Below the pieces are notes generated by a model. It searched no databases. It was not told where the DNA came from and saw only the letters and a program-made list of their open reading frames with translations. Below, piece by piece: positions 1 to 64,000 of a stretch of DNA of 64,000 nucleotides; position 1 is the stretch's first letter, and each line of letters starts with the position of its first letter. The position numbers and the translations under genes were made by a program. The stretch spans positions 1 through 64,000 of the forward strand of contig NZ_JACSQI010000004.1 of NCBI RefSeq assembly GCF_014836715.1, read 5' to 3'. The stretch is from Escherichia whittamii (GTDB lineage Bacteria; Pseudomonadota; Gammaproteobacteria; Enterobacterales; Enterobacteriaceae).

Positions 1-42
1 GCCGGGGGGTGCTGGGGGGGGCGGCTATTGGCCGCCCCCGGC
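1..42. repeat. GC-rich inverted repeat at window edge
   Basis: Positions 17-25 (GGGGGCGGC) pair perfectly with 31-39 around a 5-nt loop. Positions 1-8 can instead pair with 35-42, giving two mutually exclusive hairpins. It lies beyond the aqpZ terminator, in the gap that precedes lysO in K-12. Its function is unknown, and the window edge prevents seeing its full extent. Confidence 0.4.
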
Positions 43-129
43 GTGCTCCTTGCGCCAGTGGCAATATGTGGCTTAACTCATGAAAGGAGCGCAACAAGAT
101 GATGAATCAACATATAACAACATCTTAAA

Positions 130-157
130 AAAAGGCCTGACATTGCGTCAGGCCTTT
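130..157 (-). terminator. aqpZ terminator
   Basis: Perfect hairpin with stem AAAGGCCTGAC, a 5-nt loop and GTCAGGCCTTT. On the minus strand it is followed by a run of T. It lies just downstream of the aqpZ stop codon and is A/T-flanked on both sides, so it may work in both directions. Confidence 0.85.
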
Positions 158-165
158 TGCGCTAA

Positions 166-861
166 TTAATCGCGTTTTTCCAACAGGGTCCGGTAAATCA
201 GACCACCAATAATACCGCCGACAATTGGCACTACCCAGAAGAACCACAGCTGTTCTAACGCCCAGCCGCCCTGGAAGATGGCAACCGCGGTGCTGCGCGC
301 CGGGTTAACGGAAGTGTTAGTCACCGGAATACTGATTAAGTGAATCAGCGTTAATGCCAGACCAATAGCGATCGGCGCAAAACCTGCCGGAGCGTATTTG
401 TCGGTTGCACCGTGGATCACCAGCAAGAAACCAGCACTCAATACCAGTTCAACCACCAGTGCAGAAAGCATGGAATAGCCGCCCGGTGAATGCTCGCCAT
501 AACCGTTAGAAGCGAAGCCGCTGGCCGCCGCGTCAAACCCAGCTTTACCGCTGGCGATTAAATACAGCAGTGCCGCCGCAACAATACCGCCGATAACCTG
601 GGCTACTACGTAACCAATCACTTCTTTTGCCGGAAAACGGCCACCAGCCCATAAACCAATAGTGACCGCCGGGTTAAAGTGGCCACCGGAGATATGACCG
701 ACAGCGAAGGCCATCGTCAGCACGGTTAGACCAAACGCCAGCGCGACACCAGCAAAGCCAATGCCTAATTCCGGGAACGCTGCCGCCAGCACGGCGCTAC
801 CGCAGCCACCAAATACAAGCCAGAAAGTACCAAAACATTCAGCTGCTAATTTTCTGAACAT
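166..861 (-). CDS. aqpZ: aquaporin Z
   Basis: Inner-membrane water channel of the MIP family, 231 aa, the usual length for AqpZ. It has six hydrophobic segments and two NPA half-helix motifs, GHFNPAVT near residue 63 and SVNPARS near residue 186. Together these form the pore constriction. Start: the ATG at 861 has GAGGTG six bases upstream; an upstream in-frame GTG adds two residues but lacks that spacing. Transcribed leftward into the hairpin at 130-157. Its promoter must lie in 870-1100. The sequence is close to K-12 AqpZ with a few conservative changes, so the identification is secure. Confidence 0.97.
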
Positions 862-1148
862 ATCCACCTCAATTAAAAATTGACCCTGTGAACAATATGG
901 TCGTTTTATATGGTCGCCGTAAAAAATGACGACAGAAATAATGCATTGGTATTTTAAAAACGAAGGCGAGTCATTCGCCAGATAAATAAATCCAGTAATT
1001 TTGATTTAGGGCAACAGTAAGTTCCCCCATATAGTCATTTGCCTGATTGACAGTGTAGTGCAAACGGTGGAAATAAGCCTTTAGAGGTAATAAAAAATAA
1101 TTTATAAGGTTAATTATTTGATTTTGTTGTTTTTAAGGGGGAGGCAAC
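862..1148. promoter_or_regulatory. aqpZ / ybjD intergenic region
   Basis: AT-rich divergent intergenic stretch between aqpZ (minus) and the small ORF plus ybjD (plus). It should contain the promoters of both units. I see no recognisable operator and do not assign -35/-10 boxes. A strong Shine-Dalgarno, GGGGGAGG at 1137-1144, closes the region and belongs to the small ORF at 1149. Confidence 0.4.
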
Positions 1149-1256
1149 ATGAAGGCGTATAACACAATTATTCGCTCATTTTTCAGACATTTGCCATGCT
1201 TAATTGTGATGTCATCACGTATTGTCTCGGCCTTTCCCGTTATACTGCCAGAGTAA
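1149..1256 (+). CDS. candidate 35-aa small protein upstream of ybjD
   Basis: Open frame of 35 codons, ATG to TAA, preceded by GGGGGAGG four bases before the ATG, one of the strongest ribosome-binding sites in the window. The peptide begins MKAYNTIIRSFF, is basic at the N-terminus and has a moderately hydrophobic middle (residues 15-33, including LPCLIVMSS and AFPVILPE). It ends 29 bp before ybjD, on the same strand, so it could be a leader peptide or a small membrane protein. I do not recognise it. Support is the SD and position only; codon-level conservation is untested. Confidence 0.45.
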   Translation: MKAYNTIIRSFFRHLPCLIVMSSRIVSAFPVILPE

Positions 1257-1285
1257 AGGATGAGTAACATATTTCTGGAGGGGAT

Positions 1286-2944
1286 ATGATTCTTGAGCGC
1301 GTTGAAATTGTGGGCTTTCGTGGTATCAACCGATTGTCTTTGATGCTGGAGCAAAACAACGTCCTGATTGGGGAGAACGCGTGGGGTAAATCCAGCTTGC
1401 TGGACGCCTTAACCCTGCTGTTATCGCCAGAGTCAGACCTCTACCATTTTGAACGCGATGATTTCTGGTTTCCGCCAGGTGATATCAATGGTCGGGAACA
1501 CCATCTGCATATCATTCTGACCTTTCGCGAATCGCTGCCAGGACGGCATCGTGTACGCCGTTATCGCCCGCTTGAAGCATGCTGGGCGCCCTGTACCGAT
1601 GGTTATCACCGCATTTTTTACCGTCTGGAAGGGGAGAGCGCGGAAGATGGCAGCGTGATGACACTACGCAGCTTTCTCGATAAAGACGGACATCCGATTG
1701 ATGTCGAGGATATTAACGATCAGGCGCGTCATCTGGTGCGGTTGATGCCGGTTCTGCGTTTGCGTGACGCCCGCTTTATGCGCCGCATTCGCAATGGAAC
1801 TGTACCAAATGCACCCAATGTGGAAGTCACCGCGCGCCAGTTGGATTTTCTCGCCCGCGAGTTATCCTCGCATCCGCAAAATCTCTCCGATGGGCAGATT
1901 CGCCAGGGGCTTTCGGCAATGGTGCAACTGCTTGAGCATTATTTCTCGGAGCAAGGGGCCGGGCAGGCGAGATATCGCTTAATGCGTCGGCGAGCCAGCA
2001 ATGAGCAACGGAGCTGGCGTTATCTCGATATCATCAACCGGATGATTGACAGACCAGGAGGGCGTTCGTATCGGGTCATTTTACTCGGCCTGTTCGCCAC
2101 TTTATTGCAGGCAAAAGGGACATTGCGACTGGATAAAGACGCGCGTCCGTTATTGCTAATAGAAGATCCAGAAACCCGCCTGCATCCGATTATGCTTTCC
2201 GTTGCCTGGCATCTGTTGAATCTTTTGCCTTTACAACGCATTGCCACCACCAACTCTGGCGAGCTGCTTTCGTTAACCCCAGTGGAACATGTTTGCCGCC
2301 TGGTGCGTGAATCTTCTCGCGTTGCCGCCTGGCGTCTGGGGCCAAGTGGCTTGAGCACCGAAGACAGCCGCCGCATCTCTTTTCACATTCGTTTTAATCG
2401 TCCGTCATCGCTGTTTGCTCGCTGCTGGTTGCTGGTGGAAGGGGAAACGGAAACCTGGGTTATCAACGAACTGGCGCGCCAGTGTGGACACCATTTCGAT
2501 GCTGAAGGGATTAAGGTCATTGAGTTTGCCCAGTCCGGATTAAAACCACTGGTTAAATTTGCCCGGCGGATGGGGATTGAGTGGCATGTGTTGGTCGATG
2601 GCGATGAAGCCGGGAAGAAATATGCCGCAACGGTACGTAGCCTGCTGAATAACGATCGCGAAGCTGAACGTGAACATTTGACAACGTTACCGGCGCTGGA
2701 TATGGAACATTTTATGTATCGCCAGGGGTTTTCCGACGTGTTCCATCGCGTGGCGCAGATCCCGGAAAACGTGCCGATGAATTTGCGCAAAGTTATTTCA
2801 AAAGCGATCCATCGCTCTTCCAAGCCCGACCTTGCCATTGAAGTTGCTATGGAGGCCGGACGGCGCGGTGTGGAATCTGTGCCTACGTTGCTGAAAAAAA
2901 TGTTCTCGCGCGTGCTATGGCTGGCTCGTGGTCGGGCTGATTAA
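1286..2944 (+). CDS. ybjD: OLD-family ATPase with TOPRIM domain (YbjD)
   Basis: 552-aa protein with an N-terminal ABC/SMC-type ATPase and a C-terminal TOPRIM domain, the layout of overcoming-lysogenisation-defect (OLD) family nucleases. Walker A is GENAWGKS at residues 29-36. The TOPRIM glutamate is in LLVEGETE near residue 383 and the acidic pair is in VLVDGDEAG near residue 434. OLD-family proteins are DNA nucleases, some linked to phage defence; the role of YbjD is not established. SD GGAGGGG lies just before the ATG at 1286. Its 3' end overlaps that of convergent ybjX by 3-4 bases with no terminator between them, so antisense read-through is likely. Confidence 0.93.
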   Translation: MILERVEIVGFRGINRLSLMLEQNNVLIGENAWGKSSLLDALTLLLSPESDLYHFERDDFWFPPGDINGREHHLHIILTFRESLPGRHRVRRYRPLEACWAPCTDGYHRIFYRLEGESAEDGSVMTLRSFLDKDGHPIDVEDINDQARHLVRLMPVLRLRDARFMRRIRNGTVPNAPNVEVTARQLDFLARELSSHPQNLSDGQIRQGLSAMVQLLEHYFSEQGAGQARYRLMRRRASNEQRSWRYLDIINRMIDRPGGRSYRVILLGLFATLLQAKGTLRLDKDARPLLLIEDPETRLHPIMLSVAWHLLNLLPLQRIATTNSGELLSLTPVEHVCRLVRESSRVAAWRLGPSGLSTEDSRRISFHIRFNRPSSLFARCWLLVEGETETWVINELARQCGHHFDAEGIKVIEFAQSGLKPLVKFARRMGIEWHVLVDGDEAGKKYAATVRSLLNNDREAEREHLTTLPALDMEHFMYRQGFSDVFHRVAQIPENVPMNLRKVISKAIHRSSKPDLAIEVAMEAGRRGVESVPTLLKKMFSRVLWLARGRAD

Positions 2945-3933
2945 CCGCGAAACATCATGGCTATCTGAGGCTGAATAGCGTCGAGCATCTCGTAGCGTCG
3001 ACGGTATTCAGCTCGCTTTTTGCTGGCGATATCCGCAATTTCTTTTCGCGCGATTCGATCGGGAAGCCGGTAGTGTCGCTCGGCATCGCATTCGCCGCCA
3101 ACCGATTCCCAGAACGCGTTATAGTCAGCATGGATTTTCCCTTCCTTATCGCGATAACGCAGGCTGCGGTAAATATGTGTTTCATTGCTGACAGCAATAA
3201 TTTGTTCGACCTGTAAGCGTTGCGCAAAGAGGCAGACCGCTTCCATCACGAGTCGTTTGGGAAATATCCCGTGGCAGGCTTTCGTCGCATTCTGGATCTG
3301 TTGGTGTGGAATTTCCCATTTCGCACCTTGCAGCCCGCCTATAAATAACGCCCTTTTCCCCTGATACTCACACAGTGTAAATGTGATCTCCGCCAGAGGA
3401 ATACCTTCGCTGTTGCGGAACAGAATTGTGCTGTCACCTTCTTTATCCATTGAGATCATCATGGTCAGTTCAAGGGTGAACTGCTCGCCGTTTTTTCCTT
3501 CCAGCTTCGCAAGTTGCAGTCCCGGGGTGTTCAAATATAAGCTGAACTCTTCCGCCGACATGTACGCGCGCAGCAACGCATAATGGTAACGTAACGCCTC
3601 CAGCAATTGCTTACGGGACATATTCACGGCAAGGTAAGGGCGGTGCAGGCGAACCGGCAGGCGTGGCTGACGCGTTAACAACGTTCTGAGATTAGGCCAG
3701 TGGGAAAGTTCGTTCATCCACTCAACGCTTAAACGCGGCATAATCAAAGAGCGCAGCAAAAATTTCTGACGAAAGCTACGTCGGTGCCAGAATTTACCTG
3801 GTCGACACTGTCCGCGTGCCAGACTAAGAAAAAGAGACAGGCTGCTGAGAGATTCAGATGGCGTAAAGGAGCGTTCAGTTAGCTGCGACATATTCATGAA
3901 ACCAATGGTTATACATGACGCCGATTTCACCAT
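2941..3933 (-). CDS. ybjX: VirK/YbjX family DUF535 protein
   Basis: 330-aa DUF535 protein homologous to Shigella/Salmonella VirK. In enterobacteria this family is associated with PhoP-regulated envelope functions and resistance to antimicrobial peptides; its biochemistry is unknown. No signal peptide or transmembrane segment is evident, and the protein is rich in Arg and Lys. Two starts are possible: the ATG at 3933 (330 aa, the length I recall for K-12) and an internal ATG pair at 3891-3897, which gives about 317 aa. Neither has a convincing SD. It is divergent from macA and convergent with ybjD. Confidence 0.88.
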   Translation of the reverse strand: MVKSASCITIGFMNMSQLTERSFTPSESLSSLSLFLSLARGQCRPGKFWHRRSFRQKFLLRSLIMPRLSVEWMNELSHWPNLRTLLTRQPRLPVRLHRPYLAVNMSRKQLLEALRYHYALLRAYMSAEEFSLYLNTPGLQLAKLEGKNGEQFTLELTMMISMDKEGDSTILFRNSEGIPLAEITFTLCEYQGKRALFIGGLQGAKWEIPHQQIQNATKACHGIFPKRLVMEAVCLFAQRLQVEQIIAVSNETHIYRSLRYRDKEGKIHADYNAFWESVGGECDAERHYRLPDRIARKEIADIASKKRAEYRRRYEMLDAIQPQIAMMFRG

Positions 3934-4048
3934 TGCGTATCTTAACCAAACATCAATCGTGTAATTGCTAACGTAAATTTTATATTTTTGTTGATGTTTC
4001 GTTGAAGTTGGCAGCCCCGTACGCGTATATGGAGCATTCAGAGTATTT

Positions 4049-5164
4049 ATGAAAAAGCGAAAAAACCTTAAGAAGCGTTACGCTATTGCGCTGGTGATAG
4101 TCATCGCCGCGTTGATTGCGTTGTGGAGAACACTCAATGCGCCCGTGCCGACTTATCAGACATTGATCGTGCGCCCTGGTGATTTGCAACAAAGCGTGCT
4201 GGCGACCGGAAAACTGGACGCGCTGCGTAAGGTTGACGTGGGCGCGCAGGTCAGCGGTCAGTTGAAAACGCTGTCGGTGGCGATTGGCGATAAAGTGAAA
4301 AAAGATCAGCTTTTAGGGGTTATTGATCCTGAACAGGCGGAAAACCAGATCAAGGAAGTGGAAGCGACACTGATGGAGTTGCGTGCGCAAAGGCAACAGG
4401 CAGAAGCTGAACTGAAACTGGCACGGGTGACATACTCACGCCAGCAACGACTGGCGCAAACGCAAGCAGTTTCGCAACAAGATCTCGACACCGCAGCGAC
4501 GGAGATGGCCGTTAAACAGGCGCAAATAGGGACTATCGACGCGCAAATCAAACGGAATCAGGCGTCTCTCGACACGGCGAAAACGAATCTCGATTACACC
4601 CGCATCGTTGCTCCGATGGCAGGTGAAGTCACGCAAATCACCACTCTGCAAGGGCAGACGGTAATTGCCGCACAACAAGCGCCAAACATTCTGACTCTGG
4701 CGGATATGAGCACCATGTTGGTGAAAGCGCAGGTGTCGGAAGCGGATGTCATTCACCTGAAACCAGGTCAAAAAGCCTGGTTCACCGTGCTCGGCGATCC
4801 GCTGACGCGCTACGAAGGGCAGATTAAAGATGTGCTGCCGACGCCAGAAAAGGTCAACGACGCCATTTTCTACTACGCCCGTTTTGAAGTGCCAAATCCC
4901 AATGGTTTACTGCGCCTGGATATGACTGCGCAGGTCCACATTCAACTCACTGATGTGAAAAACGTACTCACTATTCCGTTGTCGGCTCTGGGGGATTCGG
5001 TTGGCGATAACCGTTATAAAATCAAACTGCTGCGTAATGGCGAAATACGCGAGCGCGAAGTGACGATTGGCGCGCGCAACGATACCGATGTTGAGATTGT
5101 CAAAGGGCTGGAACCGGGCGATGAAGTGGTGATTGGTGAGGCCAAACCAGGAGCTGCACAATGA
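4049..5164 (+). CDS. macA: macrolide efflux periplasmic adaptor MacA
   Basis: Membrane-fusion protein of the MacAB-TolC tripartite pump, 371 aa. A basic N-terminus is followed by a membrane anchor (residues about 11-29). A lipoyl/biotinyl-like half follows around residue 60, and a long heptad-rich hairpin (about 90-175, with repeated Glu/Gln/Ala) that reaches TolC. Then come the second lipoyl half (IVAPMAGEV), a beta-barrel and a C-terminal membrane-proximal domain. MacA stimulates the MacB ATPase and couples it to TolC. Its stop overlaps the macB start (ATGA type, 4 bp), so the two are translationally coupled. Confidence 0.97.
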
Positions 5165-7107
5165 CGCCTTTGCTCGAACTAAAGGATATTCGCCGTAGCT
5201 ATCCCGCTGGAGACGAGCAGGTTGAGGTGCTAAAGGGCATCAGCCTGGATATTTATGCCGGTGAGATGGTGGCAATTGTCGGCGCGTCGGGCTCCGGTAA
5301 ATCGACCCTGATGAATATCCTCGGCTGCCTGGATAAAGCGACCAGTGGAACCTATCGCGTTGCCGGCCAGGATGTTGCCACGCTGGACGCCGATGCGCTG
5401 GCGCAGCTTCGTCGCGAGCATTTCGGCTTTATTTTCCAGCGTTATCATTTGCTCTCACATTTAACCGCCGAACAAAACGTCGAAGTTCCCGCCGTCTATG
5501 CCGGACTTGAGCGTAAACAGCGATTGCTGCGCGCTCAGGAGTTGCTGCAACGACTGGGGCTGGAAGAACGGCTAGATTATTATCCCGCCCAGCTTTCCGG
5601 TGGCCAGCAGCAACGTGTCAGTATTGCTCGTGCATTAATGAACGGTGGGCAGGTGATCCTCGCCGATGAACCTACCGGCGCACTGGACAGCCATTCTGGC
5701 GAAGAGGTGATGGCGATATTGCATCAGTTGCGCGATCGCGGACACACGGTGATTATCGTTACCCACGATCCACAGGTTGCGGCTCAGGCGGAGCGGGTGA
5801 TCGAAATTCGTGACGGTGAAATCGTGCGTAACCCTCCCGCCATTGAAAAGGTGAATACCGACACGGGGGCGGAACCGATAGTCAAAACAGCGTCTGGCTG
5901 GCGGCAGTTCGTCAGCGGTTTTAACGAGGCGCTGACGATGGCGTGGCGGGCGCTGGCAGCGAATAAAATGCGCACCTTACTGACAATGCTGGGGATTATT
6001 ATTGGTATTGCGTCGGTGGTTTCTATCGTCGTAGTAGGCGACGCGGCTAAACAAATGGTACTGGCAGATATTCGCTCCATCGGCACCAACACCATTGATG
6101 TCTACCCCGGGAAAGATTTTGGCGATGACGATCCGCAATATCAGCAGGCGCTAAAGTACGATGATTTAGTCGCCATACAAAAACAACCGTGGGTCGCCTC
6201 TGCCACGCCCGCCGTCTCGCAAAACCTGCGGCTGCGTTATAACAATGTTGATGTTGCCGCCAGCGCCAACGGTGTGAGCGGCGATTATTTCAATGTGTAT
6301 GGCATGACCTTCAGCGAAGGGAGCACCTTTAATCAGGAGCAACTGAACGGTCGCGCACAGGTGGTGGTTCTCGACAGTAACACCCGACGCCAGCTTTTCC
6401 CGCATAAGGCCACTGTGATTGGTGAGGTCATTCTGGTTGGTAATATGCCAGCGAGAGTTATTGGCGTGGCGGAAGAGAAACAGTCGATGTTTGGCAGTAG
6501 TAAAGTGCTGCGTGTCTGGTTGCCTTACAGCACCATGTCCGGGCGGGTTATGGGCCAGTCGTGGCTGAACTCCATCACTGTAAGAGTAAAAGAAGGTTAT
6601 GACAGCACCGAAGCGGAACAACAACTCACCCGTTTGTTGTCGCTGCGCCACGGCAAAAAAGACTTCTTTACCTGGAACATGGACGGCGTCTTGAAAACAG
6701 TCGAAAAAACCACACGTACTTTACAACTGTTTCTGACGCTGGTGGCGGTGATTTCGCTGGTGGTGGGCGGCATTGGCGTCATGAATATTATGCTGGTGTC
6801 GGTGACGGAGCGGACGCGGGAAATTGGTATTCGTATGGCTGTTGGCGCGCGTGCCAGCGACGTTCTGCAACAATTTCTGATTGAAGCTGTGCTGGTTTGT
6901 CTGGTGGGCGGCGCGATGGGGATAATGCTGTCGCTGTTAATTGCCTTCACCCTACAGCTTTTTTTACCCGGTTGGGAGATAGGCTTTTCTCCACTTGCGT
7001 TGCTGCTGGCGTTTTTATGCTCAACCGTTACGGGCATTTTATTTGGCTGGCTACCTGCACGAAATGCGGCACGGTTGGATCCAGTGGATGCTTTGGCGCG
7101 AGAGTGA
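5161..7107 (+). CDS. macB: macrolide ABC transporter MacB (ATPase and permease)
   Basis: 648-aa inner-membrane ABC transporter with fused nucleotide-binding and permease domains. Walker [10 protein letters not shown] is at residues 41-49, the signature LSGGQQQR near 146 and Walker [12 protein letters not shown] near 164. The first TM helix is around residue 272, followed by a large periplasmic MacB-PCD domain, then three C-terminal TM helices (about 525, 575 and 610) of the FtsX type. It exports macrolides and heat-stable enterotoxin-like or protoporphyrin substrates with MacA and TolC. It is translationally coupled to macA and followed by a strong hairpin at 7119. Confidence 0.97.
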
Positions 7108-7118
7108 TTTTTGAGATA

Positions 7119-7147
7119 AAAATGCCAGCCGATCGGGCTGGCATTTT
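7119..7147. terminator. bidirectional terminator macB / cspD
   Basis: Stem AAAATGCCAGCC / GGCTGGCATTTT with a 5-nt loop. T tracts occur on both strands, fitting its place between the convergent genes macB and cspD. Confidence 0.85.
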
Positions 7148-7179
7148 GCCTTTAGGATGTACACAATGAGACAGAAGAG

Positions 7180-7404
7180 CTATGCGACTGCTACTTCTAC
7201 TTCGACGGGCACAATAACACTGGCGTGATTGCCTTTTGGCCCTTGGTGGACATCAAACTGAACGGGTTGCCCAGCTTTTAGCGTTCTGTAACCATCCATC
7301 TGGATGGTGGAATAATGAGCGAAAATATCTTCGCCACCGCCTTCAGGGCAGATGAAACCGAACCCTTTGGCATTGTTGAACCACTTAACAGTACCCTTTT
7401 CCAT
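7180..7404 (-). CDS. cspD: cold-shock-like protein CspD
   Basis: 74-aa cold-shock-domain protein. The nucleic-acid-binding motifs KGFGFICPE (RNP1) and DIFAHYS (RNP2) are intact. CspD is not cold induced; it is made in stationary phase and on starvation, binds single-stranded DNA and inhibits replication, and is a Lon substrate. Start: the ATG at 7404 gives MEKGTVKWFN and the K-12 length; an upstream ATG would add ten unrelated residues. It is transcribed away from clpS, whose product is an adaptor of a different protease. Confidence 0.97.
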   Translation of the reverse strand: MEKGTVKWFNNAKGFGFICPEGGGEDIFAHYSTIQMDGYRTLKAGQPVQFDVHQGPKGNHASVIVPVEVEVAVA

Positions 7405-7726
7405 GCTTCGACATCCTTCGCAAATCTTATACAAGTAAGATGGAATAAACCGGGGTCAGAGAGGGGGCAGTTCAAAACCTCGCCAACTCTAGAAATACAA
7501 TTTAGAGAAATGGGGCGAGTCGTCAAGCGTTTGACAGGGGCCAGGGGGTAGGTATGCATCAAAAATTTGAAGCAGTTAACGCTATTGACAGTAATGTCAC
7601 TGATGTCGCTTATACCAACGATAGATGATAATTATCTATCATGTGGAGTAGATTGGTCAGGCAAATATGCTCTTGTCAGCGGCAGAGCGTTCTGCCGGTA
7701 ACCATAACCGAAGATGATAACTGACA
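7405..7726. promoter_or_regulatory. cspD / clpS divergent promoter region
   Basis: 322-bp gap between cspD (minus) and clpS (plus). It contains a near-palindrome around 7620-7640 (GATAGATGATAATTATCTATC) that could be an operator or hairpin in the clpS leader. No RNA gene or reliable small ORF was seen. The long cspD side agrees with a structured 5' untranslated region. Confidence 0.45.
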
Positions 7727-8047
7727 ATGGGTAAAACGAACGACTGGCTGGACTTTGATCAACTGGCGGAAGAAAAAGTTCGCGACGCGCTAAAACCGCC
7801 ATCTATGTATAAAGTGATATTAGTCAATGATGATTACACTCCAATGGAGTTTGTTATTGACGTGTTACAAAAATTCTTTTCTTATGATGTAGAACGTGCA
7901 ACGCAATTGATGCTTGCTGTTCACTACCAGGGGAAGGCCATTTGCGGAGTCTTTACCGCTGAGGTTGCAGAAACCAAAGTGGCGATGGTGAACAAGTACG
8001 CAAGGGAGAACGAGCATCCATTGCTGTGTACGCTGGAAAAAGCCTGA
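7727..8047 (+). CDS. clpS: ClpAP adaptor ClpS
   Basis: 106-aa cytosolic N-recognin. It binds the ClpA N-domain and delivers N-end-rule substrates (Leu, Phe, Tyr or Trp at the N-terminus) to ClpAP. The flexible N-terminus runs to about residue 25. The core carries the substrate-pocket sequence [11 protein letters not shown] near residues 33-43 and the H-rich [11 protein letters not shown] segment. It ends 30 bp before clpA on the same strand, and the two form an operon. Confidence 0.97.
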
Positions 8048-8077
8048 ATGCAGGTATAAAAATTGGGGGAGGTGCCT

Positions 8078-10354
8078 ATGCTCAATCAAGAACTGGAACT
8101 CAGTTTAAACATGGCTTTCGCCAGAGCGCGCGAGCACCGTCATGAGTTTATGACCGTCGAGCACTTGTTACTGGCATTGCTCAGTAACCCATCGGCCCGG
8201 GAGGCGCTGGAAGCGTGTTCCGTGGACCTGGTTGCGCTCCGACAGGAACTGGAAGCCTTTATTGAACAAACCACACCTGTTCTGCCTGCCAGTGAAGAGG
8301 AGCGCGACACGCAGCCGACCTTGAGTTTTCAGCGTGTATTGCAGCGCGCGGTCTTCCATGTTCAGTCCTCCGGTCGTAGTGAGGTTACCGGTGCGAATGT
8401 TCTGGTCGCTATCTTTAGCGAGCAGGAGTCGCAGGCGGCGTATCTGTTGCGCAAACATGAAGTCAGCCGTCTTGATGTGGTGAACTTTATTTCTCATGGC
8501 ACGCGTAAAGACGAGCCATCTCAGTCTTCTGAACCCGGAAACCAGCCGAGCAGTGAAGAACAAGCTGGTGGGGAGGACCGTATGGAGAATTTCACGACTA
8601 ACCTGAACCAGCTTGCACGCGTGGGTGGAATTGACCCGCTGATTGGTCGTGAGAAGGAACTGGAACGCGCCATTCAGGTTCTCTGCCGCCGCCGTAAAAA
8701 CAACCCGCTGCTGGTTGGGGAGTCTGGCGTCGGTAAAACTGCCATTGCTGAAGGTCTTGCCTGGCGAATTGTTCAGGGCGATGTGCCGGAAATTATGGCT
8801 GATTGTACGATTTACTCTCTCGATATTGGCTCCCTGTTAGCAGGCACCAAATATCGCGGCGACTTTGAAAAACGGTTTAAAGCGTTGCTCAAACAGCTGG
8901 AACAGGATACTAACAGCATCCTGTTTATCGATGAGATCCATACCATCATCGGAGCGGGCGCAGCATCAGGCGGTCAGGTGGATGCGGCTAACCTGATCAA
9001 ACCGTTGCTCTCCAGCGGTAAAATTCGCGTGATTGGGTCGACGACGTATCAGGAGTTCAGCAACATTTTCGAGAAAGACCGTGCACTGGCGCGCCGCTTC
9101 CAGAAAATTGATATTACTGAACCGTCGGTCGAAGAAACTGTTCAAATCATCAATGGCCTGAAACCGAAGTACGAAGCGCACCACGATGTGCGTTATACCG
9201 CGAAAGCGGTGCGTGCGGCGGTGGAGCTGGCGGTGAAATACATTAACGATCGCCATCTGCCGGACAAAGCGATTGACGTTATCGACGAAGCGGGCGCTCG
9301 CGCACGTTTGATGCCGGTAAGTAAGCGCAAGAAAACGGTGAATGTGGCGGATATCGAGTCCGTGGTAGCCCGTATCGCACGTATTCCAGAGAAGAGTGTT
9401 TCTCAGAGTGATCGCGATACGCTGAAAAACCTTGGCGATCGCCTGAAAATGTTGGTCTTCGGTCAGGATAAAGCCATCGAGGCGCTTACCGAAGCCATCA
9501 AGATGGCGCGTGCAGGTTTAGGTCACGAACATAAACCGGTCGGTTCGTTCCTGTTTGCTGGTCCAACCGGGGTCGGGAAAACCGAGGTGACGGTACAGCT
9601 TTCGAAAGCTTTGGGCATTGAGCTTCTGCGCTTTGATATGTCCGAGTATATGGAACGTCATACCGTCAGTCGTCTGATTGGCGCGCCTCCAGGATACGTT
9701 GGTTTTGATCAGGGCGGTCTGCTGACCGATGCGGTCATCAAGCATCCGCACGCGGTGCTGCTGCTGGATGAAATCGAGAAAGCGCATCCGGACGTGTTCA
9801 ACATTCTGTTGCAGGTGATGGATAACGGCACGCTGACCGATAATAATGGGCGCAAGGCGGACTTCCGTAACGTGGTACTGGTGATGACCACCAATGCCGG
9901 GGTACGTGAAACCGAGCGTAAATCCATTGGTCTTATCCAGCAGGATAACAGCACCGATGCGATGGAAGAGATCAAGAAGATCTTTACGCCGGAGTTCCGT
10001 AACCGTCTCGACAATATTATCTGGTTCGATCATCTCTCTACTGATGTGATCCACCAGGTCGTTGATAAGTTTATTGTCGAGTTGCAGGTTCAGTTGGATC
10101 AGAAAGGTGTTTCTCTGGAAGTGAGCCAGGAAGCGCGTAACTGGCTGGCTGAGAAAGGTTACGACCGGGCGATGGGTGCACGTCCAATGGCACGTGTGAT
10201 TCAGGACAACCTGAAGAAACCGCTCGCTAACGAATTGCTGTTTGGTTCGCTGGTGGATGGTGGCCAGGTGACTGTCGCGCTGGATAAAGAGAAAAATGAG
10301 CTGACCTACGGGTTCCAGAGTGCACAAAAGCATAAACCGGAAGCCGCGCATTAA
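8078..10354 (+). CDS. clpA: Clp protease ATPase subunit ClpA
   Basis: 758-aa AAA+ unfoldase that feeds ClpP. Order: Clp-N repeats (1-145), a linker, D1 with Walker A GESGVGKT near 214, and D2 with Walker A GPTGVGKT near 495. The IGL loop (SIGLIQQ, near 617) docks in ClpP pockets. Start: the ATG at 8078 (MLNQELEL) follows GGGGGAGGTG; a 5-residue longer in-frame start has no support. The internal ATG at 8582 (MENFTTNL) corresponds to the known short ClpA form made from an internal start. It is followed by a terminator and then the CRISPR leader. Confidence 0.98.
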
Positions 10355-10378
10355 TCAGCTTGTTAGGTAGGTTGATGA

Positions 10379-10412
10379 AGTCCGTAATCTCGTCAGGGGT
10401 TACGGACTTTTT
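10379..10412 (+). terminator. clpA terminator
   Basis: Stem GTCCGTAA(T) / TTACGGAC closed by a CTCGTCAGGGG loop and followed by TTTTT. It separates clpSA transcription from the CRISPR array. Confidence 0.85.
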
Positions 10413-10565
10413 GTTTATGGGGGCGGAGGTTCAGACCCTTTTTTTGATGATGATGGTAAGTTATTGATAATTAATGCAGCTGGAAGGTAAGGATAAAAAA
10501 GGGTGGCACCAGGAAAATTAGATGGTTTTGCTTTATTAACAACGGGCTAAACGTGTAGTATTTGA
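10413..10565 (+). promoter_or_regulatory. CRISPR leader, type I-F array
   Basis: 153-bp AT-rich stretch directly before the first repeat. Repeat orientation (GTTCACTG...AGAAA reading plus) and the degenerate last repeat at the far end place the leader here, so it should hold the array promoter and the adaptation signals. Exact promoter boxes were not assigned. Confidence 0.7.
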
Positions 10566-13062
10566 GTTCACTGCCGTACAGGCAGCTTAGAAAGTTCATG
10601 ACGTGGTGTGAAGAGCGCGGGATGAGTTCACTGCCGTACAGGCAGCTTAGAAATCAATGAGCAACTTTGGGCTTGCTGTGGGCACGTTCACTGCCGTACA
10701 GGCAGCTTAGAAATTGATTCTGTCATCGCTGGCTGGTTTGTGCTGGTTCACTGCCGTACAGGCAGCTTAGAAAGAATTCCTGCAAAGCGATATTGACGAT
10801 GTATGGTTCACTGCCGTACAGGCAGCTTAGAAACGTGTCTTTGACATATGGGAAATAAAAAAGAAGTTCACTGCCGTACAGGCAGCTTAGAAAGAAGTCC
10901 ACCAGTCTTTGAATGTGTGCATTTTGTTCACTGCCGTACAGGCAGCTTAGAAAAGGGGGATTTTGTCTATGCTGAAGTAAATGGTGTTCACTGCCGTACA
11001 GGCAGCTTAGAAATGCCGCCAGGGCGCGCCCGTGTAGAACACCCTGTTCACTGCCGTACAGGCAGCTTAGAAACGTCAGGCCGGACAATCTCTAATAATT
11101 CGCGTGTTCACTGCCGTACAGGCAGCTTAGAAACTCAATGCGCCTCGCCAGCTCCGGTGCGCCCATGTTCACTGCCGTACAGGCAGCTTAGAAATCACTA
11201 ATTGAAAAACTAATATTCACTCGTTCGTTCACTGCCGTACAGGCAGCTTAGAAAAATATACAGATTCGGGGTTATGCGGGGTTGATGTTCACTGCCGTAC
11301 AGGCAGCTTAGAAACGAAATTTTTCGCACCGAAATCGCCGAATCTCGTTCACTGCCGTACAGGCAGCTTAGAAAACACACGTAAATATTTACGTACAGGT
11401 GCGCCCGTTCACTGCCGTACAGGCAGCTTAGAAATGTCGGCGCCCACGATAGCGGCGGCGGCTGTAGTTCACTGCCGTACAGGCAGCTTAGAAACTGATG
11501 CCGGGAAAAAAATATATCAGCAGCGAAGTTCACTGCCGTACAGGCAGCTTAGAAAAAAAGAGGGGGATGTTGTTATCACGTGGATTGGTTCACTGCCGTA
11601 CAGGCAGCTTAGAAAAACACTATCGGGGTTGGTTTTGTCCGCTTTAGGTTCACTGCCGTACAGGCAGCTTAGAAAGCATATTGTCAGCGCGATTTCTGCA
11701 ACCGTTCGTTCACTGCCGTACAGGCAGCTTAGAAAAGAAGCATTGCGCCAGGCCGATTTATGCCTGGAGTTCACTGCCGTACAGGCAGCTTAGAAACTGA
11801 CAAAATTTGGCACCGATTTTCCGGCAGTGTTCACTGCCGTACAGGCAGCTTAGAAAGATTGCTATGTAGTCACCCAGGCGCAATACAAGTTCACTGCCGT
11901 ACAGGCAGCTTAGAAAGCCCACTCATTACGCTGAACACGTGATTGAGTTGTTCACTGCCGTACAGGCAGCTTAGAAAGTCTTCCATGTTGCTGATTAGTT
12001 TTAGCGTGTTGTTCACTGCCGTACAGGCAGCTTAGAAAGGCACGCTGGAGGAATTTTTATTAATCGCCGATGTTCACTGCCGTACAGGCAGCTTAGAAAA
12101 GCTGCGCGGCCCTGTTCTGTATCCACAACAAGTTCACTGCCGTACAGGCAGCTTAGAAATGAGCGGCCATCACGTCAGTAATTGTCATTCGGTTCACTGC
12201 CGTACAGGCAGCTTAGAAAGGTTGACGCTGGACCAGTTCCGCGCGATTCACGTTCACTGCCGTACAGGCAGCTTAGAAACTGTTTGATGGCCACGCGAGT
12301 TATCATCTTAACGTTCACTGCCGTACAGGCAGCTTAGAAAATTCCCCATCCTTGATGTAGTCACTTGTGCCAGTTCACTGCCGTACAGGCAGCTTAGAAA
12401 CTGAATCATCAACGTCGCCCAGCGATTCGCGCGTTCACTGCCGTACAGGCAGCTTAGAAAAGAAATAGAAGACGAGAAAACACCGGGCGCGAGTTCACTG
12501 CCGTACAGGCAGCTTAGAAAAGCAGTTCGATCGCTGGCTCAGGCGTCTGAATGTTCACTGCCGTACAGGCAGCTTAGAAACCACCCGAGATACGATCCAG
12601 CAGACTCAAACCGTTCACTGCCGTACAGGCAGCTTAGAAATTTCGCTTCCAGCTCCGCGCGATGGATATACCGTTCACTGCCGTACAGGCAGCTTAGAAA
12701 AGCAACAAAAAACCTGGTGACCGGATGACACAGTTCACTGCCGTACAGGCAGCTTAGAAATTGCCAGTGATTCACGAGGCGAACTGTGTTACGTTCACTG
12801 CCGTACAGGCAGCTTAGAAAATTTGTCATGTGTAAAGGGGTGTACATACGTGTGTTCACTGCCGTACAGGCAGCTTAGAAATTAGCCGCCAGAACGAACA
12901 CACGACGCAGCGCGTTCACTGCCGTACAGGCAGCTTAGAAAAGGGCGACCAGTGCCACCAGAATTAATATTTTGTTCACTGCCGTACAGGCAGCTTAGAA
13001 AACAGACAATCAATCGAATTAATTTCGAGGCCGGGTTCACTGCCGTACAGGCAGCTTCACAA
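10566..13062 (+). CRISPR. type I-F CRISPR array, 42 repeats and 41 spacers
   Basis: The 28-bp repeat begins GTTCACTGCCGTACAGGCAG and ends CTTAGAAA; it contains the CTGCC/GGCAG hairpin recognised by Csy4. Repeat starts run 10566, 10626 ... 12974, 13035. Forty-one repeats appear identical on inspection; the last (13035) has a diverged 3' end (CTTCACAA for CTTAGAAA), the usual mark of the leader-distal end. Thirty-two spacers are 32 nt and nine are 33 nt, which accounts exactly for the 2497 bp. The crRNA 5' handle would be CUUAGAAA. I saw no duplicated spacers; targets cannot be identified without a search. ORFs crossing the array are artefacts of the repeat frame. Confidence 0.98.
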
Positions 13063-13232
13063 TACGATAATGGTAGACGTTTGGTCGTGTTATGACGCTC
13101 TCAACTTCAAACCATTAGCCCCAGCACACAATAACAATTGTGATAATTGCGATGAAAATCAATTTCTCGTACAGAAATCAATGCTGTACTAATCCTAACT
13201 CCTTCAAACAAAAATAATCACAGGATGTGTTT
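13063..13232 (+). promoter_or_regulatory. cas1 upstream region
   Basis: AT-rich 170 bp between the last repeat and cas1. It includes a short palindrome ACAATTGT near 13133 and the ribosome-binding site CAGGA at 13221-13225. It presumably carries the promoter for cas1 and cas2-3. I found no match here to the mini-CRISPR seed described at 17475. Confidence 0.5.
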
Positions 13233-14234
13233 ATGTCTTCCAAATACCTTACCCCATCTGACCTCAAAACAATTCTCCACTCCAAACGAGCCAATATTTA
13301 TTATCTGGAAAAATGCCGGGTGCAGGTGAATGGAGGGCGGGTGGAGTATGTTACCAGTGAAGGTAAGGAGTCGTACTACTGGAATATCCCCATTGCGAAT
13401 ACCACGGCATTGATGTTGGGGATGGGAACTTCCGTTACCCAGGCGGCGATGCGTGAATTTGCCCATGCCGGGGTGATGGTAGGATTTTGTGGTACGGATG
13501 GTACGCCGCTGTATTCGGCAAATGAAGTTGATGTTGATGTTGATGTTGATGTTGATGTCTCCTGGCTCAGTCCGCAAAGCGAATATCGTCCTACTGAATA
13601 TCTTCAGCAGTGGGTTTCTTTTTGGTTTGCTGAAGATAAACGACTTGCCGCCGCGAAACGTTTTCAGTTAATCCGCCTGACACATATCGATAAGCACTGG
13701 ACCAGCGCGAAAATGCAGCGTGAACACGCCTTTCAGCCTGATGCTAATGCGCTCCAGACCCTGCTAAATCGTACTCGTGAAGAAATAGATGCGGCAGAAA
13801 ACCATACGCAGCTTATGCTCGTAGAGGCCAAATTGACCAAAGCACTCTACAAAATAGTGAGTCAAACCGTGGCCTATGGCGACTTTACTCGCGCAAAGCG
13901 GGGCGGTGGGATTGATATGGCTAACCGCTTCCTCGATCAGGGGAATTATCTGGCTTACGGCCTGGCAGCAGTGGCAGCGTGGGTAACCGGGATCCCGCAC
14001 GGTTTAGCAGTAATGCACGGTAAAACACGTCGCGGCGGACTCGTTTTTGACCTCGCCGATCTGATTAAAGATGCCCTGGTTATGCCACAAGCATTTATTG
14101 CCGCAATGGCGGGAGAAGATGCTCAGGAGTTTCGTCAACGCTGCATCAGTATCTTTCAACAAGCGGATGCGCTGGATGTCATGATCACCTCTCTGCAGGA
14201 AACGGCCCTGGCATTGGCTAAGGCTGACCAATGA
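13233..14234 (+). CDS. cas1: CRISPR integrase Cas1 (type I-F)
   Basis: About 333-aa Cas1 of the Ypest/I-F type. With the Cas2 domain of Cas2-3 it integrates new spacers. The conserved metal-binding acid lies near residue 197 (VEAKLTKALYK) and the catalytic His and Asp in HGKTRRGGLVFDLADLIKD near 260-275. Start: the ATG at 13233 has CAGGA seven bases upstream; a GTG at 13227 would add two residues. Oddity: residues about 98-107 read as five Asp-Val pairs encoded by tandem GATGTT units, where the P. aeruginosa homologue I recall has far fewer. The stop overlaps the cas2-3 ATG (ATGA). Confidence 0.96.
   Translation: MSSKYLTPSDLKTILHSKRANIYYLEKCRVQVNGGRVEYVTSEGKESYYWNIPIANTTALMLGMGTSVTQAAMREFAHAGVMVGFCGTDGTPLYSANEVDVDVDVDVDVSWLSPQSEYRPTEYLQQWVSFWFAEDKRLAAAKRFQLIRLTHIDKHWTSAKMQREHAFQPDANALQTLLNRTREEIDAAENHTQLMLVEAKLTKALYKIVSQTVAYGDFTRAKRGGGIDMANRFLDQGNYLAYGLAAVAAWVTGIPHGLAVMHGKTRRGGLVFDLADLIKDALVMPQAFIAAMAGEDAQEFRQRCISIFQQADALDVMITSLQETALALAKADQ
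13528..13558 (+). repeat. hexanucleotide tandem repeat inside cas1
   Basis: Five tandem copies of GTTGAT-type units (GATGTT in frame), the last diverging to GATGTC, encoding an Asp-Val run. Each unit is two codons, so slippage changes length without a frameshift. Confidence 0.85.
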
Positions 14235-17200
14235 ATGTCCTGATTATCTCGCGCTGTACGAAAAACGCTCGCGTGGAAAGTTGCCGCATTATTGACCAGT
14301 TTGCCGAACGCACCGGTGATGCAGCCTGGCAAACAGTGATCACCATGGAAGGTGTTAATACGTTACGCCGTTTATTGCGCAAAACCGCCCGACGAAATAC
14401 AGCGGTTGCTTGTCACTGGCTGAAGAAGAATGGGCAAACGGAGTTGATGTGGATTGTCGGTAATATTCGTCGCTTTAATGCTCAGGGCCGCGTTCCCACG
14501 AATCGAACAACGCAAACCAGCCTGGTGAACAAGGACGAAAACCGTTGGCAATGCGCGGAGAGCATTGCGCTGCTGGCGGCCATCGCAGGGTTATTTCATG
14601 ATTTTGGTAAATCAGGGCGCAGCTTTCAGCAAAGCCTGACTCAAAAGAGCGCACGAAGTTATCAACCTTACCGGCATGAATGGATCTCATTGCGGCTTTT
14701 CCAGGCGTTTGTTGGTGAACAGTCAGACGATGTTTGGCTGGAGAAACTCGGGGAATTAACGGCAGATGATGAAACTGCGATTCTTGAGCGCCTGCAAAAA
14801 GACACACCTCATTTTTCAAATAGTCCATTCAGTTTGCTGCAACCACTCGCCAAAACGGTAGGTTGGCTGATCCTTTCCCATCATCGAATGCCGGAGAATC
14901 TTTCGCCACAACCAGAACAATCATGCAAAGGCTGTGAAAGCTGGCTGGAGAAGCAACTCAATGCTGACTGGAATGCCATTAACCACCGCAAGAATGACTG
15001 GACGCAACAGGATTTCGAGCAAGTCTGGCAGTTTCCGTCAGGAACGCCGCTTCAAAGCGCAAGCTGGCGAGAAAAAGCGCGTCAGATAGCCCGCCGTGCG
15101 CGTAACTCCAACGGTTTAAAGGAATGGGGACAGATGGAGCAACTGTTTCCATTACATATGGCGCGTTTTTGCCTGATGCTTGCCGATCATTACTATTCCT
15201 CCAGCGACGCGCAGCAAAAATGGCAAGACCCGGATTATATCGTCTGGGCAAATAGCGATCGTCAAAGCGGCGCTCTCAAACAACGGGTAGATGAGCATCT
15301 TGTGGGCGTCGCGCATCATGCGTACCTGCTTGGGCGGCAACTGATGCACACACGGGCATCGCTTCCGGCAATTGCCCGGCATAAAGGTTTTAGCCAGCGA
15401 GCCTCGGATGCGAAGTATCGCTGGCAAGATAAAGCCTGGGATGTGGCGCGAGCGTTACGTGAACGAAGTCGTGAAGAGGGCTTTTTCGGCGTCAATATGG
15501 CCTCGACGGGATGCGGTAAAACCTTTGCTAATGCTCGCATTATGTATGCACTTGCCGATGAGCGCGAAGGGTGCCGCTTTACCGTTGCGCTGGGATTGCG
15601 TACGCTGACTTTGCAAACCGGCGACGCTCTACGTAGTCGGCTTGGATTGGGTGAGGATGAGCTGGCTGTATTGATTGGTTCGGCGGCAGTTAAACAACTC
15701 TGGCAACAGGAAAAAATAGAGAGTGATTGTGGGAGTGCTTCGCAAGAGTCGCCAGCAGAGGAGCAACAGTTCGTTAAGTACGAAGGTAGCCTGCATACCG
15801 GGGCGCTGGACAAATGGTTGCAGGATGACAGCAAACTTAAGGAGCTAGTGAGCGCGCCGATTCTGGTCGCGACGATTGATCATCTCATTTCCGCGACGGA
15901 AGGTGTGCGAGGCGGAAAACAGCTTCCGGCGATGTTACGTCTGTTAACCAGCGATTTAGTGCTCGACGAGCCTGATGACTTTGATATTGCCGATCTTCAT
16001 GCGGTATGCCGTTTGATGAACTGGGCCGGGATCCTGGGAACGCGGGTATTACTCTCCTCGGCGACGCTGCCGCCAGGGCTGATTCAGGCACTGTTCGCGG
16101 CTTATCTTGCGGGCCGCAAAATGTGGCAGGCGTCATGTGGTACGAGCGGCAGGCCCGTCAATATCTGCTGTGCCTGGTTTGATGAAAAAGATGCTGATGC
16201 AACGCAAATTTGCGACGGGCCAGGGTTTCGTGATGCACATGCAAAATTTGTTGCACGACGAGCGGTGATGCTGGCTGAAAAAGAGCGACTGCATTTCGGG
16301 CGTATTGCTTCAATTTCATCTGCATCAAGCGCGATGCAAGATGTCACCGAAAGTGTGGCCCAGACGGTGCATACGCAAATGCTGAAGTTGCATCAGGCGC
16401 ATCGCCAGCAGCACGAAAGCGGCAAAACCGTTTCGCTGGGTCTGGTGCGCTTCGCCAATATCAATCCACTGGTTGCAGTGACCAAAGCCCTGATTGCCAT
16501 TCCATCCCCAGAAGATGTTTGTATTCATTATTGTGTTTACCACTCCCGACATCCGCTGGCGGTGCGTTCAGATATTGAAAAGCGCCTGGACCGTGCTTTT
16601 ACCCGTCATAACGAACAAGATTTCTGGAACAACGAAGATATTGCTGAAGCCTTATATGAAAGTCCGGAATCGCACCATCTTTTTGTAGTGTTGGGTACAT
16701 CAGTAATAGAAGTCGGGCGTGACTGGGATGCGGACTGGGGAATTATTGAACCAAGCTCCATGCGTTCGATTATTCAATTTGCCGGACGTATTCAGCGCCA
16801 CCGCAGAAATGTGCCGACCAGTGAGAATCTGGTTATTTTACGAAGCAATATCAAAGCGTTGCAGAAAAAAGTTCCCGCATTTTGTAAGCCGGGTTTTGAA
16901 ACAAAAGAGCGTTTGCTGAATAGCCAGGATATTTGCGAACTGATTCCGATTGCGGACTACCGGACGATTAACGCCTTGCCGCGGATCCTGTCTGCCAATA
17001 ATGACAACAAACTGGCGGAGCTTGAGCATAGTCGTTTATCCGCCGAATTGATGAGCAGTAAAAGCAAACATGTGGTAGCGGCGCAATGGTGGCGTGCACC
17101 GCTAAGTTGGAACGGCTGGATGCAACGCCAGACGCCATTTCGATATTCCCCTTTGCCGGAGGCCGTGTTTTTTCTGCATATGGATGATGAAGAAAGCGAA

Positions 17201-17464
17201 GCGCGTTTCTATTCCCATACGGGCGACTACGAGCGTAAAGCGCAAGGGAATTTCAGGCGAGAAGAGGTGAGATGCGCCAGCGGTGTCGCTTGCTGGGGTG
17301 TGATGGATTACCAACAAGTTTTGTTGAATTTAGCGGATAAGCAAGGTTGTGAAATACAGCGCGTCGGGGAAATGTTTGCTGAAGTGAGGGTACCGACCAG
17401 TGAAGAAGATGCGGTCTGTGACTGGCGTTATCACCCCTGGTTGGGCGTGTTTCGTAACCTGTGA
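14231..17464 (+). CDS. cas3f: Cas2-Cas3 fusion nuclease-helicase (type I-F)
   Basis: 1077-aa fusion diagnostic of type I-F. Residues 1 to about 95 are the Cas2 domain (MNVLIISRCTKNARVESCR start), used in adaptation. The HD nuclease follows, with GLFHDFGKSG near 120. The SF2 helicase has Walker A TGCGKT near 426, DEPDD (motif II) near 578, SATLPP (motif III) near 609 and FAGRIQRHRR (motif VI) near 849. A C-terminal accessory domain completes it. It is recruited by the Csy complex to unwind and degrade target DNA and binds Cas1 during spacer acquisition. All motifs are intact, so it is predicted active. It overlaps cas1 by 4 bp. Confidence 0.97.
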   Translation: MNVLIISRCTKNARVESCRIIDQFAERTGDAAWQTVITMEGVNTLRRLLRKTARRNTAVACHWLKKNGQTELMWIVGNIRRFNAQGRVPTNRTTQTSLVNKDENRWQCAESIALLAAIAGLFHDFGKSGRSFQQSLTQKSARSYQPYRHEWISLRLFQAFVGEQSDDVWLEKLGELTADDETAILERLQKDTPHFSNSPFSLLQPLAKTVGWLILSHHRMPENLSPQPEQSCKGCESWLEKQLNADWNAINHRKNDWTQQDFEQVWQFPSGTPLQSASWREKARQIARRARNSNGLKEWGQMEQLFPLHMARFCLMLADHYYSSSDAQQKWQDPDYIVWANSDRQSGALKQRVDEHLVGVAHHAYLLGRQLMHTRASLPAIARHKGFSQRASDAKYRWQDKAWDVARALRERSREEGFFGVNMASTGCGKTFANARIMYALADEREGCRFTVALGLRTLTLQTGDALRSRLGLGEDELAVLIGSAAVKQLWQQEKIESDCGSASQESPAEEQQFVKYEGSLHTGALDKWLQDDSKLKELVSAPILVATIDHLISATEGVRGGKQLPAMLRLLTSDLVLDEPDDFDIADLHAVCRLMNWAGILGTRVLLSSATLPPGLIQALFAAYLAGRKMWQASCGTSGRPVNICCAWFDEKDADATQICDGPGFRDAHAKFVARRAVMLAEKERLHFGRIASISSASSAMQDVTESVAQTVHTQMLKLHQAHRQQHESGKTVSLGLVRFANINPLVAVTKALIAIPSPEDVCIHYCVYHSRHPLAVRSDIEKRLDRAFTRHNEQDFWNNEDIAEALYESPESHHLFVVLGTSVIEVGRDWDADWGIIEPSSMRSIIQFAGRIQRHRRNVPTSENLVILRSNIKALQKKVPAFCKPGFETKERLLNSQDICELIPIADYRTINALPRILSANNDNKLAELEHSRLSAELMSSKSKHVVAAQWWRAPLSWNGWMQRQTPFRYSPLPEAVFFLHMDDEESEARFYSHTGDYERKAQGNFRREEVRCASGVACWGVMDYQQVLLNLADKQGCEIQRVGEMFAEVRVPTSEEDAVCDWRYHPWLGVFRNL

Positions 17465-17474
17465 CGGAGGGCTG

Positions 17475-17544
17475 GCTGCCTGTACGGCAGTTTACAAGTC
17501 CGTATCCGGAGATACCTCTATTTCTTAGCTGCCAACGGCAGTGT
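17475..17544 (-). ncRNA. candidate cas-regulating mini-CRISPR RNA (CreR/CreA-like)
   Basis: Minus-strand unit in the cas2-3/csy1 gap. Repeat 1 (17544-17521) keeps the hairpin CTGCC-GTT-GGCAG and the full 8-nt handle CTAAGAAA. The spacer is 25 nt (17520-17496). Repeat 2 (17495-17475) keeps GTAAACTGCCGTACAGGCAG. A promoter at 17549-17577 would start RNA at the first repeat. Csy4 processing would give a short crRNA whose first 11 nt match 17639-17649 beside a CC PAM. CreR/CreA RNAs of this design, with degenerate repeats and partial complementarity to a nearby promoter, repress cas genes or toxins in other CRISPR types. The architecture is visible in sequence; the function is inferred. Confidence 0.72.
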
Positions 17545-17548
17545 GCGA

Positions 17549-17577
17549 ATGTTAGTTGTTAAATCATTGTGTGGCAA
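17549..17577 (-). promoter_or_regulatory. promoter of the mini-CRISPR RNA
   Basis: Minus strand reads TTGCCA (17577-17572), a 17-bp spacer and TAACAT (17554-17549). Five of six and four of six positions match the sigma-70 consensus, with ideal spacing. The predicted start falls at 17542-17544, the first bases of the degenerate repeat. Confidence 0.65.
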
Positions 17578-17603
17578 ATATTTTATGCATGGTAATATCA
17601 CCA

Positions 17604-17631
17604 TTGGTTATTGCATGGATTTGACTAGATT
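17604..17631 (+). promoter_or_regulatory. possible csy operon promoter
   Basis: TTGGTT (17604-17609), 16 bp, TAGATT (17626-17631). An alternative -35 is TTGACT at 17621, whose -10 would fall inside the seed-match site. Either way, transcription of csy1-4 would start within or beside the mini-CRISPR target at 17639-17651. The boxes are imperfect and other choices exist. Confidence 0.4.
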
Positions 17632-17638
17632 AAAACGC

Positions 17639-17651
17639 AGATACCTCTAGG
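17639..17651 (-). promoter_or_regulatory. seed-match target site with CC PAM for the mini-CRISPR RNA
   Basis: The minus strand reads CC (17651-17650) followed by TAGAGGTATCT (17649-17639), identical to spacer nt 1-11 of the mini-CRISPR. Position 12 mismatches, and positions 13-14 match again. CC is the I-F PAM, correctly placed 5' of the protospacer. The site lies about 140 bp upstream of csy1 and covers the ribosome-binding site of the small ORF at 17662. The identical bases inside the mini-CRISPR itself lack a PAM. Confidence 0.7.
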
Positions 17652-17661
17652 TGAACTATCC

Positions 17662-17745
17662 ATGATTATCACCACGGGCGTTGTCCCTTTTACTGTGTGT
17701 GTCGTTGTACTGAAGCCTGGTTGGGCTACGGAGATTTTTCAGTGA
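17662..17745 (+). CDS. candidate 27-aa hydrophobic peptide upstream of csy1
   Basis: ATG to TGA, 27 codons. AGGTG (17649-17653) lies 8 bases before the ATG, a good ribosome-binding site. The peptide starts MIITTGVVPFTVCVVVLK; residues 6-17 are strongly hydrophobic, and the C-terminus is short and polar. It lies between the mini-CRISPR target and csy1, ending 46 bp before csy1. Its SD overlaps the predicted Csy-complex target, so its expression would fall if the complex binds there. It could be a CRISPR-repressed toxin (CreT-like), a csy leader peptide or chance. No homologue recognised. Confidence 0.4.
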   Translation: MIITTGVVPFTVCVVVLKPGWATEIFQ

Positions 17746-17791
17746 AATCAGGGAGCAACTTCAATTTGATGGATTAACGAAAGGAGCCGAA

Positions 17792-19099
17792 ATGGAAAAA
17801 ACGGCGCTAATACAATTTATCACTGACTACATCGCTTCGCGAAGGCAACCCAAAATCGATGCCTTTGAAAAAGAAGCAGCAAAGCGGTTGGAACAGGGCG
17901 AGGACGCCAGCGTTATCGCTCTGGAGCGGCAGGAACTCCAGGCGCGTTACCAGCCTCGTAACTGGTTAATGGATGCGGCGAAGCGTGCCGGGCAAATTAA
18001 GTTAGTCACTCATGGCGCTAAATTTAGTCATGGTGATTCTAAAGCCAGCAGCTTTTATCTGGACACTTCCGTTAACGAAAGCTATTTAAACACGGCATCG
18101 TTGGCGAATGTTGCTACTGACGCGATTGGCAACGCCGCCGCACTGGACGTCGCAAAACTGCTACAAACCGATGTCAATGGAGATTCACTGCTTGCCAGTC
18201 TTAAGTGCGGTGATTATCAGGCATTAAGCACGTTTGCAGAGGATGAAGCTCAACTGGAGCAGTGGGTAACTGGGTTTAGCCAGGCATGGACACTTGTACA
18301 GCCTGTCAGCCATAAACTGGCAAAACAAATCTATTTCCCTGTCGATGATGGCTATCACCTGTTATGCCCGCTGTTTTCCAGTTCTCTGGCGCAGGCGATG
18401 TATGAAAAACTAATTGCCGTGCGTTTTAGCGAGGAATCGAAAGCCATTCGCGATGCCCACAAAGCAGGAAAATGGCACTCCCAGCCAGATATCCGCTTTC
18501 CTAATCTTGCCGAAATGCATTTTGGAGGCACAAAACCGCAGAATATCTCTCTGCTCAACAGTGTTCGTGGTGGTCGTATCTGGCTATTACCATCAATGCC
18601 CCCCACCTGGTCGACGCAGACTCGTGCACCACACAACATGCACAGTATTTTTGCCTTACGCGGCGATTTCAATCGGGCGGCTTCGGGCATCATAGCCCGG
18701 ATGACTTATCTGCTGAAGGTTGACATAAACAATGTTCATATCCGTACTGCGCGCGCGAAATATATTGATGAGTTGATTGATCTGCTGTTCATGCAGGCAT
18801 CCTCTTTTCAGCAAGAAAAATGGCAGGGTTGGTCAGCACAATCACCAGACTTACCACGTCACCAGCAGCTTTGGCTGGACCCGTGGCGAAGCCTGTCAGA
18901 TGAGGCTTTCAAACTGGAGCGTGAGAAAAACGACTGGCAGAGGACGGTCGCCGATGACTTTGCGCGCTGGCTGAACTATCGCCTGAAAAAAGCCCGTTTC
19001 GATGTCGGTGCTGTCGAGCAAAGGGAGTGGCGCAGTCAGTCCCTGTTTACTCAACGGATGCGTGAAATGGAAGCCGTTTTGCAGGAGGCGCTGAAATGA
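17792..19099 (+). CDS. csy1: type I-F Csy complex subunit Csy1 (Cas8f)
   Basis: 435-aa large subunit of the I-F effector. Csy1 and Csy2 form a heterodimer at the crRNA 5' handle, and Csy1 reads the CC/GG PAM. Start: the ATG at 17792 with GGAG six bases upstream (AAAGGAGCCGAA). The sequence matches the I-F Cas8f family over its length, with the conserved PLFSSSLAQ and RFPNLAEMHFGGTKPQNIS segments near residues 195 and 235. It is the first gene of csy1-2-3-4, all closely spaced. The upstream 327-bp gap holds the mini-CRISPR and its target site. Its stop overlaps the csy2 start. Confidence 0.95.
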   Translation: MEKTALIQFITDYIASRRQPKIDAFEKEAAKRLEQGEDASVIALERQELQARYQPRNWLMDAAKRAGQIKLVTHGAKFSHGDSKASSFYLDTSVNESYLNTASLANVATDAIGNAAALDVAKLLQTDVNGDSLLASLKCGDYQALSTFAEDEAQLEQWVTGFSQAWTLVQPVSHKLAKQIYFPVDDGYHLLCPLFSSSLAQAMYEKLIAVRFSEESKAIRDAHKAGKWHSQPDIRFPNLAEMHFGGTKPQNISLLNSVRGGRIWLLPSMPPTWSTQTRAPHNMHSIFALRGDFNRAASGIIARMTYLLKVDINNVHIRTARAKYIDELIDLLFMQASSFQQEKWQGWSAQSPDLPRHQQLWLDPWRSLSDEAFKLEREKNDWQRTVADDFARWLNYRLKKARFDVGAVEQREWRSQSLFTQRMREMEAVLQEALK

Positions 19100-20019
19100 G
19101 TTATCTGCTCTTGTTACCCCATATACGCATAGAAAACGCTAACGCCGTCTCCGGGTTGACCTGGGGATTTCCGTCGATGACCCATTTTCTCGGTTATGTT
19201 CATGCGCTTTCTCGCAAGGTGGTGGACGAATTTGGCGTGAGTTTTAACGGTTGTGCGGTAGTAAGCCATGAACAGCATATTCAGGCATACAGTTCCGGGC
19301 GCGATTTTCAGTTTGCGCTCACCCGTAACCCATTAACCAGAGAAGGTAAAACCGCGTCGTTCAATGAAGAGGGGCGTATGCACCTGACGGTTTCTCTACT
19401 TATTGAATGTAATGGTGAAATTACTAATGGTGAATACGGTAGAAAAGCCCTGTGTGACCATCTGAAAGTGCTTTGCCAGAGCCATAAACTGGCGGGTGGC
19501 AGCATTGTCAGTATGCGCGAACCGCAGCTTTTTCATGCTCCTGAAGATGAAAAGCAACTGCGTAAAATCATCTGGCGTTTAATGCCTGGTTACGCGCTTT
19601 ACGATCGCAGCGAATGGCTGGCTGAACATCACCAACAACATCCCGACATATCGTTGCTTGATGCCTGGCTTGATTTTGCCGCCATTAAATATCAGGCCGA
19701 ATCTCCGGCAGAAGACAACAGCGCACAATGGGTATACCAGCCGAAGCCAATGCCTGGTTTCCTGGTGCCGTTAATGTGCGGTTACCAACGCATATCTCCT
19801 GTTTACGCTCCCGGTGAAGTTGAAAATGCGCGCGATACCGTGACGCCATTTGCCTTTGCCGAAGCGGTTTATGGCATTGGCGAATGGCGCGGATTACATC
19901 GCATTACTGACTTACAACCGCTGATGTGGCGCTACCGTACAACGGACACTGGTTACTATTGCTCGGCAATACCAGTCGTTGACGACCCTACTACTAATGA
20001 AGATGACGATACAGAATAA
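19096..20019 (+). CDS. csy2: type I-F Csy complex subunit Csy2 (Cas5f)
   Basis: 307-aa Cas5-type RAMP protein that caps the crRNA 5' handle with Csy1. The N-terminus ([27 protein letters not shown]) is typical of Csy2, and a [14 protein letters not shown] segment occurs near residue 265 ([17 protein letters not shown]). The ATG overlaps the csy1 stop by 4 bp, implying translational coupling. No damage is visible. Confidence 0.95.
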
Positions 20020-20029
20020 GGACATAATT

Positions 20030-21031
20030 ATGGCAAAGGCCCCTGTAGCAGTAAAAACGGCGTCAGTACTGGCATTTGAGCGCAAACTGGCAACCTCTGA
20101 CGCGGTGATGTACGCAGGTAACTGGCAAGGAAATGAATGGCAACCTATTGAGATTCAGGAGAAAGCGGTACGCGGAACCATCTCCAATCGCCTGAAAAAC
20201 ACGATTACCAGCGACCCCACCAAACTGGATGCAGAAATCCAAAAAGCCAACTTGCAGCGGGTAGATGTGGCAGCGCTTCCGGTTGATGCTGATACGCTAA
20301 AAGTGATGTTTACGCTGCGCGTGCTGGGTAATTTATCCTCACCTTCAGTATGTAATGATATGGCGTATCAGGAGGCGCTTTCCGACGTTATTGAAGGTTA
20401 TATCAGCGAACATGGCTTTAAAGAGCTGGCGCTTCGCTATGCCCTGAATCTGGCAAATGGTCGTTTTCTGTGGCGTAACCGTATCGGTGCCGAGCAAATT
20501 CAGGTGAAAGTCACCGCGAACAACAAATCATGGACTTTTAACAGCCATGACTTCTCTTTACGTCAATTTGATCAGGGCCAGAGTAGCGTCACAAAACTGG
20601 CGTCAACGATTGAACAAGGATTAAGCGGGAAAGAGTGGGTAATGCTTACCGTTGAAGCGCAGGTTCGTCTTGGTGCCGGGCAAGAAGTTTTCCCGTCGCA
20701 GGAGCTGGTACTCGACAGCAACAGTAGCAAAAGTCGCGTGTTATATCAGGTGGCTGGCATTGCCGGAATCCACTCTCAGAAGATTGGCAATGCTTTACGT
20801 ACCATCGATACCTGGCATCCGAAAGTTGATGAATTGGGGGCTATCGCCGTGGAACCTTACGGTTCTGTAACCAGTCGCGGTGTGGCCTGCCGTCAACCGA
20901 AAGAAAAACTCGATTTTTATACCTTATTGGACAATTGGGTGACTAAAGGGATGAAACCAGACGTTGCGCAGCAGCACTACGTGATGGCTGTGCTGATCCG
21001 TGGCGGTGTCTTTGGTGAGAAATCGGAATAA
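20030..21031 (+). CDS. csy3: type I-F Csy complex backbone Csy3 (Cas7f)
   Basis: 333-aa Cas7-family protein. Six copies polymerise along the crRNA spacer and flip out every sixth base. Start: the ATG at 20030 ([20 protein letters not shown], the usual Csy3 beginning) with AAGGA 9 bases upstream. An in-frame ATG at 19979 inside csy2 would add 17 unrelated residues. Conserved features include [11 protein letters not shown] near residue 104 and [14 protein letters not shown] near 142. It lies 10 bp after csy2. Confidence 0.95.
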
Positions 21032-21041
21032 GGAGCTGCCA

Positions 21042-21596
21042 ATGGATCACTACCTTGAGATCCGCGTTCTGCCAGATCCTGAATTTTCGAGCGAAATGTT
21101 GATGGCGGCGTTATTTGCCAAACTGCATCGGGTATTAGGTGCAAGGGGGCAAGGTGATATCGGCGTGAGTTTCCCGGACGTTAATGTTATGCCTGGAGCG
21201 CGTTTACGCTTGCATGGAAGCCCTCAGGCATTGCAGGCGCTTGAAGCCTCAGCGTGGCGTAAAGGACTTACGGATTATTGCCAATGTTCGCCTGTCACTC
21301 CCGTTCCAGAAATAAAGGGCTGGCGAGTAGTAAGCCGTGTGCAGGTTAAAAGTAACCCCCAGCGTCTGTTAAGGCGTTCAGTGAAAAAAGGCTGGCTTAC
21401 TGAAGAACAGGCGATTGAGCGACTGGCGACGCAAGCTGAACAGCGGACCGATTTACCTTTTCTTAATATGAAGAGTTTATCGAGTCAGCAGCAGTTCAAA
21501 TTGTTTATCCGACACGGGGATTTGCTTACGGAACCGGTTAAAGGGGTATTCAGTAGTTATGGATTAAGCGCAACCGCCACTATTCCCTGGTTTTGA
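21042..21596 (+). CDS. csy4: crRNA endoribonuclease Csy4 (Cas6f)
   Basis: 184-aa Cas6f that cuts each repeat just 3' of the CTGCC/GGCAG hairpin and stays bound to the crRNA 3' end. The catalytic histidine is present at residue 29 (FAKLHRV). The Arg-rich helix that enters the hairpin groove (SNPQRLLRRSVKKG) is near residues 105-118. The C-terminus YGLSATATIPWF is typical. Start: the ATG at 21042 (MDHYLEIRV) has AAGGAG seven bases upstream. It ends the operon and is followed by a terminator at 21616. The second CRISPR array common after csy4 in E. coli I-F loci is not seen here. Confidence 0.96.
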   Translation: MDHYLEIRVLPDPEFSSEMLMAALFAKLHRVLGARGQGDIGVSFPDVNVMPGARLRLHGSPQALQALEASAWRKGLTDYCQCSPVTPVPEIKGWRVVSRVQVKSNPQRLLRRSVKKGWLTEEQAIERLATQAEQRTDLPFLNMKSLSSQQQFKLFIRHGDLLTEPVKGVFSSYGLSATATIPWF

Positions 21597-21615
21597 TTGG
21601 TTAGCTGTAATGTAT

Positions 21616-21646
21616 AAAAGACCTGGCCTTACAGTCAGGTCTTTTT
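21616..21646 (+). terminator. csy operon terminator
   Basis: AAAAGACCTG / CAGGTCTTTT stem with a 10-nt loop and a T run, 20 bp after the csy4 stop. Confidence 0.85.
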
Positions 21647-21974
21647 GTCTATTGAAAGACTCCTCCCGGCTGGAAATGGCATAAAGAATTCAATACCCAA
21701 CACTTTCATCAGCATACGGATATTATTTTAAATAAAGTGTCCGCAATTGATTATGCGTATTGATTTATCTTCTAAACACATCAAATAACACCGAATAGTA
21801 AACAAGGTAAATATTTTTATGGGTATTTTTTGTTTGTTATGTGTTTTTGATAATTTGATTTGAATCACGAAAACAACTTGTTTACATTGCGATAGAAAAT
21901 GTAATTTGCGAAATTTATTTCCGAGAGGACAGAGACTCTCAATCACCTGGAATAAATTAGTTAAGGAATAGACT
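21647..21974 (+). promoter_or_regulatory. fimbrial operon upstream region
   Basis: 328 bp of AT-rich sequence between the csy terminator and the fimbrial pilin gene, much lower in GC than its neighbours. It should carry the fimbrial promoter. It contains no CRISPR repeats, IS ends or invertible-element inverted repeats that I can recognise. AAGGAA at 21963-21968 is the ribosome-binding site of the pilin gene. Confidence 0.5.
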
Positions 21975-22523
21975 ATGAAACGTTCAATTATTGCAGTTGC
22001 AGTATTATCTTCTCTTTTTATGAGTGCAGGGGCTTTTGCAGAGGAGGGGAGTGAACAGGGTGAGTTAGTTATTACCGGTAATGTAGTCGGGACTACTTGC
22101 CAATTTATCGGAAATAGCCAGGCCACTATTGCTATGAACGATATTGGTGCAGATCAATTTAAAGACCAAAGTGCCGGATTTATCTATAATGGTTATTCAA
22201 ATAAAACAACTGTGCCGTTGACGGTGAAATGTACAGGAGACGAGGCACCCAGAATTACGTTTTCCAGAAGTCAGTTTGATGCAAATCGTAGCGATATCAC
22301 CATTAATACAGCGGCAAACCCAAATGGTGCTGGTTTTGCTGTCTACTATGAGAGTGCAGATGGGCAACCTCAAAAGATTGAAGGTGATAAAAGTATTGCG
22401 TTAGAAAAAAATAGCTCTAATGAATATACATTAAATTTCAGCGCGAAATATGCTCAATCAGGTAGTTCGGTGACTGCTGGACCGGTTAACTCTGCTCTGA
22501 CAATGACTGTCGTGACAGATTAA
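21975..22523 (+). CDS. fimbrial major subunit (chaperone-usher pilin)
   Basis: 182-aa secreted pilin. The signal peptide MKRSIIAVAVLSSLFMSAGAFA is cleaved before EEGSEQ. The mature part has the pilin fold signature: a donor-strand segment (GELVITGNVV), a cysteine pair (TTCQF and VKCTG) about 44 residues apart, and an alternating hydrophobic C-terminal strand (SALTMTVVTD). It is exported by Sec, capped by the downstream chaperone and assembled by the usher. It is the first gene of a four-gene operon and is followed by a strong hairpin, which often boosts pilin over the rest. I cannot name the fimbrial type. Confidence 0.85.
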   Translation: MKRSIIAVAVLSSLFMSAGAFAEEGSEQGELVITGNVVGTTCQFIGNSQATIAMNDIGADQFKDQSAGFIYNGYSNKTTVPLTVKCTGDEAPRITFSRSQFDANRSDITINTAANPNGAGFAVYYESADGQPQKIEGDKSIALEKNSSNEYTLNFSAKYAQSGSSVTAGPVNSALTMTVVTD

Positions 22524-22533
22524 TACTGTGTTT

Positions 22534-22555
22534 ATCGGCGACTGCGGTCGCCGAT
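22534..22555 (+). terminator. intra-operon hairpin after pilin gene
   Basis: Perfect 9-bp stem ATCGGCGAC / GTCGCCGAT with a 4-nt loop, followed by only TTCTC. It is more likely a partial terminator or mRNA 3'-end stabiliser between pilin and chaperone than a full stop. Confidence 0.6.
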
Positions 22556-22577
22556 TTCTCAAACAAGGATTGTTATC

Positions 22578-23258
22578 ATGAAAAAATTAATAGCCTTCTT
22601 GCTAGCTGGCATGGTCACGCCTGCGTGGGGCGGCGTTTATATCTACGGCACTCGCGTTATTTATCCAGAACAAAAAAAAGAGATTACCGTTCAGTTAATG
22701 AATGAAGGTAATCGTAGCGCCCTGGTTCAGTCATGGATTGATGATGGCGATACCAGCCTGCCCCCAGAAAAAATTCATGTTCCGTTCGTGCTGACGCCAC
22801 CAGTGGCTCACGTAAAAGAGGGCGAGGGGCAACAACTCAAAATCAAAAAATTGGCGAATACCCTACCTAAAGATCGCGAAAGCCTGTTCTTCCTTAATGT
22901 GCTAGACATCCCACCTAATTGCCCCGAATTAGAAGATAAGAATGGCATAAAATTCGCCATGCAGAACCGTATTAAATTTATCTACCGCCCAGAGGGACTT
23001 ACTGGTGTGGATAAAGAAAGTTTTCGTCGTCTGAGTATTAAACATGCCACTGGCGGCATTAATATTAAAAACAACTCCGCAAACTGGATAACTATTCCTG
23101 AGTTGAGTGGGAATGTAAAGATAAATAAGGAAACGTTGTTGTTAGCACCCTGGTCAGATAAGTCTATTTCCACTGCCTCTGTTATCAATCAATATACAAT
23201 TACGCTTATTGATGATAATGGAAACTATTTGAGTGAAAAAGTAAAAACTGTCAAATAG
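22578..23258 (+). CDS. periplasmic fimbrial chaperone (PapD/FimC-like)
   Basis: 226 aa with signal peptide MKKLIAFLLAGMVTPAWG. Two Ig-like domains: the first has the subunit-binding arginine region (GTRVIYPEQKKEITVQLMN) and the G1 donor-strand area ending LPKDRESLFFLNVLDIPP near residues 95-112, a classic FGS-type chaperone signature. The second begins near IKFIYRPEGL. It donates a strand to unassembled pilins and delivers them to the usher. SD AAGGA lies before the ATG, and it ends 14 bp before the usher start. Confidence 0.9.
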   Translation: MKKLIAFLLAGMVTPAWGGVYIYGTRVIYPEQKKEITVQLMNEGNRSALVQSWIDDGDTSLPPEKIHVPFVLTPPVAHVKEGEGQQLKIKKLANTLPKDRESLFFLNVLDIPPNCPELEDKNGIKFAMQNRIKFIYRPEGLTGVDKESFRRLSIKHATGGINIKNNSANWITIPELSGNVKINKETLLLAPWSDKSISTASVINQYTITLIDDNGNYLSEKVKTVK

Positions 23259-23272
23259 ATCAGGGATTGATT

Positions 23273-25759
23273 ATGTCTAAACTTAATTCTATTACACTGG
23301 CTATTCTGTCGGTGTTGGCAACGTCATCTGCATGGGCTAAAGATGAAACATTTGACACCCATTTTATGATTGGCGGATTAAATGGGGAAAAAATTTCTGA
23401 CTATCATATTAATAGTGATAAGCCGATGCCCGGTATCTACGATATGGATGTTTACCTGAATAATCAGTGGCGCGGACACTATAATGTCGATATTAAAGAT
23501 GATCCGGATGCTACATGTCTATCCTGGGATCAGTTAAAGCAAATAGGGATCCTCACTGAAGGAATTAGTGTCGATAAAAGCATTGAATGTGTACCACTTC
23601 GGGATGCAGTACAGGGAGGCCGCGTCGACTATGATATTGGGCATTTCAACCTGAAGTTAAGTGTACCCCAGGCCTATGTCGTTGAGTATGAACGCGGATA
23701 TGTCCCGCCTGAGGCATGGGATCGCGGGATTAACGCATTATATACTTCTTATTATGCCAGTCAGTATTACAGCAATTATAAGCATGGAGGAGATAATAAA
23801 AGTAGCTATTTAAATCTGAACAGTGGGTTAAATCTCCTGGGCTGGCAGTTGCATTCAAATGCCAATTATACGAAAAGTGACGAGAGCAGCGGTAAATGGA
23901 AGAGTAACACGTTATATCTGGAGCGCGGAATTTCACAAATACTTGGCACATTGCGTGCGGGTGAAATGTATACCGGTTCTGATGTTTTTGACTCAGTGCG
24001 TTTTCGCGGTGTACGCCTTTGGCGCGATATGCAAATGTTGCCGAACTCTAAACAGAATTTTACTCCTGTGGTGCGCGGAGTTGCCCAGAGTAACGCACTT
24101 GTCACTATCGAACAAAATGGCTTTGTGATTTACCAGAAAGAGGTTCCGCCAGGACCATTCGCCATTGATGATTTGCAACTTGCTGGTGGTGGGGCAGATC
24201 TGGAAGTTACCGTTAAAGAAGCTAACGGTTCGGTTTCGCGTTATCGTGTACCTTATTCATCGGTGCCAAATATGTTGCAACCGGGCGTTTCGAAATATGA
24301 ATTTGCTGCCGGACGTAGCCGTATTGAGGGAGCCAGCAATCAGTCGGATTTTATTCAAGGAAGCTATCAGTATGGTCTTAATAATTTGCTGACACTGTAT
24401 GCTGGCACGCAGCTGTCTGATAATTATTCATCATTTGTTCTCGGCACAGGATGGAATACACCGATTGGTGCTGTATCGGTTGATTTTACCCATTCACACA
24501 GTGAGCAAGATAACGGTGATGTATTTAATGGTCAAAGTTATCAGGTTGCCTGGAACAAATATCTCTCACAGAGTGGGACGCAATTTTCTCTGGCTGCATG
24601 GCGTTACTCTTCTCGGGATTATCGTACTTTTAACGATCACGTGTGGGCAAATAACAGGAATAGATATAATCGCGAAGATGACTCAGTTTATGATATCGCC
24701 GACTATTATCAGTATGATTTCGGTCGTAAGAACAGCTTTTCTGTCAACATAAACCAGTCATTACCGGAAAAGTGGGGATATTTATCGGTCAGCGGTCAAT
24801 GGCGGGATTATTGGGAACGCGATGGGACAGGGAAAGATTATCAACTCAGCTATTCGAATTCCTGGGAACGCCTTAGTTATACCTTGTCTGTTAGCCAGAC
24901 TTACGATGAAGATAACCGCGAAGATAGACGCATTAACTTATATTTCTCAATTCCCTTCTCGTGGGGCGATGGAATCACTGAAAAACGACGAGATTTATTT
25001 GTTTCTAACTCGACCACTTTTGATAAAGACGGCTATCGGTCGAATAATACCAGCCTCAGCGGTGTAGCGGGGAGTCGCGATCAGTTCAGCTACGGCGCTA
25101 ACTTAAGCCATCAACACCATGGCAGCGAAACAACAGCAGGTGGAAACCTGACCTGGCGTGCGCCATTGGCGACTATTGGTGGCAGCTATAGCCAGTCGAA
25201 AAGATATCAACAGATTAGCGGTAATATTCAAGGCGGTTTAGTCGCGTGGGCGGACGGGGTTGCACTGGCTCCCAGACTTTCCGATACGTTCGCTATTGTC
25301 AAAGCGCCGGGGCTGGAGGGAGCGGCGGTGCAGGGATATCGTTACCTGACCACGGATAGCAAAGGCTACGCTATTTATGACAACCTGACGCCGTATCGTG
25401 AAAATACGTTGCTGTTGGATATTGCAGACAGTAAAAACGATGTGGCGCTTCTGGGTAACCGCAAAAGCACCGTTCCATATCGTGGTGCGGTAGTGATGAC
25501 GCAGTTTGAGACTGATAAACGCAAACCCTGGTATTTCCTCTCCCAACGTCCTGATGGTTCTCCGTTGCCGTTTGGTTATGAGGTTGAAGATGAAAGCGGC
25601 AATAATGTGGGCTTAGTAGGGCAGGGAAGTCGGATATTTATTCGCACCAATGATGTTCCCGCGGCGATTCGCGTCTCGGTTAATAAACAGCAGGAACAAT
25701 TCTGCACTATTACCTTTGATAACGTTATTGATGAGAATAAAGTTTATATTTGTCGTTAA
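23273..25759 (+). CDS. outer-membrane fimbrial usher
   Basis: 828-aa usher. The signal peptide ends at SSAWA, and the N-terminal periplasmic domain starts KDETFDTHFMIGG. A long 24-strand beta-barrel with aromatic and Tyr/Asn/Ser-rich strands and a plug region (ANALVTIEQNGFVIYQKEVPPGPFAIDDL) follows. Two C-terminal domains end in a Cys pair (EQFCTITF...VYICR). It secretes and polymerises the fimbria. Start: the ATG at 23273 has CAGGGA six bases upstream; a TTG two codons earlier is unlikely. It ends 11 bp before the tip protein gene. Confidence 0.93.
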   Translation: MSKLNSITLAILSVLATSSAWAKDETFDTHFMIGGLNGEKISDYHINSDKPMPGIYDMDVYLNNQWRGHYNVDIKDDPDATCLSWDQLKQIGILTEGISVDKSIECVPLRDAVQGGRVDYDIGHFNLKLSVPQAYVVEYERGYVPPEAWDRGINALYTSYYASQYYSNYKHGGDNKSSYLNLNSGLNLLGWQLHSNANYTKSDESSGKWKSNTLYLERGISQILGTLRAGEMYTGSDVFDSVRFRGVRLWRDMQMLPNSKQNFTPVVRGVAQSNALVTIEQNGFVIYQKEVPPGPFAIDDLQLAGGGADLEVTVKEANGSVSRYRVPYSSVPNMLQPGVSKYEFAAGRSRIEGASNQSDFIQGSYQYGLNNLLTLYAGTQLSDNYSSFVLGTGWNTPIGAVSVDFTHSHSEQDNGDVFNGQSYQVAWNKYLSQSGTQFSLAAWRYSSRDYRTFNDHVWANNRNRYNREDDSVYDIADYYQYDFGRKNSFSVNINQSLPEKWGYLSVSGQWRDYWERDGTGKDYQLSYSNSWERLSYTLSVSQTYDEDNREDRRINLYFSIPFSWGDGITEKRRDLFVSNSTTFDKDGYRSNNTSLSGVAGSRDQFSYGANLSHQHHGSETTAGGNLTWRAPLATIGGSYSQSKRYQQISGNIQGGLVAWADGVALAPRLSDTFAIVKAPGLEGAAVQGYRYLTTDSKGYAIYDNLTPYRENTLLLDIADSKNDVALLGNRKSTVPYRGAVVMTQFETDKRKPWYFLSQRPDGSPLPFGYEVEDESGNNVGLVGQGSRIFIRTNDVPAAIRVSVNKQQEQFCTITFDNVIDENKVYICR

Positions 25760-25770
25760 AGGATTTGTTT

Positions 25771-26784
25771 ATGAAAAAATATTGTTTTTTGTTTTTACTG
25801 GCTTTGCCTTTTTGGGGGCAGGCTAAATGTACCCTGGGGCCTAATACAACAGCAAGCCAAACGATAGAACTAGATATGGCACAAGATACGGTAACGGCTG
25901 TAATTAATACAAATTTAGTTGATACGTTCACATGTAATGCAACAAGCGATAAAATGTATTATGCAACACCGTTAAAAGATTATATCGTTGAACTTAGAGA
26001 GTCGGATTCGGGGAAGTCAATTTTTATGAAATTTAATCTTGAGAGTAGTAGTTTTCCTGTTTCTACTGGAACTGATTCCTTGGGTGCTTCTCCAAAAGAA
26101 TATAACACTCAGGATGTTATAAATACCAAGCCGTTCACTCTTAAGGCCGAATATGTAGGGCCAACGAGTAAAGTAGACCATACAATAACCACCAATATCG
26201 ACAAGATAACCATCCCGCGCCCCGCTATTAGCATACTAACAGATAACTCTTGCAATAATAATATCATATCATGGCTTTTATGTTGGGTTACTGGGCGACT
26301 AAATAGTGATGTTTCTTATACTCAGAATATAGAATTTAGCATCAAACACAAACCCACAACCTGTAGTTTCTCGCAACAGACTTATGAAATAAGAATGCCA
26401 GAAACAACGATAAGTGAGATGCAATCTGCCAATAACACAAAATCAGGTTCTATAGATCTGGTTTTAAATTGCAACAGTGTTTATAACGTCACGACTAATC
26501 CAGTAAGTTTTAAAGTTGCGCGTGGTGAATGGGATGATAGTGGAACAATACTGAAAAATACATTACCCGATGGTGCTAAGGGGGTTGGGTTCCAGATTTA
26601 TAATGGTAACGCAACGACACCGTTAAAGTTAGGCGATACTCTAATGAACAAACTAACTAAAATGGCGGCCATTGAGAATCAGTACACTTTCCCGATCACC
26701 GCGAAATATGTCCGCGTGAAGGAGGAAGCACTACAGCCTGGAGAAGTCCAAAGCAAAGCGATATTTGCCGTATCTTACGACTAA
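25771..26784 (+). CDS. fimbrial tip adhesin-like protein
   Basis: 337-aa secreted protein, signal peptide MKKYCFLFLLALPFWGQA. The size and layout suit a two-domain tip adhesin. Residues about 20-185 form an unrecognised N-terminal domain, probably receptor binding, with Cys residues at both ends. From about 195 a pilin domain follows, with Cys in TTCSFSQQTYEIRMPE and LVLNCNS and a C-terminal strand QSKAIFAVSYD. Codon use is AT-rich in the N-terminal half compared with the usher. SD AAAGGA is seven bases before the ATG. No ligand can be predicted. Confidence 0.8.
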   Translation: MKKYCFLFLLALPFWGQAKCTLGPNTTASQTIELDMAQDTVTAVINTNLVDTFTCNATSDKMYYATPLKDYIVELRESDSGKSIFMKFNLESSSFPVSTGTDSLGASPKEYNTQDVINTKPFTLKAEYVGPTSKVDHTITTNIDKITIPRPAISILTDNSCNNNIISWLLCWVTGRLNSDVSYTQNIEFSIKHKPTTCSFSQQTYEIRMPETTISEMQSANNTKSGSIDLVLNCNSVYNVTTNPVSFKVARGEWDDSGTILKNTLPDGAKGVGFQIYNGNATTPLKLGDTLMNKLTKMAAIENQYTFPITAKYVRVKEEALQPGEVQSKAIFAVSYD

Positions 26785-26811
26785 TGGGTATGGTGATCAG
26801 CCACTGATTTT

Positions 26812-26846
26812 CACGTACTTTCGAAGAGGAAGTACGTGTTTTTTAT
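26812..26846 (+). terminator. fimbrial operon terminator
   Basis: CACGTACTT / AAGTACGTG stem with a 9-nt loop followed by TTTTTTATT, 28 bp after the tip gene stop. Confidence 0.85.
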
Positions 26847-26868
26847 TTAAGGCGTTCAATACTTAAAA

Positions 26869-26896
26869 AGCCCGTACTTACGTACGAGCTCTTCTT
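26869..26896 (-). terminator. terminator of tRNA-Ser repeat transcript (distal copy)
   Basis: Minus strand: CTCGTAC loop GTACGGG followed by CTTTTT. The same hairpin with a GAAA loop recurs in each 182-bp unit (near 27051, 27233 and 27415), so termination can occur after the tRNA or after each repeat. Confidence 0.7.
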
Positions 26897-26902
26897 AAAA
26901 TA

Positions 26903-27448
26903 TGGCGGTGAGGCGGGGATTGACTAGCTTCGCTCGCCCTGCGGGCAGCCCGTTCACTGCGTTCGCGGTCTGTCCAACTGGCTGCCGCCAGTTGTCGAAC
27001 CCGGGTCCGGGCTTCTCATCCCCGCCAGGCTGTGCAACATGTGAAAAAAAAGCCCGTACTTTCGTACGAGCTCTTCTTAAAATATGGCGGTGAGGCGGGG
27101 ATTGACTCGCTTCGCTCGCCCTGCGGGCAGCCCGTTCACTGCGTTCGCGGTCTGTCCAACTGGCTGCCGCCAGTTGTCGAACCCGGGTCCGGGCTTCTCA
27201 TCCCCGCCAGGCTGTGCAACATGTGAAAAAAAAGCCCGTACTTTCGTACGAGCTCTTCTTAAAATATGGCGGTGAGGCGGGGATTGACTCGCTTCGCTCG
27301 CCCTGCGGGCAGCCCGTTCACTGCGTTCGCGGTCTGTCCAACTGGCTGCCGCCAGTTGTCGAACCCGGGTCCGGGCTTCTCATCCCCGCCAGGCTGTGCA
27401 ACATGTGAAAAAAAAGCCCGTACTTTCGTACGAGCTCTTCTTAAAATA
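26903..27448 (-). repeat. three 182-bp tandem repeats downstream of tRNA-Ser (RtT-like)
   Basis: Units start (plus coordinate) at 26903, 27085 and 27267, and the tRNA itself at 27449, a constant 182-bp period. Each unit carries the last 19 nt of the tRNA (minus-strand AATCCCCGCCTCACCGCCA), a GC-rich stem-rich segment and the Rho-independent hairpin. The two tRNA-proximal units look identical; the distal one has a few changes (TGACTAGC for TGACTCGC). The tyrT locus of E. coli has the same design (about 178-bp units with the 19-nt tRNA 3' end, RtT RNA). ORFs of 63-64 codons here are repeat artefacts. Confidence 0.92.
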
Positions 27449-27536
27449 TGGCGGTGAGGCGGGGATTCGAACCCCGGATACGTTGCCGTATACACACTTT
27501 CCAGGCGTGCTCCTTCAGCCACTCGGACACCTCACC
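27449..27536 (-). tRNA. serX: tRNA-Ser (anticodon GGA)
   Basis: 88-nt class II tRNA with encoded CCA. Acceptor arms GGTGAGG / CCTCACC, an anticodon loop containing CTGGAAA (anticodon GGA, reads UCC and UCU) and a long variable arm. K-12 has two identical copies, serW next to clpA/infA and serX next to ghrA. Position before ghrA points to serX, but serW is the tRNA normally close to the I-F locus, so the gene may be a recombinant of the two. Confidence 0.96.
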
Positions 27537-28708
<1,172 letters not shown>

Positions 28709-28762
28709 TAAAGCGCCAGGATTCCTGCTATCCTTGGCAAGAATTGAATACAGGAGAGAGTT

Positions 28763-29500
28763 ATGTATCCCGTCGACCTTCATATGCATACTGTTGCCAG
28801 CACGCATGCATACAGCACATTAAGTGATTACATTGCCCAGGCTAAACAGAAAGGAATCAAGCTTTTTGCAATTACCGATCATGGACCAGATATGGAAGAT
28901 GCGCCGCATCACTGGCATTTCATTAATATGCGTATTTGGCCACGAGTGGTTGATGGGGTAGGGATCCTGCGCGGCATTGAGGCCAACATTAAAAATGTTG
29001 ACGGCGAAATTGACTGTAGTGGCAAAATGTTTGAGTCGCTGGATTTAATCATCGCTGGTTTTCATGAACCGGTTTTTGCGCCACATGATGAAGCGACCAA
29101 TACGCAAGCGATGATCGCGACTATCGCCAGCGGCAATGTGCACATAATAAGCCATCCGGGCAACCCGAAATATCCTATTGATTTCAAAGCAGTTGCTGAA
29201 GCAGCCGCGAAACACCAGGTCGCGCTGGAAATCAATAATTCGTCTTTCTTACACTCGCGCAAAGGCAGTGAAGATAACTGCCGTGCAGTTGCTGCTGCGG
29301 TGCGCGATGCTGGCGGTTGGGTGGCATTAGGCTCGGATTCTCATACCGCGTTTAGTATGGGTGAATTTGAAGAGTGTCGTAAAATTCTCGACGCGGTTGA
29401 TTTTCCAGAAGAACGCATTTTGAATGTTTCACCGCGCCGTTTACTCAACTTCCTCGAATCCCGCGGTATGGCGCCGATTGCGGAATTTGCCGAACTTTAA
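28763..29500 (+). CDS. ycdX: PHP-domain zinc phosphatase YcdX
   Basis: 245-aa metal-dependent hydrolase of the PHP family with a trinuclear Zn site. Metal ligands: DLHMHT at residues 5-10, TDHGPD near 38, GIEANIK near 71, HEPV near 100, HPGNP near 131, and GSDSH near 191. Involved in swarming in E. coli; the natural substrate is uncertain. SD AGGAGAG precedes the ATG. ycdY follows 22 bp later and encodes its dedicated chaperone. Confidence 0.95.
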
Positions 29501-29522
29501 TTGCTTTTATGGAAATAAATAA

Positions 29523-30077
29523 ATGAACGAGTTTTCTATCCTGTGTCGTGTACTGGGGTCACTTTATTACCGCCAACCGCAGGACCCTTTACTGGTTCCG
29601 CTGTTTACCCTGATTCGTGAGGGAAAATTGGCAGCGAGCTGGCCACTGGAGCAGGATGAGTTGCTGGCGCGTTTGCAGAAAAGTTGTGATATGGCGCAAG
29701 TGTCTGCCGACTACAATGCGCTGTTTATCGGCGATGAAAGTGCAGTACCGCCTTATCGCAGCGCCTGGGTTGAGGGCGCGACGGAAGCGGAAGTGCGTGC
29801 TTTTCTTTCAGAACGCGGGATGCCGTTAGCAGATACGCCAGCAGATCACATCGGCACGTTGTTGCTCGCGGCTTCCTGGCTGGAAGATCAGTCAACGGAG
29901 GATGAAAGCGAAGCACTGGAAACGCTGTTCAGCGAGTATCTGTTGCCGTGGTGTGGCGCATTTCTCGGTAAAATTGAGGCCCATGCAACCACGCCGTTCT
30001 GGCGCACTATGGCACCACTGACTCGCGATGCTATCGGCGCAATGTGGGACGAACTCGAGGAAGAAAAAGAAGAATAA
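29523..30077 (+). CDS. ycdY: TorD-family chaperone YcdY
   Basis: 184-aa all-helical TorD/DmsD-family protein. The conserved motif EGATEAEVRAFL followed by PADHIGTLLLAASWLEDQ lies near residues 84-125. TorD members usually help insert molybdenum cofactor. YcdY instead supports Zn loading of YcdX, consistent with their adjacency. No signal peptide. The acidic Glu-rich C-terminus EELEEEKEE ends the protein. Confidence 0.93.
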   Translation: MNEFSILCRVLGSLYYRQPQDPLLVPLFTLIREGKLAASWPLEQDELLARLQKSCDMAQVSADYNALFIGDESAVPPYRSAWVEGATEAEVRAFLSERGMPLADTPADHIGTLLLAASWLEDQSTEDESEALETLFSEYLLPWCGAFLGKIEAHATTPFWRTMAPLTRDAIGAMWDELEEEKEE

Positions 30078-30178
30078 ATGTGATAATGGTCACTCATTAG
30101 TGCAACACCAAACTCTACGTTGCATAAAATGTGTGCTCGATCTCATTCATGGGTGCGTTTTCTGTTATCATTCGCGAC

Positions 30179-30670
30179 ATGAACATACTTCTCTCTATTG
30201 CAATCACAACGGGCATTCTCTCCGGTATCTGGGGATGGGTGGCCGTTTCCCTTGGTTTACTCAGCTGGGCTGGTTTCCTTGGCTGCACGGCCTACTTTGC
30301 CTGTCCACAAGGAGGCCTGAAAGGGTTGGCGATCTCCGCTGCAACGCTGTTTAGCGGTGTGGTGTGGGCAATGGTCATCATTTACGGTAGTGCTCTGGCA
30401 CCCCATCTGGAAATAGTTGGCTATGTCATGACTGGCATTGTTGCTTTCCTGATGTGTATTCAGGCCAAACAGCTATTGCTGTCATTTGTTCCGGGTACGT
30501 TTATCGGCGCGTGTGCGACGTTTGCCGCGCAGGGGAACTGGAAGCTGGTATTGCCATCTCTGGCGGTTGGGCTGGTGTTTGGTTACGCGATGAAAAACAG
30601 TGGGCTCTGGTTGGCAGCGCGCAGTGCTAAGGCCGCTCACCATGAACAACAAGTAAAAAATAAAGCGTGA
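30179..30670 (+). CDS. ycdZ: DUF1097 inner membrane protein YcdZ
   Basis: 163-aa membrane protein with about five hydrophobic segments and a cytoplasmic His/Lys-rich tail. Start chosen at the ATG at 30179 (MNILLSIAITTGIL), the K-12 length; an ORF start 16 codons earlier reads through sequence with no SD. Function unknown. It has a 101-bp gap from ycdY and its own upstream region, so it may be separately transcribed. A hairpin follows at the stop codon. Confidence 0.92.
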   Translation: MNILLSIAITTGILSGIWGWVAVSLGLLSWAGFLGCTAYFACPQGGLKGLAISAATLFSGVVWAMVIIYGSALAPHLEIVGYVMTGIVAFLMCIQAKQLLLSFVPGTFIGACATFAAQGNWKLVLPSLAVGLVFGYAMKNSGLWLAARSAKAAHHEQQVKNKA

Positions 30671-30687
30671 GAGAATCACGCTTTATA
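30661..30687 (+). terminator. ycdZ terminator-like hairpin
   Basis: 10-bp stem TAAAGCGTGA / TCACGCTTTA with a 5-nt loop, overlapping the ycdZ stop. The downstream T run is short (ATATTG). Confidence 0.6.
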
Positions 30688-30716
30688 TTGAATACGTAAA
30701 AGCCGGATTAAAAAGG

Positions 30717-30766
30717 ACTGCACCCCAAAAGTTGGACACCCAACTGATTAAGGTGCAGTTTTTTAT
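30717..30766 (-). terminator. csgG downstream hairpin resembling an IS3-family end
   Basis: Minus strand: ACTGCACC ... GGTGCAGT followed by CCTTTTT, with an inner hairpin AGTTGG-GTGT-CCAACT. It is placed to terminate csgDEFG 4 bp after the csgG stop. The plus-strand order CTGCACCCCAAAAGTTGGACA is like the terminal inverted repeats of some IS3-family elements, so it may be an insertion-sequence relic used as a terminator. No transposase sequence accompanies it. Confidence 0.55.
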
Positions 30767-30769
30767 GGA

Positions 30770-31603
30770 TCAGGATTCCGGCGGCACTGACAGATGGCGG
30801 TATTTCACCAGAATGTCATTCTGCCGATCTGCTTTATTCTGCAAATCCCACAGACCGCGGTCGATACCATCATTAATCAGGAAGATAACACCGGTTTCAA
30901 TCGCAGACATCAGGCATAGCATAACGGGTTCGTTCGAGGTATATCCTACTTCCCCTTCCAGTAACCGCTGGTAGTCGATAAAGCGGAAGACACCGGCCTG
31001 GACTTCATAGGAAAGAATGGTCTTACTGGTGTTCACTGATGACAGGATTTCACCGGTGCTAACATTAACGACACGCAAGTTCACCGCGATTTGGTCAAGT
31101 TGGTACTGCGTATCGGCGCCAATACCGAAATATCTCGCCCCGGCACCGCCCGATTTCACGTTACTTTCATAACCAATAATCGACCCTTCAACCATGATAT
31201 TGGCTGCCGTCAGCGACTGTAGCGGGATCCGGTTATTGAGCGCAACGGTGCCATTTTCCTGTGCCGCACGAATAATCTTACGTTCGTTCAGTAAGTTTTG
31301 TAGGCCCTGACGCTCCAGCGGTACAAACCAACGCGAATCTTTCAATGCGGTGACCAGCATTGCGGTCGCGCTTTGCGGAACTGCGGTGGAGAAGTTACTA
31401 GCCGGATAAGGTTTAAATTGTCCAGTTTCATCCTGGATGTTGTATACCGAAACAAAGATTTTGCCCGTTGGCGAAGGCAAATGGGTTAAATCTTTGTAGC
31501 TTTGAGCTCGAGGCATTAATGTCGGCTTGGCGGCTTCTTTTGGTGGTGCTGTTAAGCATCCACTCAGCAACATGACTGCAACCAAAACAAATAAGCGCTG
31601 CAT
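30770..31603 (-). CDS. csgG: curli secretion channel lipoprotein CsgG
   Basis: 277-aa outer-membrane lipoprotein. Nine copies form the curli export channel. Lipobox LLSGC puts the lipidated Cys at residue 16. The constriction-loop region (YESNVKSGGAG, FxxID) and the C-terminal domain ending YRHLSVPPES are intact. Last gene of csgDEFG, 25 bp after csgF. It works with CsgE (plug) and CsgF (anchor) to export CsgA and CsgB. Confidence 0.97.
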   Translation of the reverse strand: MQRLFVLVAVMLLSGCLTAPPKEAAKPTLMPRAQSYKDLTHLPSPTGKIFVSVYNIQDETGQFKPYPASNFSTAVPQSATAMLVTALKDSRWFVPLERQGLQNLLNERKIIRAAQENGTVALNNRIPLQSLTAANIMVEGSIIGYESNVKSGGAGARYFGIGADTQYQLDQIAVNLRVVNVSTGEILSSVNTSKTILSYEVQAGVFRFIDYQRLLEGEVGYTSNEPVMLCLMSAIETGVIFLINDGIDRGLWDLQNKADRQNDILVKYRHLSVPPES

Positions 31604-31628
31604 ATTATTTTCCTTACAAAGCTGGGGC

Positions 31629-32045
31629 TTAAAAATCGGTTGAGTTATTTTGTAATCCCGAAACCTGAATCGTGGACGTTTGACCCGTTTTACGATCGGT
31701 TACGTTCAGTTGCAGCTGACCATCCCGGTTGGCAATATCGACAATATATTCGTTAGTCACCATTCGTCCTGGCTGACCCGTATTAATATTTGTCAACAGC
31801 CCACCTAATATTTGTGACTGAATGGCTTGGGTGAAGTTATCTAACGCCGAGGGCGTTTCAATACCAAAGTCATCATCATAACTTGGGTCTTTATACGAGT
31901 TCTGTGCCTGGGCGCTGTTTAGTAAAAAAGCACCATTATTGGGGTTGCCACCAAAATTAGGATTGCGGAACTGGAAGGTCATATTCCCGGCCCAACTTAT
32001 TGGCGAAATTAGCATGAGTAGAATTACTGCATGTTTGACACGCAT
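31629..32045 (-). CDS. csgF: curli assembly factor CsgF
   Basis: 138-aa secreted factor that binds the CsgG pore mouth and attaches the nucleator CsgB to the surface. Signal peptide [19 protein letters not shown], then the mature [20 protein letters not shown]-terminus that inserts into CsgG. Start: the ATG at 32045 rather than an in-frame start 11 codons upstream that overlaps csgE. Small changes from K-12 include E/D and T/L substitutions in the middle. Confidence 0.96.
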
Positions 32046-32067
32046 TGCAGCCTCCGGACAATTTAAT

Positions 32068-32457
32068 TTAAAATTCATCAGGCGCTAAATCGCCCGTACT
32101 CAGTAAAGCCTGACTAATCTGTCGACGGTTCAGTGCTTCTTCAGTTTGTGCCAGTGCAAAGACAACAGTTTTCTCGAAGTCTCTTTTCAATGGGAATAAA
32201 AATGTCTGGAAAATAACGTCCTGATTTACCGTTATGGTGATCCAGCTTCCCCATCGTGCACTGGGTCTTTCATTAATCGTCAAGTTCCCGGTATAGCTAC
32301 TTTCCCATTTATCACTAAAGGCACGATAAAAATCGTGTCCAATGGATGAAACAGTATGGTCAGTTAACAATCCCGGTACTTCTACCTCTACGGCGTGAGC
32401 ATTCCCGGCAGCGAAGAGAATATTCGCTGCGACAATCCAGCATAAATAACGTTTCAT
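32068..32457 (-). CDS. csgE: curli secretion specificity factor CsgE
   Basis: 129-aa periplasmic protein, signal peptide [22 protein letters not shown]. It forms a ring that caps CsgG and selects curli subunits. The conserved core [21 protein letters not shown] and the C-terminal [12 protein letters not shown] are present. It starts 4 bp after the csgD stop, so it is coupled to csgD expression. Confidence 0.96.
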
Positions 32458-32461
32458 GGCT

Positions 32462-33112
32462 TTATCGCCTGAGGTTATCGTTTGCCCATGAGACTGCTTG
32501 AGTCCGGTTTTTGACTGCTATCTTCTTGAAAAGATTATAAAGATGCGTTTTAACCGTATTTTCGCTGATGAACAGCGAACGAGCAATCTCGTTATTGGAG
32601 GCGCCGATACGCAGTTTATTAAGGATCTCTTTTTCCCTATGAGTAAGGAGGGCAGATTCCGTGCTGTTATAACGATAGTTACCTGAATGTGTGATCAGAT
32701 AGCTGGCAAGTTTTTGCGTAAAGTAGCATTCCCCGCGTAAGACGCCTTGCAACCCATTGATGACGCGTTCTTGATCCTCCATGGCGTAAAAAACACCGTT
32801 GATATGAGGCCAGTTTTCAATGTCGCGGTACGGGTAATCGTCTGGAGTATTTAACAACAGTGTTTTGATGTTGTTGTGTTTTCTGCTTAATGTATCCTGC
32901 CAGTAATGGATGAGTTTTTTATCTGCTTCCATCATATCCAACAGAATAATGCAGCCAGAAGATATATCGTCCAGAGAACGTTGAATGTTATGTAGTTTTC
33001 CTGTGATTGCCAGCGATTGTTTTAAATGCTGCAATAACGCAGTCGCCTGCAATGAAGGTTTAGTGATTAACAGTAATGTATGACCATGAATACTATGGAC
33101 TTCATTAAACAT
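32462..33112 (-). CDS. csgD: curli and biofilm master regulator CsgD
   Basis: 216-aa LuxR/FixJ-type transcription factor. N-terminal receiver-like domain lacking the usual phospho-acceptor set; C-terminal HTH from about residue 150 ([32 protein letters not shown]). It activates csgBAC by binding upstream of csgB (box at 33734) and activates cellulose synthesis through dgcC. First gene of csgDEFG. It is read from the long divergent intergenic region, where OmpR, RpoS, H-NS, IHF and others act in E. coli. Confidence 0.97.
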
Positions 33113-33869
33113 GATGAAACCCCGCTCTTTTTATTAATCGCACACCTGACAGCTGCCTTTATTCAATAAAGGCACCAGAAGTACTGACAGATGTTGCACT
33201 GCTGTGTGTAGTAATAAATCAACCCTAAATGGGTAAAAAATAAAACTAATGGATTACATCTGATTTCAATCTAGCCATTACAAATCTTAAATCAAGTGTT
33301 AAACGTGTAACAGGATGTAACACGGTATTTAAAATCGTTAAAATTAAGGAATCATTAAGTCTGGTAATGATAGAAAAGTTGTACATATAGCTTTTATTGC
33401 ACAATTTTGAAAAGTCATACAAATATACGTAACTGAATGATTAATTTAATAATATTTATTTATTTCTGGTCCTTTTGTTGCGCTAAAATTGTCTGTATTT
33501 TCAGAATCTCTTCATGGACAAATTTTTGCTGCAAAAAGACGATGTTTGTGACGGCTTGTCAGGCAAACATATCGAAGGAGTCTTCGTGAATCATGGGAAG
33601 AGATAGTTTGTCGAATTTTCGCGGTCAAAAAACGAAGGTTCAAAAGCAAACAAAATAATTTTTGCGTAAATAACAGCGTATTTACGCGAGTTTTAATACT
33701 TTGGCATGAGTAAAAAAAGAAAAATACAACGCGCGGGTGAGTTATTAAAAATATTTCCGCAGACATACTTTCCATCGTAACGCAGCGTTAACAAAAAACG
33801 GTTTGCGTTAACAACCAAGTTGAAATGATTTAAATTTCTTAAATGTACGACCAGGTCCAGGGTGACAAC
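33113..33869. promoter_or_regulatory. csgD-csgB divergent regulatory region
   Basis: 757 bp without a gene, very AT-rich (many A/T tracts at 33240-33700). In E. coli the equivalent region is among the largest and most regulated intergenic segments, with a csgD 5' leader of about 150 nt targeted by several small RNAs. Here that leader would span roughly 33113-33260. I can assign the CsgD box but not individual OmpR, IHF or H-NS sites with confidence. Confidence 0.8.
33734..33744 (+). promoter_or_regulatory. CsgD binding box upstream of csgB
   Basis: CGGGTGAGTTA exactly fits the reported CsgD consensus CGGGTGAGNTA and lies 126 bp upstream of the csgB start. Confidence 0.8.
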
Positions 33870-34325
33870 ATGAAAAACAGATTGTTATTTATGATGTTAA
33901 CAGTACTGGGTGCGCCTGGGATTGCAGCCGCGGCAGGTTATGATTTAGCTAATTCAGAGTATAACTTTGCGGTAAATGAATTGAGTAAGTCTTCATTTAA
34001 TCAGGCAGCCATAATTGGTCAAGCTGGCGCTAATAATAGTGCACAGTTACGGCAGGGAGGCTCTAAACTTTTGTCGGTTGTTTCGCAAGATGGTAATAAC
34101 AACCGGGCAAGGATTGACCAGACAGGAGATTATAACCTTGCGTATATTGATCAGGCGGGCAATGCCAACGATGCCAGTATTTCGCAAGGCGCATATGGTA
34201 ATACTGCAATGATTATCCAGAAAGGTTCTGGTAATAAAGCAAATATTACGCAGCATGGTACTCAAAAAACGGCAATTGTAGTGCAGAGACAGTCGCAAAT
34301 GGCTATTCGCGTAACACAGCGTTAA
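33870..34325 (+). CDS. csgB: curli nucleator CsgB
   Basis: 151-aa minor curlin that templates CsgA polymerisation on the cell surface. Signal peptide MKNRLLFMMLTVLGAPGIAAA. Five imperfect repeats of about 22 residues follow the SxxxxQxGxxNxA pattern. The last is basic (VVQRQSQMAIRVTQR), a feature of CsgB needed for surface attachment. Start: the ATG at 33870 with GGGTGAC upstream; an in-frame ATG nine codons earlier lacks support. csgA follows after 40 bp. Confidence 0.97.
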   Translation: MKNRLLFMMLTVLGAPGIAAAAGYDLANSEYNFAVNELSKSSFNQAAIIGQAGANNSAQLRQGGSKLLSVVSQDGNNNRARIDQTGDYNLAYIDQAGNANDASISQGAYGNTAMIIQKGSGNKANITQHGTQKTAIVVQRQSQMAIRVTQR

Positions 34326-34365
34326 TTTCCATTCGACTTTTAAATCAATCCGATGGGGGTTTTAC

Positions 34366-34824
34366 ATGAAACTTTTAAAAGTAGCAGCAATTGCAGCAAT
34401 CGTATTCTCTGGTAGCGCTCTGGCAGGTTCTATTCCTCAGTACGGCGGCGGCGGCGGCAACCACGGTGGCGGCGGCAATAACAGCGGTCCGAATTCAGAG
34501 CTGAATATTTACCAGCACGGTGGCGGTAACTCTGCTGTTGCATTGCAGGCTGATGCCCGCAACTCTGACCTGACGATTACCCAGCACGGCGGCGGTAACG
34601 GCGCAGATGTTGGACAAGGTTCTGATGACAGCTCAATTGAACTGACCCAGCGTGGCTTCGGTAACAGCGCCACTCTTGATCAGTGGAACGGTAAGAACTC
34701 TGAAATGACTGTTAAACAGTTCGGTGGTGGCAACGGTGCAGCAGTTGACCAGACTGCATCTAACTCCAGCGTCAACGTAACTCAGGTTGGCTTTGGTAAC
34801 AACGCGACCGCTCATCAGTACTAA
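34366..34824 (+). CDS. csgA: major curlin CsgA
   Basis: 152-aa amyloid subunit, one residue longer than the 151-aa K-12 form through an extra glycine in the N-terminal GGGGG run. Signal peptide ends SGSALA. N22 region SIPQYGGGGGNHGGGG, then five amyloid repeats with Gln/Asn ladders (SELNIYQHGGGNSA, SDLTITQHGGGNGA, SSIELTQRGFGNSA, SEMTVKQFGGGNGA, SSVNVTQVGFGNNA). Repeats 2-5 equal K-12 almost exactly; changes cluster in N22 and repeat 1 (for example Y to H in YQHGG). Confidence 0.98.
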   Translation: MKLLKVAAIAAIVFSGSALAGSIPQYGGGGGNHGGGGNNSGPNSELNIYQHGGGNSAVALQADARNSDLTITQHGGGNGADVGQGSDDSSIELTQRGFGNSATLDQWNGKNSEMTVKQFGGGNGAAVDQTASNSSVNVTQVGFGNNATAHQY

Positions 34825-34845
34825 TACAGAATTTGTATGACAGAA

Positions 34846-34870
34846 ACAGGGCGTAAGCCCTGTTTTTTTT
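34846..34870 (+). terminator. terminator after csgA
   Basis: ACAGGGC-GTAA-GCCCTGT followed by eight T. It lies between csgA and csgC and would limit csgC expression relative to csgA. Confidence 0.85.
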
Positions 34871-34882
34871 CGGGAGAATAGT

Positions 34883-35215
34883 ATGAACGCGTTATTACTT
34901 CTCGCGGCGCTTTCCAGCCAGATAACCTTTAATACAACCCAGCAAGGTGACATGTACACCATTATTCCTGAAGTTACTCTGACGCAATCATGCCTGTGCC
35001 GGGTGCAAATATTGTCTCTGCGTGAAGGCAGTTCAGGCCAAAGCCAGACCAAACAAGAAAAGACCCTCTCATTGCCCGCTAATCAACCCATTGCCTTGAC
35101 GAAGTTGAGTTTAAATATTTCCCCGGACGATCGGGTGAAAATAGTTGTTACTGTTTCTGATGGACAGTCACTTCATTTATCACAACAATGGCCGTCTTCT
35201 TCAGAAAAGTCTTAA
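34883..35215 (+). CDS. csgC: curli amyloid inhibitor CsgC
   Basis: 110-aa periplasmic Ig-like protein that blocks CsgA aggregation before export. Short signal-like N-terminus MNALLLLAALSSQ. CxC motif in QSCLCRVQILS near residues 37-44 is present. It is separated from csgA by the hairpin at 34846. Confidence 0.96.
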   Translation: MNALLLLAALSSQITFNTTQQGDMYTIIPEVTLTQSCLCRVQILSLREGSSGQSQTKQEKTLSLPANQPIALTKLSLNISPDDRVKIVVTVSDGQSLHLSQQWPSSSEKS

Positions 35216-35305
35216 TTCTTTGAAATATCGGGCATAAGATGAATCTGGAGAGAATGGTTTGCTGCGAATCGGCCAATCTGAAAGTATGGATAACACCACC
35301 CCTCA

Positions 35306-35648
<343 letters not shown>

Positions 35649-35742
35649 GTTTCTGAATCACTCACGTTGCTGACAAGAAAAATGCGATTTCGCTAAAAAC
35701 CCTGCTGTACACTTAAGAAACAAGATGGTGTAAGGAGGCGTT

Positions 35743-36276
35743 ATGAAATCGCGTATTCATGTTGTACAGGGCGATATTACCAAACTGGCCGTTGATGTGA
35801 TTGTTAATGCGGCAAATCCATCATTGATGGGGGGAGGGGGCGTCGATGGCGCTATACATCGCGCTGCCGGTCCGGCGCTGCTGGATGCCTGTTTAAAAGT
35901 CAGACAACAGCAGGGTGATTGCCCTACGGGACACGCAGTAATTACCCTTGCAGGCGATCTCCCCGCCAAAGCTGTTGTACATACCGTTGGACCAGTGTGG
36001 CGCGGCGGAGAACAAAATGAAGATCAGCTATTGCAGGATGCCTATCTCAATAGCCTGCGACTGGTGGCGGCGAACAGTTATACATCGGTAGCTTTTCCTG
36101 CCATTAGTACGGGTGTTTATGGATACCCACGCGCTGCAGCGGCTGAAATAGCAGTAAAAACCGTTTCGGAATTTATTACCCGTCACGCTTTACCCGAGCA
36201 GGTATACTTTGTCTGTTATGATGAAGAAAACGCCCATCTCTACGAAAGACTCCTTACCCAACAAGGAGATGAATGA
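35743..36276 (+). CDS. ymdB: macrodomain protein YmdB (O-acetyl-ADP-ribose deacetylase, RNase III regulator)
   Basis: 177-aa macrodomain. Ligand-binding motifs: [25 protein letters not shown] (residues about 20-44) and [13 protein letters not shown]-like [16 protein letters not shown] near 119-134. It hydrolyses O-acetyl-ADP-ribose and is reported to inhibit RNase III. SD AAGGAG before the ATG. Its last codons overlap the clsC translation signals, and the two are known partners in cardiolipin synthesis. Confidence 0.96.
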
Positions 36277-36277
36277 T

Positions 36278-37699
36278 TTGCCTCGGCTGGCGAGCGCGGT
36301 GTTGCCCTTGTGTTCGCAACATCCAGGACTGTGCGGCATTTTCCCCCTTGATAAAGGTCTGGATGCGTTTGCCGCACGTTACCGCCTGGCCGAAATGGCG
36401 GAACATACGCTGGATGTTCAGTATTACATCTGGCAGGACGATATGTCGGGGCGATTGCTGTTTTCGGCTCTGTTAGCCGCCGCGAAGCGTGGCGTTCGCG
36501 TTCGTTTGTTGCTTGATGACAACAATACACCCGGACTTGATGGCATTTTACGCTTGCTCGATAGTCATCCGCGGATTGAAGTTCGACTTTTCAATCCTTT
36601 CTCTTTTCGCCTGTTACGTCCGCTTGGTTATATCACCGATTTTTCTCGTCTCAATCGACGTATGCACAATAAGAGCTTTACCGTCGATGGCGTGGTGACG
36701 CTGGTGGGTGGGCGCAACGTTGGCGATGCCTATTTTGGTGCAGGAGAAGAGCCACTTTTTTCAGATTTAGATGTCCTGGCAATCGGGCCAGTTGTTGAGG
36801 ACGTCGCTGATGATTTCGCCCGCTACTGGTATTGCAAATCAGTTTCCTCCTTGCAGCATGTTCTGGATGTACCTGAAGGTGAAATGGCTGATCGTATTGA
36901 GCTACCCGCATCCTGGCATAATGACAGCATTACACATCGCTATTTGCGTAAACTGGGATCCAGCCCTTTTATGAATCAACTCGTTGAGGGTACGTTACCG
37001 CTTATTTGGGCAAAAACGCGTTTATTAAGTGATGATCCAGCGAAAGGGGAGGGTAAAGCAAAACGCCATTCCCTTCTGCCGCAGCGTCTGTTCGATATCA
37101 TGGGGTCACCCGGCGAGCGGATTGATATTATCTCTTCTTATTTTGTGCCGACGCGTGCAGGTGTGGCGCAACTGTTACGGATGGTAAGAAAAGGGGTAAA
37201 GATAGCGATCTTAACCAACTCACTTGCCGCTAATGATGTCGCTGTGGTGCATGCTGGCTACGCACGCTGGCGCAAAAAATTGCTCCGTTATGGCGTGGAA
37301 CTCTATGAACTGAAGCCAACGCGGGAACAACCAGGTACATTGCACGACCGTGGAATAACCGGGAATTCCGGGGCCAGTCTGCATGCCAAGACCTTCAGTA
37401 TTGATGGCAAAATTGTGTTTATTGGTTCATTCAATTTCGACCCGCGTTCAACATTACTCAACACTGAAATGGGCCTGGTAATAGAGAGCAAAACGCTGGC
37501 GCAGCTGATCGATAAACGCTTTATTCAGAGTCAGTATGATGCGGCCTGGCAGTTGCGTTTAGATCGGTGGGGACGGATTAACTGGGTCGATCGCCACGGG
37601 AAGGAAGAAATGATTCTCAAAAAAGAACCCGCAACCAGTTTCTTGAAGCGGGTTTTGGTCAGACTGGCGTCAATATTACCCGTTGAATGGTTATTGTAA
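36278..37699 (+). CDS. clsC: cardiolipin synthase C
   Basis: 473-aa phospholipase-D-superfamily enzyme that makes cardiolipin from phosphatidylethanolamine and phosphatidylglycerol with help from YmdB. Two HKD motifs: HNKSFTVDG near residue 130 and HAKTFSIDG near 370. Start: a TTG at 36278 gives the K-12 length (PRLASAVLPL) and lies nine bases after AAGGAG; the in-frame ATG at 36269 abuts that SD and would add three residues. It overlaps nothing but follows ymdB by 1 bp. Convergent with mdoC. Confidence 0.93.
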   Translation: MPRLASAVLPLCSQHPGLCGIFPLDKGLDAFAARYRLAEMAEHTLDVQYYIWQDDMSGRLLFSALLAAAKRGVRVRLLLDDNNTPGLDGILRLLDSHPRIEVRLFNPFSFRLLRPLGYITDFSRLNRRMHNKSFTVDGVVTLVGGRNVGDAYFGAGEEPLFSDLDVLAIGPVVEDVADDFARYWYCKSVSSLQHVLDVPEGEMADRIELPASWHNDSITHRYLRKLGSSPFMNQLVEGTLPLIWAKTRLLSDDPAKGEGKAKRHSLLPQRLFDIMGSPGERIDIISSYFVPTRAGVAQLLRMVRKGVKIAILTNSLAANDVAVVHAGYARWRKKLLRYGVELYELKPTREQPGTLHDRGITGNSGASLHAKTFSIDGKIVFIGSFNFDPRSTLLNTEMGLVIESKTLAQLIDKRFIQSQYDAAWQLRLDRWGRINWVDRHGKEEMILKKEPATSFLKRVLVRLASILPVEWLL

Positions 37700-37706
37700 A
37701 CGTGAC

Positions 37707-38864
37707 TTAGCGGGCTGGCGCTTTATCATTCTCGCGCTTAATGGCCGGTTTTCCGGAGAACAAAAACTTAAACAATGGAATGCGTAAATGAATTTCATAC
37801 AGAATTATCGCAATCCCTATCACGAATATCAGGCCACAGAGGAATCCCAGCAGGTTTGACGTGATATGGGGCGTGATATACGCACCAAAAAAGAGCGTTA
37901 AAGGGTGGTGAACCAGATAAATAAACAGCGATGCGTTTACAAAATAGGTTACCCGAGCCGACTGGAAATTGAGCAGGCGGTGGCCAAAGGAGAAAACCAC
38001 ATTCACCATCCACAGGCCGAGTACCATCGTGATCACCGACTCGGTTTCATACATCCAGGCATCGCCGCTACCGTAACGTTGATTGAGCAAATATGCGACA
38101 AATGCCATTGCTGCAGCGAGCGTGCAACCACGAGAAGGTGTGGTAAACAAGGCTTTAAGATTAGGGAAAATAAAAGCTAATGCACCAAGGATAAAAAACG
38201 GCATATAAAACAGCGTCTGCATGAAAATAAAATTGAACATGCCATCGCTTAAAATAGGCGGGTAAACGATAAAGAGCGTTCTTCTTATTGCCGCATAGCC
38301 GATGCCGAGGCATAAGAAGATCACTGATAGTTTAGCCATTGAGAATTTTTTATTTTTGTTACCAGAATTATCTAAATTATTTTTAATACGCTTAAATATC
38401 CATATGCAAAGCGTCGTCATGACCACCAATACCAGTAAAAACCACAGGTGCGAAATTAATTCCCAGGCCAGTGTATTATACTTGTCATACAATGACAGGC
38501 CGGGCCAGCTTTCTGCTTTGCCTTTGACATACTGTAGCATAATGAATTGCGGCAAAGTCAGCAGAGGAATGGCCGTTAACATCGGGATCCCCACGCGTTC
38601 GACGCGAACTTTCCACCATTTTTTCAATGGGTAGCGTAAAAAAAGCATGTAGGAAAAATAACCAGAAATAACGAAGAATACCTGCATGCGGAACGAGTGG
38701 ATGAAATCGTTAAAAAGTGTCAGCCACCAGGACGGCTCTGCGCTGTTCACATGCCAGGTGTGGCTTGAATAGATTAAAGAAATATGAAAAGGGATCCCTA
38801 ACAACATCAACCAGGCGCGGATGGAGTCGAGGAAATATTCACGCTGCGCGGGTACTGGATTCAT
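37707..38864 (-). CDS. mdoC: glucan succinyltransferase OpgC
   Basis: 385-aa inner-membrane acyltransferase-3 family protein that adds succinyl groups to osmoregulated periplasmic glucans. About ten hydrophobic segments; the family histidine occurs in the first loop ([18 protein letters not shown] near residues 18-35). Convergent with clsC across 7 bp, divergent from mdoGH, whose glucan products it modifies. Confidence 0.95.
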
Positions 38865-43329
<4,465 letters not shown>

Positions 43330-43338
43330 AAACGTAGT

Positions 43339-43439
<101 letters not shown>

Positions 43440-43454
43440 AAACAACGAGCCAAT

Positions 43455-43485
43455 AAAAATACCGGCGTAATGCCGGTATTTTTTT
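43455..43485 (+). terminator. mdoH operon terminator
   Basis: Stem AAAAATACCGGC / GCCGGTATTTTT with a 5-nt loop and a trailing T run, after the BIME and before yceK. Confidence 0.85.
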
Positions 43486-43501
43486 AGGAAAGAGGTATCA
43501 A

Positions 43502-43729
43502 ATGCGTTTCATTGTGGTAGGCATCATGGTTACCTTACTGAGTGGCTGTGGCAGCATCATTAGCCGCACTATACCGGGGCAGGGGCATGGCAACCAATAT
43601 TATCCCGGGGTGCAATGGGATGTTCGTGACTCCGCGTGGCGCTATGTTACGATCCTCGATCTGCCATTCTCCCTCGTCTTCGATACCTTACTGCTGCCCA
43701 TTGATATTCAACATGGGCCATATGAATGA
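43502..43729 (+). CDS. yceK: outer-membrane lipoprotein YceK (DUF1375)
   Basis: 75-aa lipoprotein. Lipobox LLSGC (Cys16) after a basic hydrophobic signal, then a conserved GxGxxxYYPGVQWD segment. Function unknown. SD GAAAGAGG upstream. Convergent with msyB. Confidence 0.93.
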   Translation: MRFIVVGIMVTLLSGCGSIISRTIPGQGHGNQYYPGVQWDVRDSAWRYVTILDLPFSLVFDTLLLPIDIQHGPYE

Positions 43730-43733
43730 GTCA

Positions 43734-44108
43734 TTAACGCTCATCCCATTCATCGGCGGCAGCGCGTCCTTCTTCAGTATCCAGTGGCGGCTCAAGCTGA
43801 AATTCGCCTTCGTCCCATTCATGCAGCGTATTTTCTTCCTGCCATTCCTGGCGAATTTCAATTTCATCATAATCGCCGTCAAAGACGCTTTGTGCAGCTT
43901 CACCGCTGAACATTGGCAGACATTCACCTTCTTCGCCTTCATCAGCGAAAAACTCAACCTGCCACATAATGTCACCATCTTGCAGAATGTATTTCTGGAC
44001 ATTGAACTGTTGCACATTTGCTTCATCTGCATCGATTCCGGGGGTGTCAGCAAGAAATTCTTCGCGTGCGGCATCAATGGCTTCTTCAAGCGTTGCGTAC
44101 ATAGTCAT
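43734..44108 (-). CDS. msyB: acidic protein MsyB
   Basis: 124-aa strongly acidic cytosolic protein (Glu/Asp-rich from residue 50 to the end). Identified as a multicopy suppressor of secY/secA mutants and highly expressed in stationary phase. Start at MTMYATLEEAIDAA (44108). No domain assigned. Its codon use is strongly biased, fitting high expression. Confidence 0.95.
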   Translation of the reverse strand: MTMYATLEEAIDAAREEFLADTPGIDADEANVQQFNVQKYILQDGDIMWQVEFFADEGEEGECLPMFSGEAAQSVFDGDYDEIEIRQEWQEENTLHEWDEGEFQLEPPLDTEEGRAAADEWDER

Positions 44109-44190
44109 CACGATTCTCCCTTTGATTTGATGATGTATTCAGGGAAAGAATAGCTGATTATGCGCTTTTGCAAGTATGAAAGGCGAAAAA

Positions 44191-45417
44191 TCAGCCTGTC
44201 ACTTGGGGCAATCGGCGGCGACGCAAACTGTTCCAGGAATAAACCGCGTTAAACAACACCACTCCGGCGGTCACCAGAAACACTGCACGGAAACCATAGT
44301 TTGCCGAGATAGCCGCGCCCATCAATGGTCCCGTAACGTTGCCAATATCGCGAAATGACTGGTTATAGCTGAAAATTCGCCCGGCGATTTGATTTGTTGA
44401 GTTATAGACCAGTAACGTTTGTACCGCGGGGAGTAACGCGCCATCGGCGGCCCCGAGTAAAAAGCGTAAAATCCCCAGTTGGAATGGTGTCTGGACGTAA
44501 GACATAGGGATTAACAGCAGCACAGAAAAGAGCAGCGCCGTTATCAGGATCTTCTCTGGCCCGATACGATCCCCCAGTTTGCCAAGTCGTGGCGCGCTAA
44601 GTAGCGCAGCCACGCCGGGGACCGAGGCAATCATGCCACTGATAAAAGCAACATTACTGACATTCCCCGCCAGTTCGCGGACATAGAGTGTCAGGATTGG
44701 CGCGATTGAACCGGTGGCGACCTGGATGATTAATGTTGTGACAAACAGGCTAAGTACCAGCTTCGGGTTTTTAAGCGATGTCACGACTTCCCGCATGTGC
44801 AGCATCTCTTTTTTGCTGACTGGCTGGAATTTCTCTTTGATACAAAACAGGGTGACGAAAAAGCAGAGTATTAGCACACTGGCGGTAATAAAAAATACCG
44901 GACGTAAGCCGTAGTTATCGGCGAGCAAGCCACCAGCCATGGGGCCGAGCAGTGCGCCGCTAACCCCACCGGTAGAGAGCGTACCCAGCGCCCAGCCGCT
45001 TTTATTGCGCGGGACCTGAGTGGCGATTAGCGCGTTGGCATTAGGGACAAATCCACCGAGCAGACCCAGCAATGCTCGTAGGATCAGAAATTGCCAGATA
45101 TTTTGCACAACTCCCATTAGCACCATCACGATGCCCATCCCGAGGGCAGAGCGCAGGAGCATAATTTTTCGACCTTTGCGGTCAGCAAGTCCTCCCCAGA
45201 ACGGAGAAGCAATAGCGGAAAATAGAAAAGTAATACTGAAGACAATCCCTGACCACATATTTAGTGCCGAATGGCCCGTAACGCCAAGTTGCTCAACGTA
45301 GAGGGGTAAGAACGGCATTACCAGACTGAAGGCGGCGCCGGTAAGAAAACAGCCAAGCCAGGCAACGAGCAGGTTTCGTTTCCAGTTTATGGGAGTGTCA
45401 TTTTCACAGGGTGACAT
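44191..45417 (-). CDS. mdtG: MFS multidrug efflux transporter MdtG
   Basis: 408-aa major-facilitator protein with 12 predicted TM segments. MFS motif [20 protein letters not shown] near residue 75. Confers fosfomycin and deoxycholate tolerance when overexpressed and belongs to the Mar/Sox regulon in E. coli. Start at the ATG at 45417 ([15 protein letters not shown]); an upstream extension of 19 codons is not supported. Confidence 0.95.
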
Positions 45418-45551
45418 AGCAATCCGCTGTTGGTGCGCCAGGGCGCGGTGAACAAGAGAATAAAAGATAAGCACACTAATTATGCGCCTGACTTATAAGT
45501 GACGCAATGCAGAGAGCTTTTATCGCTAAATCAGGGGATTTGATGCTGATG

Positions 45552-45584
45552 TGCCGGATGCGATGCTGCGCATCTTATCCGGCA
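45552..45584. repeat. REP element mdtG / lpxL
   Basis: Imperfect palindrome TGCCGGATGCG...TTATCCGGCA, a REP unit between two minus-strand genes. Confidence 0.8.
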
Positions 45585-45593
45585 TAAAGAAGA

Positions 45594-46514
45594 TTAGTAA
45601 CGTGAAGGAACGCCTTCCGGGCGCGTTTTGAAGCGGCGATGCAGCCACATGTACTGTTCAGGCGCCATCATGATGCATTTTTCGACCACTTTGTTCATCC
45701 ACGCGGCGGTGGTTTCAGCGTTATCCAGTGGCGGTGAACACTCTGGCGGCAGCATGATCAACTGATAACCTTTGCCGTCCGGCTTACGACGAGGGACAAA
45801 AGGCACCAGACATGCGCCGGACATCCGTGCCAACATCCAGGTACCGCTTGTGGTTGCCGCCTGCTCAACGGCGAACAACGGCACAAAAACGCTCGAGCGT
45901 GGACCGTAATCGTGATCCGGCGCATACCAAACGACTTCACCTTTTTTCAGTGCTTTAATCATCCCTTTTAAATCTTTGCGGTCGAGCATCGATTTATTCG
46001 AACGCAGGCGGCCCCAGGTTTGCAGCCAGTCGATTAATGGGTTGTCATTCGGGCGATAAACCCCGATGCCCGGCTCCTGCATTCCAAATTGTCGTGCACC
46101 GAGTTCCAGCGTCAGAAAATGGATGCCAACTAACAGGATGCCACGCTTTTGCGCCTGTACGTCACGAATATGTTCCATGCCGATGACTTCCGTCCAGCGA
46201 GCAACCCGACTTTCTGGCCAGAACCACGCCATGCCGGTTTCCATCAGTCCCATACCAACGGATTCAAAATTCTTAATCACCATCTGCTGGCGCTCTTGTT
46301 CGCTCATTTCCGGGAAGCACAGTTCCAGGTTGCGATGCACAATTTTGGCGCGTCGCTTCATAAAACGTAACGCCAGTCGTCCTGTTACACAGCCGAGGCA
46401 ATAGATAATCGGGTAGGGCAATTGCACGACCAACCAAAGTACGCCAATACCCAACCAGGTTAACCAATAACGCGGATGAAGCAGTGCGGTGGAGAACTTG
46501 GGTAGATTCGTCAT
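45594..46514 (-). CDS. lpxL: lipid A lauroyltransferase
   Basis: 306-aa inner-membrane acyltransferase that adds laurate to Kdo2-lipid IVA. TM anchor near residues 17-40; catalytic HX4E motif in [10 protein letters not shown] near 131-140. Start: the ATG at 46514 ([17 protein letters not shown]); an ORF extension of 21 codons lacks an SD. A few substitutions from K-12 occur near residue 40 ([12 protein letters not shown]). Confidence 0.96.
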
Positions 46515-46737
46515 ATCAATCCTGTCTTTCAACCTATACGGGCAATTGTATGTATTGTTGCATTTTTTCGCCCTCAACCAAAATTTGAGGCTGAAGACTG
46601 GGCAAAAATGCCGCGCATGTAAACTATTAATAATTTTTAATGTGTAAATGTAGCGTAAAATGTGTGGATGTTAATTTGCGATTATTGCTATATCATGCGC
46701 CGGATTTTACTTTCCCACCTCGCAGGAACCGTACACC

Positions 46738-47790
46738 ATGCCAGTGTTACATAACCGCATTTCCAATGACGCACTGAAAGCCAAAATGCTGGCCGAGAGT
46801 GAACCGCGCACCACCATTTCGTTTTATAAATATTTCCATATTGCCGATCCTAAAGTGACCCGCGATGCTTTATATCAGCTATTTGCCTCGTTGAATGTTT
46901 TTGGCCGGGTCTATCTGGCACATGAGGGGATCAACGCGCAAATTAGTGTACCCGCGAGCAACGTCGAGACATTTCGCGCACAGCTTTATGCTTTTGATCC
47001 TGCGTTAGAGGGTTTACGCCTGAATATCGCGTTGGATGATGACGGAAAATCCTTCTGGGTGCTGCGCATGAAGGTCCGCGAGCGTATTGTCGCCGACGGG
47101 ATTGACGATCCTCAATTTGACGCCACAAATGTCGGAGAATATCTGCAAGCAGCGGAAGTGAATGCCATGCTTGATGATCCCGATGCGCTGTTTATCGACA
47201 TGCGCAACCACTATGAATATGAAGTCGGTCATTTCGAAAATGCGCTGGAAATTCCTGCTGATACCTTTCGTGAACAACTACCGAAAGCGGTTGAGATGAT
47301 GCAGACGCATAAAGATAAAAAAATCGTTATGTACTGTACTGGTGGCATTCGTTGCGAAAAGGCCAGTGCATGGATGAAGCATAACGGCTTTAATAAAGTC
47401 TGGCATATTGAAGGCGGCATTATTGAATACGCCCGTAAGGCGCGCGAGCAAGGCTTACCAGTGCGTTTTATTGGCAAAAATTTCGTTTTTGACGAACGGA
47501 TGGGGGAGCGCATCTCTGATGAAATTATTGCGCATTGCCATCAGTGCGGCACGCCATGCGACAGCCATACCAACTGTAAAAATGATGGCTGTCATTTGCT
47601 GTTTATCCAGTGTCCTACGTGTGCTGAGAAATTCAAGGGTTGTTGTAGTGAGATTTGCTGCGAAGAGAGCGCGTTATCGCCAGAAGAACAGCGACGCCGT
47701 CGAGCCGGGCGAGAAAATGGCAATAAAATCTTTAATAAGTCGCGGGGGCGCCTGAACACGACACTGGGCATACCTGATCCTGCGGAATAA
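46738..47790 (+). CDS. trhO: tRNA uridine(34) hydroxylase TrhO
   Basis: 350-aa rhodanese-family protein (formerly YceA) that hydroxylates U34 of several tRNAs toward 5-hydroxyuridine. N-terminal acylphosphatase-like domain; rhodanese domain about 146-240 with active-site loop [10 protein letters not shown] near 200. C-terminal Cys-rich zinc-like region ([25 protein letters not shown]) near 280-320. Transcribed divergently from lpxL. Confidence 0.95.
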
Positions 47791-47796
47791 ACATCA

Positions 47797-47821
47797 TTGC
47801 CGGATGCGCGTCATCCGGCAA
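47797..47821. repeat. REP element trhO / yceI
   Basis: TTGCCGGATG / CATCCGGCAA palindrome with a 5-nt loop between convergent trhO and yceI. It could aid termination of both. Confidence 0.8.
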
Positions 47822-47831
47822 CATTTCAGCA

Positions 47832-48407
47832 TTATTTCTGCTGTACACCTTCCACCGAAATAATCAGATCAACTTCCTGAGAGGCCGGACCTAAATCTGA
47901 CTTGATATTGAAGTCTTTCAGCTTAATTTTACCTTCAGCTTCGAAGCCTGCACGTTTACCGCCCCACGGATCATCGCCCTGACCAATCAACTTCGCTTCC
48001 AGCGTTACTGGTTTAGTTACGCCATTCAGTGTCAGATCACCTGTGATATCCAGCTCGTCACCGTCTTTCTTTACGCTAGTGGATGTAAAGGTTGCCTGCG
48101 GATATTTTGCTGTGTTGAGGAAATCCGCGCTGCGCAGATGTTTATCGCGCTCGGCATGGTTGGTATCCACGCTGGTGGTGTTAATGGTGACATTAACTTT
48201 ATCGGCAGCTGGATTCTTTTCATCAAACGTAAAAGTACCGTCGAAATCTTTAAAAGTGCCGTAAACCCAGCTGTAGCCCAGATGTTGAATGCGGAAATTG
48301 ACAAAGGCGTGCTGGCCTTCTTTGTCAATTTTGTAATCGGCAGCGATAGCTGAACCGGCAGAGAACAACAGGGAAGCGAAGGTTAAACCAAGCAGGCTTT
48401 TTTTCAT
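47832..48407 (-). CDS. yceI: periplasmic YceI-family lipocalin-like protein
   Basis: 191-aa secreted protein, signal peptide [22 protein letters not shown]. YceI/TTHA0802 beta-barrel fold that binds isoprenoid quinone-type lipids in homologues. Motifs include [25 protein letters not shown] and [16 protein letters not shown]. High-pH induced in E. coli. It starts 3 bp after yceJ, and the two form an operon. Confidence 0.95.
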
Positions 48408-48410
48408 TTT

Positions 48411-48977
48411 TTATACTCCATAGTCAGATGACGACTTTCCCAGCATGCGCTTCAGAGTGTCGTCTTTATCGATGAAATGATGTTTCAGTGCCATAAATCC
48501 GTGCATAACTGACAGGACGACGACACTCCAGGCAAACCAGAAATGTAGCGCTCCTGCTAAGTCAGCTTGCGTGCCGGCGTCGGCAAGCGTTGCGGGGATT
48601 TCAAACCAACCAAAGATGCTGATGGGTTTGCCATCGGCGGTCGAGATAAGGTAGCCGCTCATGCCAATAGCAAAGAGCAAAAGATAAAGAGCCAGATGGC
48701 CTGCTTTCGCTCCGTAACGTATACCGGGGGAATAGCTTTTCAGTGGACCTGGCGGAGGAGAAATCAAACGCCAGAGAACGCGAATAACCAGCCCCATCAT
48801 TAACAAAATACCGATGCTTTTATGCAACTCTGGCGCTTTGTGATACCAACCGTCGTAATAACTTAACGTTACCATCCACAAACCTAAAGCAAACATGCCA
48901 TAGACAATAATTGCCGTCAGCCAATGTAAAGCGGCAGAAATAACACCATAGCGTTGAGGGGAATTTATGAATTGCAT
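48411..48977 (-). CDS. yceJ: cytochrome b561 family protein YceJ
   Basis: 188-aa four-helix di-haem membrane protein. Likely haem ligands: His in ALHWLTAIIVYG (17), PELHKSIG (51), HLALYLLL and VMHGFMALKHH. Probably transfers electrons from quinol to a periplasmic partner; pairing with yceI is conserved. Start: the ATG at 48977 (MQFINSPQRYGVISA); the longer ORF start reads through the promoter. Confidence 0.94.
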   Translation of the reverse strand: MQFINSPQRYGVISAALHWLTAIIVYGMFALGLWMVTLSYYDGWYHKAPELHKSIGILLMMGLVIRVLWRLISPPPGPLKSYSPGIRYGAKAGHLALYLLLFAIGMSGYLISTADGKPISIFGWFEIPATLADAGTQADLAGALHFWFAWSVVVLSVMHGFMALKHHFIDKDDTLKRMLGKSSSDYGV

Positions 48978-49238
48978 AACTGCATCCAGAACATATTCAC
49001 GAGGCAATGAAAATGGCCTGTCATGAGATGAATTGCAACTTAAAAACAACAATCCGAATGATATTTATTTTTATTTCAATAATTTTGATTTAATAATGAA
49101 AGAACCTTCATAAGTTTAGTGGTTTCAGGGGGAGGGATGTCTGGTGAATGCTGTTGCGACAGGAATAAGGTTATTCAATTTTTCACGCCAAATGAAAGGG
49201 AAATTAAATTTTTGTCAGTTTGTGTCAGCATCTGGTGA

Positions 49239-49352
49239 TTAAAAATAAAACACATAGATCAGATCCATAATCGCCAATACCCCCCAGAGAAAAAGATAAA
49301 GCATGAGATGTTCGCGAATATTATTGATGAGATAGTTCACCAGGCGACGCAT
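49239..49352 (-). CDS. yceO: small membrane protein YceO
   Basis: 37-aa peptide [20 protein letters not shown] followed by one hydrophobic helix ([17 protein letters not shown]). K-12 YceO is 46 aa and begins nine codons earlier; here that upstream codon is TTG, not ATG. The ATG at 49352 has CAGGAG eight bases before it, so I choose the shorter form. It is reported as linked to biofilm formation in K-12; function unknown. It lies immediately downstream of the solA terminator hairpin. Confidence 0.8.
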
Positions 49353-49365
49353 TAAAAGCTCCTGT

Positions 49366-49391
49366 AAAAACGGCCTCAATTTAGAGGCCGT
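49366..49391 (-). terminator. solA terminator
   Basis: ACGGCCTC / GAGGCCGT stem with a 6-nt loop followed on the minus strand by TTTTTAC. The T tract runs directly into the yceO ribosome-binding site. Confidence 0.8.
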
Positions 49392-49399
49392 GATGATGA

Positions 49400-50518
49400 T
49401 TATTGGAAGCGGGAAAGCCGGAATGGCGTTAAATCAAAATCGATTTTTTTGTCTTGCGCAAAGTCAGCGGCTATTTCCCCTAATACCGAAGCAAATTTAA
49501 AGCCATGCCCACTCAGGCCGGTAATCAGCAGCGTATTAGCGTGTCCTGGTAGGGTATCGATAATAAAATCTTCATCAGGCGAATTATCATAGGTGCAGGC
49601 AGCGCCATACAGGCAGCAGCCGATACCAGGCAACACACTGCGTAAGAATGGGAACGCTTCGGAACCGTCACTGTCGATTTCCGCAAACGGAACACGTTCA
49701 TCCGCTGAATGAATTTCCTGACCACCGTTATGTTTCCCAATCTTCAGAGCATCGTTTTCCGCCGGAAAACCGTAGTATTGATCGCCATTGGGCAATTCAC
49801 CGGTAAAGGCCGGGAATTTATTCTTCACGCTATAGCGGCCATCGGCCTGATACCAGGCGAATACTTTACGTACGGGCTGGATGGGTAGTTCTGGTAGCAG
49901 CTCTTTTACCCAGGTACCAGCGCAGACGAGCGCTTTCTTCGCCTGGTATTCGCCGTCCGCCGTTTCAATAGTTACGCCGTTATCGTCATGACGAATTGCG
50001 GTGACCGGACAGTTAAACAGTTGCGCGCAGCCCGCTTCATTCGCCAGTTGGATCCAGGTTTTAATCGCCAGCTCACTGCGTAAAAAACCGGAGTCGGCCT
50101 CAAATAGCCCGATATAGTTGTCAGGGACGCGTATTTCCGGCCAGCGAGACATAATGGCTTGTGCATCCAACTCCTCGACGTTGAGTTGCCATTGATTGGC
50201 GCTGTGAGCGACATTGGCGAGAAACTTGGAGTCGGCAGGGCCGAGGTTGATAACCCCTGAGCGCACAAAAATAGGATCCTCTTCGTTGTGACGGGAGAGT
50301 TCATCCCACAAGGTTTGGGCACGGAGCACTAGCGGGACATACTTTTCGCCTTCGCCATAAGCATGGCGAATTAATCGCGTATCTCCGTGGTGACTGCCGT
50401 GTTGATGTGGTGGCATATGGCTGTCGGTCATCAGCACTTTCAAACCGGCCTGGGTGGCATAATATCCGGCTGCAGCGCCTACGGAACCGCTGCCAATAAT
50501 GATGAGATCGTATTTCAT
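49400..50518 (-). CDS. solA: N-methyl-L-tryptophan oxidase
   Basis: 372-aa monomeric sarcosine-oxidase-family flavoenzyme. FAD Rossmann motif [16 protein letters not shown] at residues 7-22. The Cys that binds FAD covalently is in the [18 protein letters not shown]-like segment (residues about 306-322). It demethylates N-methyltryptophan, releasing formaldehyde and H2O2. Start: the ATG at 50518 with GAGAGAAAA upstream; the 36-codon ORF extension overlaps the upstream terminator. Confidence 0.95.
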
Positions 50519-50587
50519 TTTTTTCTCTCTGCTCTCATGGTTTAAGCAGAGTAAATAAGTAACAAACGATATACAACCCAGAAATGG

Positions 50588-50612
50588 TAAAGGCACCGGT
50601 AAGGTGCCTTTT
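50588..50612. terminator. terminator bssS / solA
   Basis: AAAGGCACC / GGTGCCTTT stem with a GGTAA loop, downstream of bssS on the minus strand and upstream of solA. Confidence 0.75.
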
Positions 50613-50632
50613 GGGTGGATGGTCATGTCATG

Positions 50633-50887
50633 TTAATGACGACGATACTCATTGACATGGAAATCACCAGATTCAATTTTGGCGATTCCTGCTTCTAATA
50701 TCGAAATAAATTGTCTGGCAACATCAGTAGTTAACCAGAGTGTCTGACCAACTTCAGTCCCTTCCTGCTCGGACTTATTTGGGGTCTGGTAGTGCAAACG
50801 CAACATCAGAGCATCATAGCTATCAACGGTGCTGATGTCCCACCCTACGAGCGGATGAGTCTGAATGACTTCATTGTTTTTTTCCAT
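50633..50887 (-). CDS. bssS: biofilm regulator BssS
   Basis: 84-aa cytosolic protein, starting MEKNNEVIQTHPLVGWDIST. It reduces biofilm formation in E. coli through indole and AI-2 signalling; no enzymatic domain. SD GGGGGCC is weak; a second Met one codon upstream would add one residue. Sequence nearly identical to K-12. Confidence 0.95.
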   Translation of the reverse strand: MEKNNEVIQTHPLVGWDISTVDSYDALMLRLHYQTPNKSEQEGTEVGQTLWLTTDVARQFISILEAGIAKIESGDFHVNEYRRH

Positions 50888-51128
50888 CATGGCCCCCTAA
50901 TTCGTGTTACTAGACAACGTTATTCGAGGTTCAATGCGTTTTTATCTGAAGCAACTTCAGTATATCAATAAATATGGGTATTCACCGAAATTTTAAAGGG
51001 GGAGCGAGATATTTTTTTGCTTTTAAGATTTATATGAACAATAAAACAGCATGTCATTCATATTTTTTTAGCATATTGTGCAATTATTTTGAGGAAGTGT
51101 AAAAATTGTACGAACAATCTTAATATAT
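50888..51128. other. AT-rich intergenic region bssS / dinI
   Basis: About 240 bp, rich in A/T tracts; bssS promoter expected near 50900-51000. No additional gene or RNA recognised. Confidence 0.4.
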
Positions 51129-51156
51129 AAAAAAAGCCGGGGCGACCCGGCAAAAA
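51129..51156 (-). terminator. dinI terminator
   Basis: GCCGGG-TCGC-CCCGGC followed by TTTTTTT on the minus strand, 16 bp after the dinI stop. Confidence 0.88.
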
Positions 51157-51172
51157 CAAACATCACTGCATA

Positions 51173-51418
51173 TTATTCGCTAACAAACCAGTCATCGGCG
51201 CTTTCCCACGTTTCTTGTAGAATTTCGCTAATGCGCTGTTTATCTTCTTTTGTTGCACCAATAACCGATAAATTATTTGCCGCAGCATATCGTACCGATA
51301 CGTGACCTTCATTGTCCGGAAACGCATACTGAATGCGGCGAGAAAGTTCACCCGCCAGAGCGTCAATGGCGCCAGTGGGTAGTGGAGAAGTTTTCGCTAT
51401 GGTGACTTCAATTCGCAT
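51173..51418 (-). CDS. dinI: DNA-damage-inducible protein DinI
   Basis: 81-aa SOS protein that binds RecA filaments and modulates LexA and UmuD cleavage. Begins MRIEVTIAKTSPLP; the acidic C-terminal helix (EDKQRISEILQETWESADDWFVSE) mimics DNA. Start at 51418 with GGGGGC upstream; the longer frame runs through the LexA box. It is controlled by that box at 51440. Confidence 0.96.
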   Translation of the reverse strand: MRIEVTIAKTSPLPTGAIDALAGELSRRIQYAFPDNEGHVSVRYAAANNLSVIGATKEDKQRISEILQETWESADDWFVSE

Positions 51419-51439
51419 AATAGCCCCCTGTTGAATATA

Positions 51440-51455
51440 CTGGTTATTTATACAG
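51440..51455 (-). promoter_or_regulatory. LexA box of dinI
   Basis: CTG-N10-CAG (minus strand CTGTATAAATAACCAG) 22 bp upstream of the dinI start, close to the SOS consensus. Confidence 0.88.
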
Positions 51456-51491
51456 GTAAAATAATCTAAAGACAACAGGCGGCTACGTTTT

Positions 51492-52538
51492 TTATTGCTT
51501 AACAGACCAACGTACAGTTTCCCCAGCCAGGAAAGGAACAAGCGTGTCGTCTGTCAGAGCGATGCTTTCAGCAATTTTCTGCTCTTCACGTATCAGTTCA
51601 ATAAACGATTCATTGACCGGTAATCCATAGAATTTCGGCCCGTTTAAAGAACAGAATGCTTCAAAATGCTGTAGTGCATTCATCTCTTCAAATACGGTGG
51701 CGTAACTTCCCAGCGCCGTTGGCGCATTAAAGCAACCTGCACAGCCGCAATTACTCTCTTTACGATGACGCGCATGTGGCGCGGAATCGGTACCGAGAAA
51801 AACGCGATCAAAACCACTGGCGACCAGCTCACGCAGTGCCTGTTGGTGAATATTGCGTTTGAGGATCGGCAGACAGTAGAGATGCGGACGCACACCGCCA
51901 ACCAGCATATGGTTACGGTTAAACATCAGATGCTGGGGAGTAATGGTGGCGGCCAATAGTTCATTTCCGTCACGAACATAGTCGGCAGCATCTTTGGTGG
52001 TGATGTGCTCGAAAACGACTTTCAGCGCGGTCAGGCGCTGGCGCAGCGGCTCCATGACCGTCTCAATAAAGCGCGCTTCACGGTCAAAAATGTCGATGTC
52101 AGCATGGGTCACTTCGCCATGCACTAGCAGCGGCATACCGATTTTTTCCATGCGCTCAAGTACTGGCATGATCGCCTCAACCGACGTCACGCCGTGGCTG
52201 GAGTTGGTGGTGGCATTCGCAGGGTAAAGTTTTGCGGCGGTGAACACACCTTCGTTAAATCCACGCTCCAGCTCATTGGGGTCCAGCGAGTCTGTTAAAT
52301 AACAGGTCATCAGCGGGGTGAAATCGTGTCCGTCCGGTACGGCGTCAAGAATACGTTGGCGATAAGCCACTGCAGCCTCAACTGTGGTTACAGGCGGTGC
52401 CAGATTGGGCATAACGATGGCCCGACCATAGGTTTCGCTGGTATACGGCACGACAGTTTTTAACATGTCGCCATCGCGGAGGTGAAGGTGCCAGTCGTCT
52501 GGGCGGCGGATCTTTAATACCTGGGATGGTGCAGTCAT
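51492..52538 (-). CDS. pyrC: dihydroorotase
   Basis: 348-aa class II dihydroorotase of pyrimidine biosynthesis; closes carbamoyl aspartate to dihydroorotate. Binuclear zinc site: HLHLRDGD near residues 17-24, the carboxylated Lys near 103 (TAAKLYPAN), [12 protein letters not shown] near 140, HITTKDA near 178 and GTDSAPHAR near 250. Full length and intact. Expression is set by the PurR box and the leader hairpin upstream. Confidence 0.97.
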
Positions 52539-52551
52539 TAATTTCTATGCT

Positions 52552-52576
52552 CCGGCTGAAGGGATGTTTTTGCCGG
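52552..52576 (-). promoter_or_regulatory. pyrC leader hairpin (CTP/GTP start-switch translational control)
   Basis: Minus-strand CCGGC ... GCCGG, 15-nt loop, with the second arm overlapping the pyrC ribosome-binding region. In E. coli, start-site choice at this promoter decides whether the arm is complete: transcripts starting with C fold and block translation when pyrimidines are ample. The sequence elements are conserved here. Confidence 0.75.
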
Positions 52577-52590
52577 ACACAAAGGATAAG

Positions 52591-52606
52591 CGGAAACGTT
52601 TTCCTT
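52591..52606 (-). promoter_or_regulatory. PurR operator of pyrC
   Basis: CGGAAACGTTTTCCTT, a near-perfect PurR palindrome centred on AACGTT, placed in the pyrC promoter; PurR represses pyrC in E. coli. Confidence 0.75.
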
Positions 52607-52643
52607 TGCACGAAAAATAAAGGGCGCAAATGCGCCCACGTGA

Positions 52644-53204
52644 TTAATCAGTGAACGGAATGACTATTTCACCCGGTTTCACTTCAATGCCTTTTGCCAG
52701 TTTTTTAGCCATTGTTTCTCCTTTGCTGCCATCTTCGCGCAGGATGTAAGCCGGTTGCTGGTTAAAGTAATTGCGTAATGCCTGATTCAAATAGGGAAGT
52801 AACGTTTGCATCACGGTTTGCATTTTTTCCGGCTGCACGGTCGCGTCGACCACTTCCATCTCTTTCAGGAAGATAGCGCCTTTCTCTTTATCAAACACAG
52901 GCAGCGCTTTCAGCTTCAGTTTCATGGTTGCTTTTTGGCTACCGAACAGAGAGTTCATATCCAGATTGGCGTCCCCGGTTAGGGTAACCTTATTAGGCTC
53001 TTCGCGACCAATTTGGCTGGTCAGGTTTGTCAGAACTATATGGGCATCAGCCACGCCGGGCAAACCGATATCTTTTGAGAAATTATTATGTTTCGCAAGC
53101 GACTGGTTAATCTCTTGTTCGGTAATGGTGTATTGGGTGAGTTGATTACAGCCAACGAGCAGGCCACTGACGATCAATGCAGCGGCAAATAAAAACTTGT
53201 TCAT
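52644..53204 (-). CDS. yceB: lipoprotein YceB (DUF1439)
   Basis: 186-aa lipoprotein, lipobox VGC (LLVGCNQLTQ, Cys19). DUF1439 tubular lipid-binding-like fold; function unknown. Start: the ATG at 53204 (MNKFLFAAALIVSGLL); a 19-codon ORF extension has no role. In K-12 grxB lies directly upstream of yceB; here mdtH does. Confidence 0.93.
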   Translation of the reverse strand: MNKFLFAAALIVSGLLVGCNQLTQYTITEQEINQSLAKHNNFSKDIGLPGVADAHIVLTNLTSQIGREEPNKVTLTGDANLDMNSLFGSQKATMKLKLKALPVFDKEKGAIFLKEMEVVDATVQPEKMQTVMQTLLPYLNQALRNYFNQQPAYILREDGSKGETMAKKLAKGIEVKPGEIVIPFTD

Positions 53205-53375
53205 GGTAGTCCTCGACATGAGATCTGCGTCAATATCCTGACACAACGCAGCATGTGTCACCAGCGTTAAACTCGCCAGCAGAAAAAACTGAATTCTGCG
53301 ACGGCAGGTAATAACAAGCCGTTAAGGCGCGTCAGGTTGACAGGGCGAGCAATGGTAACAGAAAGCATGGCATTT
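53205..53375. other. yceB / mdtH intergenic, grxB absent
   Basis: 171 bp where K-12 carries grxB (glutaredoxin 2, about 215 codons). No glutaredoxin CPYC motif or other recognisable grxB remnant in any frame. The sequence contains only the yceB upstream region and the mdtH 3' flank. Confidence 0.75.
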
Positions 53376-54584
53376 TCAGGCGTCGCGCTCCAGCAACCGA
53401 CGCGCGGCACGTTTATGGCTAAATTGCCAGCCCAACGCAAGGAAGGTGATGATGCCAATAACGCCCAACATCATCCACGGCAATTCCGGTTGTTGCGTGG
53501 ATTTGCCCAGGTCAAACAGCCAGCCGCCGCCGATATAGCCAATAGCGCCGCCTATCGCCAAGCCCAGCCGACTAAACCCCATATAACTGCCGCGCGCCCG
53601 TGCATCCGCCAACGAGGCGCTAAGAGTTTCACGCGCAGGTTCGGCAATGATCGAGCCAATATAAAACAGACAAATCAGGGTGAAAAGTTGTTGCAGGCCA
53701 CTGACCATGCCCACGGGTATCATGCTTAATGACATCACCAGTAGCCCAGCCATCAACCGATGTTCCAGACGAAAACGCTTTTCGCTCCATCGGGCGATAG
53801 GGTAGAGCAATGTTAACGACAGACACGCTTCGATAGCATACATCCATTTTACGGCAGAGGGCGCTCCGGCGACGTCGTTGACCATAATCGGCAGCATCAG
53901 CATCACCTGCACAGCCAGCATGTAGTAGCCCGCGAGTGTCAGGACATAGGTGACAAAACGTTTATCGCGCATCACGCGGGTCATGCCTTCGCGGACTGGC
54001 GTGCGCACGGTAGATAGTTTCCACGCGGGCAACAACCAGGCGTTAAACGCTGCACACAATACAAACAGAATTGCCCCCGTGGCGCAGACCAGGCGAAAAT
54101 CGTATTGCAATAACCAACTCCCCAGCAACGCGCCAATGACCGCACCAGCGCTGTCTTGCATCATCAACAGGGAGAAAAAACGGCCCCGTTGTTCCGGACG
54201 AATTAATTTCACCACCAGCGCCGAACGCGGTGGATCAAATAACGTACCGCCGAGGCCCGAGAGCAAACAAGAAAACCACAGCATCCAGGGATCATGAGCG
54301 ATGCCCATGGTGGCGAATCCGGCAGCGCGCATTAGCATACCAGTAACGATCATCGGTTTAGCGCCAAAACGGTCGGCAATAGCACCGCCGAAAATGCCTA
54401 ATCCTTGCTGAATGAACTGACGCAGACCGAGGGCAATACCGACCATTACGGCGGCCCAGCCCATTTGATCAACGAAGCGGATAGAGATCAGCGGGAAGAC
54501 AACAAAGAACCCCAGCACGACCAGCATATTATCGACGAGAAGGAAATATTTACCCAGGTTCCTCGCCTGCGACACGCGCGACAT
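53376..54584 (-). CDS. mdtH: MFS multidrug transporter MdtH
   Basis: 402-aa major-facilitator protein with 12 TM segments. Motif [18 protein letters not shown] near residue 75. Linked to norfloxacin and enoxacin resistance in E. coli. Start: the ATG at 54584 ([14 protein letters not shown]) with GGGGA upstream; a 10-codon longer ORF is unlikely. Its C-terminus (RRLLERDA) is intact despite the missing downstream grxB. Confidence 0.95.
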
Positions 54585-54819
54585 TTCCCCTCCCGGGAAA
54601 TAAAAGATGAGCACTTTCTATTCTGCATCGCCGCCAGGACTTTTCCCATCATATCGGGGACAATATTTTTTTATCAAAACGTCGCTTTGATAGAGAGTTT
54701 TTATCAAATATGTGAATAATGCAGAAAATGGCATTAGGGACTTTTCACAGGCTCTGGTTGCGCAGGTATAGTAATACTTACAGCGTATTAAAGACGTTAC
54801 GGGAAGGAGTAGGTATAGA

Positions 54820-56062
<1,243 letters not shown>

Positions 56063-56063
56063 C

Positions 56064-56987
56064 GTGAAAAAATTACGTATCGGCATTGTGGGTTTAGGCG
56101 GTATCGCGCAAAAAGCGTGGCTGCCGGTGCTGGCAGCGGCGTCTGACTGGACGCTACAGGGGGCATGGTCGCCAACGCGTGAGAAAGCCATCACAATTTG
56201 TGAAAGCTGGCGCATTCCCTACGCCGATTCGTTATCTAACCTTGCCACCAGTTGCGATGCGGTATTTGTTCACTCCAGCACCGCCAGTCATTTTGAGGTG
56301 GTCAGTGCGTTATTAAATGCAGGTGTACATGTCTGTGTCGATAAACCGCTGGCGGAAAATCTGCGCGATGCCGAGCGACTGGTTGAACTCGCAGCGCGCA
56401 AAAAACTGACACTGATGGTCGGCTTTAACCGCCGTTTCGCTCCGCTGTACTGTGAGTTAAAAACACAGCTTGCCAGTGCGTCCTCGCTAAGAATGGATAA
56501 ACATCGTACCAATAGCGTCGGGCCACACGATCTTTATTTCACCTTGCTGGATGATTATCTGCATGTGGTTGATACCGCGCTGTGGTTGTCTGGCGGCAAT
56601 GCAGCTCTCGAAAGCGGTACGTTGCTGACCAATGAGTCAGGCGAAATGCTGTTTGCCGAGCATCATTTTTCTGTTGGTCAATTACAAATCACCACCTGTA
56701 TGCATCGCCGTGCCGGAAGTCAGCGTGAAGCGGTGCAGGCAGTGACTGAAGGGGCATTAATCGACATCACCGATATGCGCGAATGGCGTGAGGAGCGCGG
56801 GCAGGGCGTGGTGCATAAACCGATTCCTGGCTGGCAAAGTACCCTCGAGCAGCGTGGATTTGTCGGTTGCGCGCGTCATTTCATTGAATGCGTGCAAAAT
56901 CAGACAGTTCCACAAACCGCTGGTGAACAAGCGGTGCTGGCGCAGCGCATCGTTGACAAGATCTGGCGCGATGCGATGAGTGAATAA
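56064..56987 (+). CDS. mviM: Gfo/Idh/MocA family oxidoreductase MviM
   Basis: 307-aa NAD(P)-dependent oxidoreductase family protein. Nucleotide motif GIVGLGGIAQKAW at residues 7-19, and the conserved EKP-like CVDKPLAEN near 92. Substrate unknown. Start: a GTG at 56064, one base after the yceH stop; the ATG upstream lies within yceH in another frame. A role near murJ has been suggested only from position. Confidence 0.92.
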   Translation: MKKLRIGIVGLGGIAQKAWLPVLAAASDWTLQGAWSPTREKAITICESWRIPYADSLSNLATSCDAVFVHSSTASHFEVVSALLNAGVHVCVDKPLAENLRDAERLVELAARKKLTLMVGFNRRFAPLYCELKTQLASASSLRMDKHRTNSVGPHDLYFTLLDDYLHVVDTALWLSGGNAALESGTLLTNESGEMLFAEHHFSVGQLQITTCMHRRAGSQREAVQAVTEGALIDITDMREWREERGQGVVHKPIPGWQSTLEQRGFVGCARHFIECVQNQTVPQTAGEQAVLAQRIVDKIWRDAMSE

Positions 56988-57009
56988 ACCCTGTAACATC
57001 TGGCGGTAG

Positions 57010-58632
<1,623 letters not shown>

Positions 58633-58640
58633 CGTTGAAT

Positions 58641-58663
58641 TCCGGCCTGCATCGCAGGCCGGA
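58641..58663. terminator. bidirectional terminator murJ / flgN
   Basis: TCCGGCCTGC-ATC-GCAGGCCGGA, a perfect 10-bp stem with a 3-nt loop between convergent genes; flanking T tract is weak on the plus side. Confidence 0.75.
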
Positions 58664-58671
58664 GAAAATCT

Positions 58672-59088
58672 TCAGATAGCAATCTTTTTACCACCGCGCC
58701 AGGGGGTTGAGGTCTGACCGTTCGCCCCGTACAGTGTCGGTTCCTGATGCGGTTTCAGCATTTCCAATGCCTGTTGATTGCGCTCAATCTGTCCTTCCAG
58801 TAGCCAGCCGTTATGCTGATTTAACTGGCGCAGTTGCTGCGTTTTCTCGGTGATCTCCTGCCAGGATTGAGCAATATCGTCGCTATTTTCTGTATCCGGT
58901 GCCTGCCGACGCAGCTGTTCCAGGTAATCCAGTGTCGCCAGCATTGAGCTTTTTTGTTCTGTAATATGTTGCAGCTGGCTACCAGTGAACTGCCCCATAG
59001 AGAGATATTGCTGCTCCTGGACCATCACTATATTGAGCTCGTTAAGCACCACAGACATCTGGTTGAGAATCTCAGCAAGACGCGGCAT
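58672..59088 (-). CDS. flgN: flagellar chaperone FlgN
   Basis: 138-aa helical export chaperone for hook-junction proteins FlgK and FlgL. Coiled-coil rich; the conserved C-terminal segment EMLKPHQEPTLYGANGQTS binds substrates. It differs from the K-12 sequence I recall at many positions in the N-terminal two thirds, more than neighbouring genes do. Last gene of flgAMN. Confidence 0.95.
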   Translation of the reverse strand: MPRLAEILNQMSVVLNELNIVMVQEQQYLSMGQFTGSQLQHITEQKSSMLATLDYLEQLRRQAPDTENSDDIAQSWQEITEKTQQLRQLNQHNGWLLEGQIERNQQALEMLKPHQEPTLYGANGQTSTPWRGGKKIAI

Positions 59089-59092
59089 CGGA

Positions 59093-59386
59093 TTATTTAC
59101 TCAGTAAATCTTGTTGCACTTCGTTGATCAGCGCATCAGCAATTTTGCCGACATCCATTTTTAGTTCACCATTACGAATCGCCAATTTTAATGCTTCTAC
59201 GCGTTCAAGATTGATATCACTGCTGCCCGGTTGCATCAGTGTTGCCTGCGCATCGCTTAACTTGACGCTGGTACTGGCGGTAGCCGTTGTTTTTGCTGTG
59301 TGGGTATTGGCTACCGGAGCCTCACTGGTTTCGCGTGGCTGAACGGTGCTTACAGGCTTCAGGGGGGAAGTGCGGTCAATACTCAT
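59093..59386 (-). CDS. flgM: anti-sigma-28 factor FlgM
   Basis: 97-aa FliA inhibitor, exported through the completed hook-basal body to release sigma-28. The C-terminal sigma-binding half ([27 protein letters not shown]) is well conserved; the disordered N-terminal half has more substitutions. Preceded by its own sigma-28 promoter at 59430 as well as flgA readthrough. Confidence 0.96.
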
Positions 59387-59429
59387 GGTTTATTCCTCAT
59401 TGAGGGCGCTTTTATCATTTGTTGCTTAT

Positions 59430-59456
59430 TTATCGGCAATGGACGGGCAATCTTTA
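59430..59456 (-). promoter_or_regulatory. sigma-28 (FliA) promoter of flgM
   Basis: TAAA-N15-GCCGATAA on the minus strand, an exact match to the FliA consensus, 44 bp upstream of flgM. Confidence 0.92.
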
Positions 59457-59461
59457 ATAGC

Positions 59462-60121
59462 TTACAGGTTTATAAGAATATTCCCATCGGCATCCACTAC
59501 GCCACTGACTACCTGACCCGATATCATTCTCACGCGGGCCTTTTGCGCGACGGAAGCGTTATTCAGCGCCAGACCTTCAGCATTTGCACTGAACCCATCG
59601 CCAATGGCAATCACGTTAACGCGTTGTCCTGCTTTTACCCGCCAGGCCTGACGCAGCATATTCAGCTGTATAGGTTGTTCGGGGAGCAAATCGCGCAGAC
59701 TAACCGCATCAACCAATTGATTAACATCCAGAACGGTACGCGGCGGTAGTGTATCCAGCCTTCCGCGTTTAAGTTTTACGCTGCCAGCGTCAAGCTTTCC
59801 CCCACGCACAACAGGCATTGTTGCAACAACATAATTCCCTGTCGCCTGTACATTCACTTGCACGTAATGCTTATCGTTGCCGCAGCGTGCCAGCACATTC
59901 ACATTGCCCCACAGGCGGGCGTTATTGGTCATGGAAAGCAGCGGCTGTTCGCACGGCGGCAATAAATTGGGTGCGGTGCGAATAGAGACGTGGACTTCAT
60001 CACTTAGTCCTGCCAGTTGCGCAATGAAAAAGGTTTGCAACTGGGAGGGGAAATCGCCAGCCGCACTCAGTGGACTGAACAACATGGTGATGATCGCCAC
60101 ACAGCGCTTTATTGTCAGCAT
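59462..60121 (-). CDS. flgA: flagellar P-ring assembly chaperone FlgA
   Basis: 219-aa periplasmic protein, signal peptide MLTIKRCVAIITMLFSPLSAAG, SAF-type domain in the C-terminal half (VRGGKLDAGSVKLKRGRLDTLPPR...). Helps assemble FlgI into the P ring. First gene of flgAMN, divergent from flgB; both are class II genes driven by FlhDC from the 154-bp gap. Confidence 0.95.
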   Translation of the reverse strand: MLTIKRCVAIITMLFSPLSAAGDFPSQLQTFFIAQLAGLSDEVHVSIRTAPNLLPPCEQPLLSMTNNARLWGNVNVLARCGNDKHYVQVNVQATGNYVVATMPVVRGGKLDAGSVKLKRGRLDTLPPRTVLDVNQLVDAVSLRDLLPEQPIQLNMLRQAWRVKAGQRVNVIAIGDGFSANAEGLALNNASVAQKARVRMISGQVVSGVVDADGNILINL

Positions 60122-60275
60122 TTTTGCCCCCCAGCCATTTTTACAGCCTGAATTGTACCCTTACGCAATGACCATCAACGGCATAAATAGCAACCCATTT
60201 TGCTTTTATTCCGCCGATAACGCGCGCGTAAAGCATTTAAGCTGACGGCAGAATTTTGATACCTGCGGAGGAGAT
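60122..60275. promoter_or_regulatory. flgA / flgB divergent class II promoter region
   Basis: 154-bp gap between the divergent flagellar operons. FlhD4C2 sites are expected here in E. coli; I do not mark individual boxes. SD GAGGAG precedes flgB. Confidence 0.5.
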
Positions 60276-60692
60276 ATGCTCGATAAGCTCGACGCCGCCT
60301 TACGTTTTCAACAAGAGGCACTCAATCTGCGCGCCCAGCGTCAGGAAGTGCTGGCGGCAAATATCGCCAATGCTGATACCCCTGGTTACCAGGCGCGCGA
60401 TATGGATTTTGCCAGTGAACTTAAAAAAGTGATGCAGCGCGGGAGGGATGAAACCAGCGTGGTCGCGCTGACGCTGACCTCGTCGCAGCATATTCCAGCA
60501 CAGGCGTTATCACCTTCTGCCACAGAATTGCAATACCGTATTCCGGACCAGCCTTCACTGGACGGCAATACCGTGGATATGGATCGCGAACGCACCCAGT
60601 TTGCCGATAACAGCCTGCAATACCAGATGAGCCTTAGCGCGTTGAGCGGGCAAATCAAAGGCATGATGAACGTATTACAAAGCGGAAATTAA
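60276..60692 (+). CDS. flgB: flagellar proximal rod protein FlgB
   Basis: 138-aa rod protein exported by the flagellar type III apparatus. Rod signature [20 protein letters not shown] near residues 28-47; C-terminal amphipathic segment [22 protein letters not shown]. First gene of flgBCDEFG. Confidence 0.96.
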
Positions 60693-60695
60693 CGG

Positions 60696-61100
60696 ATGGC
60701 ACTGCTGAATATTTTTGATATCGCCGGATCGGCGTTAACGGCTCAGTCTCAGCGTCTGAACGTGGCAGCCAGCAACCTGGCCAACGCCGACAGCGTGACA
60801 GGGCCAGATGGTCAGCCGTATCGGGCAAAACAGGTGGTGTTCCAGGTGAACGCCGCGCCAGGGGCTGCGACGGGCGGAGTCAAAGTGGCTGACGTGATTG
60901 AAAGTCAGGCCCCGGACAAACTGGTCTATGAACCGGGTAATCCGCTGGCGGACGCGAAGGGCTACGTGAAAATGCCAAACGTCGATGTGGTAGGCGAGAT
61001 GGTTAACACCATGTCGGCGTCGCGTAGCTATCAGGCCAACGTTGAAGTGCTCAATACGGTGAAAAGCATGATGCTGAAAACCCTCACGCTCGGTCAATAA
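60696..61100 (+). CDS. flgC: flagellar proximal rod protein FlgC
   Basis: 134-aa rod protein. N-terminal [30 protein letters not shown] and C-terminal [26 protein letters not shown] rod motifs. Follows flgB by 3 bp. Identical in layout to K-12. Confidence 0.97.
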
Positions 61101-61111
61101 AGGAGAAAGCC

Positions 61112-61807
61112 ATGTCCATTGCGGTAACCACCACCGATCCGACAAATACCGGCGTTAGCACCACCAGCAGTAGTTCGATTACGGGCAGTAACGCCGCAGA
61201 TTTACAGAGTAGCTTTCTGACTTTGCTGGTGGCGCAACTGAAAAACCAGGATCCGACTAATCCAATGGAAAACAACGAGCTGACGTCACAACTGGCGCAA
61301 ATCAGCACGGTCAGCGGGATTGAAAAGCTCAACACCACACTCGGTTCGATTTCCGGACAGATTGATAACAGCCAGTCGCTACAGGCCAGCAATCTGATTG
61401 GTCACGGCGTGATGATCCCCGGTACCACCATTCTTGCCGGTACAGGCAGTGAAGAAGGGGCGGTGACCACCACCACGCCGTTTGGTGTTGAGCTGCAACA
61501 GGCTGCAGACAAAGTGACCGCGACCATAACCGATAAAAATGGCGCGGTTGTGCGCACCATTGATATTGGCGAACTCAGCGCCGGAGTCCACAGTTTCACC
61601 TGGGACGGCACGTTGACTGATGGTACGACTGCGCCGAACGGTTCTTATAACGTGGCAATTAGCGCCAGCAACGGCGGTACGCAGTTGGTTGCCCAGCCAT
61701 TGCAGTTTGCGCTGGTACAGGGCGTGATTCGTGGCAATAACGGTAACACGCTGGATCTCGGCACTTACGGCACCACCACCCTCGACGAAGTACGGCAGAT
61801 AATTTAA
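61112..61807 (+). CDS. flgD: flagellar hook capping protein FlgD
   Basis: 231-aa scaffold that caps the growing hook. N-terminal SFLTLLVAQLKNQDPTNPMENNELTSQLAQIS near residues 30-65 is the family signature; FlgD Ig-like and tudor-like domains fill the C-terminal half. SD AAGGAG. Part of flgBCDEFG. Confidence 0.96.
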   Translation: MSIAVTTTDPTNTGVSTTSSSSITGSNAADLQSSFLTLLVAQLKNQDPTNPMENNELTSQLAQISTVSGIEKLNTTLGSISGQIDNSQSLQASNLIGHGVMIPGTTILAGTGSEEGAVTTTTPFGVELQQAADKVTATITDKNGAVVRTIDIGELSAGVHSFTWDGTLTDGTTAPNGSYNVAISASNGGTQLVAQPLQFALVQGVIRGNNGNTLDLGTYGTTTLDEVRQII

Positions 61808-61832
61808 GCCTTCACATTTTCAGGAGTCAGTC

Positions 61833-63038
61833 ATGGCCTTTTCTCAAGCGGTTAGCGGATTAAACGCTGCCGCCACCAATCTCGATGTTATTGGCAACAA
61901 TATCGCCAACTCCGCCACCTATGGCTTTAAATCCGGCACGGCCTCTTTTGCTGATATGTTTGCTGGTTCGAAAGTGGGACTGGGGGTAAAAGTTGCAGGC
62001 ATCACTCAGGATTTTACCGACGGCACGACCACAAATACTGGCCGTGGGCTGGATGTCGCTATCAGCCAGAACGGTTTTTTCCGTCTGGTAGACAGTAACG
62101 GCTCGGTGTTTTACAGCCGTAACGGGCAATTCAAACTGGATGAAAACCGCAACCTTGTGAATATGCAAGGTTTACAGTTGACCGGGTATCCGGCAGCCGG
62201 TACGCCTCCGACCATCCAGCAAGGGGCGAATCCGGGCAGTATTTCGATTCCAAATACCTTGATGGCGGCGAAGTCCACAACCACGGCGTCCATGCAGATT
62301 AACCTTAACTCCAGTGATACGCTTCCCACCGTGACGCCATTCAGCGCCAGTGATGCCGATAGCTATAACAAAAAAGGTTCGGTAACGGTGTATGACAGTC
62401 AGGGTAATGCCCATGACATGAGCGTCTACTTTGTGAAGACCCAGGATAATACCTGGGATGTCTACACCCAGGACAGTAGTGCTCCAAACAGCATTGCAAC
62501 GATAGCGACAACACTGGAATTTGATGCCAATGGTGTTCTGACGTCGGACCCAACAAAGGATATTACCACTGGCGCGATTAATGGCGCGGATCCTGCAACA
62601 TTCTCCCTTAGCTTCCTCAACTCCATGCAGCAAAACACTGGCGCTAACAATATTGTGGCGACCACCCAGAACGGTTACAAACCGGGCGATCTGGTGAGTT
62701 ATCAAATCAACGATGACGGCACGGTAGTCGGGAACTATTCGAACGAACAAACCCAATTGCTGGGGCAGATTGTACTGGCTAACTTTGCCAACAACGAAGG
62801 ACTGGCATCAGAGGGCGACAACGTCTGGTCTGCAACTCAGTCTTCTGGTGTAGCGTTGCTGGGAACCGCCGGGACCGGTAATTTTGGTGCACTGACCAAC
62901 GGCGCCCTGGAAGCGTCCAACGTCGATCTCAGCAAAGAACTGGTCAATATGATTGTCGCCCAGCGTAACTATCAGTCTAACGCCCAGACCATCAAAACCC
63001 AGGACCAGATCCTCAACACGCTGGTTAACTTACGCTAA
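61833..63038 (+). CDS. flgE: flagellar hook protein FlgE
   Basis: 401-aa hook subunit, about one residue shorter than the K-12 form. N-terminal MAFSQAVSGLNAAATNLDVIGNNIANSATYGFK and C-terminal EASNVDLSKELVNMIVAQRNYQSNAQTIKTQDQILNTLVNLR terminal helices are intact. The central, surface-exposed region (about 170-270) differs most from K-12, as expected for surface-exposed hook domains. Confidence 0.97.
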   Translation: MAFSQAVSGLNAAATNLDVIGNNIANSATYGFKSGTASFADMFAGSKVGLGVKVAGITQDFTDGTTTNTGRGLDVAISQNGFFRLVDSNGSVFYSRNGQFKLDENRNLVNMQGLQLTGYPAAGTPPTIQQGANPGSISIPNTLMAAKSTTTASMQINLNSSDTLPTVTPFSASDADSYNKKGSVTVYDSQGNAHDMSVYFVKTQDNTWDVYTQDSSAPNSIATIATTLEFDANGVLTSDPTKDITTGAINGADPATFSLSFLNSMQQNTGANNIVATTQNGYKPGDLVSYQINDDGTVVGNYSNEQTQLLGQIVLANFANNEGLASEGDNVWSATQSSGVALLGTAGTGNFGALTNGALEASNVDLSKELVNMIVAQRNYQSNAQTIKTQDQILNTLVNLR

Positions 63039-63057
63039 TTGCTGACGGGATAGCTCG

Positions 63058-63813
63058 ATGGATCACGCAATTTATACCGCGATGGGCGCCGCCAGCCAGA
63101 CGCTGAATCAACAGGCGGTGACCGCCAGTAATCTGGCGAATGCCTCCACGCCCGGTTTTCGCGCGCAGTTAAACGCCTTACGTGCGGTACCGGTTGAAGG
63201 GCTTTCTCTGCCCACGCGCACGCTCGTAACGGCATCTACGCCAGGCGCAGATATGACGTCCGGCAAGATGGATTACACCTCGCGTCCCCTGGATGTTGCA
63301 TTACAACAGGACGGCTGGTTGGCCGTGCAAACCGCTGACGGCAGCGAGGGGTATACGCGTAACGGCAGCATTCAGGTTGATCCTGGTGGACAACTGACGA
63401 TTCAGGGGTATCCGGTGATTGGCGAGGCGGGGCCGATTGCCGTGCCGGAAGGGGCGGAAATTACTATCGCCGCCGATGGCACCATTTCGGCGCTCAATCC
63501 GGGCGATCCGGCAAATACCGTTGCACCAGTAGGACGGTTGAAACTGGTGAAAGCCATGGGCAGTGAAGTGCAGCGCGGTGATGACGGGATCTTTCGTATG
63601 AGCGCGGAAAGTCAGGCCACGCGTGGTCCGATGTTACCGGCTGACCCGACGTTACGGGTGATGTCGGGCGTGCTGGAAGGTAGTAACGTCAATGCCGTTT
63701 CGGCAATGAGCGACATGATTGCCAGTGCGCGGCGTTTTGAAATGCAGATGAAGGTAATAAGCAGCGTCGATGATAACGCTGGTCGCGCCAACCAACTGCT
63801 GTCGATGAGTTAA
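63058..63813 (+). CDS. flgF: flagellar proximal rod protein FlgF
   Basis: 251-aa rod protein. N-terminal QAVTASNLANASTPGFRAQLNALRAVPV and C-terminal MSDMIASARRFEMQMKVISSVDDNAGRANQLLSMS rod motifs. Start: the ATG at 63058 (MDHAIYTAMG). Separated from flgG by a 152-bp gap containing a REP element. Confidence 0.96.
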   Translation: MDHAIYTAMGAASQTLNQQAVTASNLANASTPGFRAQLNALRAVPVEGLSLPTRTLVTASTPGADMTSGKMDYTSRPLDVALQQDGWLAVQTADGSEGYTRNGSIQVDPGGQLTIQGYPVIGEAGPIAVPEGAEITIAADGTISALNPGDPANTVAPVGRLKLVKAMGSEVQRGDDGIFRMSAESQATRGPMLPADPTLRVMSGVLEGSNVNAVSAMSDMIASARRFEMQMKVISSVDDNAGRANQLLSMS

Positions 63814-63860
63814 TTGAAAGGATAAATGACAAGCATAAGTTGCCGAGGCGCAAGCTTATT

Positions 63861-63920
63861 GGGCCTACGGGATGATGCAAGACCTTGTAGGCCGGATAAG
63901 GCGTTGATGCCGCATCCGGC
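63861..63920. repeat. REP/BIME element flgF / flgG
   Basis: GGCCTAC...GTAGGCC followed by GCCGGATAAGGCG...CGCATCCGGC, a REP-type palindrome inside the flg operon. Confidence 0.82.
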
Positions 63921-63965
63921 AAGAAGACATATGCGATTTGTCAGTAATCCACAACAGGACATTTT

Positions 63966-64000
63966 ATGATCAGTTCATTATGGATCGCCAAAACGGGCCT
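63966..64000 (+). CDS. flgG: flagellar distal rod protein FlgG (5' end only)
   Basis: The first 11 complete codons (MISSLWIAKTG) match the N-terminus of FlgG exactly; the gene runs off the window edge. Order flgF-flgG is as in E. coli. Confidence 0.93.
   Translation, partial: MISSLWIAKTG

Follow-up and report, generated by a model that had tools for sequence, protein, structure and literature searches.

A mini-CRISPR upstream of csy1 in type I-F loci of Escherichia and relatives carries a putative guide to a PAM-flanked site of its own locus

Our data show that the spacer of a degenerate mini-CRISPR, located between cas2/3 and csy1 in a type I-F locus of Escherichia whittamii, pairs through its first nucleotides with a site upstream of csy1, that this pairing is linked to a CC protospacer-adjacent motif (PAM) and that it has been maintained in evolution. 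We propose, with a probability of roughly 0.8, that a guide from this mini-array, loaded in the Csy complex, binds the site and represses csy1-csy4. We infer that the minus-strand mini-array (17475-17546) would be transcribed and processed into a crRNA-like guide, cut out by Csy4 and loaded by Csy1-4. The loaded complex would bind the CC-flanked site at 17636-17651 by a short R-loop (nt 1-5, 7-11 and 13-14) and block transcription of csy1-csy4, limiting its own supply, and the block would be lifted by ample ordinary crRNAs or by an anti-CRISPR (Acr) protein. Repression of csy1-4, its relief by crRNA competition or Acr proteins and the absence of Cas3 cleavage are plausible predictions. If the proposal is true, the I-F systems of Escherichia and its relatives would sense crRNA load and anti-CRISPRs by means of a guide made for binding and not for cutting.

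The window, that is, the whole stretch of 64,000 nucleotides analysed here, contains cas1, a cas2/3 fusion, csy1-4 and 28-nt I-F repeats, which places its locus in type I-F (Table 1). The main array comprises 41 intact repeats with spacers of 32 or 33 nt, its last repeat being worn, and 327 nt separate the end of cas2/3 (17464) from the start of csy1 (17792). The preliminary description of this DNA had claimed that a minus-strand CC in this gap (17651-17650) is followed by a stretch identical to spacer nt 1-11, that position 12 mismatches, that positions 13-14 match and that the matching then ends. All of this was found: TAGAGGTATCT stands at 17649-17639, the target reads G, C, G at positions 12 to 14 where the spacer has C, C, G, position 15 mismatches and past position 14 there is at most scattered agreement in the window. 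The 64-kb window has two copies of TAGAGGTATCT, one within the mini-array (17510-17520) and the other at 17639-17649, and none appeared in 100 shuffles; the target lies about 120 nt from the mini-array spacer. CC followed by the seed (N at position 6) is present once in the window and once in the 4.55-Mb genome. The copy in the mini-array is preceded by AA and not by CC, in agreement with the earlier claim that it has no PAM. When the window spacer is compared with its own locus, the target matches at 10 of 10 seed positions and the runner-up CC site at 5. The PAM of I-F systems in E. coli was given by Almendros et al. as GG on the other strand (PMC3506596).

Table 1. Features of the I-F locus and of the cas2/3-csy1 gap in the window
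Feature	Position	Strand	Remark
Main I-F CRISPR array	10566..13060	+	Putative source of competing crRNAs
cas2/3 (Cas3f)	14231..17464	+	
Degenerate repeat 2	17475..17495	-	
Mini-array spacer, 25 nt; seed = nt 1-11 (17520-17510)	17496..17520	-	
Degenerate repeat 1: stem CTGCC/GGCAG, 3-nt loop, handle CTAAGAAA	17521..17546	-	
Candidate mini-array promoter, TTGCCA-17-TAACAT	17549..17577	-	Weak: one hit, with 0.7 expected from shuffles
Candidate csy1 promoter, GTGGCA-16-TAATAT with TGn	17571..17598	+	Inferred, weak; score like that of shuffles (z 0.6)
Target, identical to spacer nt 1-11 and 13-14, mismatched at 12	17636..17649	-	
CC PAM of target	17650..17651	-	Unique with seed in window and genome; PAM control
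Hydrophobic ORF of 27 aa, located where relatives have a membrane-peptide ORF of ~50 aa	17662..17745	+	
csy1 (cas8f), cas gene 3' of target	17792..19099	+	
csy2, csy3, csy4 (remaining Csy complex genes)	19096..21596	+	

To see how widespread such pairs are, we collected the regions upstream of csy1 in related genomes. Csy1 was found in 59 of 392 genomes of the family and in 60 of 394 genomes of the order. The family search gave upstream regions for 56 of 61 match rows (30 loci and 26 stretches), with five fragmentary rows excluded, the order search gave 30 loci from 62 rows, seven of them repeating loci of the family search, and a scan of named genomes covered 80 of 102 relatives. On the 80 named loci, a target-blind detector (hairpin, handle, second hairpin) returned 37 candidates, five of which were dropped for poor repeat stems, leaving 32; the detectors had been widened to admit the 3-nt loop of the Escherichia repeat 1, which was missed by their first versions. 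A further 31 arrays were chosen by hand for the resemblance of their repeats. With G615 removed as a duplicate of G692 and the arrays already among the named loci merged, 19 of them were added, for a total of 51 mini-arrays, the hand-picked ones not being blind since some matches had already been noticed by eye beforehand. The score was that of the best CC site per locus over spacer positions 1-5 and 7-11.

A CC-flanked site of the same locus scoring at least 9 out of 10 was obtained for 47 of the 51 mini-arrays upstream of csy1 (29 of the 32 target-blind and 18 of the 19 hand-picked ones), with 31 scores at 10, 16 at 9, one at 8, one at 7 and two at 6. Dissimilar foreign spacers swapped into the same regions reached 9 in 3 of 2,288 trials, and when CC was replaced by any other dinucleotide at most 2 of 51 mini-arrays reached this level. 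No site of at least 9 was found for four of the 51: L126, the first spacer of L129, L177 and G700. The named pairs belong to Pectobacterium, Brenneria, Dickeya, Serratia, Photorhabdus, Erwinia, Cedecea, Leclercia, Citrobacter, Enterobacter, Rahnella, Escherichia, Aeromonas, Stenoxybacter, Azonexus and Thiohalomonas, and to metagenome bins labelled Enterobacterales, Porticoccaceae, Proteobacteria, Phycisphaerales and Lamellibrachia endosymbiont.

Some loci of the survey depart from the common arrangement. L129 (Stenoxybacter acetivorans) has two adjacent mini-array spacers, one scoring 10 and the other 6 at best. In L143 (Cedecea), L138 and L153 (Photorhabdus) and G663, the mini-array lies on the usual strand but the target does not. 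The third base of the PAM region is G in none of the 35 minus-strand targets versus 4 of the 12 plus-strand targets, so that no general rule can be drawn for this base.

The positions beyond those used for scoring tell which machinery is likely to read the site. After dereplication of the 47 pairs by their first eight spacer bases, 42 were left, and positions 13 to 17, which played no part in the selection, match in 38, 28, 25, 27 and 32 of them respectively, against 17, 13 and 14 for positions 6, 12 and 18. Over all 47 pairs, positions 6, 12 and 18 match 20, 13 and 16 times, for 15.9, 13.8 and 14.0 expected from base composition. I-F Cascade pairs in a 5+1 pattern (PMC7305327), and the flipping out of positions 6 and 12 invoked in the preliminary description is consistent with these counts: both match near the composition level, unlike 13-17, as expected for the Csy complex. 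The 47 pairs would form a natural record of the crRNA positions needed by the I-F complex for binding in vivo (1-5, 7-11 and 13-17; not 6, 12 and 18).

In E. coli the region is present in 237 of 5,426 complete genomes, records very near the window possibly being missing from this count. Seven E. coli loci picked from 60 rows across the ranking, together with four Escherichia loci from other searches including the window, resolve into seven distinct spacer/target pairs. In aligned columns, spacer and target both have G at seed position 5 in five pairs and both have T in the two others (G234, L002); position 6 is mismatched in four of the seven (L145, L146, L002 and L004), and position 12 is C in all seven spacers and in none of the targets. 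Double changes in the same column were also seen between G456 and G488 at positions 7 and 8, and between the Photorhabdus loci L138 and L153 at positions 4 and 10. Aligned-column cases alone were used as evidence of co-change, raw counts of seed co-changes being partly built in because the pairs were selected for a score of at least 9. G538/G709, L130/L140 and G692/G538 were not counted as double changes, their targets lying in different columns. Independent divergence of spacer and target in homologous loci had been named beforehand as the outcome that would speak against a functional pair, and co-variation as the one in its favour; the pairing was kept in 47 of 51 cases, with double changes in aligned loci. 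Judged by these comparisons, the complementarity is maintained by selection. Given the swap and PAM controls, the chance-level matching at 6, 12 and 18 versus conserved 13-17, and the double changes, it is very probably the Csy (I-F) complex that reads the site at 17636-17651.

How the bound complex would act on csy1 depends on its promoter, the position of which in Escherichia is unsettled. With the candidate at 17571-17598, the target would lie downstream of the start site and the bound complex would be a roadblock shortly into the transcript. The TAATATCAC of this candidate is unchanged in the eight sequences of an alignment of the window with seven E. coli (A1) and altered in L145/G139, L146 and G234. 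A consensus scan of 17400-17860 found no plus-strand promoter and did not report the candidate. Over the 47 pairs, the best predicted promoter overlaps the target in 14, below the level of shuffles (44%). Among the 28 non-Escherichia loci whose target is on the minus strand, 16 have the -35 box of the best sigma-70-like promoter starting 0-4 nt past the PAM, for 3.9% in shuffles, a count made post hoc since the pattern was noticed and then counted on the same loci; the same placement occurs in none of the seven Escherichia alleles and in 1 of 12 loci with a plus-strand target. The earlier claim that the site sits beside the probable csy1 promoter is weak.

At least 237 nt lie between cas3 and csy1 in each of the 29 named loci with a pair; in the 48 named loci without one the gap is at most 121 nt in 34 and longer in 14. 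These gaps come from a simple open-frame rule that gave no value for 3 of the 80 loci and is possibly in error for the largest gaps. The two genes are 330 bp apart in E. coli LF82, where a co-transcript was not found and csy1 expression was detected in normal culture by RT-PCR (PMC3506596), so that any repression would be partial.

The main reading has a serious competitor, to which we give somewhat less than even odds: a toxin-antitoxin system of the CreTA/CrePA kind, in which the guide would mainly silence a small membrane peptide encoded between the target and csy1. The peptide would be freed when the Csy complex is lost or an anti-CRISPR is present, and would harm the cell; this is compatible with csy1 autorepression, and in Escherichia the module would have decayed, leaving the csy1 effect alone. 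A hydrophobic ORF of 45-62 aa starting at most 150 nt past the target is indeed present in 19 of the 40 non-Escherichia pairs, for 1.5% in shuffles, and in 26 of 40 versus 10.5% when the limit is lowered to 19 aa. Ten of these ORFs have related C-terminal tails (SIFTFNFK, FSIFSITINRN and similar, counted by eye). Among eight ORF pairs, the six giving a dN/dS are all below 0.6 (0.20, 0.32, 0.24, 0.38 and 0.56, raw ratios without significance test; the sixth, 0.20, repeats an identical sequence), the two others being identical or saturated. The -35 boxes abutting the PAM outside Escherichia point in the same direction, as does the CreTA module of the Citrobacter rodentium I-E system, which has the same layout and lies between cas3 and the large-subunit gene, with a crRNA-like gene on the opposite strand, a PAM-flanked partial target at a promoter and a small ORF ahead of the cas genes; this translated 96-bp ORF was shown to be toxic, its toxicity requiring translation (PMC12055562). 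That module (PMC12055562) differs in its type (I-E), in its ATG PAM and in its toxic ORF, which is not known to have relatives, whereas the ORF of the window seems eroded. CrePA (Shu et al., via PMC12737573) likewise involves an effector-repressed gene that would be freed by anti-CRISPRs; its toxin typically has a KilA-N domain according to that review, while the I-F relatives have a small hydrophobic ORF of putative activity.

Against this reading, the toxicity of the peptides is putative, and no convincing match was found for six of them in Pfam and NCBIfam, nor for four in PADLOC and PHROGs. The ORF is also absent from 21 of the 40 non-Escherichia pairs, of which seven carry an ORF of about 107 aa instead, and no ORF of at least 19 aa was found past the target in L168, L170, G663 and G681. 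None of the seven Escherichia alleles has the 45-62-aa ORF, all having hydrophobic ORFs of 20-27 aa. That of the window, with 27 aa and a weak profile match (E 0.019), is probably a remnant, and the short Escherichia ORFs in general would likewise be decayed forms rather than the ancestral condition. From the target to csy1 there are 130-156 nt in Escherichia and 192-372 nt in the other hydrophobic-ORF loci, with three longer values (636, 753 and 861), the group with ~107-aa ORFs being excluded from these distances. The guide-target pair is nevertheless still maintained in Escherichia. The continued co-variation of its match there argues for a remaining effect on csy1-4, and its persistence despite the 20-27-aa remnants fits the proposed autorepression of csy1. 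The two readings could be joined: many Enterobacterales I-F loci would hold a guide-target-promoter-peptide cassette, a toxin system under CRISPR repression with a peptide family of its own, of which the toxin is dead in Escherichia and the guide-target pair survives as a pure csy1 autorepressor. We put this forward tentatively, as a scenario somewhat less likely than not. If it is true, Escherichia would show a toxin-antitoxin system caught turning into a regulator, and the family of small ORFs would be a novel variant should its members prove toxic. The small hydrophobic ORFs allow a simple direct test of whether many I-F loci are toxin-guarded.

A soluble ORF of about 105-120 aa lies between the target region and csy1 in G538, G692, G560, G588, G700, G709, G456 and G488, loci of the order search in which both mini-array and target are on the plus strand. 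Family searches with the ~107-aa ORFs of this group gave sub-threshold matches only.

The site could also mainly repress the divergent mini-array, in an autoregulation of the guide with csy1 as a bystander, which we regard as improbable. Since the mini-array is read on the minus strand, its promoter would be expected before 17546, on the side of the target, and a weak candidate is present at 17577-17549. Some 60 nt, however, separate this candidate from the target; the mini-array of the plus-strand group (G538 etc.) is oriented toward csy1 and has the target downstream of it, and the -35 boxes abutting the PAM point toward csy1. A last hypothesis is that of chance likeness or of an inert duplication, with either the spacer derived from the csy1 upstream region or the latter from the spacer, and a functionless decay since then. 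It agrees with the end of the window match after position 14 and is made very unlikely by the swap and PAM controls, the double changes in aligned columns and the chance-level matching at 6, 12 and 18 but not at 13-17. A chance match as such is rejected on the swap and PAM controls and on the counts in window and genome.

Standalone repeats and mini-arrays partly complementary to cas promoters, cas8 especially, were reportedly described by Shmakov et al. in 2023, and one I-F1 mini-array is said to have been shown there to function as a guide in regulation. That work may already cover the small ORFs, the co-variation table and the PAM/-35 spacing. In print, CreR are cas-regulating RNAs from mini-CRISPRs (Liu et al. 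2023, Cell Host Microbe 31:1481, via PMC13131331, PMC12948488 and PMC12737573), and their autorepression is reported for types I-B, I-E and V-A (PMC13131331). As in those systems, the window has a mini-CRISPR with degenerate repeats near the cas genes and a partial complementarity with a PAM upstream of the cas operon, the CreR guides having limited complementarity to the cas promoter region. It differs from the types reported there (I-B, I-E, V-A) by its type, I-F, by its 25-nt spacer and by a repression that is putative. With CreR in print for these types and the reported I-F1 guide mentioned above, the guide-target pair belongs to a known kind, and is most likely a mini-array of the CreR kind, already described. 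In a partial survey of the literature, which supports no claim of unpublished status, we did not find the small I-F ORFs or the Escherichia site described. What is added here to the preliminary description is the short hydrophobic ORF that about half of the relatives carry between target and csy1, and the link to CreR.

Regarding the mini-array itself, the loop of repeat 1 has 3 nt, that of the canonical repeat 5, and the 25-nt spacer is shorter than those of the main array (32 or 33 nt). Folding of the mini-array RNA is predicted to pair the repeats mutually, without separate Csy4-type hairpins, and to form a spacer hairpin that takes in seed nt 6-10, which speaks against the proposed guide. 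The eight sequences of A1 are identical over 17475-17514, which covers the 3' part of the spacer together with repeat 2; this 3' part is without pairing to the target, and a GUAUC-UCCG-GAUAC hairpin is predicted there. Downstream of the I-F locus, a fimbrial usher and an associated gene occupy 23267-26784.
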